This document shows, piece after piece, positions 1 to 64,000 of a stretch of DNA of 64,000 nt; positions within the stretch are counted from its first letter, which is position 1, and each line of letters starts with the position of its first letter. A program made the position numbers and the translations under genes. Under the pieces are notes generated by a model that searched no databases, had not been told where the DNA came from, and was given only the letters and a program-made list of their open reading frames with translations. Source of the stretch: Planctomycetota bacterium (GTDB lineage: Bacteria > Planctomycetota > UBA1135 > UBA2386); NCBI GenBank assembly GCA_016794035.1, contig JAEUHS010000033.1, forward strand, positions 1-64,000, in the 5' to 3' direction.

Positions 1-19
1 GACGTCGTGTACGCTCGCC

Positions 20-118
20 GCCTAACGCGGCGCAGCACCCGACGAGCCGCGAGGAATACAACCGCGAGAGCTGAAGCCCTCGCACGCGGCTCGCGCCTGA
101 TCGACTAAGACGTTGGAC
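20..118 (+). repeat. attC site 1
   Basis: Left box GCCTAAC (20-26) fits RYYYAAC and right box GTTGGAC (112-118) fits GTTRRRY. Between them GAGCCGCG near 44 can pair with CGCGGCTC near 85, giving the imperfect hairpin expected of attC. The cassette it belongs to extends left of the window. Confidence 0.8.
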
Positions 119-340
119 GGCCGCGACGTTGTCGCGGTCGCCATCGTCGGTCGGCCGTGGAGGTCGTCGTCGCCGGAAGAACCAAGAGACCTGGATGCAG
201 CGTCAGCGCGACGCCTGCTGGGTCGCAGCTGCGCGACGCCGGCAGGACGTCGGCCTTATCACTTACCGGCCCGAGGCCCCGATCCGCGGATGAGCCCGGC
301 AGGGCTTGTGCCGTACGCTGGAGTCGTGATGATGAGCGCC
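113..340 (+). other. Cassette 1: no convincing gene
   Basis: The body of the first complete cassette, between attC sites 1 and 2. Two plus-strand frames stay open but run straight through attC site 2, unlike a normal cassette gene, which stops before it. The third has a stop at 291-293. The predicted peptides are rich in Arg, Pro and Ser, as expected from out-of-frame GC-rich DNA. The cassette may be non-coding, may encode an RNA, or may hold a decayed gene. Confidence 0.5.
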
Positions 341-473
341 GTCCAACTAGCCCATGCAGGCGACGATCGACGCGGGACAGCAACCGAGCAGGCAAGCAAC
401 CAAGGATCAGAGCCGCCGCGAGGCTGACACCCTCGACCGCGTCGCTCGCGCCTGATGGGCAAAGACGTTGGAC
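341..473 (+). repeat. attC site 2
   Basis: Left box GTCCAAC (341-347) and right box GTTGGAC (467-473) enclose about 119 bases. The right half (GCCGCGAGGCTGA, then CTCGCGCCTGA) resembles the right half of site 1. At 133 bases it is the longest site in the array. Confidence 0.75.
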
Positions 474-536
474 GGCCAGGTGAGGCATCTTCCCGAGAGA
501 TGGGCTGCGTTCCTCGTCCGGCAGGGCGAGACGGGA

Positions 537-707
537 ATGGGCTACCAGACAGGCAACATCACCCTGGCGGATGGGCGATTCTTCGAGGACGTGATCATCG
601 TCGGCGGATGCATCACGAAGGTCCGTGGCCAAGCAGACATCCCGTTCGATGGTGTCGACGTGGTGAAGATCGAGATAACCGGACGGCGCTGGGACTGGGA
701 CGAGTGA
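537..707 (+). CDS. Cassette 2: small protein of unknown function
   Basis: A 56-residue soluble protein with alternating hydrophobic and polar residues typical of a small beta fold (segments such as NITLADGRF and EDVIIVGG, ending RRWDWDE). I do not recognise the family, though short proteins with a 'DGR..E.V' start are common in integron cassettes. ATG 537 is chosen because the similarity-like, well-composed part begins there. GTG 480 or TTG 468 in the same frame would extend it to 79 residues, the latter beginning inside the attC right box. The stop lies 39 bases before attC site 3, as expected for a cassette gene. Confidence 0.65.
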   Translation: MGYQTGNITLADGRFFEDVIIVGGCITKVRGQADIPFDGVDVVKIEITGRRWDWDE

Positions 708-746
708 TGTCGGGATGCATCGCAGCGCCTCCCGATCTAGACTGCC

Positions 747-846
747 GTCCAACTCGCCGCAGGAGCCGGCAAGCCGCGATCAACCCAACCGCGAGAGCTG
801 AAGCCCTCGCACGCAGCTCGCGGCTCAGCGGCAAGAGACGTTGGGC
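747..846 (+). repeat. attC site 3
   Basis: Left box GTCCAAC (747-753) and right box GTTGGGC (840-846). The inner segment around 788-815 is almost identical to site 1 (shared CCGCGAGAGCTGAAGCCCTC). GCCGCG/CGCGGC-type arms support an attC hairpin. Confidence 0.85.
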
Positions 847-857
847 AGGCCGCGACC

Positions 858-1241
858 ATGACCGGACCTACGTTCGAGGATCAACTGCTGAGTCTGTCTC
901 CCAAGGGCAAGATGGTTGCAGGCATTGCCCTCGGTGCTGCTGGCCTGGTTGCCTGCGTACTCCTCTGGGAGAACGGTTGGATCGCTTGGGCAGCGGTGTT
1001 CGCAGCGCTCTTCGGCCCCGCTATCGCCCTCATCGGGATGCGCGAACATAAACGGGCACGGTCGTTCGACGCTGAAGTCCAGCGTGCGCGAGCCGAGTGG
1101 AGTGAGCTCAAGGAGGGCATTCATGCCGCGCGACGCGATGGCGGCAACGTCGCGCGCTTTCTGCAAGCCAGGGGCTATCGCGAGTTCGCCGTCAGACGCT
1201 GGATCGCCGCCGAGTTGGACCCCGGCAAGCAGGCCAAGTAG
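858..1241 (+). CDS. Cassette 3: small membrane protein, unknown
   Basis: A 127-residue protein starting 17 bases after the cassette junction and stopping just before attC site 4, an ideal fit to one cassette. Residues about 19-38 (MVAGIALGAAGLVACVLLW) and 43-61 (AWAAVFAALFGPAIALIG) form two membrane helices. A charged, probably helical cytoplasmic tail of about 65 residues follows, rich in Arg and Glu. The tail ends in a segment (FLQARGYREFAVRRWIAAEL) that could be a protein-interaction helix. I recognise no family. Small membrane proteins of this kind occur both in phage-defence cassettes and in stress genes, but nothing here proves either role. Confidence 0.8.
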   Translation: MTGPTFEDQLLSLSPKGKMVAGIALGAAGLVACVLLWENGWIAWAAVFAALFGPAIALIGMREHKRARSFDAEVQRARAEWSELKEGIHAARRDGGNVARFLQARGYREFAVRRWIAAELDPGKQAK

Positions 1242-1244
1242 GCT

Positions 1245-1307
1245 GCCCAACGAGCCCCAGCAGCCGACGGCGCTGCGCGCCGCGGCTGAGAGCCACAGAC
1301 GTTGGAC
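1245..1307 (+). repeat. attC site 4 (short, divergent)
   Basis: Left box GCCCAAC (1245-1251) and right box GTTGGAC (1301-1307), 63 bases in all. The interior contains GCAGCCGACGGCGCTGC, a self-complementary stretch. It is shorter than the other sites and its interior differs, so this cassette may have come from another source. Confidence 0.75.
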
Positions 1308-1317
1308 GGACTCCATT

Positions 1318-1740
1318 GTGCGACTCTCCTTGACCATGGTTCTCGTAGCTGCTGCGGTCGGTTGTGACCCTAGCCCCACAGGTGCGCACGTTGCGCCTGC
1401 TGCACCCAGCGCCGCCTCGCAGATTCGTTCGGGTTCGCCGATGACAGGCGTACGAGCGTTCGTGCGTCTTGATGACAAGGACTGGGCAGAAGACCTCAAC
1501 ACCAGGCTGCACTTCTGCGTCTTCGAAAACGGGTCGGAGGACTGGATCTACGTTGGCGTCAAGTATGGCATGTGGTCCGCGGGCGATTTCGATCTCCAAG
1601 TCGGGCGACGCTTGGTGTTCACAGGGCAGGTTGACCACCTCCTCTACGGCGGCGCGCTCATCCCCATGGGAGATGTCGTGCAGGGGGAGCTAGACCACAG
1701 CTCCTTGCAGATCACTCGCGTGACCGGCATGTTCAAGTAG
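1318..1740 (+). CDS. Cassette 4: lipoprotein, unknown function
   Basis: A 140-residue protein with a short signal peptide ending in a lipobox (VAAAVGC), so it is probably anchored to a membrane by a lipidated Cys. GTG 1318, 16 bases after the cassette junction, places an Arg before the hydrophobic core; ATG 1336 is too close to the lipobox. The mature part, after a Pro/Ala-rich linker, contains a beta-rich domain (LHFCVFENGSEDWIYVGV, later GRRLVFTGQVDHL). This reads like a small ligand-binding or protein-interaction fold. The stop directly precedes attC site 5. No known family is recognised. Confidence 0.75.
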   Translation: MRLSLTMVLVAAAVGCDPSPTGAHVAPAAPSAASQIRSGSPMTGVRAFVRLDDKDWAEDLNTRLHFCVFENGSEDWIYVGVKYGMWSAGDFDLQVGRRLVFTGQVDHLLYGGALIPMGDVVQGELDHSSLQITRVTGMFK

Positions 1741-1742
1741 CC

Positions 1743-1840
1743 GTCCAACTCCACGCAGGAGCCGGCGAGCCGCGACCAGCGCAACCGCGAAACCAGACCC
1801 CTCGCACGCGGCCCGCGGCTGAGCATCCAAGACGTTCGGC
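1743..1840 (+). repeat. attC site 5 (array end, degenerate right box)
   Basis: Left box GTCCAAC (1743-1749). The right box is GTTCGGC (1834-1840), with C where GTTRRRY needs a purine. The interior again has GCGAGCCGCG and CCGCGGCT arms and the CCCTCGCACGCGG core shared with site 1. No further attC can be seen to the right, so this is the last recognisable site. Confidence 0.75.
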
Positions 1841-1870
1841 CGACACTCTTCCACGGTCAAGGAGACCGAC

Positions 1871-2377
1871 ATGCCCGCCCGTACGACTGACAAGACTGCC
1901 AAGCCCGCAGGCCGAAGATCGGCCAAGCGCACCGTGGCAAAGGGCAAGGCTGCCACGACTCTGCCGGAATCCATGGTCACCGGCAGAGCGAGCTCCGCGA
2001 AGGCCGCAGTCGGCGACAAGGCGGTCTTCGACTACATCGCCAGTCTTCCTCAGCCGCAGCGCGGCATCGCGGAACGCGTCGATGCCCTTGCGACCAGGAC
2101 GCTTCCCGGCCTGCAGCGCTGCGTGAAGTGGGGCATGTCGTACTACGGCGTCGGCGACGGCTGGTGTTTCTCCTGCGGCGGATTCGCCGACCACGTCAAG
2201 CTGATGTTCGTGAACGGGGTCGCGCTCGAGCCGGTACCGCCCGTGACGCCGGTCGCGATGGGCAAGTCCACTCGGGGCGTGGAACTCGAGTCGGTGCACG
2301 ACCTCGACGAACGCCAAGTCGCGGCGTGGATGATTCAGGTCGCGGCCGTGCCCGGTGTCGGAGGGAAGCGGCGCTAG
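1871..2377 (+). CDS. DUF1801 domain protein after the last attC
   Basis: A 168-residue protein. The first 45 residues are a Lys/Arg/Ala-rich disordered tail. The rest resembles the DUF1801/YdhG-like family (segment DALATRTLPGLQRCVKWGMSYYGV, then a Cys-Gly-Gly core and a KSTRGVE turn), small soluble proteins of unclear function. A good Shine-Dalgarno sequence (AAGGAG) precedes ATG 1871. The gene starts 36 bases after the degenerate attC site 5 and no attC follows it. It is therefore either the last cassette with its site lost, or the first fixed chromosomal gene beyond the array. Confidence 0.8.
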   Translation: MPARTTDKTAKPAGRRSAKRTVAKGKAATTLPESMVTGRASSAKAAVGDKAVFDYIASLPQPQRGIAERVDALATRTLPGLQRCVKWGMSYYGVGDGWCFSCGGFADHVKLMFVNGVALEPVPPVTPVAMGKSTRGVELESVHDLDERQVAAWMIQVAAVPGVGGKRR

Positions 2378-2559
2378 GCCCACGCGCCGCGAGCGGCTGG
2401 CGGTGGCCGCCCGGGCCCGCATCGGGGACGCGTTCCCGTTCGCGGAGACCGGTCAGCTGCTGCAGCGCGTCGACCGCGAGGTCGCCGCACGCCCCGGGCG
2501 GCTGAGGAATTCCGGCCGTGCCGGTGTGTGGTTTCGCGCCCGTTGCCGCTGGCTCGGGC

Positions 2560-4407
2560 ATGAGCCCCCTACGCACATCCCTCTGGTTGCTCTTCGTCGC
2601 CACAGCCCCGGTGTCGTTGCCGGCCCAGTCCCTGCTGAAGGACGTCTGGGCCGGCGGCGGCAGTTCGAACCCGACCTACCTCACGGTCATGGGCGGCGCG
2701 GTCTACTTCCTCGCCGAGACCCCCGCGGCCGGCATCGAGCTGTGGCGCAGCGATGGCACCACCGCCGGTACGACGATGGTCGCCGACATCAACCCGACGC
2801 CGGGCGCAAGCGCCTTCTCGATCGTCAGCAACCAGCCCGAGTTCGTGGCGTTCGGCACGACGCTGCTGTTCTGGGCCAACGACGGCACGAACGGTCGCGA
2901 GCTGTGGCGCAGCGACGGCACCGCCGCCGGCACGCAGATGGTGCTCGACATCAACCCGGGGGCCGGCAGCAGCGACCCCTGGGGCTTCACGGTGTCCGGC
3001 AACCGCGTGTTCTTCTTCGCGACCACGCCGTCGGCCGGGCAGGAACTGTGGGTCACGGACGGCACGGCGGTGGGCACGCACATGGTGATCGACTGGTGGC
3101 CGGGGACGAACGGCGGCGGCGGCTACGCCTACAGCTTCACCCCCGGCCAGGGCCGGCTCACGATGGTCGCGTTCGGCAATGGCGTGCTATGGAACGCCTG
3201 GGTCAATGCCTTCCCGGTCGTACCCGCCGGGTGGGTTCCGGCCCTGGCCTTCTCGGACGGCACGGCGGCCGGCACCTCGCTTGTCGGCAGCGCCTACGAT
3301 CCGCGGGACCTGACGCCGTTCGGCAACGGCTTCCTGTTCAGCAGCTACTCGGCGACGACCGGCACCGAGCCGTGGTTCACCGACGGCACCGTGGCCGGCA
3401 CGTTCCCGCTCGGTGACCTCGCGACCGGCACGGCCGCGTCGGTGGACACCAACAGCCTGACGCTGTTCCGGCCGAAAATCGTGGCTGGCCGCGCCTGGTT
3501 CGTCGCCAACTCGACCGCCGACGGCTACTCGCTGTGGAGCACGGACGGCACGCCAGCCGGCACCAGCGTGTTCTTCGCGCCCCAGGTCGCGGATCCGTCC
3601 TCGCAGGTCCGCAACGTGCGCGCAGCCGGCGACCGCCTCTACGTGGAGGTCTACACGCCGACCTACGGCAGCGAGATGTACGTCACCGACGGCATCAACC
3701 CGCCGACCCTGGTCGTCGACCTGAACCCCGGCGCCGCCATCGGCTGGAACTCGTTCGTCGGCTATCTGGCCATCGGCCAGGGCCGGCTCGCGGTCACGAC
3801 GATGCGACCGACCGACTCGATCGGCGACGAGCCGTGCATCACCGATGGCACCGCCGCCGGCACGCACCTGCTCGCGAACCTCGCCACCAGCAGCTTCAAC
3901 TCCTCGAGCCCGCGCGAGTACACGCGCCTCGGCGGCAAGATCCTGTTCTCGGCGCAGGACAACGGCGTGACCGGGCGGGAGCTGTACTCGCTCGACGTGG
4001 CCGGCTTCGACGCCGCCGAAGCCGACGCCTATGGCCTCGGTTGCGCGGGAACGGGCGGCGCGGTGCCCGCCCTGGCCGCGGTCGGTGCGCCCGTGCTCGG
4101 CAACACGGCATTCGGCGTGCGTCTCACCAACGGCCTCGCCAGCGCGCCGACGGCGGTGTTCTTCGACTTCGCCCCGGCGGCGATCCCGGCCGGCCCGTGC
4201 ACGGTGTGGATCCAGGCGCTGACGATCGCCGCGCCCGGCGTGACGGACGCAACCGGTGCCTTCCAGGTGCCGCTGCCGCTGGTCGGCGCCGCCGCCACGC
4301 TCGGCCTCGAGTTCTGGGGCCAGGGCTTCGTGCTCGATGCGAACGGGCTCCTGTTCGGCGGGCTCGGCAGCCTCAGCAATGGGGCGCACGTTCGGGTCGG
4401 TCACTGA
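2560..4407 (+). CDS. Secreted ELWxxDGT-repeat protein
   Basis: A 615-residue exported protein. ATG 2560 opens a clear signal peptide (hydrophobic core LWLLFVATAPVSLPA). The body consists of about eight repeats of the ELWxSDGTxxGT type, each 40-60 residues, most likely forming a beta-propeller. Clear copies end ELWRSDGTTAGT, ELWRSDGTAAGT and ELWVTDGTAVGT; later ones are degenerate. The C-terminal 130 residues are a separate module beginning YGLGCAGTGG. Related modules end the proteins at 16758 and 46861. ELWxxDGT proteins are known as large surface or secreted proteins of unsettled role. The gene stands alone between the cassette region and the polysaccharide locus. Confidence 0.9.
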   Translation: MSPLRTSLWLLFVATAPVSLPAQSLLKDVWAGGGSSNPTYLTVMGGAVYFLAETPAAGIELWRSDGTTAGTTMVADINPTPGASAFSIVSNQPEFVAFGTTLLFWANDGTNGRELWRSDGTAAGTQMVLDINPGAGSSDPWGFTVSGNRVFFFATTPSAGQELWVTDGTAVGTHMVIDWWPGTNGGGGYAYSFTPGQGRLTMVAFGNGVLWNAWVNAFPVVPAGWVPALAFSDGTAAGTSLVGSAYDPRDLTPFGNGFLFSSYSATTGTEPWFTDGTVAGTFPLGDLATGTAASVDTNSLTLFRPKIVAGRAWFVANSTADGYSLWSTDGTPAGTSVFFAPQVADPSSQVRNVRAAGDRLYVEVYTPTYGSEMYVTDGINPPTLVVDLNPGAAIGWNSFVGYLAIGQGRLAVTTMRPTDSIGDEPCITDGTAAGTHLLANLATSSFNSSSPREYTRLGGKILFSAQDNGVTGRELYSLDVAGFDAAEADAYGLGCAGTGGAVPALAAVGAPVLGNTAFGVRLTNGLASAPTAVFFDFAPAAIPAGPCTVWIQALTIAAPGVTDATGAFQVPLPLVGAAATLGLEFWGQGFVLDANGLLFGGLGSLSNGAHVRVGH

Positions 4408-4498
4408 GCGGCGGCGGTGGCCGGCGGGTGCCTTCGCCAGACGGGACCGCAACGCGCGATCTTCGTGCAGCAACGGTTGTCGGCCACTGCGCGAAGGG

Positions 4499-5722
4499 TC
4501 AGCGCGCGGGCGTGCGCACCCCGACCGCCTGCGTCGTCCAGCGTGCGAGCACTTCGGTACGCGCGGCTTCGCCGAGCCGCAGCCGCAGCGGTGCGTCGTC
4601 GGTGGCGGTCAGCAGCAACGGCGCGAACGCCGCCGCAGCGGCCGCGAGCCAGCCGTTCACGCCGTGCTGCACGCAGTCGCGGTACGGCCCCACCGCGGCC
4701 GCGATCACCGGTCGGCCGACCAGCGCCGCTTCGACCCACTTCAGCTCGCTCTTGCACGCCGTGAACAACGCATCCACCAGCGGCACCAGGTGCACGTCTG
4801 CGCGCCGCAGCAGCGCCGGCAGCTCCGGCCACGGCACGGCCGGGCGGCGTTCGATGCGATCCGCGAACGGCGCGAGCTCCGCCGGCACCGCGACCTCCCC
4901 GACGAGCAGCACCCGAACCTGCGACCGTGCTGCGAACAACGCCGCGAGCGCCGGCGCGATCGTCGCGAGGTCGGCGTCGTGCGTGCGGGTGCCGGCGAAG
5001 TAGCCGAACGTGACCGTGCCGTCTTCGGCGACGTCGGGCACCGCCGCGCGCGCCGCGTCGCTGCGTTCGACCATCGCGCGGCTGGCGACGTTCTTCACCA
5101 CCTCGACCTGCAGATGCGGGAAGCACCGCCGCAGCTCCCCCGCCAGCGTCGCCGTCGCGGCGGTCGCGCGGTCGACCAGCTCGAGCACCTGACCGATGCG
5201 GCGCAGCTGCTGCACGTAGAGTTCGCGGCCGAGCTCGCTGTAGCCGCGCAGGATCGGCAGCTCGGGGCCGTAGCGTTCGTGGATCACCAGGTCGTCGACG
5301 TCGACCACGACCTGCTTGCCGCGGTCGCGGGCCGCACGCACGAACGCCTCGACCGACGGGTCGTGCGGCACCCGCTGCAGCACGAACCGCTGGTAGCAGT
5401 CGACGTAGTCCAGCAGCGGCGCGGCCGGCCAGTCGACCAGGTCGCCGGTCCCGCCGGCGAGCTGCAGCTGCTCGAGCGCGTGTTCGCAGCGCCAGCGGCG
5501 CGGGTGGCCGGGACAGCCGGCCACGAACAGCACGTCCTTGTGCGTCCCGCGCGGTGGCAAGGGCGTTTCGGCGGCGGCAGAGACCGTGTCGACGTAGCCG
5601 CGCAGCCGCCGCCAGGTCGGCCCGAGGCCCTCGGCGCGCAGCGAGCGCCAGAACAGCGCGGCCAGCGTGCCGAGACTCTCGCCGCGCCGGGCGAACAGGA
5701 AGCGCAGCGCACGCACGGCCAT
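4499..5722 (-). CDS. Glycosyltransferase, GT4/GT1-like, polysaccharide locus
   Basis: A 407-residue protein with the two Rossmann-like halves of GT-B glycosyltransferases. The donor half carries a GYFAGTRTHDADL segment and a ACKSELKWVEAALVGRPVI motif (the E-x7-E type region that binds the nucleotide-sugar), followed by the PY-x-D-x-V-x-H-G-x-NG turn typical of the family. Start ATG 5722 (MAVRALRFLF) is preferred to an upstream ATG at 5803. The gene diverges from the asparagine-synthetase fusion 110 bases away and probably acts in the same surface-polysaccharide pathway. The transferred sugar cannot be told from sequence. Confidence 0.85.
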   Translation of the reverse strand: MAVRALRFLFARRGESLGTLAALFWRSLRAEGLGPTWRRLRGYVDTVSAAAETPLPPRGTHKDVLFVAGCPGHPRRWRCEHALEQLQLAGGTGDLVDWPAAPLLDYVDCYQRFVLQRVPHDPSVEAFVRAARDRGKQVVVDVDDLVIHERYGPELPILRGYSELGRELYVQQLRRIGQVLELVDRATAATATLAGELRRCFPHLQVEVVKNVASRAMVERSDAARAAVPDVAEDGTVTFGYFAGTRTHDADLATIAPALAALFAARSQVRVLLVGEVAVPAELAPFADRIERRPAVPWPELPALLRRADVHLVPLVDALFTACKSELKWVEAALVGRPVIAAAVGPYRDCVQHGVNGWLAAAAAAFAPLLLTATDDAPLRLRLGEAARTEVLARWTTQAVGVRTPAR

Positions 5723-5832
5723 GGATCGGCCTGACGGTAGCTGGCCGTACGCCGCGGCGCCATCGCACAGGACCGTTCCAAGGCCCTGGCCCGTTCCTTG
5801 CATCCGCCCGAGCGAGCCGCAGAATCGACGCC

Positions 5833-8800
5833 ATGTGCGGTATCGCGGGAATCGTCGACCACCAGGGCAGATGGAGCCGCGAAGAGCTCGCGCGCATCGC
5901 CCGCAGCATGGCCGACGCGATGCCCTACCGCGGCCCGGACGACAGCGGCGTCTGGGTGTCGCCGGACGGGAAGTGTGCCCTGGCCCACCGCCGCCTGTCG
6001 ATCATCGACACCAGCTCGGGCGGCCACCAGCCGTTCGTGCTCGGCGAAGGGCGCCACGCGATCACGTTCAACGGCGAGATCTACAACTACCTGGAGCTCA
6101 AACAGGAGCTCGAGGCCGCGGGACACGCGTTCCAGACCCGCAGCGACACCGAGGTCCTGCTGCACCTGCTGGCCGAGCACGGCGAGGCGGCGATCGAACG
6201 GCTCGACGGCCAGTTCGCGTTCGCGCACTGGCACGCGGCCGAACGGCAGCTGCTGCTCGGCCGCGACCCGTTCGGCGAGAAGCCGCTCTACTGGAGCGAA
6301 GGCCCGGGCTGGTTCGCGTTCGCCAGCGAGCTGCACGCGCTGCCGAAGGTGCCCGGCTTCGACGCGACGATCGACCAGGACACGATCGCCGAGTACCTGG
6401 CGCTGCAGTACGTCGACGCGCCGCGCTCGATCTACCGCCACGCGCACAAGCTGAAGCCGGGCCACTGGCTGCGCGTCGCCGCCGACGGCCAGACCCGCAT
6501 CGGGCGGCACTTCGGGTTCGAGCCGCGCGGCGGCGTGCGCCCGTCGCGGCCGATGGCCGAGCTCGCCGACGAGCTCGAGGCGATCCTGCTGCGGCTGATC
6601 CGGCGCCGCATGATCGCCGACGTGCCGCTCGGCGCGTTCCTGTCGGGCGGCGTCGACAGCTCGACCGTCGTCGCGCTGATGACCAAGGCGCTCGGCGGCA
6701 CCGTCAAGACCTTCTCGATCGGTTTCGAGAACGCGCCCGACGAGACCGAACACCTGTTCGCGCGGCAGATCGCGCAGCACCTCGGCACCGACCACCACGA
6801 CCGCGTGCTCGAGCTCGACGTGCTGCCGCTGATGCACCACATCGGCACCGTGCTCGACGAACCGAACGGCGACAGCTCGTGCCTGCCGACGTTCCTGGTG
6901 TCGAAGATCGCCAAGGAGCAGGTCACCGTGTGCCTGTCCGGCGACGGCGGCGACGAGATGTTCGGCGGCTACGGCCGCTACTTCGCGACGCTGCAGGACG
7001 AAGCCAGGCTGGCCGACTTCGACGCGGGGCGGCAGTACTTCGGCAGCCGCATGCTGATCTACTGCGACGAACACCTGGCCGAGCTGTTCGGCCAGGTGCC
7101 GCCGCGCACGGCGGCGATGCTCGGCTCGCTGCGGGCCCGCATGGGCCGCGGTCCCGGTCCGCTGCTGCACCGCATGCGCGCCTACGACGCCGCGCACTAC
7201 ATGCCGGGCGCCGTGCTGGCCAAGGTCGACCGCATGTCGATGCAGCACTCGCTCGAGGTGCGCACGCCGTTCCTGAGCCGCGAGCTGGCGGCGTTCGCCG
7301 AGCAGCTCGCCGTCGACGACTGCTACGCGCCGGGCGGCCTGCTCGGGCCACAGGGCAAGCTGGTGCTGAAGGAGGTCGCGCAGCGCTACATCCCGCGCGC
7401 GTGGCTGGACCGCCGCAAGATGGGGTTCGGCGTGCCGACCAAGACCGGCTGGGGCCGCGACAAGATGCTCGGCTGGATGCAGGAGCTGGTCGTCGCCGGC
7501 GACAGCAAGCTGTCGCAGTGGATCGACGGCAAGGGCCGCGCGGCCTACGCGCGCCGGCTGTCGTCGCCGGGCAACTTCTCGTTCTACCAGGCGTGGCTGA
7601 TGCTGGTGCTCGAGATCTGGCTGCGCAACCACGGCAGCGCGCGCGGCGAGCCCGCCGAGGCGCCGCCGATCGAGGTGCGCACGCTGGCCGATGCGATCGC
7701 CCCGGGCAGCCGCCAGGAGGATCTGCTGCTGTGCCAGCACCTGCGCGCCGCGGCGGCGCCCGCGGTCGTGTTCTGCGCCGACGACCTGCCGAGCTGGGTG
7801 CACGAGCTGCCGCAGGGGTCGCTGCTCGTGACGCCGCAGCCGACCGAGACGCCGCCACACGTGCACAACCGCGTCATCGCCTGGAACGGCCGCGAAGCGC
7901 CCGACAGCGAACAGCTCGCCGCGCTGCCTCCCGGCCCGGCGGTGTTCGCGACCCCGCTGCGCGAGGCCCACGCCGACGTGCTCGGCATGCTGACCGACCG
8001 CGGCCAGACGATCCTGCACCGCGTCGGCGACCGCTGGCGCGCGCGCGACGCCGCCACGGCCGCCGCCGCCAACGGTCACGGCCCGGCACCACGGCTCGGT
8101 GAACGCCTGTTCGGCGAGAAGCTGCCGGCGCGGCCCGGCCAGATCGAGGCGGCCGGCGGCTTCGCGTTCCGCGTACGGCTGCCGAAGCTCGCGCGCGCCC
8201 GCGCGCTCGACCGCACCGCGCGGCTCGTCGTCTACGAGAACGACCGCCGTCTGCCGCACTCGGGCAGCAGCGCGCAGGCGATCGTGCACTTCGGCCGCGG
8301 CCGCCACGCGCTCGAGGGCGAGTGGCTGTGGTTCTCGGCCAGCGACAACTCGGACCCGAACCACAACGGCCGCCGCTATCTGGTCGCGCTGCAGTCGAGC
8401 ACGCGCGGCGGTCTGTGGCACTTCCTCGGCCGCACGCCGATCGCGCACCTGGCGCTCGACGCGCGGGAAGGACTCGAACGGCTGCGTTCGCGCGGGCGCA
8501 CCGACGCGCCGCTGCGGTTCCGCTTCCGCCGGCCGTTCCCGCACGACGGCGGTGCGTGCTGGCTCGCGCCGCTGCGGCGCATGCGCGTGCCGCTGGCGCT
8601 GCTGCAGCAGGGCTGGCGCGCCGTCGTGCTCGAGGACGGCACCGCGCTCGGACCGCCGGACCAGGTGCACGAGGACGTGCGGCGACTCGGCAACGGCCGC
8701 TACTCGGTCTGGGACGACATGATCTGGTTCGCGTCCAGCGACAACACGAACCCGAATCGCAACGGCCGCACCTACGTGCTGGCGCTGCATCCGCCGGGCG

Positions 8801-10131
8801 CCGTCGTCGACGACGCATCCGCGCAGGGCGCCGAACTGCAGCCCGCGCTGGCCTCCGACGCCGAGTTCGATCGCGAACTGGCGCGGCTCGCGGTCGAGCC
8901 CGCGCCGCGCGCGCCAAAGCTCGCGGCCGGCAGCAAGGTCGTGCTGGTGATCGGCGCGCTCTACGCCGGCGGCACCGAGCGCCAGATCTGCAACCTCGCG
9001 GTCGAACTCGACCGCCGCGGCCACGCGGTCACGATCCTCGCCCTGGCGGGCCTCGACGGCACGGCCGGCCACTATCGCAGCCTGCTGCACGGCACCGGCG
9101 TCGCGCTGCGCGCCGCGACCCACGCCGAGGCGCAGTTCTCGCTCGGCGCCGCGGCCGCCGACGACCGCCGCCTGCATCTGCTCGCCGGCCTGCCGGCCGG
9201 TCTGCGCGACGAGGTCTGGCGCCTGTTCTCGCACCTCGCCGTGCTGCGACCCGAGGTCGTGCACTGCTGCCTCGACGGCCCGAACATCAGCGGCGGCATC
9301 GCCGGCCTGCTCGCCGACACGCCGTGCATCGCGCTCGGCATCCGCAGCTTCAACCCGACCCACTACCCGCACCAGCTGCGGCCGTGGTTCGAGCGCTACT
9401 ACCGCCTGCTGGCGTCGAGCGCGCGCGTGCGCCTGTTCGCCAACAGCCGCGTCTGCGCCGACGACTACGCGCAGTGGCTCGGCACGGACCCGGGCTTCCG
9501 GCTGGTGCGCAACGGGCTCGACACGGCGGCGCTCGGCTCGTCGACCGAAGCCGAGCAGCGCGCGTTCCGCGGCGAGCTCGGCATCCCGCTGCAGGCCCCG
9601 TTGGCGACCGGCCTGCTGCGCCTGTGCGAGGAGAAGCAGCCGCTGGTGTTCGTGCGCGCGGTCGCGGCGGCCCATCGGCTGGTGCCCGACCTGCACGCGG
9701 TGCTCGCCGGCGAAGGCCCGCTGCGGCGCGAGACCGAACAGCTGGCGCAGAAGCTCGGCATCGCCGACCGCCTGCACCTGGTCGGCCGCCGCCAGGACGT
9801 GGCGACCCTGCACGGCGCCGCCGACGTCGTCGTGCTGACCTCGCGCATCGAAGGCACCCCGAACGCGTTGCTCGAGGCGATGTGGTTCCGCCGGCCGGTC
9901 GTCGCGACGCGCGCCGGCGGCTGTGTCGAGGTGGTCGACGACGGCGTCACCGGCACGCTGTGTGACGTCGGCGACGCGGACGCACTCGGTCGCGCGATCG
10001 CCGAGTTCGCGCGCGATCCGGCGCGGCGGGCCCGGTTCGGCGATGCCGGTCACCGGCGCGTCCAGGAGCGCTTCTCGCTGCAACGCATGGTCGACGACAC
10101 GCTGGCGATGTACCGCGGAGACGACGCATGA
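5833..10131 (+). CDS. asnB: Asparagine synthetase-glycosyltransferase fusion with two copies of a novel domain
   Basis: A 1432-residue multidomain protein. Residues 1-215 are a class II glutamine amidotransferase starting MCGIAG, so Cys2 is the nucleophile. Residues about 230-600 are an asparagine-synthase ATP-pyrophosphatase domain (SGGVDSS near 272, LSGDGGDEMFGG near 369). Residues 777-853 and 894-985 are two copies of an unrecognised domain (NGRRY and GNGRYSVW hallmarks). Residues about 1035-1430 form a complete GT4 glycosyltransferase (AGGTERQICNL, EGTPNALLEA). AsnB-like enzymes in polysaccharide loci are thought to amidate sugar carboxyls with glutamine nitrogen. The fusion could couple amidation to glycosyl transfer. 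The frame is open throughout, with consistent codon use, so the fusion does not look like an artefact. ATG of the next gene overlaps its TGA. Confidence 0.9.
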   Translation: MCGIAGIVDHQGRWSREELARIARSMADAMPYRGPDDSGVWVSPDGKCALAHRRLSIIDTSSGGHQPFVLGEGRHAITFNGEIYNYLELKQELEAAGHAFQTRSDTEVLLHLLAEHGEAAIERLDGQFAFAHWHAAERQLLLGRDPFGEKPLYWSEGPGWFAFASELHALPKVPGFDATIDQDTIAEYLALQYVDAPRSIYRHAHKLKPGHWLRVAADGQTRIGRHFGFEPRGGVRPSRPMAELADELEAILLRLIRRRMIADVPLGAFLSGGVDSSTVVALMTKALGGTVKTFSIGFENAPDETEHLFARQIAQHLGTDHHDRVLELDVLPLMHHIGTVLDEPNGDSSCLPTFLVSKIAKEQVTVCLSGDGGDEMFGGYGRYFATLQDEARLADFDAGRQYFGSRMLIYCDEHLAELFGQVPPRTAAMLGSLRARMGRGPGPLLHRMRAYDAAHYMPGAVLAKVDRMSMQHSLEVRTPFLSRELAAFAEQLAVDDCYAPGGLLGPQGKLVLKEVAQRYIPRAWLDRRKMGFGVPTKTGWGRDKMLGWMQELVVAGDSKLSQWIDGKGRAAYARRLSSPGNFSFYQAWLMLVLEIWLRNHGSARGEPAEAPPIEVRTLADAIAPGSRQEDLLLCQHLRAAAAPAVVFCADDLPSWVHELPQGSLLVTPQPTETPPHVHNRVIAWNGREAPDSEQLAALPPGPAVFATPLREAHADVLGMLTDRGQTILHRVGDRWRARDAATAAAANGHGPAPRLGERLFGEKLPARPGQIEAAGGFAFRVRLPKLARARALDRTARLVVYENDRRLPHSGSSAQAIVHFGRGRHALEGEWLWFSASDNSDPNHNGRRYLVALQSSTRGGLWHFLGRTPIAHLALDAREGLERLRSRGRTDAPLRFRFRRPFPHDGGACWLAPLRRMRVPLALLQQGWRAVVLEDGTALGPPDQVHEDVRRLGNGRYSVWDDMIWFASSDNTNPNRNGRTYVLALHPPGAVVDDASAQGAELQPALASDAEFDRELARLAVEPAPRAPKLAAGSKVVLVIGALYAGGTERQICNLAVELDRRGHAVTILALAGLDGTAGHYRSLLHGTGVALRAATHAEAQFSLGAAAADDRRLHLLAGLPAGLRDEVWRLFSHLAVLRPEVVHCCLDGPNISGGIAGLLADTPCIALGIRSFNPTHYPHQLRPWFERYYRLLASSARVRLFANSRVCADDYAQWLGTDPGFRLVRNGLDTAALGSSTEAEQRAFRGELGIPLQAPLATGLLRLCEEKQPLVFVRAVAAAHRLVPDLHAVLAGEGPLRRETEQLAQKLGIADRLHLVGRRQDVATLHGAADVVVLTSRIEGTPNALLEAMWFRRPVVATRAGGCVEVVDDGVTGTLCDVGDADALGRAIAEFARDPARRARFGDAGHRRVQERFSLQRMVDDTLAMYRGDDA

Positions 10132-10547
10132 AGCCCGCCGGGCCGGTGTTCCACTGCTTCTCGGTCGTCGCGGTCAGCGGCTGGATGCTGCTGGCCGCCA
10201 GCTGGCTGCTGGTGCGCGGCAAGCTGCCCGGCCGCTACCTGCTGCAGGTCGGTCGCGCGATGTGCCGCCGGCGCCACCGCGGCGAGCTGACCGACTTCCG
10301 TCCGGAGCAGGGCCGCTGCTTCGTCGCCACGGTCCAGGCGGGCGTGCCGTCGGACGCGGACATCGGCAGCCGGCTGGTCGTACTCGAGAACGGCACGCCG
10401 CTGCCGCACCCGCACGCCGCGCACGACGACATCCGCCGGCTCGGGGGCGGCCGCTACTCGCACTGGACCAGCAACGTCTACCTCGCGACCAGCGACGACA
10501 GCGACCCGCGCAGCAACGGCCGCCGCTACACCGTGGAGGAACGGTGA
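10128..10547 (+). CDS. Small membrane-anchored protein with the novel polysaccharide-locus domain
   Basis: A 139-residue protein made of one N-terminal membrane helix (residues about 11-29, VVAVSGWMLLAASWLLVRG), a basic stretch, and a single copy of the domain found twice in the preceding fusion. The domain shows VVLENG, HDDIRRLGGGRYSHW and SDDSDPRSNGRRY. It has no catalytic partner, so here the domain acts alone at the membrane. Basic residues after the helix suggest that the domain faces the cytoplasm. Its ATG overlaps the stop of the fusion gene (ATGA) and its TGA overlaps the GTG of the methyltransferase, so the three should be translated together. I do not recognise it beyond this. Confidence 0.85.
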   Translation: MKPAGPVFHCFSVVAVSGWMLLAASWLLVRGKLPGRYLLQVGRAMCRRRHRGELTDFRPEQGRCFVATVQAGVPSDADIGSRLVVLENGTPLPHPHAAHDDIRRLGGGRYSHWTSNVYLATSDDSDPRSNGRRYTVEER

Positions 10548-11488
10548 GCGCCGTGCCCGGTCCGCGACGCCGCGACGAGCGCGGCCCGCACCCGCTGCTG
10601 TCGGTGCTCGCGTGCCCGACCTGCAGCGGCCGCCTGCTGCTCGACCGCGACGCGCTGCGCTGCGCATGCGGCCGGCGCTACCCGATCGTGCGCGGCGTGC
10701 CGCGCTTCGTGCCCGACGACGGCTACGTCGGCTCGTTCAGCTTCGAGTGGAACACGCACAACCGCACCCAGCTCGACTCGGCCCGCGGCGACACGATGTC
10801 GCGGGACACCCTGGTCGAGAAGACCGGCCTCGACGCGCAGCAGCTGCGCGGCAAGCTGGTGCTCGACGCCGGCACCGGCACCGGCCGCTTCAGCGAGGTG
10901 ATGGCCGGCATGGGCGCACGCGTCGTCGGCGTCGACCTCAGCCTCGCCGTCGAGGCCGCGCACGGCAACCTCGGCCACCGCGACGACGTGCTGATCGCGC
11001 AGGCCGACATCGGCAGGCTGCCGTTCGCGCCGGCGACGTTCGACGTGATCGTCAGCATCGGCGTGCTGCACCACACGCCGGACACGCGGCGGCACTTCGA
11101 GGCGCTGGTGCCGCTGCTGAAGCCCGGCGGCACGATCGCGATCTGGGTCTATCCCGACGCAGGCGACTACCGGATCCGCAACCACTGGATCCCGTGGACC
11201 AACAAGATCCCCCCGCGCATGTTCTACGAATGGTGCCGCTGGTTCGTGCCGTTCGTGCACCGGCGCCAGGGCTCGCGCATCCAGAGCCTCGCCGCGCGCC
11301 TGTTCCCGTACAGCCAGCAGAGCTACGGCATCGAGAACGACATCCTCGACGTGTTCGACGGCTACTCGCCGCGCTACCACGGCATCCACTCGCCGGCCGA
11401 GGTGATCGGCTGGTTCGAGGCCGCGGGCCTCGTCGACGTGCACGAGGCCGGTCCGGTGCAGACGAGCGTGCGCGGTCGCAAGCCGTGA
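10544..11488 (+). CDS. SAM-dependent methyltransferase with Trm112-like zinc ribbon
   Basis: A 314-residue protein. Residues about 25-60 are a Trm112p-type zinc ribbon (LACPTC ... CACGRRYPIV). A class I SAM methyltransferase follows, with motif I LDAGTGTGRFSE, an acidic residue closing strand two (GVDLS), the motif GVLHHTPDT after strand four and a KPGG turn. The last 80 residues are aromatic-rich and may hold the acceptor. Such fused proteins are common in O-antigen and capsule loci, where they methylate sugars or nucleotide sugars. GTG 10544 overlaps the preceding stop (GTGA). GTG 10553 is an alternative start. Confidence 0.88.
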   Translation: MSAVPGPRRRDERGPHPLLSVLACPTCSGRLLLDRDALRCACGRRYPIVRGVPRFVPDDGYVGSFSFEWNTHNRTQLDSARGDTMSRDTLVEKTGLDAQQLRGKLVLDAGTGTGRFSEVMAGMGARVVGVDLSLAVEAAHGNLGHRDDVLIAQADIGRLPFAPATFDVIVSIGVLHHTPDTRRHFEALVPLLKPGGTIAIWVYPDAGDYRIRNHWIPWTNKIPPRMFYEWCRWFVPFVHRRQGSRIQSLAARLFPYSQQSYGIENDILDVFDGYSPRYHGIHSPAEVIGWFEAAGLVDVHEAGPVQTSVRGRKP

Positions 11489-13179
11489 AGCGAGCGGCGC
11501 GGTGGCGGTTGTGGCTGCTGGCAGCGCTCGCGCTGTTCACGACCGGGATCCAGTTCGCCCGCGGGGACAGCGATTGGTCTGCCGACTGGCCGCGGCACCT
11601 CGTGCTCGCTGCGCGACCCGAGCAGGGCTTCGCGTTCCAGGCCGACCTGCCGTCCGGCGCACCGAGCGCACACGCGGCGCCGGTCGAGGCCGTGCTGTGC
11701 GAAGACGGCCGCGAGATCGGCAAGGCCAGCGACCACGAGGCGATCCGCAGGCACGGCGCCGGTCGCTGTTCGTTCTGGCACGGCACGCTGTGGTTCAGCA
11801 GCAGCGACGGCAGCGACCCGCGCACCAACGGCCGCCGCTACGAGGTCGCCTGGCGCGATCCGTGGCCGGCGCGCGGGAAGATGCTGTGCTGGACCGGCGC
11901 CGGCGGCTGCTCGCTCTGGGCGCTGCTGGCCTGGCTGCGCGGCCGCCTGCGCAAGCGCACCTGGCAGCGGCTCGCGCTCGCCTCCGGCACGGGCCTCGTG
12001 TGCCTGCTCGCCGTCGAGGTCGTGCTGCGCCTCCGCTATCCGTTCGGCGAGAGCACGTGGCCCGGCACGTTCGATCTGCAGGTCGGACTGCGCTTCGCCG
12101 CCGACCGCGAGATCCAGCGCACGAACCTGTTCGACTTCGCCCAGGTGCAGCGCACCAATGCGCTTGGCTTCCTCGATCGCGAGCCGCGCGCGCTCGCGGA
12201 CGGCCAACGGCGCATCGTCGTGCTCGGCGATTCGTTCGTCGAAGCGGTGCAGGTGCCGATCGACCAGAAGTTCCACGTGCGCCTGGAGGACGAACTGCAC
12301 ACGCGCGGCATCGCCACGGCGACGCAGGCCTTCGGCATGAGCGGCGCCGGCACCAGCACCGAACTCGGCTTCTACCGGGTGCTCGGCCGGCCGCTGCACC
12401 CAGCGCTGGTGATCGTGCTGTTCGTCTACAACGACTTCGCCAACAACTCGGCGCTGCTCGAATCGATCCGCAACGGCTGGCACCACGAACACGCGCCGCG
12501 GCCGTACTTCCGGCTCGCCGACGGCGCGATGCAGTGGCAGCCGATCGACCCGGACTGGGAGAACTACGTCCTGTACCGGCCGCGCCAGGCGCAGCCGCCC
12601 CTGTTGTCGGCCGTGCTCGGCTGGAGCCGCCTGTTCCAGTGGACGACGACCAGCATCGACTGGATCCGTGGCACCGACGTCGAGCGCGCGAACCTCGACC
12701 AGCACGACCGCCTGCTGCACCTGCGCGCCGACCTGACTCGGCGACCGCTGTTCGACGGCTGGCAGCACCCGGACGACCTCGACATGGACGGCATGGTCGC
12801 CGCGGTCGACCCGCCGCCGGTCTTCCGCGACGCGGTACGCCTGACCGAGCACACGCTCGCCGTGCTGCGCGACGAGGTCGCGCACGACGGCGGCCGGCTG
12901 CTCCTGGTCCTCGCCGACAACCTGATCGGCCCGCCGGTGCCGAACCCACGCCAGCGCGAGCTGCTGCCGCGCGCATGGCTGGACCTGGCCGCGCCGATCT
13001 GCCAGCGCCTCGGCGTGCCCTGTGTCGACCTGCATGCGGCGTTCGTCGAGCGCGGCGTCGTCGGCCGGGTCGAGTTCGTGCGCGACCGGCACTGGAACGT
13101 GCTCGGCCACGCGACCGCCGCGGCCGCCGTCGCCGACTACCTCGCCGCGCACCCCGCGCTGCTGGCCGGTCCGCGGTAG
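11485..13179 (+). CDS. SGNH (AlgX/AlgJ-like) hydrolase or O-acetyltransferase with the novel domain
   Basis: A 564-residue protein starting at GTG 11485 (GTGA overlap with the methyltransferase). After an N-terminal membrane helix, residues 48-123 are one copy of the locus-specific domain (GAGRCSFW, SDGSDPRTNGRRYEV). Two more hydrophobic segments follow (about 140-190). The C-terminal half is an SGNH-type domain with VLGDSFVEA (Ser250), an N-containing block (VYNDFANN) and DRHWN (Asp534, His536), matching the D-x-H-W-N signature of alginate-type O-acetyltransferases AlgJ/AlgX. It likely works outside the membrane, adding or removing acyl groups on the exported glycan. Acetyl transfer versus hydrolysis cannot be decided from sequence. 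Its 3' end overlaps the convergent gene by 43 bases. Confidence 0.85.
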   Translation: MKRAARWRLWLLAALALFTTGIQFARGDSDWSADWPRHLVLAARPEQGFAFQADLPSGAPSAHAAPVEAVLCEDGREIGKASDHEAIRRHGAGRCSFWHGTLWFSSSDGSDPRTNGRRYEVAWRDPWPARGKMLCWTGAGGCSLWALLAWLRGRLRKRTWQRLALASGTGLVCLLAVEVVLRLRYPFGESTWPGTFDLQVGLRFAADREIQRTNLFDFAQVQRTNALGFLDREPRALADGQRRIVVLGDSFVEAVQVPIDQKFHVRLEDELHTRGIATATQAFGMSGAGTSTELGFYRVLGRPLHPALVIVLFVYNDFANNSALLESIRNGWHHEHAPRPYFRLADGAMQWQPIDPDWENYVLYRPRQAQPPLLSAVLGWSRLFQWTTTSIDWIRGTDVERANLDQHDRLLHLRADLTRRPLFDGWQHPDDLDMDGMVAAVDPPPVFRDAVRLTEHTLAVLRDEVAHDGGRLLLVLADNLIGPPVPNPRQRELLPRAWLDLAAPICQRLGVPCVDLHAAFVERGVVGRVEFVRDRHWNVLGHATAAAAVADYLAAHPALLAGPR

Positions 13180-15110
13180 AGCGCGAGGCTGCCCTCGACC
13201 ATGCGGTCGACGGCGAACGTGCTGGTGACGAACGCCCGCCCGGCGCGGCCCATGCGCCGGCCCAGCTCGCGGTCGCGCAGGATCGTCGCGCACGCCGCGG
13301 CGAGCGGCGGCACGGTCGGCTCGTCGACCACGAACCCGGTGACGCCGTGCTGCACGGCCTCGACGCTGCCGCCGGCCGCGGTGCAGACGACGGGCCGCTC
13401 GAGCCACTGCGCCTCGAGCGCGACGTTCGGGATGCCTTCGAAGGTCGACGTCAGCAGCAGCAGGTCCGCCGCGCAGAGCGCCGCGAACGGATCCGGTCGT
13501 CGGCCGAGCAGGTGCACGCAGTCCTGCAGGCCCAGCGCGGCGATGCGCTGCACGACGGCCGCGTGGTCGGGACCGTGGCCGACGTGCAGCGCGTGCAGGT
13601 CCGGCTGTTCGCGCCGCAGCGCCGCGACGACCTCGAGCCACAGGAACGGTCGCTTCTCGGCCGACAGGCGGAACACCCCGGCCAGCACCGGATCCCCGGC
13701 GCCGATGCCGAGCTCGCGCCGCAGCGCCGCGACCTCGTCGTCGGCCGGCACGCGCAGCGCCGCCTCGTCGAGGCCGTTGTGCACCGTGCGCACGGCCTCG
13801 CCCGGCACGCCGATCCACTGCGCGTAGTCGGCGCCGCCCGCCGCCGAGTTGGCCGACAGCACGAGGCCCGGCACCGCCGCCGCGAGCCGGTACCAGCGCT
13901 GGAACCACGGCACGTCGAGGTAGGGGAAGTGCGTCGGGTTGACGTTGCGCATCGACAGCACGATGCGCGGCACGCCCGCGGCGACGCCGGCGATCGCGCC
14001 GAGCAGGTTGGTCTTGTCGAGGGCGGCGTGCAGCACGTCCGGCGCCGCGGCGGCGACGTGCGTGGCCGTGCGCCAGGCGTCGGCGCCGAACACGTCCGGC
14101 AACTGGTCCAACAGCGCCAGCGCCCCCGGCGCGCGCGCCTCCAGTTCGGCCGGCACGAACCCGGCCGCCGGCCGCGACAGGTCCAGCAGGTGCACGCCGC
14201 TGCCGGCGAGCATCGGCACGTAGTGCCCGGCCGCGCCGGCGAACCCGTCCAGCGACGCGAGGCAGACGTCGAAGCCGCGCGCCACGAGTCCCTGCGCCAG
14301 GTTGCAGAACTGCCGCTCGGCGCCGCCGGGCCCCAGCGAACTGATCAGCAGCAGGATGCGTCGCGGCAGCGCCGCGTCGGACTGCCTGGCGGCGGCGAAG
14401 CGGCGGAACGCGGCGGCGAACCCGGGCTCGCTGCCGCCGCCCACCGGCAGCACGCCGTCGCTGCCCGGCACCAGCACGCGCACCTCGTAGCTGCGGCCGT
14501 TCGTCGCCGGGTCGCTGCCGTCCGCGGCCGAGAAGTAGACGCCCCGGTCCCAGACGCTGTAGCGGCCGCCGCCGAGCTGGCGGATGTCGTCGTGCAGCGC
14601 ATCCGCGAACGGCAGCGGGCGGCCGTCCTCGAACAGCAGCACGCGTCGGCCGCTGTCCGGCGCCGGCAGCGGCAGCGCGGCCAGCGACGCCCACCAGCAC
14701 ACGCCGCCGTCGTGGCGGAACGGCGGCCGCAGGCGCAACCGATCGCGGCGTCCGACCAGCGCCGCGAGCCAACGGCGCCACGGCCGCGCGCCGTCGGCCG
14801 CCACTGCGCCCACGCGCCGCCAGCCGCTGCCGTAGCGCTGCACGACCTCGGCGCCGATGCCCTGCAGCGCCGTCAGCACGTCGGCGCGCGCCGCCAGCGC
14901 CGCATCGCTCACGACCGCGATGCCGCGCCATGGCGTGCGCGCGGCCAGCGCCTCGGCGCCCGTCCACGCGCCCTCGAACGTCGGCAGCGTGGCCAGCCAC
15001 GCCGGCGCGGCTGCGTCGGCGACGACGCGCACGGGTCGGCCCGTGTCCGCCAACAGTCGCCACAGGGCGACGTCCTCGCGCTGCATGGCGGCCGCCGCGG
15101 CCTCGCTCAC
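13137..15110 (-). CDS. Glycosyltransferase GT4 with N-terminal copy of the novel domain
   Basis: A 657-residue protein. Residues 1-120 are an Ala-rich region that looks like a degenerate glycosyl-enzyme or binding domain. Residues 125-212 are the locus domain in its longer form (FRHDGGVCWW, then HDDIRQLGGGRYSVW and SDPATNGRSYEV). The rest is a GT4 glycosyltransferase (GPGGAERQFCNL, FRLSAEKRP, EGIPNVALEA) closely similar in layout to the C-terminal part of the asparagine-synthetase fusion. GTG 15110 is chosen because it overlaps the TGA of the upstream ABC ATPase (GTGA). It is the last gene of the minus-strand export operon. Confidence 0.87.
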   Translation of the reverse strand: MSEAAAAAMQREDVALWRLLADTGRPVRVVADAAAPAWLATLPTFEGAWTGAEALAARTPWRGIAVVSDAALAARADVLTALQGIGAEVVQRYGSGWRRVGAVAADGARPWRRWLAALVGRRDRLRLRPPFRHDGGVCWWASLAALPLPAPDSGRRVLLFEDGRPLPFADALHDDIRQLGGGRYSVWDRGVYFSAADGSDPATNGRSYEVRVLVPGSDGVLPVGGGSEPGFAAAFRRFAAARQSDAALPRRILLLISSLGPGGAERQFCNLAQGLVARGFDVCLASLDGFAGAAGHYVPMLAGSGVHLLDLSRPAAGFVPAELEARAPGALALLDQLPDVFGADAWRTATHVAAAAPDVLHAALDKTNLLGAIAGVAAGVPRIVLSMRNVNPTHFPYLDVPWFQRWYRLAAAVPGLVLSANSAAGGADYAQWIGVPGEAVRTVHNGLDEAALRVPADDEVAALRRELGIGAGDPVLAGVFRLSAEKRPFLWLEVVAALRREQPDLHALHVGHGPDHAAVVQRIAALGLQDCVHLLGRRPDPFAALCAADLLLLTSTFEGIPNVALEAQWLERPVVCTAAGGSVEAVQHGVTGFVVDEPTVPPLAAACATILRDRELGRRMGRAGRAFVTSTFAVDRMVEGSLALYRGPASSAGCAAR

Positions 15111-15856
15111 GCGACCTCGCCGGTGTCCATGAAGCGCTGGTAGTTGGTGCAGACCTCGGTCGCCGCGCCATCCTGGTGCAGGCGGCCCTGGTGCAACCAG
15201 ATCGCGCGCGAACACAGGGCCATCACCTGCGACGGGCTGTGCGACACGAAGCACAGCGTCTTGCCGGCCGCCTGGAACTGCTTGATCGTCGCCTCGCACT
15301 TGTGCGCGAACTGGCCGTCGCCGACCGACAGCACCTCGTCGAGCAGCAGGATGTCGGGGTCGATGTGGGCGACGACCGCGAAGCCGAGCCGCGCCTTCAT
15401 GCCGGTCGAGTAGGTCTGGATCGGCGCGTCGATGAAGTCGCCGATGCCGGAGTAGTCGACGATCTTGCCGAGCAGAGCGTCGACCTGCCGCCGGCTCAGA
15501 CCGAGCAGCGCGGCGTTCAGGTAGACGTTCTCGTAGCCGGTCAGGTCCGGGTGGAAGCCGGCGCCGAGTTCGAGCAGCGGTCCGAGCCGGCCATGGACCG
15601 TCACCGTGCCTTCGGTCGGCGGCGTGGTCTGCGCGACCAACGCCAGCGTCGTGCTCTTGCCCGAACCGTTGGTGCCGAGGATCGCCACCGACTCGCCGGC
15701 CTGGATCTCGAAGCTGACGTTGCGCAGCGCCCAGAACTCGTTCTTCTGGCTCGGCCGCTGCAGCACCGAGCGCAGCAGTTCGCGGGCGAGGAACGGCCGC
15801 TGGTGCCGCACCAGGAAGCGCTTGCCGACGTTCTCGAAGCGGATCGCGGTGGCCAT
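15107..15856 (-). CDS. Polysaccharide ABC exporter, ATP-binding subunit (Wzt-like)
   Basis: A 249-residue ATPase. Walker A is GTNGSGKST, the signature is YSTGMKARLGF and Walker B is DILLLDEVLSVGD, the D-E-V-L-S-V-G-D form diagnostic of polysaccharide and teichoic-acid exporters (ABC-2 type). It pairs with the permease encoded just upstream and energises export of the undecaprenyl-linked polymer. It lacks the C-terminal carbohydrate-binding domain seen in longer Wzt proteins, so chain termination may be set elsewhere. ATG 15856 gives MATAIRFENV. GTG 15865, three codons earlier, would overlap the permease stop by four bases, like other junctions in this locus. Confidence 0.92.
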   Translation of the reverse strand: MATAIRFENVGKRFLVRHQRPFLARELLRSVLQRPSQKNEFWALRNVSFEIQAGESVAILGTNGSGKSTTLALVAQTTPPTEGTVTVHGRLGPLLELGAGFHPDLTGYENVYLNAALLGLSRRQVDALLGKIVDYSGIGDFIDAPIQTYSTGMKARLGFAVVAHIDPDILLLDEVLSVGDGQFAHKCEATIKQFQAAGKTLCFVSHSPSQVMALCSRAIWLHQGRLHQDGAATEVCTNYQRFMDTGEVA

Positions 15857-15861
15857 GCGGG

Positions 15862-16677
15862 TCACAGGAGATCGGCGAACCGGTGTTCGTGCTTCCAGAA
15901 GCTGCGCACGCCCCACACCCCGAACAACGCGGTCACCAGGGTCGCCAGACCCAGCACGCCGAGATCGGGGGCGGTGCCGTGGAACAGCACGCGCCGGTAC
16001 GAGTCCAGCAGCCCCGACAGCGGATTGCCGAAGTAGAGCCAGTACTGCCAGCGCGGCCCGTGCGCGAGCATCGCGCCGCCGTCGTAGACCAGCGGACACA
16101 GCCAGAACATCACCGTCATCACCGACTCGACGATGTACTGCACGTCGCGGTAGACCACGTTGGCGCCGGCGACCAGCAGGCCGACGCCCATGACCAGGCC
16201 GATGTTGACCACCAGGATCACGGGCAGCCACAGCAGCTGCCAGCCGAACCACTGCACCGTCGTGCCCGCGTCCGCATCGAGGATCTTCGGGAACAGCACC
16301 AGCGCGACGACGACCAGCACCGACTGGATCGCGAAGTGCACGAGGTTGGTGACGATCACCGACATCGGCAGGATCTGGCGCGGGAAGCGCACCTTCGTCA
16401 CCAGGCTGGCGTTGCCGGTCACCGAGTAGGCGGAGCCCGACAGGCAGTACGAGAAGAAGTTGTACGGGATCAGCGCGCACAGGAACATGCTCGGCCAGTC
16501 GTGCTGCGCGCCGAAGAACCGCAGCTGCACGGCGGTCAGCACGACCGCCATGATCAGCGGGTTCAGGATCGACCAGAAGAACCCGAGCGCCATGTTCCGG
16601 TACAGCGCCTTCAGGTTCTTGGCGACCAGGTTCTCGAGCACGAACCGGTAGCGGACGATGTCGGTGAAGGTCTGCAC
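15862..16677 (-). CDS. Polysaccharide ABC exporter, ABC-2 permease (Wzm-like)
   Basis: A 271-residue membrane protein with six predicted helices and the ABC-2/TagG-Wzm signature features: an amphipathic start (VQTFTDIVRYRFVLENLVAKNLK), LGFFWSILNPL in the first helix, and NPLSGLLDSYRR before the last helix. GTG 16677 is selected because conserved similarity begins there. An ATG at 16806 would add 43 low-complexity residues and run into the divergent gene. It forms the translocation pore with the ATPase encoded immediately downstream. It is the first gene of the three-gene minus-strand operon, starting 80 bases from the divergent secreted-protein gene. Confidence 0.92.
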   Translation of the reverse strand: MQTFTDIVRYRFVLENLVAKNLKALYRNMALGFFWSILNPLIMAVVLTAVQLRFFGAQHDWPSMFLCALIPYNFFSYCLSGSAYSVTGNASLVTKVRFPRQILPMSVIVTNLVHFAIQSVLVVVALVLFPKILDADAGTTVQWFGWQLLWLPVILVVNIGLVMGVGLLVAGANVVYRDVQYIVESVMTVMFWLCPLVYDGGAMLAHGPRWQYWLYFGNPLSGLLDSYRRVLFHGTAPDLGVLGLATLVTALFGVWGVRSFWKHEHRFADLL

Positions 16678-16757
16678 GAGGTCCGGGGGCGGGGAGTGTA
16701 CCGATCGACGTCGTGGTTGCGACCGTGCGGGCGCCGATTGGCTATCCTGTCGGCCCC

Positions 16758-19070
16758 ATGCGCTCCCTGCTCTCGTCGTGCGTGCTGCTGGCACCGCTGG
16801 CCGCACAGTCCCCCGACCCGATGGCGTCGGTGACGCTCTCGTCGCCGATGCTGGTGCCGATCCACACGGCGACGGCCGACCCGGTCGGCGGCGGCGGCGG
16901 CGTCATGGCCGCCGGCGCCGACTACAAGGTGCGCTTCGCCGACGCGGTCGAGTTCGTGCCCTACCTCGGCGCCGGCTACCCGCACAACCAGCCGTTCGGC
17001 TGGCACACGCAGGCGATCACCGTCGGCGGTGCGCCGCTGCCGCTGCACCGGGACGGCGGCGGGCGGCGGTCGGCCTCGACCTACGGCTACGACCGCGGCG
17101 TCGCCGAGGAGCGCTACGAGGTGCGGCTCGAGGGTCTCGAGCAGACCTTCACGTTCGCCGCACGACCCGGTGACGGCGAGCTGCGCATCCGCGGCGCGCT
17201 GACCACCGCGCTGCGGGCCGCGACCGGCGATCATGGCCATGCCGACGTCGTGTTCGCCGACGCACACGGCACGCCGATCGTCGGCTACGGCGCCTGCACG
17301 GCGATCGACGCCGACGGCCACCGCCTGCCGATGCGCACGGTGGTCGGCGACGGCTGGCTCGATCTGGTGCTGCCGGCCGATGCGATGGCCGCCGCCGCCT
17401 GGCCGGTCGTCGTCGACCCGCTGCTGTCCAACGTGCTGCTGTCGACCACCGGCACGCCGCCGCTGGGCCAGCCGGTCGCCACCGACGTCGCGCGCGACGA
17501 CGAGAACAACCAGCTGATGGTCACGCTGCAGCGCCACGCGTCGGCGACGGACGAGGACACCTTCTGCCGGTTGTTCGGCGACGCCTTCACGCCGAGCCTG
17601 GGGCTGGTGTTCGCCGACATCGACACGACCTGGGATTCGACCGAGCCGAAGGTCACCTTCGTCGGCGGCGCCGACCGCTGGATCACCGTGTTCACGCGCG
17701 AGTTCAGCACCGGCACGAAGGCGGTGCGCTACCACCCGCACGCGGCGGCGAGCACGACGCTCGACACCGCCGTCGGCTTCCTGCCGATCGTCGCCGGCAG
17801 CAGCGACCTGCATCCCGACGTCGGCGGCTACGCCGGTTTCGCCGCCGGCGTGCACGCGGTCGTCTGCTGGCAGCGCGACCGCAACCTCGGCGCCGGCGGC
17901 ACGCACACCAGCGACGACCTGAGCCGCGTCTGGTTCCTGCGCATCGACCTCAGCGCCGCGGGCACCGGCACGATCGGCGCGGCGACGGAGATCATCGGCT
18001 CGGATCCGTCGGGCGCCGCCGACCGCGAACGGCCGCGCATCAACCGCCTGTCGCGCGGCACCTCGGCCTCGGACTTCCTGATCGCCTACCAGACCTACTG
18101 GAACGCCGCACCGGGCGGCGTCGACGACTGGGACGTCGAGGGTCGCCGCATCGACGGCGCCGGCAATTTCCTGCCCGGAGTCTGGATCTCGTCCAGCAAC
18201 TTCCCGAACGACGATCACAAGCTGGGGCCGATCGTCGACGGCATCGACGACGAGTACGTGATCGCCTACGCGCTCGCCGACAACACCATCATCCCGTTCA
18301 AGACCGGTGGCATCGAGGGCAGCCGCATCGCGTGCGAGAGCTACGACTTCGTGGCGCCGGCGATCGGCGCGCCGCAGGTGCTCGACGACACCGGCTTCGT
18401 CAAGTCGCTGGTCGTCACCGGTCTGTCGTACGACACGCTGACCCGGTCGCACGCCGTCGTCGTGCACCACGACGTGCTGCTCGAGCGGCTGTGGGTGCAG
18501 AAGCTGGGCTATCTCAACCTGCCCGTCGAGACCTGGCTGGCCTACGACGCCGGCAACCCGGTCATGGGCGGCGGAGCGGCCCACGACGACGACTTCGACC
18601 GACACGTGCTGGTGTTCGGGGTCGAGGACGGCGTGCAGCAGCCGGTGCTCGGCCGCGTCTGCACCTACGAGGCGTCACCCGCGCCCCTGGTCTACGGCAA
18701 CGCCGGCTGCCAGCAGGGCACGATCGCCTGGAGCGGCTACCACCGCCTCGGCCACGAGCACGGCGCCCTGACGCTCTCGGGCGGACCGCCGTCGGCCACG
18801 GCGGCGGCCGTGATCTCGCTGGCGCCGGCGAACGGACCGCTGGCGCCGTTCGGCTTCGGCAACTGCGTGCTGCTGGTCGACCCGCTGTCGCCGAACTACA
18901 TCGCCACGGTCGCCGTGCCGACCAGCCCGAGCGGCTACGCCGCGCTCGCCATCCCGGTGCCGGAGACGCTGCCGCCGTTCACGGCCTACTTCCAGTGGCT
19001 GGTGTTCACGAGCCCGTCGTTCGCCACCACCAAGGCGAGCGCGGGTCTCGAGGTCGTGTTCGACCGGTAG
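16758..19070 (+). CDS. Large secreted protein with Y-G-x-x-C-terminal module
   Basis: A 770-residue exported protein with a signal peptide (MRSLLSSCVLLAPLAA). The body is beta-rich and has no catalytic motif that I recognise. It contains long Asp/Gly-rich stretches and phrases such as 'WDVEGRRIDGAGN' and 'VVCWQRDRN', as in beta-propeller proteins that bind or display substrates. The final 125 residues (from YGNAGCQQG) resemble the C-terminal modules of the proteins at 2560 and 46861. A TATCCT hexamer lies nine bases before ATG 16758 and no Shine-Dalgarno sequence is seen. It ends 10 bases from the convergent gene at 19081. Confidence 0.85.
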   Translation: MRSLLSSCVLLAPLAAQSPDPMASVTLSSPMLVPIHTATADPVGGGGGVMAAGADYKVRFADAVEFVPYLGAGYPHNQPFGWHTQAITVGGAPLPLHRDGGGRRSASTYGYDRGVAEERYEVRLEGLEQTFTFAARPGDGELRIRGALTTALRAATGDHGHADVVFADAHGTPIVGYGACTAIDADGHRLPMRTVVGDGWLDLVLPADAMAAAAWPVVVDPLLSNVLLSTTGTPPLGQPVATDVARDDENNQLMVTLQRHASATDEDTFCRLFGDAFTPSLGLVFADIDTTWDSTEPKVTFVGGADRWITVFTREFSTGTKAVRYHPHAAASTTLDTAVGFLPIVAGSSDLHPDVGGYAGFAAGVHAVVCWQRDRNLGAGGTHTSDDLSRVWFLRIDLSAAGTGTIGAATEIIGSDPSGAADRERPRINRLSRGTSASDFLIAYQTYWNAAPGGVDDWDVEGRRIDGAGNFLPGVWISSSNFPNDDHKLGPIVDGIDDEYVIAYALADNTIIPFKTGGIEGSRIACESYDFVAPAIGAPQVLDDTGFVKSLVVTGLSYDTLTRSHAVVVHHDVLLERLWVQKLGYLNLPVETWLAYDAGNPVMGGGAAHDDDFDRHVLVFGVEDGVQQPVLGRVCTYEASPAPLVYGNAGCQQGTIAWSGYHRLGHEHGALTLSGGPPSATAAAVISLAPANGPLAPFGFGNCVLLVDPLSPNYIATVAVPTSPSGYAALAIPVPETLPPFTAYFQWLVFTSPSFATTKASAGLEVVFDR

Positions 19071-19080
19071 GCAGGCGCGA

Positions 19081-19605
19081 TCAGCCGCCGGTGGCGGTGA
19101 TCGGCTTGCCGTCGGCGGTGCGCCCGGTCAGCGCCTCGCGATCCATGCGCAGCCACCATTCGCCGTCGCGCAGCACCCACTGGAAGCTGGCGGGCCCGCT
19201 CTGGCGCGTCGCGGTCGGGTCCTGCAGGCGCAGCGTGGCGCGCGCCTGGGGCGGCAGCTTGTCGATCTGCAGTTCGCCGTCGAGGGTCATGTCGACCTGA
19301 GCCGTGCCGGCCGCCGCGTCGATCTGCCGCGCCGTCTCGGTCAGCGACACGGTGCGGATGGCGCCGGAGCCGTAGAGCGTCAGGAAGCGCTGGATCGGCA
19401 CCACGCGGCGGTCCTTCGCGTCGGTCATCGCGTAGATGCCGACCCAGTCGTCCTGGATGCGAAGGCGCACGTACTCGGCGACGCGATCGGTCAGCTTCTC
19501 GTCGAACGACTTGCCGAACCACGTGCCCCAGGGGAGCAGGGCGAGACAGGCGCTGATGCCGATCAGCAGCAGCGCGATGGTGAACTTGCGGGTCGGGGAA
19601 CTCAT
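19081..19605 (-). CDS. Single-pass membrane protein of unknown function
   Basis: A 174-residue protein with one membrane helix (residues about 9-27, IALLLIGISACLALLPWGT), probably an uncleaved anchor. An extracytoplasmic domain of about 140 residues follows. The domain begins with helices (FDEKLTDRVAEYVRLRIQDDW) and ends in a beta strand series with VLRDGEWWLRMDRE, a layout like small NTF2/SnoaL-type or nuclear-transport-factor folds. I cannot name the family. Its ATG overlaps the TGA of the FG-GAP gene (ATGA), so the two proteins are likely co-translated and may work together. Confidence 0.8.
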   Translation of the reverse strand: MSSPTRKFTIALLLIGISACLALLPWGTWFGKSFDEKLTDRVAEYVRLRIQDDWVGIYAMTDAKDRRVVPIQRFLTLYGSGAIRTVSLTETARQIDAAAGTAQVDMTLDGELQIDKLPPQARATLRLQDPTATRQSGPASFQWVLRDGEWWLRMDREALTGRTADGKPITATGG

Positions 19606-20891
19606 CGGACGCTGCCCTCCTTGGCAGTGCGGGCGGGAAGGTCGAAGGCGAACATGCCGAGGCCGCTCTGCTGCATGGCGAACACCTCGTCGACGCCGTC
19701 GCCGTCGACGTCGCCGGCGCCGACGTTCAGCACGCCTTCGGTGTCGACGATGCGGCCGAGCACCTCGCAGGTGCCGTCGCGGTCGCAGCGCACGACCAGC
19801 ACGCCGTGCTGACCGGCGAGGAACATGCCGACGACGCCGCCGCCCAGTCGGGCGAACACGACGTCGAAGAAGGACTCCGTCGCCGGCAGGCCGTGGCCGA
19901 AGCTGACCCAGCGACCGGCCTCCCGGCGGTAGAGCGCGATCGGCTTGTGTTCGCCGTTGGGCAGGCCGGACACCGCCAGTTCGGCGTGGCCGTCGCCGTC
20001 GATGTCCACGGCGTCGATGCCGCGCACGATGCCGCTGATCTCGCCGACACCGAACGTGCTCGGCAGGCCCTCGCGGTCCTCGCTCCAGGCCCCGTCGGTC
20101 CAGCGCCAGACGGTCGGGCCGAGCGACGTCGCCGCCAGCAGTTCGGGGCGGCCATCGCCGTCGATGTCCACGAAGCGCACGATCGCGCCGTAGTGGGCCA
20201 GCGGCATCAGCTCCTGCTTGGCCTCGAACGCGCCGGTGCCGTCGTTGTGCAGCACGTAGAGACCGCCGGTCTTGGGGAAGAAGCCCATGACCGCCAGGTC
20301 CGGCGCGCCGTCCTGGTCGTAGTCGCCGAGCGCGACGTCGGAGCACGAGATGCCGGCGAGATCGGTGAGGCTGTCGAGCGCCACCCATTCGTCCTGCCCC
20401 TCGTAGTCGAGGAAGTTGAGGAACGCGCGCGGCGGCAGGTCGTGGCCGGAGTAGACCAGGTCGGGCCGGCCGTCGCCGTTGAGGTCGGCGGCGTCGGTGC
20501 CGCCGTAGCCCATGTCCTTGGCGAGCCCCTTGTCGCTGAGCCGCCAGTGGCCGGCGCCGTCACCGAGATACACGCGGATGCCGTCGGCGATGTGGTGCTT
20601 GTCGAGCCGGCGGATCGACGTGACGAGGTCGAGCTTGCCGTCCCCGTTCAGGTCGCGCAGCACCGGCTTGCCGCGCCACTCGCCGGTGTCCGGCAGACCT
20701 GCGTCCAGCCGACGCACGTGCAACATCGGGAACGCCTGCCAGGCGACGTCGCGCTGCTTGCGGGTCGTGTCGGCGAGCCGCTGCAGCATCGAGGTCTCGT
20801 CGGGAGCCTCCTGGACCGCAGGGGGTTCGCGGCGCAGGTAGACGACCGCGCCGAGCAGGAGGACGAAGCAGACTGTGAGCAGTCGGATCAT
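19602..20891 (-). CDS. FG-GAP/VCBS repeat protein, exported beta-propeller
   Basis: A 429-residue protein with an N-terminal hydrophobic anchor or signal peptide (RLLTVCFVLLLGAVVYLR). At least six FG-GAP/VCBS-type repeats follow, each with a calcium-binding loop of the form D-x-[ND]-G-D-G (DLNGDGKLDLV, DLNGDGRPDLV, DYDQDGAPDLA, DIDGDGRPELL, DIDGDGHAELA, DVDGDGVDEVF). This predicts a seven-bladed integrin-alpha-like propeller outside the cell. Such proteins usually bind other proteins or surfaces. It sits between a paralogue of the exported pair at 20913/22202 and the small membrane protein at 19081, probably as one operon. Confidence 0.9.
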   Translation of the reverse strand: MIRLLTVCFVLLLGAVVYLRREPPAVQEAPDETSMLQRLADTTRKQRDVAWQAFPMLHVRRLDAGLPDTGEWRGKPVLRDLNGDGKLDLVTSIRRLDKHHIADGIRVYLGDGAGHWRLSDKGLAKDMGYGGTDAADLNGDGRPDLVYSGHDLPPRAFLNFLDYEGQDEWVALDSLTDLAGISCSDVALGDYDQDGAPDLAVMGFFPKTGGLYVLHNDGTGAFEAKQELMPLAHYGAIVRFVDIDGDGRPELLAATSLGPTVWRWTDGAWSEDREGLPSTFGVGEISGIVRGIDAVDIDGDGHAELAVSGLPNGEHKPIALYRREAGRWVSFGHGLPATESFFDVVFARLGGGVVGMFLAGQHGVLVVRCDRDGTCEVLGRIVDTEGVLNVGAGDVDGDGVDEVFAMQQSGLGMFAFDLPARTAKEGSVR

Positions 20892-20912
20892 GGGATGTCG
20901 GAGTGGAGGTGA

Positions 20913-21929
20913 TCAGTGGCGCACGGCGCCGTTGGCCTGCTTGGCCTGACTCTCGCCGAGCTGCCGGTGCGGATTGCCGGCGCTGGTGACGCCCGAGGTG
21001 ATGGCGCCGAGTATCGCGCCGTCGGCGGCGACGAACGCCCCGCCGGGCGTGCGCACGCCCAGGCTCTGGATCGAGACCCAGCCCATCTCGAAGTCCTGGA
21101 CGCCGTCGCAGTAGTAGAAGTCGAGTTCGTCGGGGTCGTTGGGCACGCCGGCCAGGAACTGCGGCGTGAACAGCGGGCTGATGCGCGTCAGCGACACCTC
21201 GAACCAGCACTGGAAGACGATCGAGGCCGACAGCGGCACCTCGTAGTCGTTCCACACCGAGAACAGCACGGTGTTGTGGTCCATCACGTCACCGGTCAGG
21301 TTCAGCAGGACGATGTACGGATCGGCCTCGGGCAGGAACGAGTCGATGTAGAGACGGTCGGGCAGCGTCTCGTACTCGATGCCGTCGAAGTCGCGCTGCT
21401 GGTTGCCGTTCACGTCGGTCGCTGCCCCGGCCGGCGCCGGACTGCGCAGCGCGATCGCCGCGAGCGAGTAGGTGAGACCGCTGGCGCCGAGCACGAGCTC
21501 CGAACCGAGCAGGTGGTTGTGCGACCACGGCACCTCGAACTGGGTCGGATCCTCGGCGACCACGACCAGGTAGCCCTGCTTGCCGAGGCCGAGGCCGAGA
21601 TCGTGGCACTCGGTGAGCACCGAGAACGTGTCGGCCGGGGTCAGCGGCTCGATGCGGTCGAAGATCGAGCAGCCGAGCGGCCGGAACGGGTCCGCCGGGT
21701 TCGGCACGACGTTGGTGTAGTAGAAGTGCGCGTTGGTCGAGCCACCGAGCCCGCCGACGGTCGACGGCGTCACGTTGGTGTTCGTCACCGAGATGCACGT
21801 GAACAGTCCGCCGCCGGAGTGATGGACCGGGAAGACCAACAGGCTGCCCGGCTCGCGACCGCCGGCGCGCGCGTCGTCGGCCAGCGTGCACGCCAGCAGC
21901 AGGGTCAGGGACAGAACGGGGATTCGCAT
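20913..21929 (-). CDS. Exported protein, paralogue of the neighbouring gene at 22202
   Basis: A 338-residue protein with a signal peptide (MRIPVLSLTLLLACTLADDARA). The mature part opens GGREPGSLLVFPVH and runs through several segments that are nearly the same in its neighbour: SVTNTN, GGSTNxHFYY, WSHNHLLGSELVL, LFSVWNDYE and an IQSLGVRTPGG end. No catalytic residues are recognised. The conserved SVTNTN and NDYE blocks suggest an immunoglobulin-like beta-sandwich. About half of the residues appear shared with the upstream paralogue, so this looks like a tandem duplication with later divergence. Start ATG 21929 is the only one with a proper signal peptide. Confidence 0.85.
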   Translation of the reverse strand: MRIPVLSLTLLLACTLADDARAGGREPGSLLVFPVHHSGGGLFTCISVTNTNVTPSTVGGLGGSTNAHFYYTNVVPNPADPFRPLGCSIFDRIEPLTPADTFSVLTECHDLGLGLGKQGYLVVVAEDPTQFEVPWSHNHLLGSELVLGASGLTYSLAAIALRSPAPAGAATDVNGNQQRDFDGIEYETLPDRLYIDSFLPEADPYIVLLNLTGDVMDHNTVLFSVWNDYEVPLSASIVFQCWFEVSLTRISPLFTPQFLAGVPNDPDELDFYYCDGVQDFEMGWVSIQSLGVRTPGGAFVAADGAILGAITSGVTSAGNPHRQLGESQAKQANGAVRH

Positions 21930-22020
21930 TGGCAACGTCTCGCGGTCCCCCGCCGCGGCGCCCACGCTTCCTGCGGGGCACGGTCGCAACGAGACACCGG
22001 GACAGGGTACCTCCGCCCCG

Positions 22021-22043
22021 CGGCGACGAGCGGCTCGTCGCCG
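22021..22043. repeat. Perfect inverted repeat between the paralogous genes
   Basis: CGGCGACGAGC and GCTCGTCGCCG are exact reverse complements around a single central base. As RNA this gives a 10-bp stem with a three-base loop. It lies in the 272-base gap upstream of the gene at 20913, and could be a regulator-binding palindrome or a structured leader. No U-tract follows on either strand. Confidence 0.5.
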
Positions 22044-22128
22044 TGCGCAGCGCCGCTTCGTCCCGGACTGAGACCGGCGCCCGATGTCGGCCGTGGTGGG
22101 CATGGCACCTCGCTGGGGAAACGAACGA

Positions 22129-22172
22129 CCACGGGCAGGTGAGGCGCCTGTCGGCGCCGCACCTGCCCGTGG
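22129..22172 (-). terminator. Strong hairpin terminator after the 22202 gene
   Basis: CCACGGGCAGGTG (22129-22141) pairs perfectly with CACCTGCCCGTGG (22160-22172). After one mismatch, GGCGCC pairs with GGCGCC around the loop TGTC. On the minus strand the hairpin is followed by TCGTTCGTTTCCCC, a modest U-rich run. It begins 30 bases beyond the stop of the 22202 gene, so it should separate that highly promoted gene from its paralogue. Confidence 0.75.
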
Positions 22173-22201
22173 TTCGGTCTCGTGGCGAGACGTGCTGACG
22201 A

Positions 22202-23245
22202 TCAGTGAGCGAACGAGCCGTTGGTCTGCTTGACCTTGCTCTCCGCGAGCAGACGGCCGCCGTTCACCGCCGGGCCGACGCCCGTGGTGATCGCGCCGAG
22301 CAGGGCGCCGTCAGCCGAGATCAGCGTGCCACCCGGGTTGCGCACACCGAGGCTCTGGATGATCGCCCAGCCGGTCTCGAGGTCGTCGTACCCGTTGCAG
22401 TCGATGTCCAGGCTGTAGGGGTCGTTCGGGGTGCTGGCCAGGAACGAGTCCGTGAACAGCGTGCTGATGTTCGACAGCTTCTCCTCGAACCAGCACTTGA
22501 ACTCGAGCGTGGCCGACAGCGGGAACTCGTAGTCGTTCCACACCGAGAACAGCACGCGGTTCTTGTCCGCGTCCGTGCCGGTGAAGTTGATCAGCGCCAG
22601 GGCCGACTGCTGCACCGCGATGAACGAGTCGATGTAGAGCTTGTCCGGCAGGGCCTCGTACTCGACGCCGTCGAAGTCATAGGCGCCGTTGCTGTTGACG
22701 TCGGTCGGCTGACCGGCGGCGACCGGCGACTGCAGGGCGACCGCCTCGATCGAGAAGGCCAGGCCCGAGGCCGACAGCACCAGCTCGCTGCCGAGCAGGT
22801 GGTTGTGCGACCAGGCGGTCTGGAACAGGGACGGGTTCTCCGCCGCGACGACCAGGTAGCCTTCCTGGCCACCGAAGGTCGCGTTGTGGCAGCCCGTCAG
22901 CACCGACAGGGTGTCGGCCGGGGTCAGCGCTTCGACGCGGTTGAAGATCGAGCAGCCGAACGGCATGAACGGCATCAGCGGGTTGCGATCGACGTTCACG
23001 TAGTAGAAGTGCACGTTCGTCGAGCCGCCGAGGCTCAGGATCGTCGCCGGGTTCAGGTTCGTGTTCGTGACCGACACGATCGTGAAGAAGCCGGGGGCGA
23101 CGTTGTTGGCGGGGGAGCCGGGCGCGCCACCGGAGCGGTGCACCGGGTAGACGAGCAGGCTGCCGGGTTCGCGGCCGCCGGCGAGGGCGTCCGAGGCAAA
23201 GGTCGCCGTGCAGAGCGCGGCGAGAGCGGGAGCAAGGAGCTTCAT
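22202..23245 (-). CDS. Exported protein, paralogue of 20913, with its own promoter and terminator
   Basis: A 347-residue protein with signal peptide MKLLAPALAALCTATFASDALA. The mature protein starts GGREPGSLLVYPVH and matches the downstream paralogue block for block (SVTNTN, GGSTNxHFYY, WSHNHLLGSELVL, LFSVWNDYE, IQSLGVR). It has a short insert near residue 40 (GAPGSPANNVAPG). An AGGA box lies 9-12 bases before ATG 23245. With an upstream region unusually AT-rich for this genome, a good -35 box and a strong terminator behind it, it is probably a highly expressed exported or surface protein. No enzymatic motif is seen. Confidence 0.88.
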   Translation of the reverse strand: MKLLAPALAALCTATFASDALAGGREPGSLLVYPVHRSGGAPGSPANNVAPGFFTIVSVTNTNLNPATILSLGGSTNVHFYYVNVDRNPLMPFMPFGCSIFNRVEALTPADTLSVLTGCHNATFGGQEGYLVVAAENPSLFQTAWSHNHLLGSELVLSASGLAFSIEAVALQSPVAAGQPTDVNSNGAYDFDGVEYEALPDKLYIDSFIAVQQSALALINFTGTDADKNRVLFSVWNDYEFPLSATLEFKCWFEEKLSNISTLFTDSFLASTPNDPYSLDIDCNGYDDLETGWAIIQSLGVRNPGGTLISADGALLGAITTGVGPAVNGGRLLAESKVKQTNGSFAH

Positions 23246-23325
23246 GAGATTGTTTCCTAGGGAGTTGCGAGTCAAGATGTCTGACCAGGAGGCGTGATTG
23301 CTTTTTCTTGGTCCGAGACGAGAGA

Positions 23326-23353
23326 AAACTATTGAGAATCTCCGACCTGTCAA
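23326..23353 (-). promoter_or_regulatory. Putative sigma-70-type promoter of the 22202 gene
   Basis: On the minus strand a perfect -35 hexamer TTGACA (23348-23353) is followed after 16 bases by TAGTTT (23326-23331) as a weak -10. The surrounding 100 bases are far richer in A and T than the rest of the window. The predicted start would give a leader of about 75 bases. Confidence 0.6.
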
Positions 23354-23930
23354 GTTGAACGGCGGCGTAGAGAGCCGAGCGCGCGCGCATGTGAAGAATC
23401 GCTCATGGCGTGTCAGCGCAATATCGCGACACGCCGCGGCTGCTGCGGCTCGCGCGAGATCGCGGCGCGCACCCGGCCGCGAACGGCCCTTGTCATCGGC
23501 GCTATCGAAGCGCCGCGACCCAGCAGGGCACCGCGCACCCGTCGCGCACAGCCGGCAGAGCGTGTTGCCCTGCCCGCGCCATCGATTGCGATGCGGAGCA
23601 ACTCGATTGCTCCGGGTGCAACCGCCGGAGCGACTGCGCGGGCCCGAGAATCTTTCGACTTTTTCGCGACCACCCCGGCGTTGGCGCATCGTGTGCGAGT
23701 GGCGCGCCTGATTCGGCTGGCATGCCTGCTGCCGATGCCGCAGTGCGCACGACACCACTGCGTCACCGACCGCACCGAACACCGCCTCGAACGGCTGCGA
23801 GCACGCGGCGAGCCACGCCCAAAGTGAGACGGAAGCGACGCCGCGGGCGCGCGCGGACCGCGGCCCGACCGCGCCGGAGCTAGGCTCCTGGGCCTGGGAA
23901 TCCACCTGGGCAGTCACCCCCTAGCCCGGA
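23354..23930. other. Long intergenic region with a hairpin, no gene seen
   Basis: About 580 bases between divergent genes. Several short frames are open on both strands but overlap one another and have Arg/Ala/Pro-rich, non-protein-like composition. The only structure seen is a hairpin at 23407-23435: GGCGTGTC pairs with GACACGCC, with an inner GCG/CGC pair and CAATAT loop. It could hold the promoter of the 23931 lipoprotein gene, or a small RNA. Confidence 0.45.
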
Positions 23931-26114
23931 ATGCAGATGGCCTCCCCCCGCCGTGCAGCCGACGCTGCGCTCGTCAGTCTCCTCCTGTGTCTCGCCGCGT
24001 CGTGCCATCAGGGCGGCGCGACCGTGGTCGCCGACGCCGATCCGCCGCCACTGCCCGCGCTGAGTCTGCAGGTCCAGGAGCCCGCGGCCGACGAACACCT
24101 CGAACCGACGGCGAGCGTGCAGATCCTGTTCACGGCCGAGGATCCGCTCGCGACCGCGATGATCCGCCTGGTCGCCGACGGCGACGGCGAGCTCGCGACG
24201 CGCGACGACCAGTACGAACTCGCGACGATGCCCGCCCAGAAGGGCAGCATGCACGAGACCCTCGTGATCCCGTTGCCGACCGGGATCCCGCTCGGCGGCT
24301 ACACGATCCTCGGCACCATCGGCGACGACGCCCGCCCATCCGTCACCGCCAGGGCTCCCGGTCGCATCCTGGTCGAGAGCAAGGGCCCGGGCGACCCGCC
24401 CGTGGATCCTCGGCTCGCGCTGCAGGTGTCGGAGCCGGCCGCGGGCCGCACCGTGTCCCGTGGCGGCGTCCTGGCCGTCGCGTTCGCGGCAGCGGGATCG
24501 GTCGGCACGATGGACGTGCACTTCGTGCTCGACACCGACGGCGATCGCACCACCACCGCCGACCAGTTCGCACTGGCGACGCTGACCACCCCGATCGGCG
24601 CCCCGCAGACCGCGATGCTGGCCCTCGCCGGGGCGCCGCTCGGGCTCCACCATCTGCTCGCGTCCGCGACGGCCGACGGCGGCGCGCTCGCGCAGGCGGC
24701 GGCCCCCGGTCTCGTGCGCGTCGTCGACGCCTCGTTCGCGGTGCGCGAGGGCAACAGCACCTACGAAGAAGGTCGCGCCACCACCACGCTGCCCGACGCG
24801 TCGACCGTGGTCGTCGGCCGCTTCTCCGGGTCGACGTCGTTCGGTGTCTGGCCGCAGGTGCACACGCTCAGCTCGCTCGGCGACGACGACATCTTCCTGT
24901 GCCGCTACCTGGCCGACGGTTCGCTCGCCTGGGCGCGACGCGCCGGCGGACCCTCGCGCGGTGACTGGGCCAACGCGGTCGCGGCCGGCACCGACGGCAC
25001 GTTCGTCGTCGGCGGCTTCTTCCACGGCCTCGCCGCACTCGACGGCGGTCCGGTGAACAGCGGACTGCAATCGGCCGGCGACGACGATGCGTTCCTGGCC
25101 CGATACGCGACCGACGGCACGATGCTCTGGTCCCGGTGCGCCGGCGGCCTGCTGCACGACGAGGTGCAGGGCGTCGCGCTGCTGCCCGACGGCTCGATCC
25201 TCGCCACCGGCTCCTTCGCCGCGCAGGCGATCTTCGGCGAGGCGCCGGGCGCGACGACGCTGCTGGTGCAAGGCTCGCTGGCCTCGGCCGACGGCTTCGT
25301 CGCCAGGTACGACGCGGCCGGCACGCTGATCTGGGTGCGGCAGTTCGGCGGCGCGACCGGCGACGACGGGGGCCGCGGCGTCGCCGCCACCCCCGACGGC
25401 GGCTGCGTGGTCACCGGCGTGTTCCGGGGTGCGGCCAGCTTCGGCAGCGGCGCCGGCGCGGTGACGCTGCTCGCCGCCGGCGGCGCCGACGTGTTCGTCG
25501 CCCGTTACGACGCCGGCGGTCAGCTGCTGTGGGCCCGGCGCGGCGGCGGGGCCGCCGACGACGAGGCGCGCGGCATCACCGTCTGTGCCGATGGCGCCTG
25601 CGTCGCGGTCGGCGGCTTCCGCGGCGCGGCCACGTTCACCGATCCGCTGCAGCCGGTCGCCCTGCAGGCGATCGGCGGCCTCGACGCCTTCGCGGCGCGC
25701 TACGCCGTCGACGGCGCCCTGCTGACGGTCCGGACCGCCGGCGGCACCGCCGACGACGAAGCCCGCAGCGTCGCCGCGACGGCCGACGGCGGCTGCCTCG
25801 TCACCGGTCACTTCCAGACCGCGGCCAGCCTCACCGGCAGCCTGCCGGCGCCGAACCTGCTCGGCTTCGGTTCGCGCGACGTGTTCGTCGCGCGCTACGC
25901 CGCCAACGGCGGGCTGCTGTGGGCCAGGGCCGCCGGCGGCACCGACTACGAACAGGTGCTCGGCCTGCACCGTGCCGCCGACGGCTCGTTCGCGATCACC
26001 GGCGTGTTCCAGGGCGCCGCGGCGTTCGGCGAGGGCGCCCGGCGGCAGGTGCTCGCCGCGAGCGGCTGGGGCGACATGTTCGTCGTCCGCTACAACGCCG
26101 ACGGCGACCTGTAG
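23931..26114 (+). CDS. Lipoprotein with SBBP-type beta-propeller repeats
   Basis: A 727-residue protein with a lipoprotein signal peptide ending LAASC (Cys25). Residues about 50-270 form two Ig-like or cadherin-like domains (each with LQVxEPAA at its start and a D-x-D-G-x calcium-like loop). From about 280 to the end run seven or more repeats of about 60 residues carrying DxFLARYxxDGxLLWxRxxGG, the SBBP beta-propeller repeat. The protein is predicted to sit on a membrane and present a propeller outside. Function is unknown; such repeats commonly bind proteins. ATG 23937 is an alternative start. It ends 22 bases from the convergent peptidase gene. Confidence 0.87.
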   Translation: MQMASPRRAADAALVSLLLCLAASCHQGGATVVADADPPPLPALSLQVQEPAADEHLEPTASVQILFTAEDPLATAMIRLVADGDGELATRDDQYELATMPAQKGSMHETLVIPLPTGIPLGGYTILGTIGDDARPSVTARAPGRILVESKGPGDPPVDPRLALQVSEPAAGRTVSRGGVLAVAFAAAGSVGTMDVHFVLDTDGDRTTTADQFALATLTTPIGAPQTAMLALAGAPLGLHHLLASATADGGALAQAAAPGLVRVVDASFAVREGNSTYEEGRATTTLPDASTVVVGRFSGSTSFGVWPQVHTLSSLGDDDIFLCRYLADGSLAWARRAGGPSRGDWANAVAAGTDGTFVVGGFFHGLAALDGGPVNSGLQSAGDDDAFLARYATDGTMLWSRCAGGLLHDEVQGVALLPDGSILATGSFAAQAIFGEAPGATTLLVQGSLASADGFVARYDAAGTLIWVRQFGGATGDDGGRGVAATPDGGCVVTGVFRGAASFGSGAGAVTLLAAGGADVFVARYDAGGQLLWARRGGGAADDEARGITVCADGACVAVGGFRGAATFTDPLQPVALQAIGGLDAFAARYAVDGALLTVRTAGGTADDEARSVAATADGGCLVTGHFQTAASLTGSLPAPNLLGFGSRDVFVARYAANGGLLWARAAGGTDYEQVLGLHRAADGSFAITGVFQGAAAFGEGARRQVLAASGWGDMFVVRYNADGDL

Positions 26115-26117
26115 GGT

Positions 26118-26136
26118 CGGCCGTCGGCGCCGGCCG
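26118..26136. terminator. Short convergent-gene hairpin
   Basis: CGGCCG (26118-26123) and CGGCCG (26131-26136) can pair around a seven-base loop. The hairpin fills the 22-base gap between two convergent genes and could end both transcripts. It has no U-tract, so this is weak. Confidence 0.3.
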
Positions 26137-27807
26137 TCACTTGCCGTCGCGCAGTTCGCGCACCAGATCGTGTTCGCCGTAGATCTTGTCGATCGCCTCG
26201 ATCATGCCACCGGTGTGCACGCCGACGCAGCGGTTGACGCGCTCGTCGAACCAGTAGTTGCCCGGCAGCGACTCGATGTTGCCGTCGAACACCAGGCCGA
26301 CGACCTCGGCCTTGCGGTTCAGGATCGGGCTGCCCGAGTTGCCGCCGATGATGTCGGCGGTGCAGACGAAGTTGTAGGGCGTGTCGAGGTTCAGCTGGCC
26401 CTTCTTCTCGATCCAGTGCGCCGGCAGGTCGTACGGCGGCTGGTTGTCGAACGCGGCGTTGCGCTCGTACAGGCCGTTGAAGGTCGTCTTCGGCGGCACG
26501 TTCGTGGTGCCGGCCTCGTAGCCCTTGACGGTGCCGTAGGCGAGCCGCAGCGTGAACGTCGCGTCGGGGTAGACGTCGGTGCCGTAGACGTCGAAGCGGG
26601 CCTTGTTGATCACGCCCTTGGCCTCGCCGCACACCTGCGCGGTGACCCGCTCGTGCTCCTGCATCATGCGCTGCAGGTCGACCTTCTCGCCGGCGAACTC
26701 GGTCATCAGCTTCTTCATCTCACCGGCGATCAGCTCGAACGCCGCCTTGACCTCGGGCTTGCCCGAACGCTCGATCAGCGCCGCGTCGCGCTTCTGGATC
26801 GCGGCCATGCGCTCGGCGTCGCGCAGGCCGGCGAGGTGGCCCTCGTAGGCCTTCAGCGAGTTGGCGATGCCGAAGTAGCGATCGCGCAGCTCGAACGCGC
26901 GCTTCTCGCTGCGCGCCATCTGCTTCTTCAGCATGTCGCGCATCTGGGTCAGCCGCGCGACGATCGCCGGCACGCTGACGTCGCGGTGGAACTCCATCTC
27001 CTCGTAGGTCAGCGCGCGCTCGGTGCTGCCCGGGTGGCCCGACACGAACACCAGCTCGTCGGTCTCTGCCCCTGCCGCGTTCCACTTGAAGAAGAACTTC
27101 GACGAGTCGATCGGCTTGTCGTCCTCGTAGACGCGGAAGAACGCGCAGTCGAGGTCGTAGCGCGGGTAGGTGAAGTTGTCCGGGTCACCGCCGAAGAAGG
27201 CGACCTGCTTCTCCGGCGCGAACACGACGCGCACGTCGTCGTAGACGTGGTAGACGTAGATGCGGAACTGGTTGCCGTCGTAGAGCTGCACCTCGTCGGC
27301 CTTGATGTGCTTCTCGTCGTCGGTGATCGCCGCGCACATCTCCGAGAACTTGGCGCGCCACTCGTTGCCTTCCGGCGTCTTGTCCTCGGCCTTGGCGGCG
27401 AGGATCTCGGCGGTGACGTCCTTGATCTCGATCAGCTGGCGCAGCGTCAGGTCGGTGCCCTTGACCTCGCTGCCGTAGAGCCGCGAGCTGAAGCCGTCCT
27501 TGACCCAGTCCTTCTCCTGCGTCGAGATCTTCTGGATCGTTTCGAGCGCGACGTGGTGGTTGGTCATCACCAGGCCGTTCGGCGACACGAACGAACCCGA
27601 GCCGCCGGTGTCGAAGCGCACCGAACCGAGCCGCACGTGGTCGAGCCACTCCGCGGTGGGCTCGAAGTCGTACTTCTCCTTCAGTTGCTTGAGCGGCAGG
27701 CCATCGAAGGGCCACATGCCCTCGTCGGGGCGGACGGTGGACGTGGGAAAGGCGACGCCGGACAGAACGACGGCGGCCGCCAGCTGGAGCAGCGGGGTCA
27801 GTTGCAT
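26137..27807 (-). CDS. S46 family dipeptidyl-peptidase, short DPP7-like
   Basis: A 556-residue exported serine peptidase with a signal peptide (LTPLLQLAAAVVLSGVAF). Family motifs are GMWPFDGLP at the mature N-terminus, TNHHVA with catalytic His85, PRYDLDCAFFR with Asp220, and GGNSGSPILN with Ser491, followed by FDGNIESLPG. S46 enzymes remove dipeptides from peptide N-termini in the periplasm. By position, Gly509 corresponds to the residue that is Gly in DPP7 and Arg in DPP11, so hydrophobic rather than acidic second residues are expected (inference). Known members have about 700 residues; this one is shorter, mainly in the helical domain. A CCAGGA Shine-Dalgarno-like box precedes ATG 27807. 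Confidence 0.93.
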   Translation of the reverse strand: MQLTPLLQLAAAVVLSGVAFPTSTVRPDEGMWPFDGLPLKQLKEKYDFEPTAEWLDHVRLGSVRFDTGGSGSFVSPNGLVMTNHHVALETIQKISTQEKDWVKDGFSSRLYGSEVKGTDLTLRQLIEIKDVTAEILAAKAEDKTPEGNEWRAKFSEMCAAITDDEKHIKADEVQLYDGNQFRIYVYHVYDDVRVVFAPEKQVAFFGGDPDNFTYPRYDLDCAFFRVYEDDKPIDSSKFFFKWNAAGAETDELVFVSGHPGSTERALTYEEMEFHRDVSVPAIVARLTQMRDMLKKQMARSEKRAFELRDRYFGIANSLKAYEGHLAGLRDAERMAAIQKRDAALIERSGKPEVKAAFELIAGEMKKLMTEFAGEKVDLQRMMQEHERVTAQVCGEAKGVINKARFDVYGTDVYPDATFTLRLAYGTVKGYEAGTTNVPPKTTFNGLYERNAAFDNQPPYDLPAHWIEKKGQLNLDTPYNFVCTADIIGGNSGSPILNRKAEVVGLVFDGNIESLPGNYWFDERVNRCVGVHTGGMIEAIDKIYGEHDLVRELRDGK

Positions 27808-27854
27808 AACGGTTCCTGGATGCCGCGCGCGGGGCGGGCGGACGGGGGCGCAGC

Positions 27855-27883
27855 ATGATAGAGACACGCCGCCGCCGGGCCAG
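27855..27883 (-). promoter_or_regulatory. Putative promoter of the S46 peptidase gene
   Basis: On the minus strand TATCAT (27855-27860) matches five of six -10 bases. CTGGCC lies 17 bases upstream (27878-27883) at the -35 position. The leader to ATG 27807 would be about 40 bases and contains the ribosome-binding site. Confidence 0.45.
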
Positions 27884-27926
27884 GATCCGCTGGCCTCCAT
27901 TCTCACCCGGGCGACACACGCCGCCG

Positions 27927-28430
27927 CTAGCCGCGGCGGACGCGCGGTTCGACCCACTCGACCGTGGTGCGATCGGCGGCGAACGACAGCCGCAGCTGGT
28001 GGCGGAACCGCCGGATCAGCGCGGCCGTGAGCCGCCGGGCGATGTGCACGCCGGTGGTCGCGACCCGGACCCGGTCGTCGCCGACCTCGACCTTCATGAT
28101 GCGTTCGAGCGGGTGCTCGAGCACCTCGCCGCTCTCGACGCGGCCGAGGATGCCGCGCACCTCGTTCCACCACGGCGGCAGTTCGCCGGTCAGTTCGACG
28201 ACGTGCGCCGGCGCCCCGTCGCGGATGCGTTCGCAGGCCGGACAGACGACGCGCGGCAGATCGGGCAGCGGCTCGTCCCAGCGCCAGCGGCCCTGCCACT
28301 CGGTGGCGCCGCACTGCTTGCAGACGGCGGGGTAGAGCTTGCCCTGCGGGCGATACGGATCGGACCAGTCCTGGGCGGCGCGGCGGGCACGGGCGAAGGC
28401 CAGGGCGCGCGCAGATCGGGAATGCTGCAT
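27927..28430 (-). CDS. BCAM0308-type zinc-ribbon protein
   Basis: A 167-residue soluble protein. Residues about 36-75 form a zinc ribbon with CKQCG and CPACERIRDG, separated by a Trp-rich segment (WQGRWRW). The following region has the family pattern HPLERIMKVEVGDDRVRVATTGVHIARRL, then a small beta-alpha domain ending in a basic tail. This matches the uncharacterised BCAM0308 family, whose second half resembles an NMD3/ribosome-factor-like or translation-related fold; no function is proven. GGAGG sits eight bases before ATG 28430. It diverges from the NuoF-like gene with a 147-base gap. Confidence 0.82.
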   Translation of the reverse strand: MQHSRSARALAFARARRAAQDWSDPYRPQGKLYPAVCKQCGATEWQGRWRWDEPLPDLPRVVCPACERIRDGAPAHVVELTGELPPWWNEVRGILGRVESGEVLEHPLERIMKVEVGDDRVRVATTGVHIARRLTAALIRRFRHQLRLSFAADRTTVEWVEPRVRRG

Positions 28431-28577
28431 GGCGGTACCTCCACCCGCCATCACAGCACAACGCGGCGCCGCGCACAGGGTCGCCGAAGGACCCTTGCGC
28501 CTACGCCCATCGCCCCGCTCGGCCGAAAGGCGCAGCGTGCGATGGACGGAGGGCCGCGGCCACCTACCATCCGCAGC

Positions 28578-29810
28578 GTGCACCCCCGACTGCTGCTGCC
28601 GGCGCGCACCACGACCGGCCCCGAGACCCTCGCCGAGTACCGCGCCCGCGGCGGCTACGACGGCCTGATGCGCCAGCTGCGGGACGGCACCCCCGAGCGG
28701 CTGCGCGCCGACGTCGCCGCGGCGGGCCTGCGCGGCCGCGGCGGCGCGGCGTTCCCGACCGCGCGCAAGTGGGACCTGGCGGCGCGCTCCGGCCACGACA
28801 CCCGCTACGTGGTCGCCAACGGCGGCGAACACGAACCCGGCAGCAACAAGGACCGCTTCCTGGTCGAGCAGCATCCGCACGCGGTGCTCGAAGGCCTGAT
28901 GCTGGCCGGCATCGCCACCGGCGCGACCAAGGGCTGGCTCTACCTGATCGAGGACATGCACGGGCCGCGCGCCAGCGCCGAGGCCGCGCTGCGGGAACTC
29001 GACGACGCCGGCATGATGCACATGCCGATCGCGATCCACCTCGGCCCCACCACCTACGTCGCCGGCGAGGAGACCGCGGTGCTGTCGGCGATCGAGGGCA
29101 AGCCGGCGAAGCCGCGCAAGAAGCCGCCGTACCCCGGCGAGCAGGGCCTGTTCGAGAAGCCGACCACGGTCAACAACACCGAGACGCTGGCGCACGTGGC
29201 CTGGATCGCGCGCAACGGTGCCGAGGCGTTCGCGGCGATCGGCACCGAGCAGAGCAAGGGCACGCTGCTGTTCACGCTCGGCGAGCAGGTGCGGCGCCCC
29301 GGCGTCCACGAGCTGCCGTTCGGCGCCACCTACCGCGAACTGATCGAACGCTGCGGCGGCGGGCTCGCGAACGGCCGGCCGGTGCGCGCGGTGCTGCCGG
29401 CGATGTCGTGCGGGTTCTTGTTGGCCGAGCACCTCGACGTGCCGATCGCCTACGAGACGCTGCGGCCGCTCGGCAGCTCGCCCGGTTGCGGCGGCGTGCG
29501 CCTCGTCGACGACACCACCGACGTGGTCGCGCTCGCGGTCGAGATCGCCGAGTTCTTCATGCAGGAACAGTGCGGCCAGTGCCCGCCGTGCCGCATGGAG
29601 ACCAACCAGTTCGTGCACATCCTCAAGGCCGTGCAGCAGGGCAAGGGTCCCGGCTACGCCGAGAAGCTGCAGAAGCTGGCCGCGTTCTCGCACAAGAAGG
29701 GCTTCTGCTCGCTGATCGAGATGGCCGCCGCGCCGGTGCTGAGCGCCGTGCGCTGCTTCGCCGACGACTTCGCGGCCGCAGCCGGCCCCGGGGCGCCCAC
29801 GGGTTCCTGA
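28578..29810 (+). CDS. NuoF-like NADH-binding flavoprotein
   Basis: A 410-residue homologue of the 51-kDa NADH-binding subunit of complex I and of related dehydrogenases and hydrogenases. The Rossmann-like FMN/NADH region shows GLRGRGGAAFPTARKW (residues 50-65) and NGGEHEPGSNKDRF. Near residue 332 CGQCPPC and a later Cys near 377 (GFCSLIE) provide four ligands for the N3-type 4Fe-4S cluster. No NuoE, NuoG or hydrogenase subunit is adjacent, so its partner is unknown. It may feed electrons to a small reductase or formate dehydrogenase-like partner elsewhere. GTG 28578 has TACCAT seven bases upstream. ATG 28542 in frame is an alternative. Confidence 0.88.
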   Translation: MHPRLLLPARTTTGPETLAEYRARGGYDGLMRQLRDGTPERLRADVAAAGLRGRGGAAFPTARKWDLAARSGHDTRYVVANGGEHEPGSNKDRFLVEQHPHAVLEGLMLAGIATGATKGWLYLIEDMHGPRASAEAALRELDDAGMMHMPIAIHLGPTTYVAGEETAVLSAIEGKPAKPRKKPPYPGEQGLFEKPTTVNNTETLAHVAWIARNGAEAFAAIGTEQSKGTLLFTLGEQVRRPGVHELPFGATYRELIERCGGGLANGRPVRAVLPAMSCGFLLAEHLDVPIAYETLRPLGSSPGCGGVRLVDDTTDVVALAVEIAEFFMQEQCGQCPPCRMETNQFVHILKAVQQGKGPGYAEKLQKLAAFSHKKGFCSLIEMAAAPVLSAVRCFADDFAAAAGPGAPTGS

Positions 29811-29811
29811 C

Positions 29812-30948
29812 GTGCCGCACTACTACGTCGCCTGCACGCTGGGCCTCGAGGAGGTGCTCGCGACCGAACTGCGCGGCATCGGCGCGGGCAACGTCACCGT
29901 GCGCCGCGGCGCCTGCGCGTTCGTCGGCGAACCGGCACTGGCCTACAAGGCGTGCCTGTGGCTGCGTTCGGCGATCCGCGTGCAGGAGGAGCTGGCGCGC
30001 GGCCGCGTGCGCGACCGCGACGAGCTCTACGCGCTGACCGGCACGGTCGACTGGTCGCGCTCGATCACGCACCTGCAGACGCTGGCGATCGACGGCTCGG
30101 TCAAGGACAGCTTCGCCAACGACACGCGCTACCCGGTGCTGGTGGTCAAGGACGCGATCTGCGACCAGTTCCGCACCGTCGACGACAAGCGCCCCGACGT
30201 CGCGCGCGAACGCCCCGACCTGCCGATCAAGCTGGTGCTGCAGGGCGACGAGGCGATCCTCTACCGCGAACTCGGCGGCGAGCCGCTGCACAAGCGCGGC
30301 TATCGCGAGGTCCAGCACAAGAGCCCGCTGAACGAGGCGACCGCCGCCGGCCTGCTGCTGCTGACCGACTGGGACCGCCGGTCGCCGGTGTGCGACCCGA
30401 TGTGCGGCTCGGCGACCTTCCTGATCGAGGCGGCGTGGCTGGCGACCGACCGCGCGCCGGGCCTCGGCCGCAGCTTCGCGTTCGAGCACTGGCGCGACGT
30501 CGACCTCGCCGCCTGGCGCACGATCTACGACGAGGCCGAGGCGCGTGCCGCCGCCGGCGCCGGCGCGTGCCCGCCGCTGTGCGGCAACGACCGCCACCCC
30601 GGCGCGATCGCGCTGGCGCAGAAGGCGATCGCGGCCGCCGGCCTCGGCGGCAGGATCCAGCTGACGCACGGCGATGCGCGCGACTACGCGCCGCCGTTCC
30701 CGCCGCAGCTCGTGGTCACCAACCCGCCGTACGGCGAACGCCTGCAGGCCGACCCGGCGTCGCTCCAGGACACCTGGCGCGCGCTCGGCCAGTTCCTGCA
30801 CGAGCGCTGCCCCGGCGCGTCGGCCTACGTGCTGTGCGGCGCGCCGGCGCTGACGCGCCACCTCGGCCTGCGCGCGAGCCAGAAGTTCCCGGTACGCAAC
30901 GGCCCGCTCGACTGCCGCTGGCTGCGCTACGAGATCGAGGCGCGATGA
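29812..30948 (+). CDS. rlmL: 23S rRNA guanine-N2-methyltransferase, RlmL-type
   Basis: A 378-residue RNA methyltransferase. The N-terminal 160 residues are a ferredoxin-like/THUMP module opening YYVACTLGLEEVLATEL, which binds RNA. The C-terminal half is a class I methyltransferase with CDPMCGSATFLIEAA as SAM-binding motif, the SPLNEATAAGLLLL helix and NPPYGER (near 304) as the catalytic motif for N2-guanine. E. coli RlmL is about 700 residues with a second RlmK domain; this protein is only the RlmL half, as in many bacteria. GTG 29812 follows the previous stop by one base, indicating coupling with the NuoF-like gene. Confidence 0.9.
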   Translation: MPHYYVACTLGLEEVLATELRGIGAGNVTVRRGACAFVGEPALAYKACLWLRSAIRVQEELARGRVRDRDELYALTGTVDWSRSITHLQTLAIDGSVKDSFANDTRYPVLVVKDAICDQFRTVDDKRPDVARERPDLPIKLVLQGDEAILYRELGGEPLHKRGYREVQHKSPLNEATAAGLLLLTDWDRRSPVCDPMCGSATFLIEAAWLATDRAPGLGRSFAFEHWRDVDLAAWRTIYDEAEARAAAGAGACPPLCGNDRHPGAIALAQKAIAAAGLGGRIQLTHGDARDYAPPFPPQLVVTNPPYGERLQADPASLQDTWRALGQFLHERCPGASAYVLCGAPALTRHLGLRASQKFPVRNGPLDCRWLRYEIEAR

Positions 30949-31027
30949 ACGGGTGCGGGCGACGGATCGCCAGCCGCCTGCTGTTCGCCACGCTCGGCGC
31001 CTGCAGCGCGGCACCGTACGCAGCCGG

Positions 31028-32332
31028 TCAGGTCTCCTGCTCGCGGCACCGGCGCCCGAGCCACCAGCCGACGCCGCCCCAGACCAGCACGAACGGCAGC
31101 GCGCCGGCGGCGACGGCGACCGCGCCGACCTGCAATCGCACCAGCACATCGTTGACGCTGGCGCCGACCAGATCGCCGCAGCGCAGCACCGCGGTGTCGA
31201 GGAACGCCTTCGACTTGTACTTCTCCTCGAGGCCGAGCGGCGTGAACAGCACCTCGCGCGCCGGCTTGTCGAACGCGAACTGCAGCGTGCGGCGCGCGAC
31301 CTCGAACACCGCCATCACCACGATCGTCGGCACCACCGCGACCAGCGACAGTCCGAGCAGCGTCACGGCCGGCATGATGCAGAGCACCACCGCGAGGCCG
31401 AGCCGCAGCAGGGCCGAGCGCGTGACCCAGACCTGGATCACCAGCGCGCACAGGTTCTGGCACAGGTTGATGGTCGAGAACAGCGCGCGGCGGTCCTGGT
31501 CGGACGCGATCTGGCTGCCGGCGAGGTCGTTCAGCACGTAGTAGAACGAGGTCGCCGCGACCGACGAGATCAGCACGAACATCGCGATGCCGAGCAGGTA
31601 CGGCGAACGCCAGAGCAGCCGCAGCCCCTCGAGCACGCCCGAAGCGGCGACCCGGGTCGCAGCGCGTTCGTCGCCGCCCACCATCGCGATGCACGCCCGC
31701 AGCGAGCGCCGGTGGCACAGCACCGCGATCTCGAGCACCAGCCCGGCGGCCAGCATCACCCACGCCCGCGGCAGACTCGCCGCCAGCAGCGCCACCGTCG
31801 AGGCGACGATGGCGCCGAGCGTGCCGCCCAGCGCGACGAAGCCGAACAGGCGCTTGCCCTGCTGGGTGGTGAAGAAGTCGACCGCGTGCACCCAGACCAG
31901 CGCCACGCCGCAGACGACGAACGCGGTCACCCACGAGTAGAAGAACGCGGCGGTCAGCCCCTCGACGCTCGACCAGGCGACGGCGCCCTGCGGCAGCGGC
32001 GGCACCCGCATCGACACGACGGCCAGCACGACGAAGCTGGCCGCGAACGCGTGCAGCACGCCGGGCAGGAAGCGGCTGGTCGGCAGGCGATTCGCCAGCA
32101 GCATGTAGATCGGGTTCAGCAGGGTGATCAGCACGAACGTCTGCACGAACAGCAGCAGCAGGTTCTGTTTGCCGAACGCGGTGCCGATCTCCTCGCGCAG
32201 CGGGCGCAGCAGGTAGTAGGCACACAGCACCGCGAAGAACAACGCCGCGGTCCACAGCGCGGCCGCGCGTTCGACCGGCGTCGCATCGTGCAGGCGCAGC
32301 AATCGCAGCAGGCGCTGGTTCACGGGCGCCAC
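31028..32332 (-). CDS. Npt1/Npt2-type nucleotide transporter, membrane protein
   Basis: A 434-residue inner-membrane protein with about 11-12 predicted helices, MFS-like in layout. The first helix region reads FAVLCAYYLLRPLREEIG, the signature of the NTP/NDP exchange transporter (Npt, TlcA-type) family. A later GFVALGGTLGAIVAS helix and a conserved KPAREVLFTPLGLEEKYKSKAFLD loop agree. True ATP/ADP exchange is typical of intracellular bacteria; free-living bacteria carry divergent relatives of unknown substrate, which is more likely here. A 79-base gap separates it from the convergent rlmL. Confidence 0.75.
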   Translation of the reverse strand: MAPVNQRLLRLLRLHDATPVERAAALWTAALFFAVLCAYYLLRPLREEIGTAFGKQNLLLLFVQTFVLITLLNPIYMLLANRLPTSRFLPGVLHAFAASFVVLAVVSMRVPPLPQGAVAWSSVEGLTAAFFYSWVTAFVVCGVALVWVHAVDFFTTQQGKRLFGFVALGGTLGAIVASTVALLAASLPRAWVMLAAGLVLEIAVLCHRRSLRACIAMVGGDERAATRVAASGVLEGLRLLWRSPYLLGIAMFVLISSVAATSFYYVLNDLAGSQIASDQDRRALFSTINLCQNLCALVIQVWVTRSALLRLGLAVVLCIMPAVTLLGLSLVAVVPTIVVMAVFEVARRTLQFAFDKPAREVLFTPLGLEEKYKSKAFLDTAVLRCGDLVGASVNDVLVRLQVGAVAVAAGALPFVLVWGGVGWWLGRRCREQET

Positions 32333-32370
32333 CTACGCACGCCCGGCGACGGTGACGAGTGACCCGGCAC

Positions 32371-33453
32371 TCATTTCTCCGTCGAGCGCCCGCGCACCCG
32401 GTCGAGGAACGCGCGCTCGCCGGGTTTCAGCCGCTTGCCGGGCAGGCGCCACAGGCGCAGCCGCGCGACCTCTTCGAGCAGCGTCGCGAGCCACTGCTCC
32501 CGCTCGGCGAGGATCTTCGGCAGGTTGCGGTGTTCGCCCCACCTCGCGCCGAGTTCGCCGGCCAGCGCCCGCACCTCGTCGCGCAGCGCCAGCAGCAGGT
32601 CGAGCAGCACCTCGTTGCCGCCCTCGCCGCGCCGCGCCGCCAGCTTCGGCAGCAGCGCGCGCACCTGTTCGGGCGGCGCCGACTGGAACCACGGCGAGCG
32701 CACCAGCTCGGCCGCGAAGCGGTCGCCGAAGTGCCGCGCCAGCACCAGCAGGCGGTTGCGTTCGCCGAGTTCGTCCTTCCAGGTGCTGGCCTTGCTGATC
32801 GAGCCGTGGCCGACGTGCTCGCACACGGCGGCCGGCACGTACAGCGAACGCCAGCCCGCCGCGCCGAGGCGCAGCGCGAGGTCGACGTCCTCGTAGTACA
32901 TGTGGAAGTCCTCGTCCTGGCCGCCGACCGCGCGCCACGCCGTCACGCGGTAGAGCGCGCAGCAGCCCGACACGCCGAGCACCTCCTGCGGCGCCCCGCC
33001 CGGGCCCGGATCCGCCGTCCCCTGGTCGCGATCGACCCAGTAGAGGTCGTCGCGCTGCTGGATGCCGGTCGTGCAGATGCGGCCGTCGGGATAGACGATC
33101 TTCGGTGCCGCCGCACCGGCTCCGGGGTCGGCGTCGAGCGCGGCGACCAGTTCGCGCAGGCAGCCCGGCCGCAGCGTCGCATCGGTGTTGAGCAGCAGCG
33201 CGTAGTCGCCGCCGGCGCGCGCGACGCCGAGGTTGTTCGCCGCGGTGTAGTCGTTGCGTTCGTGCTGCACGAACTCGACCTCGGGGAACTCGCGTTGCAC
33301 GAACTCCTGCGAGCCGTCCGTCGAACCGTTGTCGATCAGCACCGTGCGCAGCGACGCCTCGCCGCCGGCCGCCGCGACCGCGCGCAGGCAGTCGCCGAGG
33401 AACTCGCGGCCGTTCCAGTTGACGACGACGACGGTCACCCGCGGGGCGGTCAT
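32371..33453 (-). CDS. Glycosyltransferase family 2
   Basis: A 360-residue GT-A enzyme. Hallmarks are VTVVVVNWNGREFLGDCL at the start, an IDNGSTDGSQ loop, LLLNTDATLRPG as the metal-binding D-x-D-like site (NTDA), and a YYEDVDLALRLGAAGW motif near residue 200. This is the rhamnosyltransferase-like (WbbL/RfbF) type that extends surface polysaccharides or glycolipids. The last 110 residues are a helical extension rich in Leu, Arg and Glu, perhaps a dimer or membrane-association arm. It is a single gene, divergent from the EamA transporter by 131 bases. Confidence 0.92.
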   Translation of the reverse strand: MTAPRVTVVVVNWNGREFLGDCLRAVAAAGGEASLRTVLIDNGSTDGSQEFVQREFPEVEFVQHERNDYTAANNLGVARAGGDYALLLNTDATLRPGCLRELVAALDADPGAGAAAPKIVYPDGRICTTGIQQRDDLYWVDRDQGTADPGPGGAPQEVLGVSGCCALYRVTAWRAVGGQDEDFHMYYEDVDLALRLGAAGWRSLYVPAAVCEHVGHGSISKASTWKDELGERNRLLVLARHFGDRFAAELVRSPWFQSAPPEQVRALLPKLAARRGEGGNEVLLDLLLALRDEVRALAGELGARWGEHRNLPKILAEREQWLATLLEEVARLRLWRLPGKRLKPGERAFLDRVRGRSTEK

Positions 33454-33544
33454 CGGGCGGGGACTCCGTTGGCTCGGTCGGGATCGGGCATGCGGCGGCC
33501 GGACGTCATTCCTACGCGCCGTCGGCGACCACCGCCAGGACAAG

Positions 33545-33574
33545 TTGTCGCGCCGCGATCGCGCCCCCTATCGT
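33545..33574 (+). promoter_or_regulatory. Putative promoter of the EamA gene
   Basis: TTGTCG (33545-33550) and TATCGT (33569-33574) lie 18 bases apart, matching four of six consensus bases each. The -10 ends ten bases before ATG 33585, so the transcript would have a very short leader or none. Confidence 0.4.
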
Positions 33575-33584
33575 CCCGCCGCCG

Positions 33585-34460
33585 ATGAACGCCCGCACGC
33601 GCTACGCTCCGCACCTGCTGCTGACCGCGATGATCGCGATCTGGGGCGGCAGCTACGCGGCCGTGAAGGTGGCGCTCGGTGCGCTGCCGCCGTTCACCGT
33701 GATCGCGCTGCGGTTCTGGATCGCGGTGCTGTGCGTGCTGCCGTTCCTCGGCCGCGGCGTCGGCGGCGAGCTGCGCGCGACGCGGCGGCCGGGGCTGCTG
33801 GCCGGCGCCGCGCTGACGATCGGCTACCTGCTGCAGACCGTCGGCATGAACGAGACCTCGGCGTCGATGGGCGGCTTCCTCGCCGGCCTGATCGTGCTGC
33901 TGGTCGGCCTCGGCGGCTTCCTGCTGTTCCGCTCGCGCTTCGGCAGGCTGTCGGTCGCCGGGTTCGCGCTCGGCGTGGTCGGCCTGCTGCTGCTGTGCTG
34001 GCCCGGCGGCGATGGCGAGCGCACCGACACCCTGCGCGGCATCCTGCTGCAGGTCGGCTCGATGACGGCCTACGCCGTGCACATCCTGCTGGTGTCGCGC
34101 TTCGGCCGCGGCGCGCCGGCGCTCGCGTTCTGCCTGTGGCAGCTGGTGCTCGTGGCGCTGGTCGGCACCGGCGCGGCCTGGCTCGCCGACGACCGGCTCA
34201 CGGGCGTCGACTGGAACGGCCCGCTGCTGTTCGCGATCGTCTACCTCGGCGTGCTCGCGACCGCGCTCGGCATCGGCGTGCAGGCCAAGGTGCAGCACCG
34301 GATCCCGCCGGTGCACGTCGCGCTGCTGTTCGCGATGCAGCCGCTGTTCGCGGCGCTGGTGGCCTGGGCGACGCTCGGCGACCGCATGGGCGCGATGCAG
34401 CTCGCCGGCGGCGTCACCATCGTCGTCGCGGTGCTGCTGACGAGTCTCGACCGTCAGTGA
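33585..34460 (+). CDS. EamA-family (DMT) transporter
   Basis: A 291-residue membrane protein with ten predicted helices built from two EamA repeats. The first begins LLTAMIAIWGGSYAAVKVAL (the conserved WG-x-[ST]-[FY] pattern). The second starts around residue 150 and ends PLFAALVAWATLGDRMGAMQLAGGVTIVVAVLL. Members export metabolites such as amino acids, cysteine or purine derivatives across the inner membrane; substrate cannot be predicted. No Shine-Dalgarno sequence is visible. Its last seven bases overlap the end of the convergent HEAT-repeat gene. Confidence 0.93.
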   Translation: MNARTRYAPHLLLTAMIAIWGGSYAAVKVALGALPPFTVIALRFWIAVLCVLPFLGRGVGGELRATRRPGLLAGAALTIGYLLQTVGMNETSASMGGFLAGLIVLLVGLGGFLLFRSRFGRLSVAGFALGVVGLLLLCWPGGDGERTDTLRGILLQVGSMTAYAVHILLVSRFGRGAPALAFCLWQLVLVALVGTGAAWLADDRLTGVDWNGPLLFAIVYLGVLATALGIGVQAKVQHRIPPVHVALLFAMQPLFAALVAWATLGDRMGAMQLAGGVTIVVAVLLTSLDRQ

Positions 34461-35440
34461 TCGGCGGTGATCGCGGTGATCGCCGCGCTCGCGGCCGCGG
34501 CCAGCGTGGCGTCCTTGTGCCCAGCCAGCCGGCGCAGCACCGGCAACGCCGGTTGGTGGCGCAGCTTGCCCAGCAGTTCGCAGGCGTGGCAGCGTTCGCG
34601 CAGCGCGAGCCGGTCGACCAGCGCGCGCGTCGCCGCGTCGGCCGTCCGGTTCGCGGTCTGCACCGGCGCGCGGTCGCGCTTCGCGATCGTCAGCACGATG
34701 CCGACGCCGGCCGCGTCGCCGCGTTCGGCCAGCGACACCGCCGCCGACTCGCGCACGTGGTGGTCGCGGTCGCCGAGGCAGCGCGCCAGCACCGGCAGCG
34801 CCGCGTCGGAACCGAGCCGGGCGGCGAGCCACGCCAGCGCGAAGCGCACGTCGGCGTCCTGGTGCGACAGCCCCTGCTCGAGCAGCGGCAGCGCGTGCGC
34901 CGCCTCGAGCGCGCCGAGGCTGGTCGCGTTCCAGCACCCCGCGATCGTCGCCAGCAGGCGACCCGACGGGTCCGCGACCGCGGCATCGAGCACGGCCTTC
35001 ACGGCCCCGGGAACGGCCGTGACGGCGAGCAGCTGTGCCGCCTGCACGCGCACGGTGGCGTTGCCGTGCGCCAGCTCCCCCTGCAGCGCCTCGACGAACG
35101 CATGGCTGCAGCGCTCGGTCACCCGCATCCGCTGCGGGAACGGCACCTCCTCGCCCTGCCGCACCTGCTCCAGCACGCCGCGCTCGACCGGATCGAGCTC
35201 GCCGTCGCGCAGCGAGGCGTGGAACCGACGTACGCTGCCGTCCAGGGCCACCTCGCACTCGACGCGCCGCACCGCGATACGTTGCAGCGCCCCGTCGGCA
35301 CCGCGCACGCTGACGCGGTTGTCCGTCACCGCGACGACGGTACCGGCGAGGCTCTCCCCCCCATCGAGCACGACCGCCTGCGACCGCAGTCCACCGAGGC
35401 AGGACAGGACGCCACCCAGGCACGCCAGCACGGTCTTCAT
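34454..35440 (-). CDS. Exported HEAT-repeat protein
   Basis: A 328-residue protein with a signal peptide (MKTVLACLGGVLSCLGGLRSQA). Residues 24-80 form a small SH3-like beta domain (LAGTVVAVTDNRVSVRGADGALQRIAV), similar in feel to planctomycete domains that handle 'effect on secreted product' proteins. From about 125 onward come five HEAT/PBS-lyase-type repeats with alternating helices (DVRFALAWLAARLGSDAALPVLARCLGD, HHVRESAAVSLAERGDAAG). These predict a curved protein-binding scaffold outside the cytoplasm. Its ATG overlaps the TGA of the large upstream gene (ATGA), so it is co-translated with it. Confidence 0.85.
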   Translation of the reverse strand: MKTVLACLGGVLSCLGGLRSQAVVLDGGESLAGTVVAVTDNRVSVRGADGALQRIAVRRVECEVALDGSVRRFHASLRDGELDPVERGVLEQVRQGEEVPFPQRMRVTERCSHAFVEALQGELAHGNATVRVQAAQLLAVTAVPGAVKAVLDAAVADPSGRLLATIAGCWNATSLGALEAAHALPLLEQGLSHQDADVRFALAWLAARLGSDAALPVLARCLGDRDHHVRESAAVSLAERGDAAGVGIVLTIAKRDRAPVQTANRTADAATRALVDRLALRERCHACELLGKLRHQPALPVLRRLAGHKDATLAAAASAAITAITADH

Positions 35441-37518
35441 TCGTTCTCCTTCACGGTCAGGTTCTTCAGCACGATCGTCTCGGTGCCGAAGTCGCGGCCG
35501 AAGATGTCCTCGAGCACGATCCTGGTCGGCAGCAGGTGCGCCCCGACCGCGGCCCACGTCACGGTGACGCGCTCGGTGAAGGCGGCCCCGCCGCGCGGCG
35601 ACGCCGCATGCTCACGCTCGAAGCGCTGCACGACCTTCTGGCCGGCGACGGTCTGCCACTGCAGGCGCGTGCGGGTGCCGTCCCGGTCGCGGAAGCCGCG
35701 CACGAGGCCGTCCTGCGTCTCGACGACCTCGACGGGGCCGTGCTCGATGCGGAAGCTGCCGTCCGCGCCCTTGCCGCCGATCTCGGCGCCGCCGAAGAAC
35801 TCGTCGAACGGCAGCCGGTCGCCGAAGTCGCGCAGGTACCACATCAGCAGCCGGTCGCGGAGCAGGAACCCGAGGTCGTGCTCGAGCTCGGGCGAAGCCG
35901 CCTGGTCGAACGTGACCTGCAGCCGCCGCAGGTGCCGGCCGATGCCGGTCGTCACCAGCCTGCCGGCGATGCGCTTCTGGCCGCGCCACAGCTGATCCAC
36001 GCCCGGTTGCGTGATCACGAACGACGCGGCGAGTTCGAGCGGCGCGTCCGGCAGCCGGTAGCCGGTGTCCCAGATCGCACGCAGCGCGGCGACGCCGTCG
36101 CCGGTCGGCCGCGGCGGTGCGATGCGCGCCGCCTCGCCGAAGGTCGTGTCGAACAGCTCCAGCCGTTCGCTGCTGTAGAGCCGGTCGCCGAACGTCGTCG
36201 TGCTGGTCCAGTCGATCGGCGCGAGCTGCCCTTCGCAGTCGCCGTAGGCGAACGTCTGGGCGACCGTCGACGACCGCGTGCGCGTCACCAACCAGCCGTG
36301 CGCCGTGTCCTGCGTGGTCCACTCGGTGCGTGCATCGTCGTAGCCGGTGCCGACCAGGCGGTCGCCGTCGACCTGCACGTCCTGGTGGCGTACGGCGGAC
36401 GCCGCGCCGCCGGTCGACAGCTGCCCGGCCGCGCCGGAACGCACGACACCCCAGCCGGGACCACGCAGCTCGATGCGGTCGTCGGTCACCTGCACCAGTT
36501 CGTTGCGCGCGGCGAGCATCGCGTAGTCGGGCCGCGCGACGAACTCGAACGCCTGCGCGATCGCCGACTCGACGCCGCCGGTGTCGCCGGAGTCGAACGT
36601 GACGATCGCATCGCCGCCGCGGGTCAGCGTGTAGCGGCCCTGCGCCTCGAACTCGTCGTAGTGCGCGACGTCGTCGACGCGCTGCCGGCGGACGTGGTGC
36701 ACGAACCGGCCGCTGACCGCGGTGACGGCGTCCGGCCAGCGATACCAGGCCGCGTACGCCGGTCGCAGCAGCGCCTCGACCTGCTGCGCGTCGTTCGGCG
36801 CGACGAGGCTCCAGTCGACGACCTCGAACGCCGTCGCGCGCAGCTGGCAGGCCGCCGCGGTCTCGTCGAGGTACGGCTGCGCGCCGGCCAGCGCCGGCAG
36901 CGTCCAGGTGCGGCGCTGGCCGGCCGCGAGCCGCAGGCCCATCAGTTCGACGGTGTCGTACGGCTGCGCCAGCGTGACGCGCAGCAGCACGTCGAGGTCG
37001 CGATCGTACGGGTTGCCGAGTTCGACCTCGGTCACGTTGAAGGTGCCGGCCAACGACGAGCGCTGCACCATGCGCGGCGCGCCGAGCGCGAGGTCGGGCG
37101 CCGGCACCACGCCCCCGTCGCACCAGCACGCCGACAGCACCTGCACCGCCTTCGCCCCCCGGCCGATCGCCAACTGCGTCGGCACGACGTAGCTCTGCCT
37201 GCCGCCGGCTGGCACCGAACGGCCGAACCGGCGCGCGCGCGGCAGCTGCACGCGGCGGAACGTCTCGGCGCGCACACCGCCGGGCGCCTTCCGGTCGGCG
37301 ACCTCGAGCCGGAACTCGAGCGGCTCGGCCGCCAGCGTGCCCTGGTTCTGCACCTCGACGACGAGCAGGCTGGTGCCGCGCTTCGCCGTGGCCGCGACGA
37401 CGCGACACGACAGCTGCTGCACGGAGCCGGCACCGAACGTCGGCACGGCGACCGCAGTCTGCGCGCCGGGCACACCGGCGAGGCAGGCCGCAACCACCAC
37501 GGACAGGAGGTTCCGCAT
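35437..37518 (-). CDS. Large exported protein of unknown function
   Basis: A 693-residue protein with signal peptide MRNLLSVVVAACLAGVPGAQT. The N-terminal third is probably an Ig-like beta domain set (AEPLEFRLEVADRK, NPYDRDLDVLLRVTLAQPYDT). The middle is beta-rich with repeated 'FDSGDTGG'-type turns and may resemble an outer-surface lipoprotein-carrier (LolA-like) fold (GRYTLTRGGDAIVTF). The end has another beta domain (EHGPVEVVETQDGLVRGFRDRDGT). No catalytic signature is recognised. It sits directly downstream of the membrane-tethered sigma-factor gene (23-base gap) and is co-translated with the HEAT-repeat protein, so it may be part of that signalling unit. Confidence 0.8.
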   Translation of the reverse strand: MRNLLSVVVAACLAGVPGAQTAVAVPTFGAGSVQQLSCRVVAATAKRGTSLLVVEVQNQGTLAAEPLEFRLEVADRKAPGGVRAETFRRVQLPRARRFGRSVPAGGRQSYVVPTQLAIGRGAKAVQVLSACWCDGGVVPAPDLALGAPRMVQRSSLAGTFNVTEVELGNPYDRDLDVLLRVTLAQPYDTVELMGLRLAAGQRRTWTLPALAGAQPYLDETAAACQLRATAFEVVDWSLVAPNDAQQVEALLRPAYAAWYRWPDAVTAVSGRFVHHVRRQRVDDVAHYDEFEAQGRYTLTRGGDAIVTFDSGDTGGVESAIAQAFEFVARPDYAMLAARNELVQVTDDRIELRGPGWGVVRSGAAGQLSTGGAASAVRHQDVQVDGDRLVGTGYDDARTEWTTQDTAHGWLVTRTRSSTVAQTFAYGDCEGQLAPIDWTSTTTFGDRLYSSERLELFDTTFGEAARIAPPRPTGDGVAALRAIWDTGYRLPDAPLELAASFVITQPGVDQLWRGQKRIAGRLVTTGIGRHLRRLQVTFDQAASPELEHDLGFLLRDRLLMWYLRDFGDRLPFDEFFGGAEIGGKGADGSFRIEHGPVEVVETQDGLVRGFRDRDGTRTRLQWQTVAGQKVVQRFEREHAASPRGGAAFTERVTVTWAAVGAHLLPTRIVLEDIFGRDFGTETIVLKNLTVKENE

Positions 37519-37541
37519 GACCGTTGTAGCCGGCGTGGCGG

Positions 37542-40487
37542 TCACGGCAACGCGACCTGGAGGCCGGCACCGGCGACGACGTCGATCGGCCGGGCGGCGC
37601 CCAACTGCCGGACCCGGGCGCGGCCGCCGCCCAGCCGGCGGGCCTCGAGCGCGAGCGTGTAGCGACCGGGCGGCAACTGCAGCACCCAGGCCGGTCCCTC
37701 GGCGGCGGGATCGGGTGGCAGGTAGCGACGATCGACCTCGCCCGGCGGCTCGACCGGCGTCACCACGACGCAGACGCGTTCGCCGGCGTCGCCGCGGCCC
37801 TCCGGTGCGCACGTGATCGACAGCGTGCCGAGGTTCGGCAGGCGCACGTCGACGTCGGTCGTGAGCGCGTCGATCGGCCACGACCGTTCGTGGCCCCCGA
37901 GGCGCACGACGAGGCGGCCGGACCGCGCGGCCGCGCGTTCGAACACGAACTCGCCCTCGCCGACGGCGCGACCGATCACGGTCGGGGCGTGCTCGAAGAC
38001 GAGCCGGACGTCGGTGGCCAGCGCGGGGGCACCGCTCTGCTGCCGCAGGTGCGCGCGCAGCGTGCGGCCGCGCGTCAGCACGATGTCGAGCGGCACGTCC
38101 GGTCGCAGGTCGATGCCGTCCCGCAGCCAGGTGACGAACGCCGGATGACCGGCCTCGACGTGCGCGCCGGCCATCGGTGCGCGCAGCGGACCGAGCCGGA
38201 AGCGCCCGTCGGCGTCGGTGCGCGCGGTCAGCGCCTGGTCGCCGAGTTCGGCGTGCAGACGTGCGCGCGGCACCGCGCGGCCCTGTTCGTCGCACACGCG
38301 GCCCTCGACCTCGAACGCGCCGGCCGCTACCTCGATCACGACCTCGTCGCAGCGTGCGATCGGCGGCGCGACGACCTCGGCGCGGCCGACCTCCTGGTCG
38401 GCCTCGTCGACGACGACGAGCCGCAGCAGCAGCCCGGGCACGAGGTCGGACAACTCGCAACGACCATGAGCATCGAGCGGAAACGCGAGCGCGAACGCGC
38501 GCGGCGCCGGTTCGGGTTGCCCCGGCAGCACGAACGGCAGCCGTTCGGCCTCGACGCGCACGCGCAGGTCCGTGGCGGGCGCGCCCCGCCGATCGAGCAC
38601 CCGCACGTCGATGCCGTTGCCGGCCAGCAGCTGCACCGACACGTCACCCTGGTCCGGCAGCGCCACGACGGCGGTGCGATGGCCATGCGCGCGCACCGTG
38701 GCCTCGCTCGCCTGCGCCGGCACCCCGAACACGTCGGCTCGCCCCGCCGCGTCCGTCGTCGCGGCGACGAAGCTGCCGTCGGCCGTCACCACGCGCACCA
38801 CCGCCCCGGGCAGCGGCGCGCCGTCGACACCGCGCACCACGAACGCCAGCGCGCGGCCGACCGCGAGGTCGCCGACGTCGATGTCCGTCTGGTCGGCTTC
38901 GGCCGTCAGACGACGCTGCAGCAGATTGTCCCCCTGCTCGGACGACACCAGCAGTTCCCCGCGCCAGGTGCCGCCGCGCCGCGGCCGGGGCACGCCGATC
39001 GTGAAGCGGCCGTCGGCGCCGCTGATCACCGTGCGGAGGCCGGCGTCCTGCCGCGGGTCGGGCGCGACGACGTGCAGCATCAGCCCGGCGGCGGGCACCG
39101 CGCCCGCGAGCACGCGGCCACGCACGACGAACGGCGGCGTCAACTCGAGCCGGAGGTCGGGTTCGGGTTCCAGCAGCAGCAGCGTGGTCGCGTCGTCGAG
39201 GCAGCCGCGCCCCGAGGTCTCGCGCAGCGTCCAGGCGCCGTCGGTCGTCAGCGCCCCGGTCCAACCGGCCGCGAGCCCGTCGAAACGGAACGCGCCACCG
39301 GCGGGCAGTTCGACCCGCAGCGTCGCCGGCCCGACGCCGAGCCGGTCCAGTCGCTCGAGCACGCGTTCGTCGAGGTCCTGCGCCCAGACGCCGCCGCGAT
39401 CGTGCTCGAGGCGCAGCACGATCGGCTGGTGCGCACCGGCGGGCCACTGCACGTGGCCGGCGACGATCTCGCCGAACGGGTACACGACGCGCTGCACCGC
39501 GACCGTCCCGTCGCGGCGGACGCGCAGCGGGACGGTGCCCGGTTCGACGACCAGCAGTTCGTCGGTCGATCGCGCCGGCAGCTCGGCGCGCCCGCCGGCG
39601 TCGGTCCGGGTGTCCCCCACCAGCGACCCGGCGGTCAGCGCGAACACGTGCACGTCCGGCCGCGGCATCCCCGCCCCGTCGACGACCTCGAGCGTCGCCA
39701 CGTCGGCGACCGCGGCACGGCTCGGCGCTGGCGCCGTCGACCGCGGCGTCTCGCCGGCCACGCCGGCCGGCGCCGCCGCGTCGACCCGCGCGATCGGCGG
39801 CGGCGCCGGCTCGGGGCTCGGCCACCACTGCCACAACAGGAACGTCGCCGCGATGGCGGCGACCGACGCCAGCACCAGCTTGGTGTTCATGATCCAGAAC
39901 AGGGCGCCGCCGGCGCCGGATGCGGTGGCTGCGGACGTGACCCCGAACTGGCCGCGCCAGGCGAGGCAGAAGGCGGCGAAGCCGCCGGCGTGCGTGTGGT
40001 CGAGCCGTTCGCGCAGCAGCTGCAGCGCGCGCGACAGCCGCTTGCGCGCGGCGACCGGCGACACCTCCTGGCGCGCCGCGACCTCGGCCGTCGACAGCCC
40101 GTCGAGGTAGCGCAGCAGGATCGCCGAGCGGTACGGCTCGTCGAGCTGCATCACCACGGCAGTCAGTTCGCGGCACAGGGCGCCGCGCTCGACGACGTCG
40201 CCGGCGCTCTGCGTCTCGACGGCGGCCGCGACCGCGGCCTCCCGGCGGCGGCGCCGCCGTTCGGAACGGCGCAGGCGCTGCACGCCGTGCTGCACGACGG
40301 TCGCCAGCCAGGCGCGGGCGCCGCCGTCGAGGTGCGCCGGGGGCCGGGTGCGGGCCGCCAGCCAGGCGTCGTGGGCGACGTCCGCGGCCTGGTCGGGATC
40401 CCCGAGCAGCCGCCGGGCCAGCTCCTTGACCCAGGTCAGGTCGCGCAGGACCAGGGCATCCGCCGTTTCGTCGGGCTCGCTCGCCAT
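37542..40487 (-). CDS. ECF sigma factor fused to a membrane helix and carboxypeptidase-regulatory-like domains
   Basis: A 981-residue protein. Residues 1-170 are a complete extracytoplasmic-function sigma factor: region 2 (DPDQAADVAHDAWLAART) and region 4 (LDEPYRSAILLRYLDGLSTAEVAARQEVSPVAARKRLSRALQLL). After a linker, residues about 200-222 are one membrane helix (KLVLASVAAIAATFLLWQWW). Some 750 residues of beta-rich extracytoplasmic sequence follow, with several carboxypeptidase-regulatory-like (CarboxypepD_reg) domains showing DxxGR and VxGxVxDxxGxP patterns. It appears to be a membrane-tethered sigma factor that carries its own sensor, likely released by proteolysis. Such C-terminally extended ECF proteins are known from planctomycetes. 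Confidence 0.88.
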   Translation of the reverse strand: MASEPDETADALVLRDLTWVKELARRLLGDPDQAADVAHDAWLAARTRPPAHLDGGARAWLATVVQHGVQRLRRSERRRRRREAAVAAAVETQSAGDVVERGALCRELTAVVMQLDEPYRSAILLRYLDGLSTAEVAARQEVSPVAARKRLSRALQLLRERLDHTHAGGFAAFCLAWRGQFGVTSAATASGAGGALFWIMNTKLVLASVAAIAATFLLWQWWPSPEPAPPPIARVDAAAPAGVAGETPRSTAPAPSRAAVADVATLEVVDGAGMPRPDVHVFALTAGSLVGDTRTDAGGRAELPARSTDELLVVEPGTVPLRVRRDGTVAVQRVVYPFGEIVAGHVQWPAGAHQPIVLRLEHDRGGVWAQDLDERVLERLDRLGVGPATLRVELPAGGAFRFDGLAAGWTGALTTDGAWTLRETSGRGCLDDATTLLLLEPEPDLRLELTPPFVVRGRVLAGAVPAAGLMLHVVAPDPRQDAGLRTVISGADGRFTIGVPRPRRGGTWRGELLVSSEQGDNLLQRRLTAEADQTDIDVGDLAVGRALAFVVRGVDGAPLPGAVVRVVTADGSFVAATTDAAGRADVFGVPAQASEATVRAHGHRTAVVALPDQGDVSVQLLAGNGIDVRVLDRRGAPATDLRVRVEAERLPFVLPGQPEPAPRAFALAFPLDAHGRCELSDLVPGLLLRLVVVDEADQEVGRAEVVAPPIARCDEVVIEVAAGAFEVEGRVCDEQGRAVPRARLHAELGDQALTARTDADGRFRLGPLRAPMAGAHVEAGHPAFVTWLRDGIDLRPDVPLDIVLTRGRTLRAHLRQQSGAPALATDVRLVFEHAPTVIGRAVGEGEFVFERAAARSGRLVVRLGGHERSWPIDALTTDVDVRLPNLGTLSITCAPEGRGDAGERVCVVVTPVEPPGEVDRRYLPPDPAAEGPAWVLQLPPGRYTLALEARRLGGGRARVRQLGAARPIDVVAGAGLQVALP

Positions 40488-40550
40488 GTCTGCAGGGTAC
40501 AGGCCCGCGGGCAGCCCTGGTGTGACCGGCGAATCCGCGTCGCGACCCGG

Positions 40551-43500
40551 TCAGGGCAGCGCGGCGCCGAGGTGCGGGTCCTCGCCCTCGGCCGCGTAGT
40601 CGCCGAGCTGGAACACCAGATCACGGTAGTTGCGCACGTCGAGCACGGCCAGCGACTGTACCGCGCGCAGGGCCAGCAGGTCGCGCTGCACGGCGGGGCC
40701 CTGCCGGTACGCCGCACGCAGGCAGTCGATCGCCGCCTCGGCCGGCGACGCGCCGGCCGGCAGCACCGCCCAGGCGTCGAGCAGCCGGCGCACGCCCTGC
40801 AGGTCGCGCGCGTAGGCGCGCCGCAGGGGGCGGCGCACCTGCGCCGGCAGGTCGCGGCCGTGGCGCTCGAGCCAGCGATCGACCGGATGACGCACGAACA
40901 GGCCGCGCAGCCACGCGAGCAGGTCCTGCGACCACGCGCCGCGGGCCTGCTCGAGCAGCGCCGGCAGCACCTCGCTGCGCCAGCGCTCGGCCGCCAGCAG
41001 CGTGCGCGCCGAGTCCTTGTCGGCGATCCACGCGGCCGTGACCGCCAGTTCGCCGGCGTCGCGCGTGTCGTCGTCGGCGGCGGCGCCGAGCTTCGGCAGC
41101 CACGCCAGCGCCGCGTGCAGTTCGCCGGTCCAGCGCCGCACGTCGGCGGCGGCGTCGCGCAGCTCGGCGGCCTCCTGCTCGCGCAGGTGCAGGAAGCCGA
41201 TGTCTCGCTCGACCTCCGGCTCGGCGGCGAACGGCTCCGCCTTCGACCAGCCGGGCGGCGCGCCGGCGTAGACCGGATCGAGCTGCAGCCGCATGCGGAT
41301 CGCCTCCAGCAGCCCCGGCGCCTTCATCCGGTGGATCTTGCGCAGCGCGACCGCGAACGGCGCCGCGCCGACCTCGCGCCGCTGCATCGCCAGCTCGGGG
41401 TCGACCACCTCGCGCACGATCTGCCGGAGGCGCGCGACCAGCCAGCCGATCGAGCGCACGAACCGCCACAGCAGCAGCAGCGGCGCCAGCAGCACGCGGC
41501 CGTGCGACAGCCGGCGGCGGTAGAAGCGCAGCGGGTTGAAGCTGCGTTCGTGCTGCGGCAGGTTGTGCACCGGCCGCGTGCCGAAGATCTCGCGCACCAT
41601 CGTGCGGCGGTCGAACTGCAGCACCTCGAGCACCTGCTCGCCGAACAGCTCGGCGATGTGCCGATCGCGCTGGCCGTCGGCAGAGGCGAAGTCGAGCGCC
41701 GTGAACTCGGTGGTCGGGAAGCCGACCGGCGCCTTCGCCTTGCCGCGCTGGCCGAGCGTGCGGCCACCGCGGGGATCGCGCCGCCGCCGCAGCCAGTCCT
41801 GCATCGCCTCGCGTTCGGCCGGCGTCGCGTGTGCCAACGCCAGCAGCGGGATGCAGAACTGGTTGTAGCCGGCGATGCGCTTCGCCGACTCGACGGCCAC
41901 GCTCTCGGTGATGAACCGGAACCACAGGTAGGGCCCGCTCAGCAGCGAGCCGTCGTCGAGCCGCAGCTTGCGCAGTCGCCGGCGGTCGCGCGCGTCGCTG
42001 CCGAGGAACGACACGCGCAGGTTCTCGAGCGAGTGGTTCGCGAGCAGCTGTTCGGTGGTCTTGACGTCGCTGATGTGCAGCGGCGCGCCGTCGAGGAAGT
42101 GCAGGTAGAGCAGCACGACGCGGTTCGCGGCCAGCCGGATCGACGGCGGCAGCTGCTCGTCGTCGACCGGCACGCCGGTGCGGGCGCTGCCGACCTGCGT
42201 GCGCAGCGCCGCCTCGGCGGTCGCCGCCTGCTGTTCGCCGAACACGCGCCGCGCGAGGAAGGCCAGGTCCTGCCGTTCGTAGCGCGGCTTGACGCGTTCG
42301 AGCTGCGAGATGAAGTGCGCCTCGCTGGTCAGCCGGTAGGTCTCCGACGCCTGCCCGGCGAGCCGCTTGAGCCAGTGACCGACGGTCAGGAACACCAGGC
42401 ACAGGCTGCCGAGCACGATCAACGGCATCGCGACGATCTTGCTCAGCACCCTGCTGCAGCTCTCCGAGCCGATCAGCAGATCGAAGAACAGGAACAGGCC
42501 GCCGAACAGCAGCAGCCGCACGGCCGGTCGCTGGCTCGCCTTGACCATCGCCGTGGCGACCCGGTCGAGGATCTGCGGCCCCGTGACGATGCCGTGCAGG
42601 TCGGCGAAGAACAGCATGCGGCCGTGCCACGACTCGAGCCATTCGGCGGCGCGCCGCGCGAACTGCACGATGCGATCCTCGGCGGTCGCCGGCAGCGGAT
42701 GCACCGCGAACCGCCGCACGATCGGCAGCCACCGCACCGGCACCGCCGACAGCACGCGCAGCATGCGATCGAGCGACGCCATGTCCGTCGGCCGCAGCCA
42801 GCGACCGATGTCCTGCGGCCGCAGCGACCACAGGAACTCGATCGCGTGGTCGATCGGCACGTCGCGCTGCTGCGCGACCGCGGACCGCATCGGGCCGTCG
42901 CACGGCCCCATCGTGCGCACGGTCGCGCCGAGCGCGCGCAGCCGGGCCAGCACCGCGTCGCCGCGCGCGGCGGCCGGCAGCAGCGCCGTCAGCTCGTGTT
43001 CGCGGCGCAGCGCCGCGAACGAGAGGTCGCGCAGGTCCTCCTCGAGCACCGGCCGCTTGACGTCGGCGGCCGCCGGCACGAACACGAACTCGCGATTGAG
43101 GATCTGACCGAACCGCGCCGCCAGCCCGTCGAGCCCGCGCACCAGGAACAGCAGCAGCCGCGCCGAGCGCAGCAGGGGCCGCAGCGCCTGCACGTAGCGC
43201 GCCGCCCAGGTCACGCGCAGCAGTCGCAGCGCGCGCAGCACGACCGCGTTCTCGGCGACGCCCGGCACCGACACGCCCGGCAGCAGCCAGAGCACCGACG
43301 GGACCGCGGGCAGCAGGTCGGTGACCGCGTTGCGCAGGAACCACGACAGGCGCCGCGGGTGCAGCGCCAGCTCGAACGCGAAGTCGAGCACGAAGAACGA
43401 GCAGGCCGCGGCATCGATCCACTGCAGCACGTTGCTCTGCAGCGGCGACAGGTCGACGGTCGCCTCGACCAGCAGGATCAGCAGCACCACCAGCAGCAGC

Positions 43501-44156
43501 ACGAAGTTCGTGGTCTCGATCGCGGTGATGCCGCGCGCGCCGACGATGGCCTCGAGCCGCCGCGCGAGCTCGCGGTCGTCGGCGGCGCGCAGCAGCCGGC
43601 GGCCGAACCCGGCGCAGGCCTTGGAGCCGGTGTGCAGGGCGAGCTGCCGCGCCACGCGGCCGCTGCACTGCAGCAGCCGGACCTGGTGCGCGACCGAGAT
43701 CTCGTCGATCGCCGTCGACAGCACCGCGAAGCGCTCCGCCGCCTCCTGGTCGAGCGCCTCTCCCGCGGTCGAGAGCGGCACGCCGCGCGCGATCGCGACC
43801 TCGCAGTCGCGCGCCAGCTCGTGTTCGCCGAGCGCCTGCGCGGCCGCCTGGGCCTCGGCGAGGTCGAACAGCGCCGCCGGTTCGTCGCCGGCGGTCGCCG
43901 CGAGGCCGCGCACCCGCAGGCGCAGCGCCTCGCGCCGCGCCGCCTCGAGCGCGGCGGCGGTCGCCGGGTCCCGCACCTCGGGTTGTGCGCCGAGCCAGCG
44001 CAGCTCCAGCTCCAGCAGCTCGTGCGCGAGCGGCCCGCTGCCGGCCAGCCGCGCGCGCTCGGCGGCCAGCGCCGCCATGATCGTCGCCGGCGGCGTCGTC
44101 GCGTCGTGCAGCAGGGCGCGCAGCGGCGCGAGGTTCGGCGATTCGCTCGGCTTCAT
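40551..44156 (-). CDS. Very large membrane protein with a voltage-sensor-like segment
   Basis: A 1201-residue protein. Residues 1-200 are helical and soluble. Around 215-330 come hydrophobic segments that resemble S1-S4 of voltage-gated channels: ETTNFVLLLVVLLILLVEA, IDAAACSFFVLDFAFELAL, a loop, then LRALRLLRVTWAARYVQALRPLLRSARLLLF with Arg spaced every three to four residues as in an S4 helix. No pore loop of the usual TVGYG type follows. Two more membrane helices lie near 545 and 575 (LLLFGGLFLFFDLLIGS, AMPLIVLGSLCLVFLTVGHWL). The rest is a long cytoplasmic region with Arg-rich amphipathic helices. I know no named family. It could be a voltage-sensing regulator or a repeat-scaffold membrane protein. 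Confidence 0.8.
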   Translation of the reverse strand: MKPSESPNLAPLRALLHDATTPPATIMAALAAERARLAGSGPLAHELLELELRWLGAQPEVRDPATAAALEAARREALRLRVRGLAATAGDEPAALFDLAEAQAAAQALGEHELARDCEVAIARGVPLSTAGEALDQEAAERFAVLSTAIDEISVAHQVRLLQCSGRVARQLALHTGSKACAGFGRRLLRAADDRELARRLEAIVGARGITAIETTNFVLLLVVLLILLVEATVDLSPLQSNVLQWIDAAACSFFVLDFAFELALHPRRLSWFLRNAVTDLLPAVPSVLWLLPGVSVPGVAENAVVLRALRLLRVTWAARYVQALRPLLRSARLLLFLVRGLDGLAARFGQILNREFVFVPAAADVKRPVLEEDLRDLSFAALRREHELTALLPAAARGDAVLARLRALGATVRTMGPCDGPMRSAVAQQRDVPIDHAIEFLWSLRPQDIGRWLRPTDMASLDRMLRVLSAVPVRWLPIVRRFAVHPLPATAEDRIVQFARRAAEWLESWHGRMLFFADLHGIVTGPQILDRVATAMVKASQRPAVRLLLFGGLFLFFDLLIGSESCSRVLSKIVAMPLIVLGSLCLVFLTVGHWLKRLAGQASETYRLTSEAHFISQLERVKPRYERQDLAFLARRVFGEQQAATAEAALRTQVGSARTGVPVDDEQLPPSIRLAANRVVLLYLHFLDGAPLHISDVKTTEQLLANHSLENLRVSFLGSDARDRRRLRKLRLDDGSLLSGPYLWFRFITESVAVESAKRIAGYNQFCIPLLALAHATPAEREAMQDWLRRRRDPRGGRTLGQRGKAKAPVGFPTTEFTALDFASADGQRDRHIAELFGEQVLEVLQFDRRTMVREIFGTRPVHNLPQHERSFNPLRFYRRRLSHGRVLLAPLLLLWRFVRSIGWLVARLRQIVREVVDPELAMQRREVGAAPFAVALRKIHRMKAPGLLEAIRMRLQLDPVYAGAPPGWSKAEPFAAEPEVERDIGFLHLREQEAAELRDAAADVRRWTGELHAALAWLPKLGAAADDDTRDAGELAVTAAWIADKDSARTLLAAERWRSEVLPALLEQARGAWSQDLLAWLRGLFVRHPVDRWLERHGRDLPAQVRRPLRRAYARDLQGVRRLLDAWAVLPAGASPAEAAIDCLRAAYRQGPAVQRDLLALRAVQSLAVLDVRNYRDLVFQLGDYAAEGEDPHLGAALP

Positions 44157-44255
44157 GCGGCCGGTCCCGGCGGCGGCCGATGCTAGGCAACGACACGCGC
44201 CCGATCACCTGCCAACTGCGACGTTCGTCGGCCAGCCGGCATCACGCCGCCGCGA

Positions 44256-45167
44256 TCACCAGGGCCGGCGGTAGTCGACCAGTCCGGCCGGCTCCTCGCC
44301 GAGGTACTGCAGGGTCAGGTGCCGGGTCGCGCCGCGGCCGAGATCGGTCTCGACCTCGAGGTGCGTCACCATGCCGGAGTCCTCGTCGCAGGTCAGCCAG
44401 GCCGTGCGCAGCCGCGCGCGCGCGTCCGACGTGCGGCGCTTCGCCTCGATGCGCAGCTGCGGGCCGTCGGCGGTCCGCTCGCGGCCGACGACCGCCAGCT
44501 CGAAGTCGGCCGGCAGCTTCTGCACCAGCTCGTGCACGTCGAGGTAGCCGAGGTCCAGCACGTCGCCGAGGCCCTGCAGCAGCCGCTCGCGCTCGGCGAG
44601 CGGGCCGGCGCGGCGGAACACGCCGTTCGCCGACAGCCACCACAGCTCTGCACCGTCGCAGCCGAGCTGGAACGCGCCGAGCGGCAGCTTGCCGTCGATG
44701 CGGAAGCGCATGCCCGGCCGCGTCACCAGCGGCAGTTCGAAGCGCAGCTCCTTGCCGCTGACGGTCGTCGACACCAGCTCGACGTGGAAGCGGCGGTCGA
44801 CGTCGCGCGCCAGTTCGGCGACGACACGCTCCATCGCGGCCTCGGCCGTCGGCAGCCGGGCCGGCAGCACCAGCCAGACGCCGAACCCGGCGAGCACCAG
44901 CGCCGCCGCGGCGACCAGCCACCACCGCTGCGGCCGCGCAGCACGCTCGCGGTCGATGCGGTCGAGGATGCCGGCGATGCGGCTCTCGCGTGCGGACGCG
45001 TCGGCCGTGTGCAGCGCCCGCAGCAGACCGTGCAGCAGCCGCTGCTCGGCGAGCCAGGGGCGGGCGGCCGCGGGCACCTCGACCGGGGCGGGGCCGTCGG
45101 CGAGCGTGTCGTCGAGTTCGCGCCAGGACTCGGCGGCCGGGTCGATCGGCGGCGTGCGTTCGTTCAT
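44256..45167 (-). CDS. Probable anti-sigma factor with extracytoplasmic LolA/RseB-like domain
   Basis: A 303-residue protein encoded just after an ECF sigma gene, its ATG overlapping that gene's TGA (ATGA). Residues 1-80 are acidic and helical (possible sigma-binding region). One membrane helix follows at about 82-103 (WWLVAAAALVLAGFGVWLVLP). The rest is a beta-rich domain (VELVSTTVSGKELRFELPL, GMRFRIDGKLPLGAFQLGCDG) reminiscent of the LolA/RseB fold that senses lipid or envelope components. Position and topology support an anti-sigma factor; no zinc-binding HxxxCxxC motif is visible, so the class is uncertain. Confidence 0.8.
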   Translation of the reverse strand: MNERTPPIDPAAESWRELDDTLADGPAPVEVPAAARPWLAEQRLLHGLLRALHTADASARESRIAGILDRIDRERAARPQRWWLVAAAALVLAGFGVWLVLPARLPTAEAAMERVVAELARDVDRRFHVELVSTTVSGKELRFELPLVTRPGMRFRIDGKLPLGAFQLGCDGAELWWLSANGVFRRAGPLAERERLLQGLGDVLDLGYLDVHELVQKLPADFELAVVGRERTADGPQLRIEAKRRTSDARARLRTAWLTCDEDSGMVTHLEVETDLGRGATRHLTLQYLGEEPAGLVDYRRPW

Positions 45168-45769
45168 GCGACGTCTCCACTCGGCAGCCTGGTGTGCATG
45201 CAGCGATGCAGCAGCGCGCGGCCGCGCTGCAGGTGCTTCTTGACCGCCTCGAAGCCGATGCCGAGCCGCTGGGCGATCTCCTTGCAGTGCAGACCGTGCT
45301 CGTAGTGCAGCCGGATCGACTCGCGCTGCGGGCCGGTCAGGTGGTCGAGGCAGTCGCGCAGCGCGTCGAGCTTCTCGTCGAACGTGTCGCCCTGCTGGCG
45401 CGCGAAGTCGCGGAAGCCCTCGTCGAGGTGGACCAGCAGCTGGTCGTCGCAGTAGTGCACGCGGCTGCGGCCGAGCTTGCGCCGGTGATTCAGCAGCAGC
45501 TTGCCGGCGATGCCGCGCACCCACGGGCCGAACGGCAGCCTGCGGTCGTAGCGATCGAGGATGCGCCAGGCGACGAGGAAGGTCTCCTGCAGCACGTCCT
45601 CGGCGGCGACGTTGTCCCGCAGCGACGCGAGCAGGAACGCGCGCACCGAGTCGATGTGCTCGCGCGTCAGGATCTCGAACAGGTCGCGGGGCTCCACGGC
45701 CCGGGGATTGTCGGCGACCCGCGGATCCGGGACATCGAAATCGCCCGGCGGCGGCGCCCCGGGCACCAT
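45164..45769 (-). CDS. ECF sigma factor
   Basis: A 201-residue RNA polymerase sigma factor of the ECF group. Region 2 is present (SVRAFLLASLRDNVAAEDVLQETFLVAWR, with the typical D-[VA]-x-Q-x-x-[FA]-x-x-[AV]-W core). Region 4 is QRESIRLHYEHGLHCKEIAQRLGIGFEAVKKHLQRGRALLHR, a helix-turn-helix. The start at ATG 45769 adds a Pro-rich leader; an internal GTG (residue 28) would still retain both regions. It is co-translated with the anti-sigma gene downstream and diverges from the WbsX-like gene with about seven bases between starts, so one of those starts may be further in. Confidence 0.93.
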   Translation of the reverse strand: MVPGAPPPGDFDVPDPRVADNPRAVEPRDLFEILTREHIDSVRAFLLASLRDNVAAEDVLQETFLVAWRILDRYDRRLPFGPWVRGIAGKLLLNHRRKLGRSRVHYCDDQLLVHLDEGFRDFARQQGDTFDEKLDALRDCLDHLTGPQRESIRLHYEHGLHCKEIAQRLGIGFEAVKKHLQRGRALLHRCMHTRLPSGDVA

Positions 45770-45776
45770 GCGGCCG

Positions 45777-46859
45777 ATGCGAACGGCGGCCTACGTCTAC
45801 ACCGGCTGGCATCCGGTGCCCGAACGCGACCTGGCGTTCCACCCGGGCTTCACCGAATGGGAGCTGGTGCGGACGTGCCGGCCGCGCTTCCCGGGCCACG
45901 CGCAGCCGAAAGTGCCGCGGCTCGGCGAGTACGACGACCGCGACCCGGTCGCGGTCGGCCGGCGGCTGGCCCTGGCGCGGCAGCATGGCATCGACGCGCT
46001 GGTGTTCGGGGTGTTCTGGTGCCGCGGCAAGCGGGTGTTCGAGGCCGGGCTCGACCGGGGCTTCCTCGGCGGCGAGTTCGGCGCGTCGATGCCGTTCGCG
46101 TGCATGTGGGCCAACCGCATGCCGCGGCGCGTGCTGCCGGTCGCGCGCGCCGACCTGCCGGTGCTCGATCCGGCGCGCGAGGTGCCGAGCGACAGCGACG
46201 ACTTCGTGCAGTTCGTGGCGATGCTGGCCACGAACTACTTCGTGCGGCCCAACTACGTGACCGTCGGCGGCAGGAGCTATCTGTCGATCTTCGACTCGAC
46301 GTTCTTCGTGCGCGAACTCGGCGTCGCCGGCGCGCGCGCGGCGATCGCGGCGGCGCGCACCTGGCTCGGCGAGCACGGCCACCGTGACCTGCACCTCGCC
46401 GCGATCGAACCGAACGCCGCGACCCTGCCGCTGGTCGCGGACGTCGGCTTCGACAGCGTCACGCACTACGTGCTGCTGCCCGATTGGAGGGGACCGTTCG
46501 AGCAGGACTATCGCGAGTACGCCGCACGCCGCGCCGGGGAATGGCGGCACTTCGCCGCTGCGTCGGGACTGCCGTACATGCCGTCGGTGGCGCCGGGCTG
46601 GGACGCGTCGCCGCGCGGCGCCGACTTCGGCGCCGCCCGGCCCGACAAGTACCCATGGTCACCGGTCGTGACCGGCGAACATCCGGAGCTGTTCGCGGCC
46701 GCGCTGCAGCGCGCGCACGCGTTCCGTTCGCCGCACGCCGTCGACGACCCGCTGGTGCTGGTCGCGTCGTGGAACGAGTGGAGCGAAGGCCACTACCTGG
46801 AGCCCGACGAACGCTTCGGCATGGGCTGGCTCGAGGCGGTGCGCGCTGCGCGCGGCTGA
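45777..46859 (+). CDS. WbsX-like / glycoside hydrolase family 99-like protein
   Basis: A 360-residue protein. Start features are AYVYTGWHPVPERD and EWELVRTCRPRFPGHAQPKVPRLGEYDDRDP, then the signature WNEWSEGHYLEPDERFGMGWLEA near the end, typical of the WbsX (GH99-like) domain. That family occurs in O-antigen loci and is thought to remodel or bind glycan chains as a putative endo-mannosidase-type enzyme. It is not proven here. ATG 45777 begins MRTAAYVYTG; ATG 45768 upstream is less likely. The gene stops one base before the convergent secreted-protein gene. Confidence 0.85.
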   Translation: MRTAAYVYTGWHPVPERDLAFHPGFTEWELVRTCRPRFPGHAQPKVPRLGEYDDRDPVAVGRRLALARQHGIDALVFGVFWCRGKRVFEAGLDRGFLGGEFGASMPFACMWANRMPRRVLPVARADLPVLDPAREVPSDSDDFVQFVAMLATNYFVRPNYVTVGGRSYLSIFDSTFFVRELGVAGARAAIAAARTWLGEHGHRDLHLAAIEPNAATLPLVADVGFDSVTHYVLLPDWRGPFEQDYREYAARRAGEWRHFAAASGLPYMPSVAPGWDASPRGADFGAARPDKYPWSPVVTGEHPELFAAALQRAHAFRSPHAVDDPLVLVASWNEWSEGHYLEPDERFGMGWLEAVRAARG

Positions 46860-46860
46860 C

Positions 46861-49365
46861 TCAGTACGAGCCCACCGTCAGCGCCAGCCCGTTCGTGGTC
46901 GAGATCGCGGTGACCTGCGACCCGGTGACCTCGACCGCGCCGATCTGGTGGTAGAGCGTCTGACCGATCAGCGACGGTGCCGGCGCGAAGAACACCTCGG
47001 TGTCGAACACGCCCGCCGTCGGCACGCCGAACGCGGTGATCTCCAGGCTCGCCAGCAGGTCGCAGCCCGGCAGGCCCTCGGGCAGCAGCGCCGCCATCGG
47101 CACCGAGATCGGCGTGAAGCCGAACACCACCACCGCGACGCCGTTCGCCGGCATGCCGGTCGCGCGCGAACGGAACGTGCTGGCATCCCATGGCAGCGTC
47201 GTCGCCGTCAGCGTGTTCGGGCCGCCGGCGCCCGTGCAGCCGGAACCGTAGGCGACCGCGCTCGCAGGGCAGGTCGGGCGCAGTTCGCCGAACGAGATCG
47301 CCGTCGCACCGCCGGTCCGGTCGAACGTGCCGACGACGAACACCTCGCCGGCAGCGCCGACCGCCAGTTCGAGCACGGTGCCGTCGACCGCGAGCGACTG
47401 CCAGGTGCCCCCGTCCAGGCGCCAGAGCGCGCTGGCCGCGACGCCGGGGCCAGCGTTCTGCAGGTAGCCGCCGGCGAGCACGGTGCCGTTCGGCAGCACG
47501 GTGACGTCGAGCAGATCGGTCGACCACTGCCCCGGCGGCGGCGGCGGCGTCGCGTGCCAGCCGGTGCCGTCCCAGCGCGCCAGGCGCGGCGCCGGGACGC
47601 CGCCGGCGAAGCGGAAGTTGCCGCAGACCCACAGGTCCCCGTCGGGTGCGACGGCGAGCGAATAGACCGTGCCCGGCAGGCCGCTGCCGAGCGGGTGCCA
47701 CGCGACGCCGTCCCAACGCGCGATGCGGCTGGCGGGGCTGCCGCCCGCGGTCGTGAAGATGCCGCCGACGACGATGTCGCCGTTCGGCAACACGGCCACG
47801 GAGTTGAGTTCGTCGTCGACGCCGCCGCCGAGCGCGTGCCACGCGGTGCCGTCCCAGCGCGCGACGCGGTTGGCCAGCACGCCGCCCGCAACCGTGAACG
47901 AGCCAGCTGCGAGCACGTCGCCGTTCGGCAGCACGGCGAGGTCGATCACCGCGGCATCGACGCCCGAACCGAGCCCGTGCCAGGCAGTACCGTCCCAGCG
48001 TGCGATGCGACCGACCGCCACGCCACCGGCGTCGAGAAACGCGCCTCCCGCGACCAGGTCGCCGTTCGGCAGGCTGGCGACGGCGTAGCACTGGCCGCCG
48101 GCCAAGCCGCTGCCGAGCGCGCTCCAGTTGCCCGGCCGGCCGCGCACGATGCCGTTGGCGGCGACGCCGCCGAAGGCCGCGAAGGTGCCGGCGACCACCG
48201 CCTCGCCGCCGTTCGCGCCGACCGTGTAGGCGTACGCGTTGCTGCCCGGCCCCAGCAGAGCGGTCCACGAGGTGCCGAGGCGGAACATGCCGGTCTCCCC
48301 GTAGGGATACCCCACCTGGATGCCGAGCAGATAGGAACCGCCGAACCAGGTGATCGCGGTCGGCGCCGACGGCGCGGCCCCGCCCGCTGGCACGGTGCCC
48401 AACGAGGTCCAGGTCGTGCCGGTCCAGCGCCAGCACAGTTCGTCGCTGGCGACGGCGACGCCGGCGGTCAGTTCGAACGAGTTGACGCCGAAGTGGCGCA
48501 CGAACAGGCGCGAGCAGTTCGTCGCGCCGCTGGCCACCGCCAGCGAACCCTGCGCGATCCAGGCGTTCGCCGTCACGCTGTAGCGCGCGACCAGCGGCGC
48601 GCTCAGCGTGCCGTTGATCAGCGTGAACGAACCGCCGGCGTACAGATACGTGTTGATCAGCGCGGTCGAGGTGCGCACGGCGAGCGTCTCGATCGGCCCG
48701 TTCCACAGGCCGAGCGGTGACCAGGTGCTGCCGTTCCAGACCTGCAGGTTCGCCGCCGCGGTGCCGCCGCCGGGCACCAGGTCGCCGCCGACGTGCAGCA
48801 GCCCGCCGTAGAACACGGCGCAGCGCGGCGTGCCGGTGACACCCGCGCCGAGGGCGACCCAACCGGCGCCCGCATAGGCGGCGACGCGGCTCGTCGGCCA
48901 GCCGCCGACCGAGGTGAACGAGCCGACGACGACGAGGTCGTTCAGGTACGACGTGATCGCGTTCGCGGTGCCGCCGGTGACGGCCCCGCGGTTGGTCCAG
49001 GTGGTGCCGTCGCAGGTCCAGACCGCCGGGCCGGCGAGCGCGAGCTGCCCGTTCCACAGGCACATCGCACGGAACTCGCCGGCCGGCGCGCCGGGCAGCG
49101 CCCCCCATTGCGTGCCGTCCCAGGTGGCCAGGTTGGTGTCGATCAGGGCGCCCGCGTCGAAGAACCCGCTGACCACCAGCACCGTCGGCGACGGCCCGGC
49201 GCCGTCGGGATCCCAGGCCTGCGTCGCGTAGACGGTGCCGCGCAGCTGTGGCAGCGGCTCGCCGGGCTGCCATTCGGGGGCGCACTGGGCGACGGCGCGA
49301 CCGGCCAGCGCGGCGCAGCCGAGCAGGAGCAGGAACCAGAACGAGGGCAATCGGGACGGCAGCAT
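46861..49365 (-). CDS. Secreted kelch/WD-like repeat protein with Y-G-x-G-C-terminal module
   Basis: An 834-residue exported protein with signal peptide (FWFLLLLGCAALAGRAVA). From about 40 to 670 there are a dozen repeats of about 45-50 residues with recurring AxWDGTxWxxLGSG and 'VLPNGDxxVGGxF...AGG' phrases. They most likely form one or two beta-propellers of the kelch/delta-60-like kind. The last 150 residues, from YGSGCTGAGGPNTL, are the same C-terminal module as in the proteins at 2560 and 16758. ATG 49365 is preferred to ATG 49395 because it puts the signal peptide at the end, with GAGG nine bases upstream. Confidence 0.85.
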   Translation of the reverse strand: MLPSRLPSFWFLLLLGCAALAGRAVAQCAPEWQPGEPLPQLRGTVYATQAWDPDGAGPSPTVLVVSGFFDAGALIDTNLATWDGTQWGALPGAPAGEFRAMCLWNGQLALAGPAVWTCDGTTWTNRGAVTGGTANAITSYLNDLVVVGSFTSVGGWPTSRVAAYAGAGWVALGAGVTGTPRCAVFYGGLLHVGGDLVPGGGTAAANLQVWNGSTWSPLGLWNGPIETLAVRTSTALINTYLYAGGSFTLINGTLSAPLVARYSVTANAWIAQGSLAVASGATNCSRLFVRHFGVNSFELTAGVAVASDELCWRWTGTTWTSLGTVPAGGAAPSAPTAITWFGGSYLLGIQVGYPYGETGMFRLGTSWTALLGPGSNAYAYTVGANGGEAVVAGTFAAFGGVAANGIVRGRPGNWSALGSGLAGGQCYAVASLPNGDLVAGGAFLDAGGVAVGRIARWDGTAWHGLGSGVDAAVIDLAVLPNGDVLAAGSFTVAGGVLANRVARWDGTAWHALGGGVDDELNSVAVLPNGDIVVGGIFTTAGGSPASRIARWDGVAWHPLGSGLPGTVYSLAVAPDGDLWVCGNFRFAGGVPAPRLARWDGTGWHATPPPPPGQWSTDLLDVTVLPNGTVLAGGYLQNAGPGVAASALWRLDGGTWQSLAVDGTVLELAVGAAGEVFVVGTFDRTGGATAISFGELRPTCPASAVAYGSGCTGAGGPNTLTATTLPWDASTFRSRATGMPANGVAVVVFGFTPISVPMAALLPEGLPGCDLLASLEITAFGVPTAGVFDTEVFFAPAPSLIGQTLYHQIGAVEVTGSQVTAISTTNGLALTVGSY

Positions 49366-49452
49366 GGGGAACCTCGCGGTGGTCGGGGGCCGCATCGCGG
49401 CGCCCGCTGCGATGCAGGCGCGCCGATCGCCGTGACGCGGATTCCGCCCCGG

Positions 49453-51471
49453 TCAGCGCGGCAGCGACGCCTGCAGCTGCCGCAGCAGCGCCGCGGCCTC
49501 CCGATTGCCCGGCTCGAGGCGCAGCGCCTCCTGCAGCAGGCGCATCGCGACCGGCCGATCGGCCGGCGTGTCGTAGACCTGCGCCAGCCGCACCCGCAGC
49601 GCCGCGTCGCGCGGCCGCGCCGCCACCAGGTCCTCGAACATCGGCCGGATCTCGGCCGCGCGGCCGATGCGTTCCAGCATCTCGGCGCGCAGGAAGAACG
49701 TGCTGGTGTGCTTCGGGTCGAACTCGATCGCGCGGCGGAACGCGGCCTCGGCCTCGGCGAAGCGACCGGTCTGGCGCAGCACCAGCCCCAGCGAGTTCCA
49801 GAACGAACCCTTGCGCGGCCTCGTCGCCAGCGCGCGGCGCAGCAGGTCCTCGGCCTCGCGCACGCGCGGGTCGCCCGCCTTGCCACCCTCGGCGAGGTGG
49901 GCGCCGATCAGCACCGTGCCCAGCGAGCCGGCGACGAAGGCGTCGTCCGGGGCGATCGCCAGCGCCTTGCGCAGCAGGTCGATGCCTTCCGCGTGCCGGC
50001 CACGGCGCTGCAGCGACACCGCGTAGTAGGCGACGCCGGTACCGCCCGGTCCCTCGCACTCCATCGCCGTGCGCAGCAGCGGGTCGGCTGCCTCGAAGCG
50101 ACCCTGATCGCTGAGCATCGCGCCGTGCGTGCTGAAGATCTGCGCGGCGAGCGGCGTGCGCAGGGTCGGATCCAGCTTCGCGTACGCATCCGCCCAGAAG
50201 CCGTACTCGGTGGCGTAGACCTGCACCCGTTGCCGGGTCACGGCGACGAGCACGGCGAGCACGACACCGGCCGCGACGACGCCGAGCCAGCGGTGCGCGG
50301 CCGCCGCCGCGGTCGACAGCAGCCGGTCCGCGCCGAGCACGACCGCCACCAGCACGAACAGCATCGGCAGGTAGGCGCGCCGTTCGGCGACGATCTCGGT
50401 GACGATCGGCATCACCGTCGACGTCGGCGCCAGCAGCAGGAAGAACAGCGCGCCGAGCCACCCCCACCACGGCCGCCGCCGCCAGCAGACGAGCGTGACG
50501 CCGAGCACCACGAGCACCGCGGCGCCGGGCAGCAGCGCGTCGCCGAAGTCGCGCACGACGCCGCCGCCGTAGGCGCCGCGCAGCGGGTAGGGCACGAGGG
50601 CGTGCCACAGGTAGCCGAGCACCACGCCCGACTGCGTCAGCAGCCACTGCCACGCGGTGACCTTCTCGTTGGTGTCGTAGCCGACCGTCGCGTTGCTCGG
50701 GCCGAGCCACAGGCAGCCGCCGAGCACGAGCCAGGTGGCCGCGAGCGCGGCGTGGTAGCCGACCCGCGCGCGCAGCGCGCGCCAGTCCGGCAGCAGGAAC
50801 GCCCGCTCGAACAGCACCAGCAGCACCGGCGCCGCGACCATGTCCTCCTTGCTGGCCATGCCGAGCGCCGTCGCGGCGACGGCGAGCGCGCGCCAGCGCA
50901 CGGCCGCCGGCGACGCATGGGCGCGCACCGTCGCGTAGAGCGCGAGCAGCAGGCAGCCGCTGAACAGCAACGTCGACCGCTGCGTCGCGTAGGCGACCGC
51001 GTCGACGCCCAGCGGATGCGCGACCCAGAGCGCGCCGACGATCGCCGCCAGCCAGGTCGCGCGCGCACCGTCGAACCGGCCGGCGAGGTTGGGCGCCTGC
51101 AGCGTGCGTCGCAGCGCCGCGAACAGCAGCAGCGCGTTGCCGAGGTGCAGCAGCAGGTTGGTCAGGTGCGGACCGAACGGCCCCTGGCCGAACAACGCGA
51201 AGTCGACCACCAGCGTCAGGCACGCCAGCGGCCGGTTCGCCAGCGGCTGGTGCAGCGGGCCGAACGCCGCGTGCCACCAGTCGCCGGCCAGCAGCGGCAC
51301 GTTCTCCTCGATCGCGCCGAGGTCGTCGAACACGAACTCGTTGTGCCAGGTGCCCTGGTAGGCGATCAGCCCGACGCCGGCGACCAGCACGAACGGCCAC
51401 ACCGCTCGGCGCGAGCCGCCCGGCGGCGCGGCGGCGGGCGCGGCGGTGGGCGCGACGGAGCGGCGGGACAT
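49453..51471 (-). CDS. TMTC-like membrane protein with TPR repeats
   Basis: A 672-residue protein. Residues 1-400 carry about nine to eleven membrane helices with the family features YQGTWHNEFVFDDLGAIEEN near the start (the luminal/periplasmic D-D motif), NRPLACLTLVVDFALFG and HPLGVDAVAYATQRSTLL. This is the pattern of TMTC/DUF1736 integral membrane proteins, related to O-mannosyltransferases that use polyprenyl-phosphate sugars. Residues 430-672 are five TPR repeats (GTGVAYYAVSLQRRGRHAEGIDLLRKAL, SFWNSLGLVLRQTGRFAEAEAAFRRAIEF). Enzymatic activity is inferred only; the protein may O-glycosylate exported proteins. Confidence 0.85.
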   Translation of the reverse strand: MSRRSVAPTAAPAAAPPGGSRRAVWPFVLVAGVGLIAYQGTWHNEFVFDDLGAIEENVPLLAGDWWHAAFGPLHQPLANRPLACLTLVVDFALFGQGPFGPHLTNLLLHLGNALLLFAALRRTLQAPNLAGRFDGARATWLAAIVGALWVAHPLGVDAVAYATQRSTLLFSGCLLLALYATVRAHASPAAVRWRALAVAATALGMASKEDMVAAPVLLVLFERAFLLPDWRALRARVGYHAALAATWLVLGGCLWLGPSNATVGYDTNEKVTAWQWLLTQSGVVLGYLWHALVPYPLRGAYGGGVVRDFGDALLPGAAVLVVLGVTLVCWRRRPWWGWLGALFFLLLAPTSTVMPIVTEIVAERRAYLPMLFVLVAVVLGADRLLSTAAAAAHRWLGVVAAGVVLAVLVAVTRQRVQVYATEYGFWADAYAKLDPTLRTPLAAQIFSTHGAMLSDQGRFEAADPLLRTAMECEGPGGTGVAYYAVSLQRRGRHAEGIDLLRKALAIAPDDAFVAGSLGTVLIGAHLAEGGKAGDPRVREAEDLLRRALATRPRKGSFWNSLGLVLRQTGRFAEAEAAFRRAIEFDPKHTSTFFLRAEMLERIGRAAEIRPMFEDLVAARPRDAALRVRLAQVYDTPADRPVAMRLLQEALRLEPGNREAAALLRQLQASLPR

Positions 51472-51585
51472 CGCGGCCACGATCGCGGATCCGCGTGCCG
51501 CAGGCAACCGCGGGTCGCGGACCGGTGGCGGCCGTTCCGAAGCCGGCGCTGGCCAGCGCCGCTTGCCGCCGTATGGTTCGGCCCC

Positions 51586-52623
51586 GTGGCGGCGCGACGT
51601 CGGCGACGAAAGACCCCATGGTGGGCGGACCTCCCCACCGAGGAGCTGCTCGACGTGCGCCTGTGCGACCTCGGGCTGTCGATCGAGGGCACCGCGCTGA
51701 AGCGCCGCATCGACCGGCTGCACGCCGAACTGCGCCGCGCGGGCCTGGTGTTCCGGCCCTACGTCTACCTGTCGAACGACTGGTTCACGCCCGAGGGCTC
51801 GACCGGCTTCGCGGTGCCGTTCTACCTCGCGCACCGGCGGCTGGTGCAGCTCGAGCACGCGCAGATGTTCGAGGCCGAGGGCAGCACGCACGAGTGGTGC
51901 ATGAAGCTGCTGCGGCACGAGGCCGCGCACGCGATGGACAACGCCTACCACCTGCACCGCCGCGCCGACTGGCGGCGCACGTTCGGCAACTACAGCGCGC
52001 CGTACCGCAGCGCCTACCAGGTGCGGCCGACCAGCAAGCACTACGTGCAGCACCTCGGCGCCTGGTACGCGCAGAGCCATCCCGCCGAGGACTACGCCGA
52101 GAGCTTCGCCGTCTGGCTGGCGCCGAACTCGCGCTGGCAGAAGGTCTACGAGGGCTGGCCGGCGCGGAAGAAGCTGCAGCAGCTCGACAAGATGCTGCGC
52201 GACATCGGCGACCTGCCGCCGCCCGTGCGCACCCGCGACCGCGCCGAGTCGCTGCCGCAGCTGCGCACGACGCTGCGCGAGCACTACCGGAACAAGCAGG
52301 CGTCCTACGGCACCCAGCAGCCGTGGCGGCACGACCGCGAGCTGCGCATGGTGTTCGACGAGCCGGCGACGACCACGCGGCGGGAGCGCGCGGCGACGTT
52401 CCTGAGGAACGAACGCGTGGAACTGCGCACCAAGGTCTCCGCGCTGACCGGGCAGTACCGCTACGTCGTCGACCAGGCGATCGACGCGATGACCGTGCGC
52501 TGCCGCGAACTCGACCTGCGACTGTCGCGGCCGCGCGACCAGTCGCGGCTCGGCGCCGCCGTGCTGACGACGATGGTGACGCTCGCGCTGTCCCGAGGCC
52601 ACAAACCGAGGTTCCGCCGATGA
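51586..52623 (+). CDS. Putative zinc metallopeptidase (HEXXH, peptidase Mx-like)
   Basis: A 345-residue soluble protein. The active-site helix is RHEAAHAMDNAYHLH (HEAAH, zinc ligands His and His, catalytic Glu). A further DYAESFAVWLAP segment about 60 residues later provides the likely third ligand (Glu), as in the uncharacterised zinc-binding metallopeptidase family Mx. A Lys/Arg-rich tail (350-like) follows and may bind nucleic acid or acidic polymer. GTG 51586 has TATGGT eight bases upstream and no Shine-Dalgarno sequence. TGA overlaps the ATG of the ATP-grasp gene (ATGA), so the two act in one pathway. Confidence 0.82.
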   Translation: MAARRRRRKTPWWADLPTEELLDVRLCDLGLSIEGTALKRRIDRLHAELRRAGLVFRPYVYLSNDWFTPEGSTGFAVPFYLAHRRLVQLEHAQMFEAEGSTHEWCMKLLRHEAAHAMDNAYHLHRRADWRRTFGNYSAPYRSAYQVRPTSKHYVQHLGAWYAQSHPAEDYAESFAVWLAPNSRWQKVYEGWPARKKLQQLDKMLRDIGDLPPPVRTRDRAESLPQLRTTLREHYRNKQASYGTQQPWRHDRELRMVFDEPATTTRRERAATFLRNERVELRTKVSALTGQYRYVVDQAIDAMTVRCRELDLRLSRPRDQSRLGAAVLTTMVTLALSRGHKPRFRR

Positions 52624-53651
52624 GGAAGCTGCGCGTGCTGGTCGCGATGCACGACGTGCTGGTGCCGCCCGACGACGCCGAGAAGCTGAAGCCGGAGGAG
52701 ACCTGGACCTACCAGATGGAACTGGAGGTCGTGAAGACCCTGCGCGCGCTCGGTCACGACGTGCGCGTGCTCGGCGTCGGCGACGAGCTGCGACCGGTGC
52801 GCGACGCGGTCGCGGAGTGGAAGCCGCACATCGTGTTCAACATCCTCAGCGACTTCCACGGCGTCGTCACCTACGAGGCGCACTTCGTCAGCTACCTCGA
52901 GCTGCTGAAGCAGCCCTACACCGGCTGCAATCCGCGCGGCATCGTGTTCGCCGGCGACAAGGCGATGAGCAAGCAGATCCTGGCGTGGCATCGCATCCCG
53001 TGCCCGGCGTTCGCGGTGTTCCCGCTGCGCTCGAAGCGGGCGAGGCTGCCGCGCCGCATGCAGTTCCCGGTGATCGTCAAGTCGGCGATCCAGCACGGCA
53101 GCGCCGGCATCTCGCAGGCCTCGGTCGTGCACGACGACCAGGAGCTGCAGGAACGCGTCGGGTTCCTGCACCGCACGCTGCAGACCAACGTGGTCGCCGA
53201 GCAGTTCCTGCACGGCCGCGAGCTGACCGTCAGCATCCTCGGCAACGACCGGCTCGAGGTGATGCCGATCTGGGAGCTGTGGTTCGACAAGCTGCCGGAG
53301 CGCAGCGAGGCGATCGCGACCTCGCGCGTCAAATGGGACGTGCGCTACCAGAAGCGCATCGGCCTGCAGACCGGCCGCGCGCGCGACCTCGGCGAGGACC
53401 TCGAGGAGCGGATCATCCGCATCTGCAAGCGCACCTACCGCGCGCTCGACCTGTCCGGCTACGCCCGCATCGACCTGCGGCTCGACACCGAGGGGCGGCC
53501 CTACGTGATCGAGGCGAACGTCAACAGCGACCTGTCGCCCGGCGAGGACTTCCCGGAATCGGCGCAGGCCGCGGGCCTCGACTACGGCCAGCTGCTGCAG
53601 CGCATCCTCAACATCGGCATCAACTACAAGCCGGCGTGGATGATCGAGTAG
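52620..53651 (+). CDS. ATP-grasp ligase, D-alanine-D-alanine ligase-like
   Basis: A 343-residue ATP-grasp protein. The N-terminal domain is Rossmann-like (LVAMHDVLVPPDD, 'FNILSDFHGVVTYEAHFVSYLELLKQPYTGCNPRGI'). The fold matches D-Ala-D-Ala ligase: PVIVKSAIQHGSAGIS as the phosphate loop, VAEQFLHGRELTVSIL, and ALDLSGYARIDLRLDTEGRPYVIEANVNSDLSPGEDFP as the catalytic end with metal-binding Asp/Glu/Asn. The highly conserved ESS-LR features of true Ddl are not obvious, so it more likely ligates peptides or amino acids to another acceptor. It is translationally coupled to the metallopeptidase. Confidence 0.85.
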   Translation: MRKLRVLVAMHDVLVPPDDAEKLKPEETWTYQMELEVVKTLRALGHDVRVLGVGDELRPVRDAVAEWKPHIVFNILSDFHGVVTYEAHFVSYLELLKQPYTGCNPRGIVFAGDKAMSKQILAWHRIPCPAFAVFPLRSKRARLPRRMQFPVIVKSAIQHGSAGISQASVVHDDQELQERVGFLHRTLQTNVVAEQFLHGRELTVSILGNDRLEVMPIWELWFDKLPERSEAIATSRVKWDVRYQKRIGLQTGRARDLGEDLEERIIRICKRTYRALDLSGYARIDLRLDTEGRPYVIEANVNSDLSPGEDFPESAQAAGLDYGQLLQRILNIGINYKPAWMIE

Positions 53652-53658
53652 CGCTGCC

Positions 53659-54048
53659 TCACGCCGGCAGGCACTCGATGCCGTAGTCCTCGAGGCGCGC
53701 GTCCGCCGTCAGCAACGGCAGGCCTTCCACCGCCGCCTGGGCGACCAACAAACGGTCGAACGGATCGCGATGGATGGGCGGCAGCAGGGCTACGTGCGCG
53801 GCGTGGGCATGCTGCACCGGCAGGCCAACGAGACTCTGTTCGCGCAGGATGCGGGTCACGAATTGCTGCAGCGGCTCGTCGATACGCAGCTTGCCGAGCG
53901 GCAGCTTGATGGCCAGTTCCCACGTCGAGGCGGCGCTCCAGATCAGTTCGTGCCGTGCGTTGGCCAGGAGCTGCCGCGTTGCTGGCAGGAGCCGCGCCGA
54001 ATCGTGCAGCCACCAGAGCATGACGTGGGTGTCGAGCAACACTCTCAA
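53659..54048 (-). CDS. vapC: VapC-type PIN-domain toxin ribonuclease
   Basis: A 129-residue PIN-domain protein. It starts MRVLLDTHVMLWWL and carries the four acidic residues of the active site: Asp6, Glu44 (STWELAIK), Asp98 (RDPFDRLL) and Asp116. VapC toxins cleave specific RNAs (tRNA or rRNA) when the antitoxin is lost. TTG 54048 is the start, because its TTGA overlaps the stop of the antitoxin gene and the next in-frame alternatives would remove Asp6. It is the second gene of the operon, and the order antitoxin-toxin is standard. Confidence 0.95.
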   Translation of the reverse strand: MRVLLDTHVMLWWLHDSARLLPATRQLLANARHELIWSAASTWELAIKLPLGKLRIDEPLQQFVTRILREQSLVGLPVQHAHAAHVALLPPIHRDPFDRLLVAQAAVEGLPLLTADARLEDYGIECLPA

Positions 54049-54290
54049 GGCCGTTCCTCACCACCCTCGAATGCATCCAACAGCTCGTGCGGCAGCGGCG
54101 CGTCGAAGTCCGGCGCAACCCACAGTCGGCCGGTCTCGGTGTCCGGCTGGCGCGCGCGGGCCACCTGGATCGGCACAATGCGCGCGATCGGCTCACCGGC
54201 CCGCGCGATGATCACTTCTTCCCCTGCCTGCACCCTGGCGAGAATGCGCGAGAAGTGGGTCTTGGCCTCGTGAACGTTGAAGGAGTCCAT
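54045..54290 (-). CDS. vapB: VapB/Phd-type antitoxin
   Basis: An 81-residue protein with the Phd/YefM signature at its N-terminus (FNVHEAKTHFSRILARVQAGEEVIIARAGEPIARIVP), a DNA-binding fold that blocks the partner toxin and represses the operon. The C-terminal part, rich in Asp, Pro and Glu, should wrap the toxin. ATG 54290 follows a short promoter with twin operator half-sites. No Shine-Dalgarno sequence is needed if the transcript is leaderless, as the promoter position suggests. Confidence 0.93.
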   Translation of the reverse strand: MDSFNVHEAKTHFSRILARVQAGEEVIIARAGEPIARIVPIQVARARQPDTETGRLWVAPDFDAPLPHELLDAFEGGEERP

Positions 54291-54296
54291 GAGGAC

Positions 54297-54325
54297 AGTA
54301 TCGACTAAGTCGTGGACTAAGTCAA
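54297..54325 (-). promoter_or_regulatory. vapBC promoter with paired operator repeats
   Basis: On the minus strand -35 TTGACT (54320-54325) and -10 GATACT (54297-54302) are 17 bases apart. Two copies of GACTTAGTC, each nearly palindromic, fill the promoter at 54315-54323 and 54303-54311, separated by three bases. They are well placed for autorepression by the antitoxin. The -10 lies six bases from ATG, implying a leaderless transcript. Confidence 0.75.
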
Positions 54326-54343
54326 CATCGTCGATGGCGGCCG

Positions 54344-55555
54344 CTAGCCCGGCTCTCCGCTTCCCCGCTGTGGCCCCCAAGGGGTCGTGCGATGCCGTTC
54401 GACGCCGTGCCGCACCGCGTCCTCGCCATGGCGGTCGCGGATGCGGTCCATCGCCGCCAGCAGCTGATCGCGCTTCTTCGGCGGCGCAGAGAACAGTGCG
54501 CCCTGCACCGGCGCGTCGATGCCCACCAGCCCGGCCGCCGTCACGCCGAGCAGCCGCACCCCGGGCCGGCCGGGCCAGCACGACGCCAGCAGCTCGCAGG
54601 CGACGCGGTGCAGCTCGAGGTCGTCGGCGGTCGGCGGCACCTTGCGCTGGCGCGACAGGGTCGTGAAGTCCGGATGGCGCAGCTTGAGCCGCACGACGGT
54701 GCCACGCACGCCCTCGCGCCGCAGCCGCCGGCCGACCATCTGGCTGAGCTGCAGCAGGGTGTCGCGCACCTCGCCGGCATCGACCAGGTCGGCGGCGAAC
54801 GTCATCTCGTGGCCGATCGAGCGCGCCTCGCGCGACGGTTCGACCGCGCGCGGATCGAGGCCGTTGCCGAGCACGTAGAGGTGCGGCCCGAGGCTGTCGC
54901 CGAACGCCTGCCGCAGCTCGCGTTCGCTGCGGCGCTGCACGTCGCCGATCGTGCGCAGACCGGCGCGTTCGAGCTGCTGCTGGGTGACCGCGCCGACGCC
55001 CCACAGGCGCGACACCGGCAGCGGCCGCAGGAACGCGCGCTCCTCGCCGGGCGGCACCACGACCAGCGCGTCGGGCTTCCTCAGATCGCTGGCGACCTTG
55101 GCGACGTACTTCGACGTCGCGACGCCGACGCTGACGCACAGCTGCGTGGCGCGCCGCACCTCGTCCTTGATCGCGCGCGCGATCGTCGGCCCGTCGCCGA
55201 ACAGCCGCCGGCTGCCGGTCACGTCGAGGAACGCCTCGTCGAGCGACAGCGGCTCGACCAGGTCGGTGAACCGGTCGAACACCGCGCGGACCTGCGCCGA
55301 GGCCTCGGCATAGACCTCCATGCGCGGGGTCACGAAGATGCCGTGCGGACACAGCTGCTTCGCGCGCACGCCGGGCATCGCCGAGTGCACGCCGAACTCG
55401 CGCGCCTCGTAGCTCGCGGTGCTGACGACCTGGCGCGGCCCGTCGCCGCCGACGATCACCGGCTTGCCGCGCAGCTCCGGCCGATCCCGCTGTTCGATGG
55501 CCGCGTAGAACGCGTCCATGTCGGCGTGCAGGATCGTGCGCGGCTCGGCAGACAC
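54344..55555 (-). CDS. dinB: DNA polymerase IV (Y family)
   Basis: A 403-residue translesion polymerase. Palm motifs are ILHADMDAFYAAIEQ near residue 8, YEAREFGVHSAMPGVRAKQLCP, and SLDEAFLDVTGS near 104 with the catalytic Asp-Glu pair. SVGVATSKYVAKVASDLRKPDAL and the helix-hairpin-helix thumb (LWGVGAVTQQQLERAGLRTIGD) follow, then the little-finger domain. The C-terminus lacks a clear beta-clamp-binding QLxLF motif; QGALFSAP near residue 350 is the best candidate. It copies past damaged bases during stress. It is encoded next to the vapBC operon but is a separate unit. Confidence 0.96.
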   Translation of the reverse strand: MSAEPRTILHADMDAFYAAIEQRDRPELRGKPVIVGGDGPRQVVSTASYEAREFGVHSAMPGVRAKQLCPHGIFVTPRMEVYAEASAQVRAVFDRFTDLVEPLSLDEAFLDVTGSRRLFGDGPTIARAIKDEVRRATQLCVSVGVATSKYVAKVASDLRKPDALVVVPPGEERAFLRPLPVSRLWGVGAVTQQQLERAGLRTIGDVQRRSERELRQAFGDSLGPHLYVLGNGLDPRAVEPSREARSIGHEMTFAADLVDAGEVRDTLLQLSQMVGRRLRREGVRGTVVRLKLRHPDFTTLSRQRKVPPTADDLELHRVACELLASCWPGRPGVRLLGVTAAGLVGIDAPVQGALFSAPPKKRDQLLAAMDRIRDRHGEDAVRHGVERHRTTPWGPQRGSGEPG

Positions 55556-55585
55556 GCCGCCAAGGCTACGCCGCGGCGCCGGCCG

Positions 55586-56038
55586 CTAAAACCAGTCCGG
55601 CACCATCTCGGGATCGAGCCCCATCGCCTGCAGGATCAGGCCCTGCACGTATTCGGGATCGATCGAGAACTCCTTCAGCGTCTCGTAGCACGAGCCGGCC
55701 TTCACCGACAGCAGCGCCAGCGCCATGTGCTCGGGCTCGACGGTCTTGCTGCCGAGCTGCTTCGCCGCGTCCTTGCTGCGTTCGAACACCGTGTGCACGT
55801 GGCGGTTGAACGGCCCGTTCGGCACCACCGGCTCGCGCGGCAGGCTCTTGACGTAGCCCGAGAACATGTCCGGGTCGACGTTGAGGTCCTGGAAGATGTG
55901 GTGCAGGCAGACGCTGCGGTCGACGCAGAGCCCGTAGATCAGGTGACCGGTGGCGACCGATTCGTCGCCGAGCTGCGTGGCCAGTTCTTCGGCCTTCCTG
56001 ACGGCCTGGACGGTCTTTGCGGCGAAGTCCTCGAACAT
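55586..56038 (-). CDS. Stand-alone Clp N-terminal domain protein
   Basis: A 150-residue protein made of two Clp-N repeats as found at the start of ClpA/ClpC: AAKTVQAVRKAEELATQLGDESVATGHLIYGLC and FERSKDAAKQLGSKTVEPEHMALALLSV. There is no ATPase part. In ClpC these domains bind adaptor proteins and phosphoarginine, so the free domain may act as an adaptor or decoy for a Clp protease. The C-terminal segment (YVQGLILQAMGLDPEMVPDWF) is unusual. A single gene, it starts 68 bases downstream of the thioesterase gene on the same strand. Confidence 0.88.
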   Translation of the reverse strand: MFEDFAAKTVQAVRKAEELATQLGDESVATGHLIYGLCVDRSVCLHHIFQDLNVDPDMFSGYVKSLPREPVVPNGPFNRHVHTVFERSKDAAKQLGSKTVEPEHMALALLSVKAGSCYETLKEFSIDPEYVQGLILQAMGLDPEMVPDWF

Positions 56039-56106
56039 GGGGCGGAGCACTCTAGCGACCGGGTGGGATGGACGCCACCGGCGGCCCGGTTCCGATCCCC
56101 CGACGG

Positions 56107-56595
56107 TCAGGAACGCTCGGCCAGCCGCCGGGCGCGGCGTTCCTTGGCAGCCTCGAACCGGCGCGTCTCGTCGACGGTCTGCGGCAGCACCGGGGGCACC
56201 GGGCGCGGCGCCTTGGTCTTCGGGTCCAGCGACACGAACGTCAGGTACGCCGACACGACGTGGCGCCGGTCGCCGGTGGCGCGGTCCTCCTGCCAGACCT
56301 TGACGCCGACTTCCATCGACGTGCGGCCGGCGAAGTTCACGGCCGCGAGCAGCACGACCACGCTGCCGACCGGCACCGGGTTGTGGAAGTCGATGCGGTC
56401 GACGCTGGCGGTGACCACCGGCGTGCGTGCGTGGCGCCCGGCCGCGACGGCGGCGCAGATGTCGATCCAGTGCATGACGCGGCCACCCATGACGTTGCCC
56501 AGCGGGTTGGCGTCGTTGGGGAACACGATCTCCGTCATCTCGACCTTGCTGTCGGCGACGGGACGGGGCGGAAGCGGCGACGGCTGGGAGGTCAT
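56107..56595 (-). CDS. Acyl-CoA thioesterase (hotdog fold, YciA/ACOT-like)
   Basis: A 162-residue hotdog-fold protein. FPNDANPLGNVMGGRVMHWIDICAAVAAGRHA is the family signature (the G-N-x-x-G-G-x-x-[LM]-x-W/D-I-D-x-x-x-[AG] pattern with the catalytic Asp), followed by VDRIDFHNPVPVGSVV. Such hexameric enzymes hydrolyse acyl-CoA to free acid and CoA in the cytoplasm. The last 30 residues are basic and proline-rich. It is likely monocistronic or in a unit with the downstream Clp-N gene. Confidence 0.93.
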   Translation of the reverse strand: MTSQPSPLPPRPVADSKVEMTEIVFPNDANPLGNVMGGRVMHWIDICAAVAAGRHARTPVVTASVDRIDFHNPVPVGSVVVLLAAVNFAGRTSMEVGVKVWQEDRATGDRRHVVSAYLTFVSLDPKTKAPRPVPPVLPQTVDETRRFEAAKERRARRLAERS

Positions 56596-56825
56596 CGGGC
56601 GGCGACTCTAGCCCGGACCATGCACGAGGGGACGAGTGAAAGCCTGCGATCCCGCCTGGTGACCGGCGCGCGGCAGGTCCTCCCGGAAGCGGGCAACGCC
56701 GGCCGCGGGCGGAGGCGCGGGTCTGGCCGCCGAATGCCCGGGAATCGGCCGGGCCAGCGCGCTCCGCACTCCCGCCGAGTGCGCTTTCGCTGCGGCCGTG
56801 CGAAGATGGCCTCGGAGGTCCGATC

Positions 56826-57293
56826 ATGCGCACCACCGTTCCCGCCCTGACGCTGCTCGCGCTGACCGCGTGCACCACCTACGACTTCTCGCAGGCGCGC
56901 CTGCCCGACGGCTCGCTGGACCAGAAGAAGCTGATCGCCGACCTCGAGGCGTCCGGCAAGCGCGCGCTCGACGAAGGCACCTGGATCCCGCTGCTCTACC
57001 TGGACCTGCTGACGTTCGAGAAGAGCGACCGCGAGCTGCCGGAGGGCTACACGCTGACGCACGTGAAGTCGTTCGGGCCGCTGTTCTTCGCCGGCAGCGC
57101 CGACGAGAAGATCCTCGCCAAGGACGGCACCAGCATCGAGGCGCGCGACCGCGAATGGGCCGGCTGGGGCGTGCTCTACAACGACCGCGACTCGTACGTC
57201 GGCACCGGCTACGGCACGCGCCACGAGAAGCGCGAGCGCTTCCTGCTGCTGTTCGGCGAAGACGAACTGACCTACGCCGGCGATCGCAAGTAG
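56826..57293 (+). CDS. Lipoprotein of unknown function
   Basis: A 155-residue protein with a lipoprotein signal peptide (MRTTVPALTLLALTAC; lipobox LTAC). The mature part contains helices and strands (KLIADLEASGKRALDEGTWIPLLYLDLLTFEKS, later EWAGWGVLYNDRDSYVGTGYGTRHEKRERFLLLFGEDEL). No known domain is recognised. A strong GGAGG lies about seven bases before ATG 56826. The gene is followed after ten bases by a convergent lipoprotein gene. Confidence 0.85.
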   Translation: MRTTVPALTLLALTACTTYDFSQARLPDGSLDQKKLIADLEASGKRALDEGTWIPLLYLDLLTFEKSDRELPEGYTLTHVKSFGPLFFAGSADEKILAKDGTSIEARDREWAGWGVLYNDRDSYVGTGYGTRHEKRERFLLLFGEDELTYAGDRK

Positions 57294-57303
57294 TCGGCGC
57301 GGC

Positions 57304-57711
57304 TCAGCGCTGCCGGCCCACGTCGGCGCGGCGCGCGTCGGCCTCGACGGCGACCGGCCGCAGCTCGGCCGGCACGTCCGCCGCGAACAGCTGCGCCACG
57401 CCGCGCGCCATCGGCCAGACGCCGAGGTCCTGTTCGCCGTCACGGAACGGCACGCGCCGGCTGAACCGTCCCTGCATCGTCGCGTGGCCGAGCCAGCGGC
57501 CCTGCAGGTCGAGCACGCGGTAGAACGGCAGCGGCCCGCTCGGATCGCGGATCTCGAACTGCACGACGCTGCCGACCTGTGCACCGGCGATCCAGACCTG
57601 CCAGCGGCCGACCTCGACCACGGCGCGCGGCGCGTAGGGCGGCGGTGGCGGCGGTGCGCTGCCGCATCCGACCAGCAGCAGGGTGGCGGCGATGGTGATC
57701 GTTCTCGGCAT
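57304..57711 (-). CDS. Small lipoprotein of unknown function
   Basis: A 135-residue protein with a lipoprotein signal peptide (RTITIAATLLLVGC) followed by a Pro-rich linker (six consecutive Pro). The rest is a compact beta domain (WQVWIAGAQVGSVVQFEIRDPSGPLPFYRVLDLQGRWLG) ending in a Arg-rich tail. GGAGA sits about five bases before ATG 57711. It diverges from tdh with 74 bases between starts. No function is recognised. Confidence 0.83.
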   Translation of the reverse strand: MPRTITIAATLLLVGCGSAPPPPPPYAPRAVVEVGRWQVWIAGAQVGSVVQFEIRDPSGPLPFYRVLDLQGRWLGHATMQGRFSRRVPFRDGEQDLGVWPMARGVAQLFAADVPAELRPVAVEADARRADVGRQR

Positions 57712-57785
57712 GGATCTCCTCAGTGGCGCAGCGGCCGTTCTAGCCGCAGAATGCCGCGCCCGCCATCGTGCGGGCGCCGCCCGCC

Positions 57786-58856
57786 ATGACCGTGATGAAA
57801 GGCATCCAGCTCACCGCCCCCGGCAAGTACCGCCTGCGCACCGACCTGCCGGTCCCCGAACCCGGTCCCGGCGAAGTGCGCCTGCGCGTCGCCGCCGCCG
57901 GCATCTGCGGCACCGACGTGCACATCTGCAGCGGCGACCCGTCGATGACCGGCCTGATCGCGCCGCCGGTCGTGCTCGGCCACGAGTTCTGCGGCCACGT
58001 CGACGCGCTCGGCCCCGGGGTCGATGCGAAGCAACTGCCGCTCGGCACCTACGTCAGCGCCGAGATGCACGAGATCTGCGGCGAATGCGCGGCCTGCAAG
58101 AGCGAGGCCTACCACGCCTGCGCGACGGCCCGCATCCGCGGCATCAACCTCGACGGCGCGTTCGCCGAGTTCGTCGTCGTCTCGGCCCACAACGTCGTCA
58201 CGCTGCCGCAGGGCCTGCCGGTCCAGGTCGCGGCGATCCTCGACCCGCTCGGCAACGCCGTGCACACGGTGATGAAGGTGCCGGTCGAGAAGCGCACCGT
58301 CGCGATCGTCGGCTTCGGCCCGATCGGCGCGATGTGCGGCGAGGTGGCGACGTTCGTCGGCGCGTCGCACCTGTTCGTGCTCGACGTCAGCGATCTGGCG
58401 CTGCAGCGCGCGCGCAGTTGGGTCGAACGCCGGTCGCTGCACGACCGTGTCACCGTCGTCGACGCACGCGAGACGCCGGTCGAGACCGTCGTCGCCGCGA
58501 CCCGGGGCGGCGTCGACGTCGCGCTCGAGATCTCGGGCCACCCGTCGGGCATCAACAACGCGATCCAGATGACGCGGCCGGCCGGCCACGTCGTCAACCT
58601 CGGCCTGCCGAAGGGCGACGCGGTGACGATCGAGCGCTTCAGCAAGAACTTCATCTTCAAGGGCCTGACGATGCACGCGGTGATCGGCCGCGAGATGTTC
58701 AAGACCTGGCACCAGATGCTGCACCTGCTCGAGGCCGGCATGGACGTCTCGCATCTGGTCACCGCCGAGATGCCGCTCGAGGACTTCGCCACCGGCATGG
58801 AGCGGTTCGGCAAGGGCATCGAGCAGAAGGTCGTGCTCTACCCCAACCCACGCTGA
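57786..58856 (+). CDS. tdh: L-threonine 3-dehydrogenase (zinc MDR family)
   Basis: A 356-residue medium-chain zinc dehydrogenase. GICGTDVHI supplies the catalytic-zinc Cys and GHEFCGHV the His/Glu. The structural-zinc lobe has EICGECAACKSEAYHAC (four Cys). The Rossmann motif is VAIVGFGPIGAMCGEVA. It oxidises L-threonine with NAD to 2-amino-3-oxobutyrate. Assignment to threonine rather than another sugar alcohol rests on the next gene, kbl, which uses that product; the pair tdh-kbl is the classical threonine-to-glycine pathway. ATG 57786 is chosen; ATG 57795 is also possible. Eighteen bases separate it from kbl. Confidence 0.9.
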   Translation: MTVMKGIQLTAPGKYRLRTDLPVPEPGPGEVRLRVAAAGICGTDVHICSGDPSMTGLIAPPVVLGHEFCGHVDALGPGVDAKQLPLGTYVSAEMHEICGECAACKSEAYHACATARIRGINLDGAFAEFVVVSAHNVVTLPQGLPVQVAAILDPLGNAVHTVMKVPVEKRTVAIVGFGPIGAMCGEVATFVGASHLFVLDVSDLALQRARSWVERRSLHDRVTVVDARETPVETVVAATRGGVDVALEISGHPSGINNAIQMTRPAGHVVNLGLPKGDAVTIERFSKNFIFKGLTMHAVIGREMFKTWHQMLHLLEAGMDVSHLVTAEMPLEDFATGMERFGKGIEQKVVLYPNPR

Positions 58857-58874
58857 TCGGAGACCGGAGACGAG

Positions 58875-60058
<1,184 letters not shown>

Positions 60059-60062
<4 letters not shown>

Positions 60063-60961
60063 AGCCCGACCTCGACAAGCTGCGTCGGTCGGGTCGCATC
60101 TCGGCCACGGCGCTGGCCCATGGCCGCAAGATGATCGTGCCCGGCGCGAAGCTCGAGGACATCCAGCGCGCCGTCGAGGCGAAGATCCGCGAACTCGGCG
60201 GCGCGCCGGCGTTCCCCGCGCAGACCTCGCGCAACCACATCGCCGCGCACTACTGCTCGCCGCCCGACGATGCGACCACGGTCCAGCAGGGCGACATCGT
60301 CAAGCTCGACTGCGGCACGCACGTCGACGGCTACGTGACCGACAACGCGGTCACGGTCGACCTGCGCGACGGCGACGACTCGCTGCTGTGCGCCGCGAGC
60401 CGCATGGCGCTCGACAACGCGATCGCGATGATGGGGCCCGGCGTGTCGCTGACCGAGATCGGCCGCCAGGTCGAGAGCACGATCCAGTCGCTCGGCTTCA
60501 AGCCGGTGCGCAACCTGTGCGGCCACGGCGTCGCGCGCTACACGATCCACTGCGCGCCGTCGGTGCCCAACTACGCCGACCCGAAGGCGCCGAAGCTGCG
60601 CGCCAACCAGACGATCGCCTGCGAGCCGTTCGCCAGCGACGGCAAGGGCATGATCGACGTCGACGGCAAGGCCGAGGTGTTCATGCTGACGCGCGACGTG
60701 CGACCGAAGGACAACCTGTCCGGCGACCTGCAGCGCGCGATGGAGCAGAGCGAGGGTCTGCCGTTCGCGCGCCGCGACCTCGTGCGCTGGGTCGGCAGCG
60801 ACGGCAAGGCCGAGGACGCGCTGAAGGTGCTGCGCAAGAAGGGCCTGGTCGAGGAGTTCCCGCCGCTGTGCGAACGACCGGGCGTGCGCATCGCACAGTT
60901 CGAGCACACGATCTTCATCCACGACGGCGGCGCCGAGGTCGTGACCCGGCTGCCGGAGTAG
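60059..60961 (+). CDS. map: Type II methionine aminopeptidase
   Basis: A 300-residue M24 metallopeptidase of archaeal/eukaryotic type II rather than the usual bacterial type I. Metal ligands are Asp84 ([10 protein letters not shown]), Asp95 (TDNAV), His156 ([12 protein letters not shown]), Glu189 ([10 protein letters not shown]) and Glu282 (QFEHTIFI). The 60-residue helical insert of type II enzymes is present between the last two ligands. The length agrees with archaeal enzymes (about 295). It removes the initiator Met from new proteins. TTG 60059 overlaps the kbl stop (TTGA), an odd place for a translation-maturation gene. Confidence 0.94.
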
Positions 60962-60974
60962 GCGCCGCCCGCGC

Positions 60975-62117
60975 ATGCGCATCGGCATCGACGCGCGCGA
61001 GGCGTGGCGGCCCGAACCGCGCGGCATCGGCCTCTACGTGCGCCACCTGATGCGCGAGTTCGCCACGCTCGCACCCGACGAGCAGTTCCTGCTCTACCAC
61101 CAGCTCACGCTGCCGGCCACGGCGATCCCGATCCCGGCGAACATGCGTGCGGTGCACACCGACCTGCCGGGCGGCCGCTGGCACAGCTGGGAACGGCTGC
61201 AGATGCCGTGGCGCCTGCGGGCCGACCGGCTCGACGTCTACCACGGCACCTACAACACGCTGCCGCCGCGCCTGCCGCTGTGGCGCGGTCCGCCGATGGT
61301 GGTCTCGCTGCACGACGTGATCGTCACCTGGTGGCCCGACGACCTGCACGACCCGTTCGTGCGCTACGCGCGCGCGGTCACGCCGCGCGTCGTGCGCGAC
61401 GCCGCGGTGATCCTGACTGTCAGCGAGTGGAGCCGGCGCGACATCTGCGAGCGCTTCGGCTGCGATCCGGCGAAGGTGCGGCTGTCGCTGAACGGCCTGC
61501 ACCCCGACGTGCTGGCCGGTGCGCCACCGGGCGCCGGCGACGCCGCGCGCGAACGCTTCGCCGACGGGCGGCCGTACCTGTTCGCGATCGGCGCCGGCCT
61601 CGAACGCAAGAACACCGGCCGCCTGCTCGACGCCTGGGGGCTGCTGCGGCAGGCGCGCCCCGACTGGCCGCACCTGCTGCTGGTGTCCGGGCTCGGCAAG
61701 GCGGTCGATCGCTTCCGCGACCGCGCGGCCGCGGCCGGCGTGCTCGAACACGTGCGTTTCCTGCCGTACCTGAGCCAGTCGGACCTGGTCGCGCTCTACG
61801 CCGGCGCGCTGCTGTCGGTCTACCCGAGCCTGGTCGAGGGCTGGGGCATCCCGGTGCTCGAGTCGCTGGCGCTCGGCACGCCGGTGGTCACCAGCAACAC
61901 CTCGGCGATGCCCGAGGCCGGCGGCGAGCACGCGCGCTACTTCGACCCGAACTCGGCCGAGGCGATCGCCGACGCGATGCGGGACGGCGTCGAGGACTAC
62001 GTGCCGGCGTTCGCGGCGCTGCGCGAGGCGGCGATCGCACGCGCGCGCACGTTCACCTGGCGCCGCACCGCCGAGGGCGTGCTGCAGGCCTACCGCGACG
62101 CGGCCGCGCGACGCTGA
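60975..62117 (+). CDS. Glycosyltransferase family 4
   Basis: A 380-residue GT-B enzyme. It begins MRIGIDAREAWRPEPRGIGLYVRHL, has a mannosyltransferase-like LTVSEWSRRDICERFGCDPAKV linker, FAIGAGLERKNTGRLLDAWGLL in the second domain, and the donor-binding PSLVEGWGIPVLESLALGTPVVTSNTSAMPEAGGEHARYFDP motif. It transfers a sugar from a nucleotide donor to an unknown acceptor. It lies 14 bases after the aminopeptidase gene on the same strand, so may belong to the same transcript, but the sequence does not link it to the main polysaccharide locus. Confidence 0.92.
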   Translation: MRIGIDAREAWRPEPRGIGLYVRHLMREFATLAPDEQFLLYHQLTLPATAIPIPANMRAVHTDLPGGRWHSWERLQMPWRLRADRLDVYHGTYNTLPPRLPLWRGPPMVVSLHDVIVTWWPDDLHDPFVRYARAVTPRVVRDAAVILTVSEWSRRDICERFGCDPAKVRLSLNGLHPDVLAGAPPGAGDAARERFADGRPYLFAIGAGLERKNTGRLLDAWGLLRQARPDWPHLLLVSGLGKAVDRFRDRAAAAGVLEHVRFLPYLSQSDLVALYAGALLSVYPSLVEGWGIPVLESLALGTPVVTSNTSAMPEAGGEHARYFDPNSAEAIADAMRDGVEDYVPAFAALREAAIARARTFTWRRTAEGVLQAYRDAAARR

Positions 62118-62164
62118 CGGCGCGCGGGGTTGACGACCGCCGGCGCGTGGTCTCCACTGCCGCG

Positions 62165-62797
62165 ATGTACCGCCTGCTGCTCGTCGCCGCGTCCTTGTTC
62201 GCCGTGACCGCCGCCGCGCCGACCGCGACGGAGCACCAGGACCCGCCGTTGCGGCTGACGCTGCGGATCGACGGCCAGGACCACAGCCTGCTCGACGGCC
62301 AGGAGGTCCTGCTGACGATCGAGGGCAAGCAGCAGAAGGTGAAGGTCATGGTCGCGCCCACGCGCCGCTTCGATGGCGCCGGGGTGCAGTTCGACTTCCC
62401 GCGCGACATGCCGCTCGAGTTCGAGCACGACGACCCGATGCGGACGTGGACACTCGACGGCACCGACGTGACCGTGATGCTGTTCGCGCTGGGCTTGGGC
62501 CGGGCGGAGATGGCCAAGACCATCCTCGACAGTCAGTCCGCGGCGCTCGGCGTCGAGGTCGCGGCGCCGACCGCGACGACGCTCGACCTCGGCGGCGTCG
62601 CCCACGCCGCGTTCGAGGTCCGCGTCGAGATCGCCGGCACGACGATGCACATGCTCGCCGCCGACGTCCGCGTCGGCGACGGCGCGGTGACGCTCGTCGT
62701 GCAGGACTCGCTCACCGACGACGGCGCCCGCAGCGCCGACTGCGCGCGCATGCTCGACCTGCTGGCGAAGACCTGGCAGGTCACCGCCGCGAAGTGA
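62165..62797 (+). CDS. Exported protein of unknown function
   Basis: A 210-residue protein with a signal peptide (MYRLLLVAASLFAVTAAAPTA). The mature domain is beta-rich, with FDFPRDMPLEFEHDDPMRTWTLDGTDVTVMLFAL in the middle and a regular strand pattern (HAAFEVRVEIAGTTMHMLAADVRVGDGAVTLVVQDSL) near the end. It could be a lipid- or metal-binding sandwich. No known family is recognised. ATG 62165 gives the best signal; a GTG at 62150 would add five residues. It ends 38 bases from the convergent dehydrogenase gene. Confidence 0.82.
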   Translation: MYRLLLVAASLFAVTAAAPTATEHQDPPLRLTLRIDGQDHSLLDGQEVLLTIEGKQQKVKVMVAPTRRFDGAGVQFDFPRDMPLEFEHDDPMRTWTLDGTDVTVMLFALGLGRAEMAKTILDSQSAALGVEVAAPTATTLDLGGVAHAAFEVRVEIAGTTMHMLAADVRVGDGAVTLVVQDSLTDDGARSADCARMLDLLAKTWQVTAAK

Positions 62798-62798
62798 G

Positions 62799-62827
62799 CT
62801 CGCCAGCCCGCGTCACGCGCGGGCGAG
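62799..62827. terminator. Hairpin between convergent genes
   Basis: CTCG and CCCGCG (62799-62802, 62807-62812) pair with CGCGGG and CGAG (62818-62823, 62824-62827), leaving a four-base bulge and TCACG loop. It sits in the 38-base gap between the exported-protein gene and the dehydrogenase gene and could end both transcripts; no U-tract is present. Confidence 0.4.
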
Positions 62828-62835
62828 GGTCGCTA

Positions 62836-63948
62836 TCAACCGCGCGCCTGGCCCTTCGGCGGCACGCTGCACGAGGCGTCCTTCTTGGCGCCGCGCGCGT
62901 CGGCGAGGATGCGCTCGGCGAGGCGGTCGGCGGCGTCGCTCGGCGGAATGCGCTCCTCCTTGGCGATCGTCCACAGCTCCTTCAGGGCCTGCGGAATGCG
63001 CTCGATCTTGCCGAGCGCGACCTTCTCGTCGTAGCCGCCCGGGTGGAACTCGACGCCGACGTTGATGATGCCGCCGGCGTTGATCACGTAGTCCGGCGCG
63101 TAGAGCACGTTGCGGTCCGCGAGCACCTTGCCGTGCCGCGGCTCGAGCAGCAGGTTGTTGGCGGCGCCGGCGACGATCGGCGCTTGCAGCTTCGGGATCG
63201 ACTCGTCGTGCAGGATCGCGCCGAGCGCGCACGGCGCGAACACGTCGCACTTCATCGACAGGATCTCGGACTCGGCCACCGGCACGACGCCGATGTCCTT
63301 GGCCAGCTGCTGCAGCCGCTCCGTGTTGCGGTCGGCGCCGTAGACCTTGGCGCCGGCGTCGATCAGCCGCTTCGCCAGCGCCGAACCGACCGCGCCGGTG
63401 CCCTGGATCGCGACCGTGCGGCCCTTGCAGGCGTCGTTGCCGAACACCCAGCCGAGCGCGGCGCGCACGCCGAGGTAGACGCCGTAGGCGGTGTACGGCG
63501 ACGGGTTGCCGCTGCCGCCGTCCTTGCGCTCGAGCCCGGTCACGTGCCGGGTCGCGCGGCGGATGATCTCGAGGTCGGCGACCGACGTGTTGACGTCCTC
63601 GGCGGTGATGTACCTGCCGCCCAGCGAGTCGACGAGGCGGCCCATCGCCAGGTAGAGCGCCTCGGACTTGACCTTCTTCGGGTCGCCGATGATCACGGCC
63701 TTGCCGCCGCCGAGCCCGGTCTTCGCCACGGCCGACTTGTAGGTCATGCCGCGCGCGAGGCGCTTGACGTCGAACAGCGCCTCGTCCTCGGAGGCGTAGG
63801 GCCACATGCGCAGGCCGCCGAGCGCGGGGCCGAGCGTCGTGTCGTGCACGGCGATGATCGCGTGCAGGCCGCTCGATGGATCGACGCCGCGCACGACGCG
63901 CTCGTATCCGGCGACGGGGATGTCGGTGATCTGGAGGGTGCTGGTCAC
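62836..63948 (-). CDS. ldh: Leucine dehydrogenase (Glu/Leu/Phe/Val dehydrogenase family)
   Basis: A 370-residue amino-acid dehydrogenase. It opens with AGYERVVRGVDPSSGLHAIIAVHDTTLGPALGGLRMWPY (the family substrate-binding core) and has KTGLGGGKAVIIGDP with the catalytic Lys, VNTSVADLEIIRR with the Asp, and VAIQGTGAVGSALAKRL as NAD-binding motif. It deaminates leucine (and probably valine/isoleucine) to the 2-oxo acid, feeding branched-chain fatty-acid precursors or catabolism. Lengths of 360-370 fit LeuDH better than GluDH (over 410). GTG 63948 is the start; a TATCCT hexamer lies 36 bases upstream. The promoter may extend past the window. Confidence 0.93.
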   Translation of the reverse strand: MTSTLQITDIPVAGYERVVRGVDPSSGLHAIIAVHDTTLGPALGGLRMWPYASEDEALFDVKRLARGMTYKSAVAKTGLGGGKAVIIGDPKKVKSEALYLAMGRLVDSLGGRYITAEDVNTSVADLEIIRRATRHVTGLERKDGGSGNPSPYTAYGVYLGVRAALGWVFGNDACKGRTVAIQGTGAVGSALAKRLIDAGAKVYGADRNTERLQQLAKDIGVVPVAESEILSMKCDVFAPCALGAILHDESIPKLQAPIVAGAANNLLLEPRHGKVLADRNVLYAPDYVINAGGIINVGVEFHPGGYDEKVALGKIERIPQALKELWTIAKEERIPPSDAADRLAERILADARGAKKDASCSVPPKGQARG

Positions 63949-64000
63949 GGGGTCTGGGGGGTTGGCCCGGAAGAAGGGGCGAGCAGGATAGCGCCTCGGC

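Follow-up and report, generated by a model that had tools for sequence, protein, structure and literature searches.

A cassette array at the end of a Planctomycetota contig, probably part of a sedentary chromosomal integron system

The stretch of DNA analysed here (the window, 64,000 bases) comprises bases 1–64000 of contig C80 (126,479 bases) from G000, a MAG of 4.83 Mb in 133 contigs with 3.15% contamination. It was compared with its two congeners, G001 and G002, both Planctomycetota MAGs, which agrees with the planctomycete-like chromosome seen in the initial annotation; the genus sample is these three genomes, all of them MAGs in which every array meets a contig end. Window base 1 is also base 1 of the contig, so that any leftward extension of the array is beyond reach. 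The features of the locus are as follows, with R1 and R2 denoting two covariance models described below.

1–112, + strand: 3' part of the first cassette, whose 5' portion is lost at the contig end
20–118, + strand: attC 1, R'' GCCTAAC and R' GTTGGAC; R1 75.7 bits, E 3.7e-16; R2 19.4 bits, E 0.016
113–467, + strand: cassette 1, 355 bases
341–473, + strand: attC 2, boxes GTCCAAC and GTTGGAC fully complementary; R1 66.3 bits, E 7.5e-14; R2 46.9 bits, E 1.9e-9
468–840, + strand: cassette 2, 373 bases; ORF 468–707, 79 aa with TTG as start or 56 aa with the ATG at 540
747–846, + strand: attC 3; R1 86.5 bits, E 8e-19; R2 E 1.2e-7
841–1301, + strand: cassette 3, 461 bases; gene 858–1241 for a 127-aa membrane protein
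1245–1307, + strand: attC 4; R1 47.4 bits, E 3.2e-9; R2 E 2.8e-8
1302–1834, + strand: cassette 4, 533 bases; gene 1318–1740, 140 aa, N terminus lipoprotein-like by eye
1743–1840, + strand: attC 5, final site of the array, R' GTTCGGC; R1 66.0 bits, E 8.6e-14; R2 21.5 bits, E 0.0045
1841–4531, no strand assigned: post-array flank with a DUF1801 gene and a 629-aa repeat protein gene, missing at that place in the two congeners
1871–2377, + strand: DUF1801 gene, downstream of the final attC; at most a candidate cassette gene
2518–4407, + strand: 629-aa repeat protein gene with repeated ELWRSDGTAAGT-type motifs
4532–11475, no strand assigned: syntenic chromosomal block, also in G002:C51 and in G001:C9 (one alignment reaching 10119)

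Structurally, the five repeats are attC sites. The bottom strand of an attC folds as a hairpin, usually with R'' and R' boxes, an unpaired spacer and two extra bases in one arm, and IntI cuts beside the R' box (G^TT). RYYYAAC and GTTRRRY boxes lie at the positions first reported, as do the cassette spacings of 355, 373, 461 and 533 bases, although the boxes are strict in only four of the five sites, the R' of attC 5 (GTTCGGC) being one base off. Strict complementary box pairs 50–150 bases apart were absent from the remaining 62 kb of the window, and first-order Markov resamples of 1–1840 held a mean of 0.021 box pairs (maximum 2 in 2000 resamples). In an alignment (A1) of the five window sites with five from two other contigs of G000, all sites share the R''/R' boxes and an unpaired spacer of two bases versus six, and the 5' arm has two extra bases about seven positions apart, such that the attC plan is seen throughout, with its R and L boxes, its unpaired spacer and its bases outside the helix. 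Cells of the A1 structure were paired in 87% of cases versus 27–36% in slid-partner controls, and both-side changes occurred in 11 of 24 pairs (shuffle mean 5.6, with none of 500 shuffles as high).

Two covariance models containing no window sites place all five same-direction sites, in agreement with the fold and the covariation. Model R1, trained on eight attC sites that all lie outside the window, found the five at their exact coordinates (E 8e-19 to 3e-9), with the next-best place in the window at only 20 bits (E 0.016); a covariance search scoring none of the sites had been named at the outset as grounds for giving up the attC reading, and the search came out the other way. On a class 1 integron plasmid region, the top R1 match was the resident attC, with its strand correctly called (E 0.00025, against 0.17 for the runner-up). 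Model R2, built from 37 R1 matches near intI in other phyla with Planctomycetota left out, ranked the same five sites first to fifth in the 64-kb window (E 1.9e-9 to 0.016); it is not fully independent of R1, because it was seeded from R1 matches, and as a foreign model it gave low scores to attC 1 and attC 5.

Functionally, the cargo was initially described as unrecognised, which mostly stands, with matches to Pfam, PHROGs and PADLOC absent or weak, except that the family of the cassette 3 gene has chromosomal homologues in relatives. Genes end just before an attC in three of the four cassettes, as first noted, with stops 39 nt (707, before attC 3), 3 nt (1241, before attC 4) and 2 nt (1740, before attC 5) upstream; ORF inspection of cassette 1 (113–467) gave no convincing gene, and the cassette 2 ORF belongs to no family in Pfam or PHROGs. 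The cassette 3 gene had weak or sub-threshold matches only (Pfam, PHROGs, PADLOC), and the C-terminal part of its protein (NVARFLQxRGYREFxVRRWI) was found again in several genomes of the family, at loci that showed no attC at E < 0.001 with R1 or R2. One such attC-less homologue, at 32.1 kb of G001:C18 (about 32.08–32.45 kb), seems frameshifted; its stretch is missing from the syntenic regions of G000:C118 and G002:C1, and homologues in other genera show no synteny with the G001 site. Two histories would fit: a resident gene became a cassette, or the gene arrived as a cassette, settled and then lost its attC. The cassette 4 product looks like a lipoprotein, and its protein has a 55% identical homologue in another genome (G011:C37:654–1040), flanked by what look like decayed attC sites. 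A search for the window's cassette proteins found none in G002, and in G001 only the cassette 3 relative, outside any array.

The initial annotation had inferred an integrase and attI to the left of the array, where the contig in fact ends; the only full intI of G000, with attI, lies on a different contig (C121:760–1704, minus strand; TIGR02249 451.6 bits, cut-off 265). The integron-specific patch that had been expected of this tyrosine recombinase was found, on C121 and not on C80: the protein aligns over its whole length with IntI4 of PDB 2a3v, the integron-specific insertion ALARKYPNADRSWPWQWVFP included, and in that alignment it keeps all catalytic motifs (R-K-H-R-H-Y). Evolutionarily, it falls within a well-supported 16-row group of the IntI tree (99%), each row of which is either Planctomycetota or from the same search family. 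A second integrase match (G000:C95 16945–17547) is a remnant that breaks off at position 203 of 315, and no attC was found on the part of C95 covered by the genome-wide scan.

Between the intI stop and the first cassette, a related stretch occupies the same place in G000, G001 and G002 and ends each time in GTTRGGC (GTTGGGC in G001, GTTAGGC in G002); judged by its sequence, this is attI with its crossover at G^TT. The intI locus is syntenic in the three genomes, with FtsX/ABC transporter genes upstream, and in C121, G001:C29 and G002:C25 alike intI is transcribed toward attI and the cassettes, so that transcription of intI could carry on into the reading of the cassettes. Among the intI loci at which R2 scored attC sites, 40, all non-Burkholderiales, have them 3' of intI and on its strand; in six, all Burkholderiales, they lie on the opposite side and strand.

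Taken together, positions 1–1840 very probably form the 3' end of an array that belongs to a sedentary chromosomal integron system, with the C121 integrase as its most likely enzyme. Integron cassettes can be cut out, taken up at attI or transferred from one array to another. In the mechanism that we propose, each unit would pair an attC with at most one small, promoterless gene, the C121 IntI would act on the window sites in cis or in trans, the cassettes could be read along with intI transcription, and the window array would more likely be one of several chromosomal arrays than the distal part of the one next to intI. From the sequences, we infer that recombination is probably active and that the C121 IntI acts on the window attC sites.

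Within G000, attC sites number five on C80, four plus one decayed candidate (C85:82583) on C85, and two on C56, and each of these arrays is followed by different downstream chromosomal DNA. Arrays are scattered over the chromosome and outnumber the full integrases. Contig C56 ends inside the attI that C121 also carries, with 81 identical bases shared, and the two contigs diverge four bases beyond the attI G^TT crossover into different first cassettes; this fork would mean either that the sample contained two cell types differing in the first cassette or that attI is present in two copies. Synteny links the C56 flank to G002:C41, itself array-bearing, and the C85 flank to part of G001:C15, where a single attC lies further along. 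The C56 flank was rejected as the proven 3' flank of the intI locus: G002:C41 supports it, whereas G001:C40 continues without an array. The gene adjoining the C56 array is elsewhere in G001. At the right end of C56 (about 38.9 kb), as at the end of G002:C25, half attC sites with the 5' arm only are joined to unrelated DNA.

Because the flanks of C80, C85 and C56 differ, the C80 array is more likely detached than the tail of an intI-adjacent array, and we consider a detached, CALIN-like status fairly probable. The other arrangement, the one favoured in the initial annotation, in which C121 (intI, attI, cassette A and so on) would run through to C80, with C56 representing another strain or a second attI, is a real if lesser possibility: C121 ends within its first cassette and C80 begins within one, as expected if a repeat-rich array had broken the assembly, and no site follows attC 5. 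Against it, C56 has the same attI, its own short array and a block that also adjoins an array in G002 (C41), and C85 provides a third array flank, when a single genome can have no more than one of these three arrays in cis. If strains are mixed in the MAG, a single array could appear as several. Any junction of array and intI would fall outside both contigs as assembled, C80 stopping at window base 1 and intI being on C121.

To the right, the C80 array borders a rearrangement. Gene order in G001:C9 and G002:C51 is continuous across the point matching window position 4532, with no array there, and of the intervening genes the one at 2518–4407 has no Pfam match and its closest G001 DNA match at a different locus, on C33. 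The whole of 1–4531 is foreign in the congeners, which implies a larger rearrangement and rules out that the array arose by clean insertion of a single cassette at a secondary site.

Among relatives, the first cassettes differ between G000, G001 and G002 despite the syntenic intI locus, so the turnover that a comparison of cassettes between relatives had been expected to reveal was seen. Across the family, attC sites occur in 26 of 34 genomes (E 1e-4) and a full intI in 15 of 34. In G002:C1 (about 67.2–68.7 kb), an attI copy, a short stretch resembling the intI 3' end and three cassettes occur without intI, inserted between two convergent genes that are adjacent without the insert in G000:C118 and G001:C18. 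This array looks like a copied platform whose integrase was lost, a mechanism that would fall among the routes proposed for detached arrays, namely off-target insertion, intI loss and rearrangement (PMC8618304). Empty-site searches gave no match for the lone attC at G001:C32, its flanks being too poorly conserved, and none in G000 for G001:C15, whose two sides lie on two different G002 contigs. By eye, cassette 1 of G002:C25 and the second cassette of G002:C41 look related in their genes (…SRRSGRPI..W(S)A(K/R)(Y/F)…), which suggests that a single genome can hold families of cassettes.

Could the array instead be a fossil, recognisable but no longer recombining? The off-consensus R' box of attC 5, the decayed or half sites at array ends (C85:82583, C56 and G002:C25) and the C95 remnant at position 203 of 315 would suit that reading, but the boxes of attC 1–4 are consensus and those of attC 2 fully complementary, the C121 integrase is intact, congener cassettes are completely different, and the C121/C56 fork lies four bases beyond the attI crossover point, all of which make it unlikely. 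That the five repeats belong to some other inverted repeat family is extremely improbable: palindromic repeats are common in GC-rich genomes and an Rfam search of window 1–6000 returned chance-level matches only, leaving these repeats without a matching family, but the sites run in one direction between one-gene units, their box and extra-base pattern is exact, and the models detect the same kind of site 3' of intI at 40 loci in many phyla.

Returning to the integron reading, a broader scheme is conceivable, if rather doubtful, in which cassettes were spread over many loci throughout the family by the integrase or by copying of the attI platform, arrays became gene-order breakpoints, and new cassettes arose from resident genes. 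The last element is suggested by the attC-less homologues of the cassette 3 gene, of which one occupies a G001 site where the gene is missing from G000 and G002.

Already known are integrons as such, covariance models of Planctomycetes attC sites (PMC8352920), CALINs (PMC8618304) and the same-direction layout (PMC3607928). What the present locus adds is a documented example, from an uncultured family of Planctomycetota, of a complete integrase accompanied by attI and several cassette arrays, together with two concrete cases: for CALIN formation, the intI-less attI copy with three cassettes in G002, matched by an empty site in two relatives; and for cassette origin, the cassette 3 gene, whose chromosomal homologues lack a recognisable attC. 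Should the C121/C56 fork be a polymorphism within the population, it would point to ongoing natural turnover of cassettes at attI.

Among known systems, transcription of intI toward attI is the layout of the sedentary chromosomal integron of Treponema denticola (PMC3607928), and likewise here intI, attI and cassettes run in the same direction, attC sites are similar within one genome and cassettes are mostly of unknown function. The present system differs from the Treponema denticola type in its planctomycete phylum, its attC sites of 60–135 bases, its several arrays per genome and a window array unlinked to intI in the assembly. A CALIN, as defined by Cury et al. (summarised in PMC8618304), is a cluster of attC sites lacking integron integrases; contig C80 as assembled resembles one in having at least two attC sites and no intI, with the reservation that its left side, where the window starts, is a contig end and that a full intI exists elsewhere in G000. 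For Planctomycetes attC sites, Ghaly et al. 2021 provided a covariance model (PMC8352920), and our sites are likewise planctomycete, chromosomal and taxon-specific enough for such a model. Resemblance extends even to class 1 integrons, in that the C121 IntI is 51% identical to IntI1 over 92% of the protein in most records and R1 recognises a class 1 plasmid attC. In class 1 integrons, however, intI and cassettes are divergent and attC types are mixed, whereas the planctomycete system is chromosomal, with uniform attC sites.
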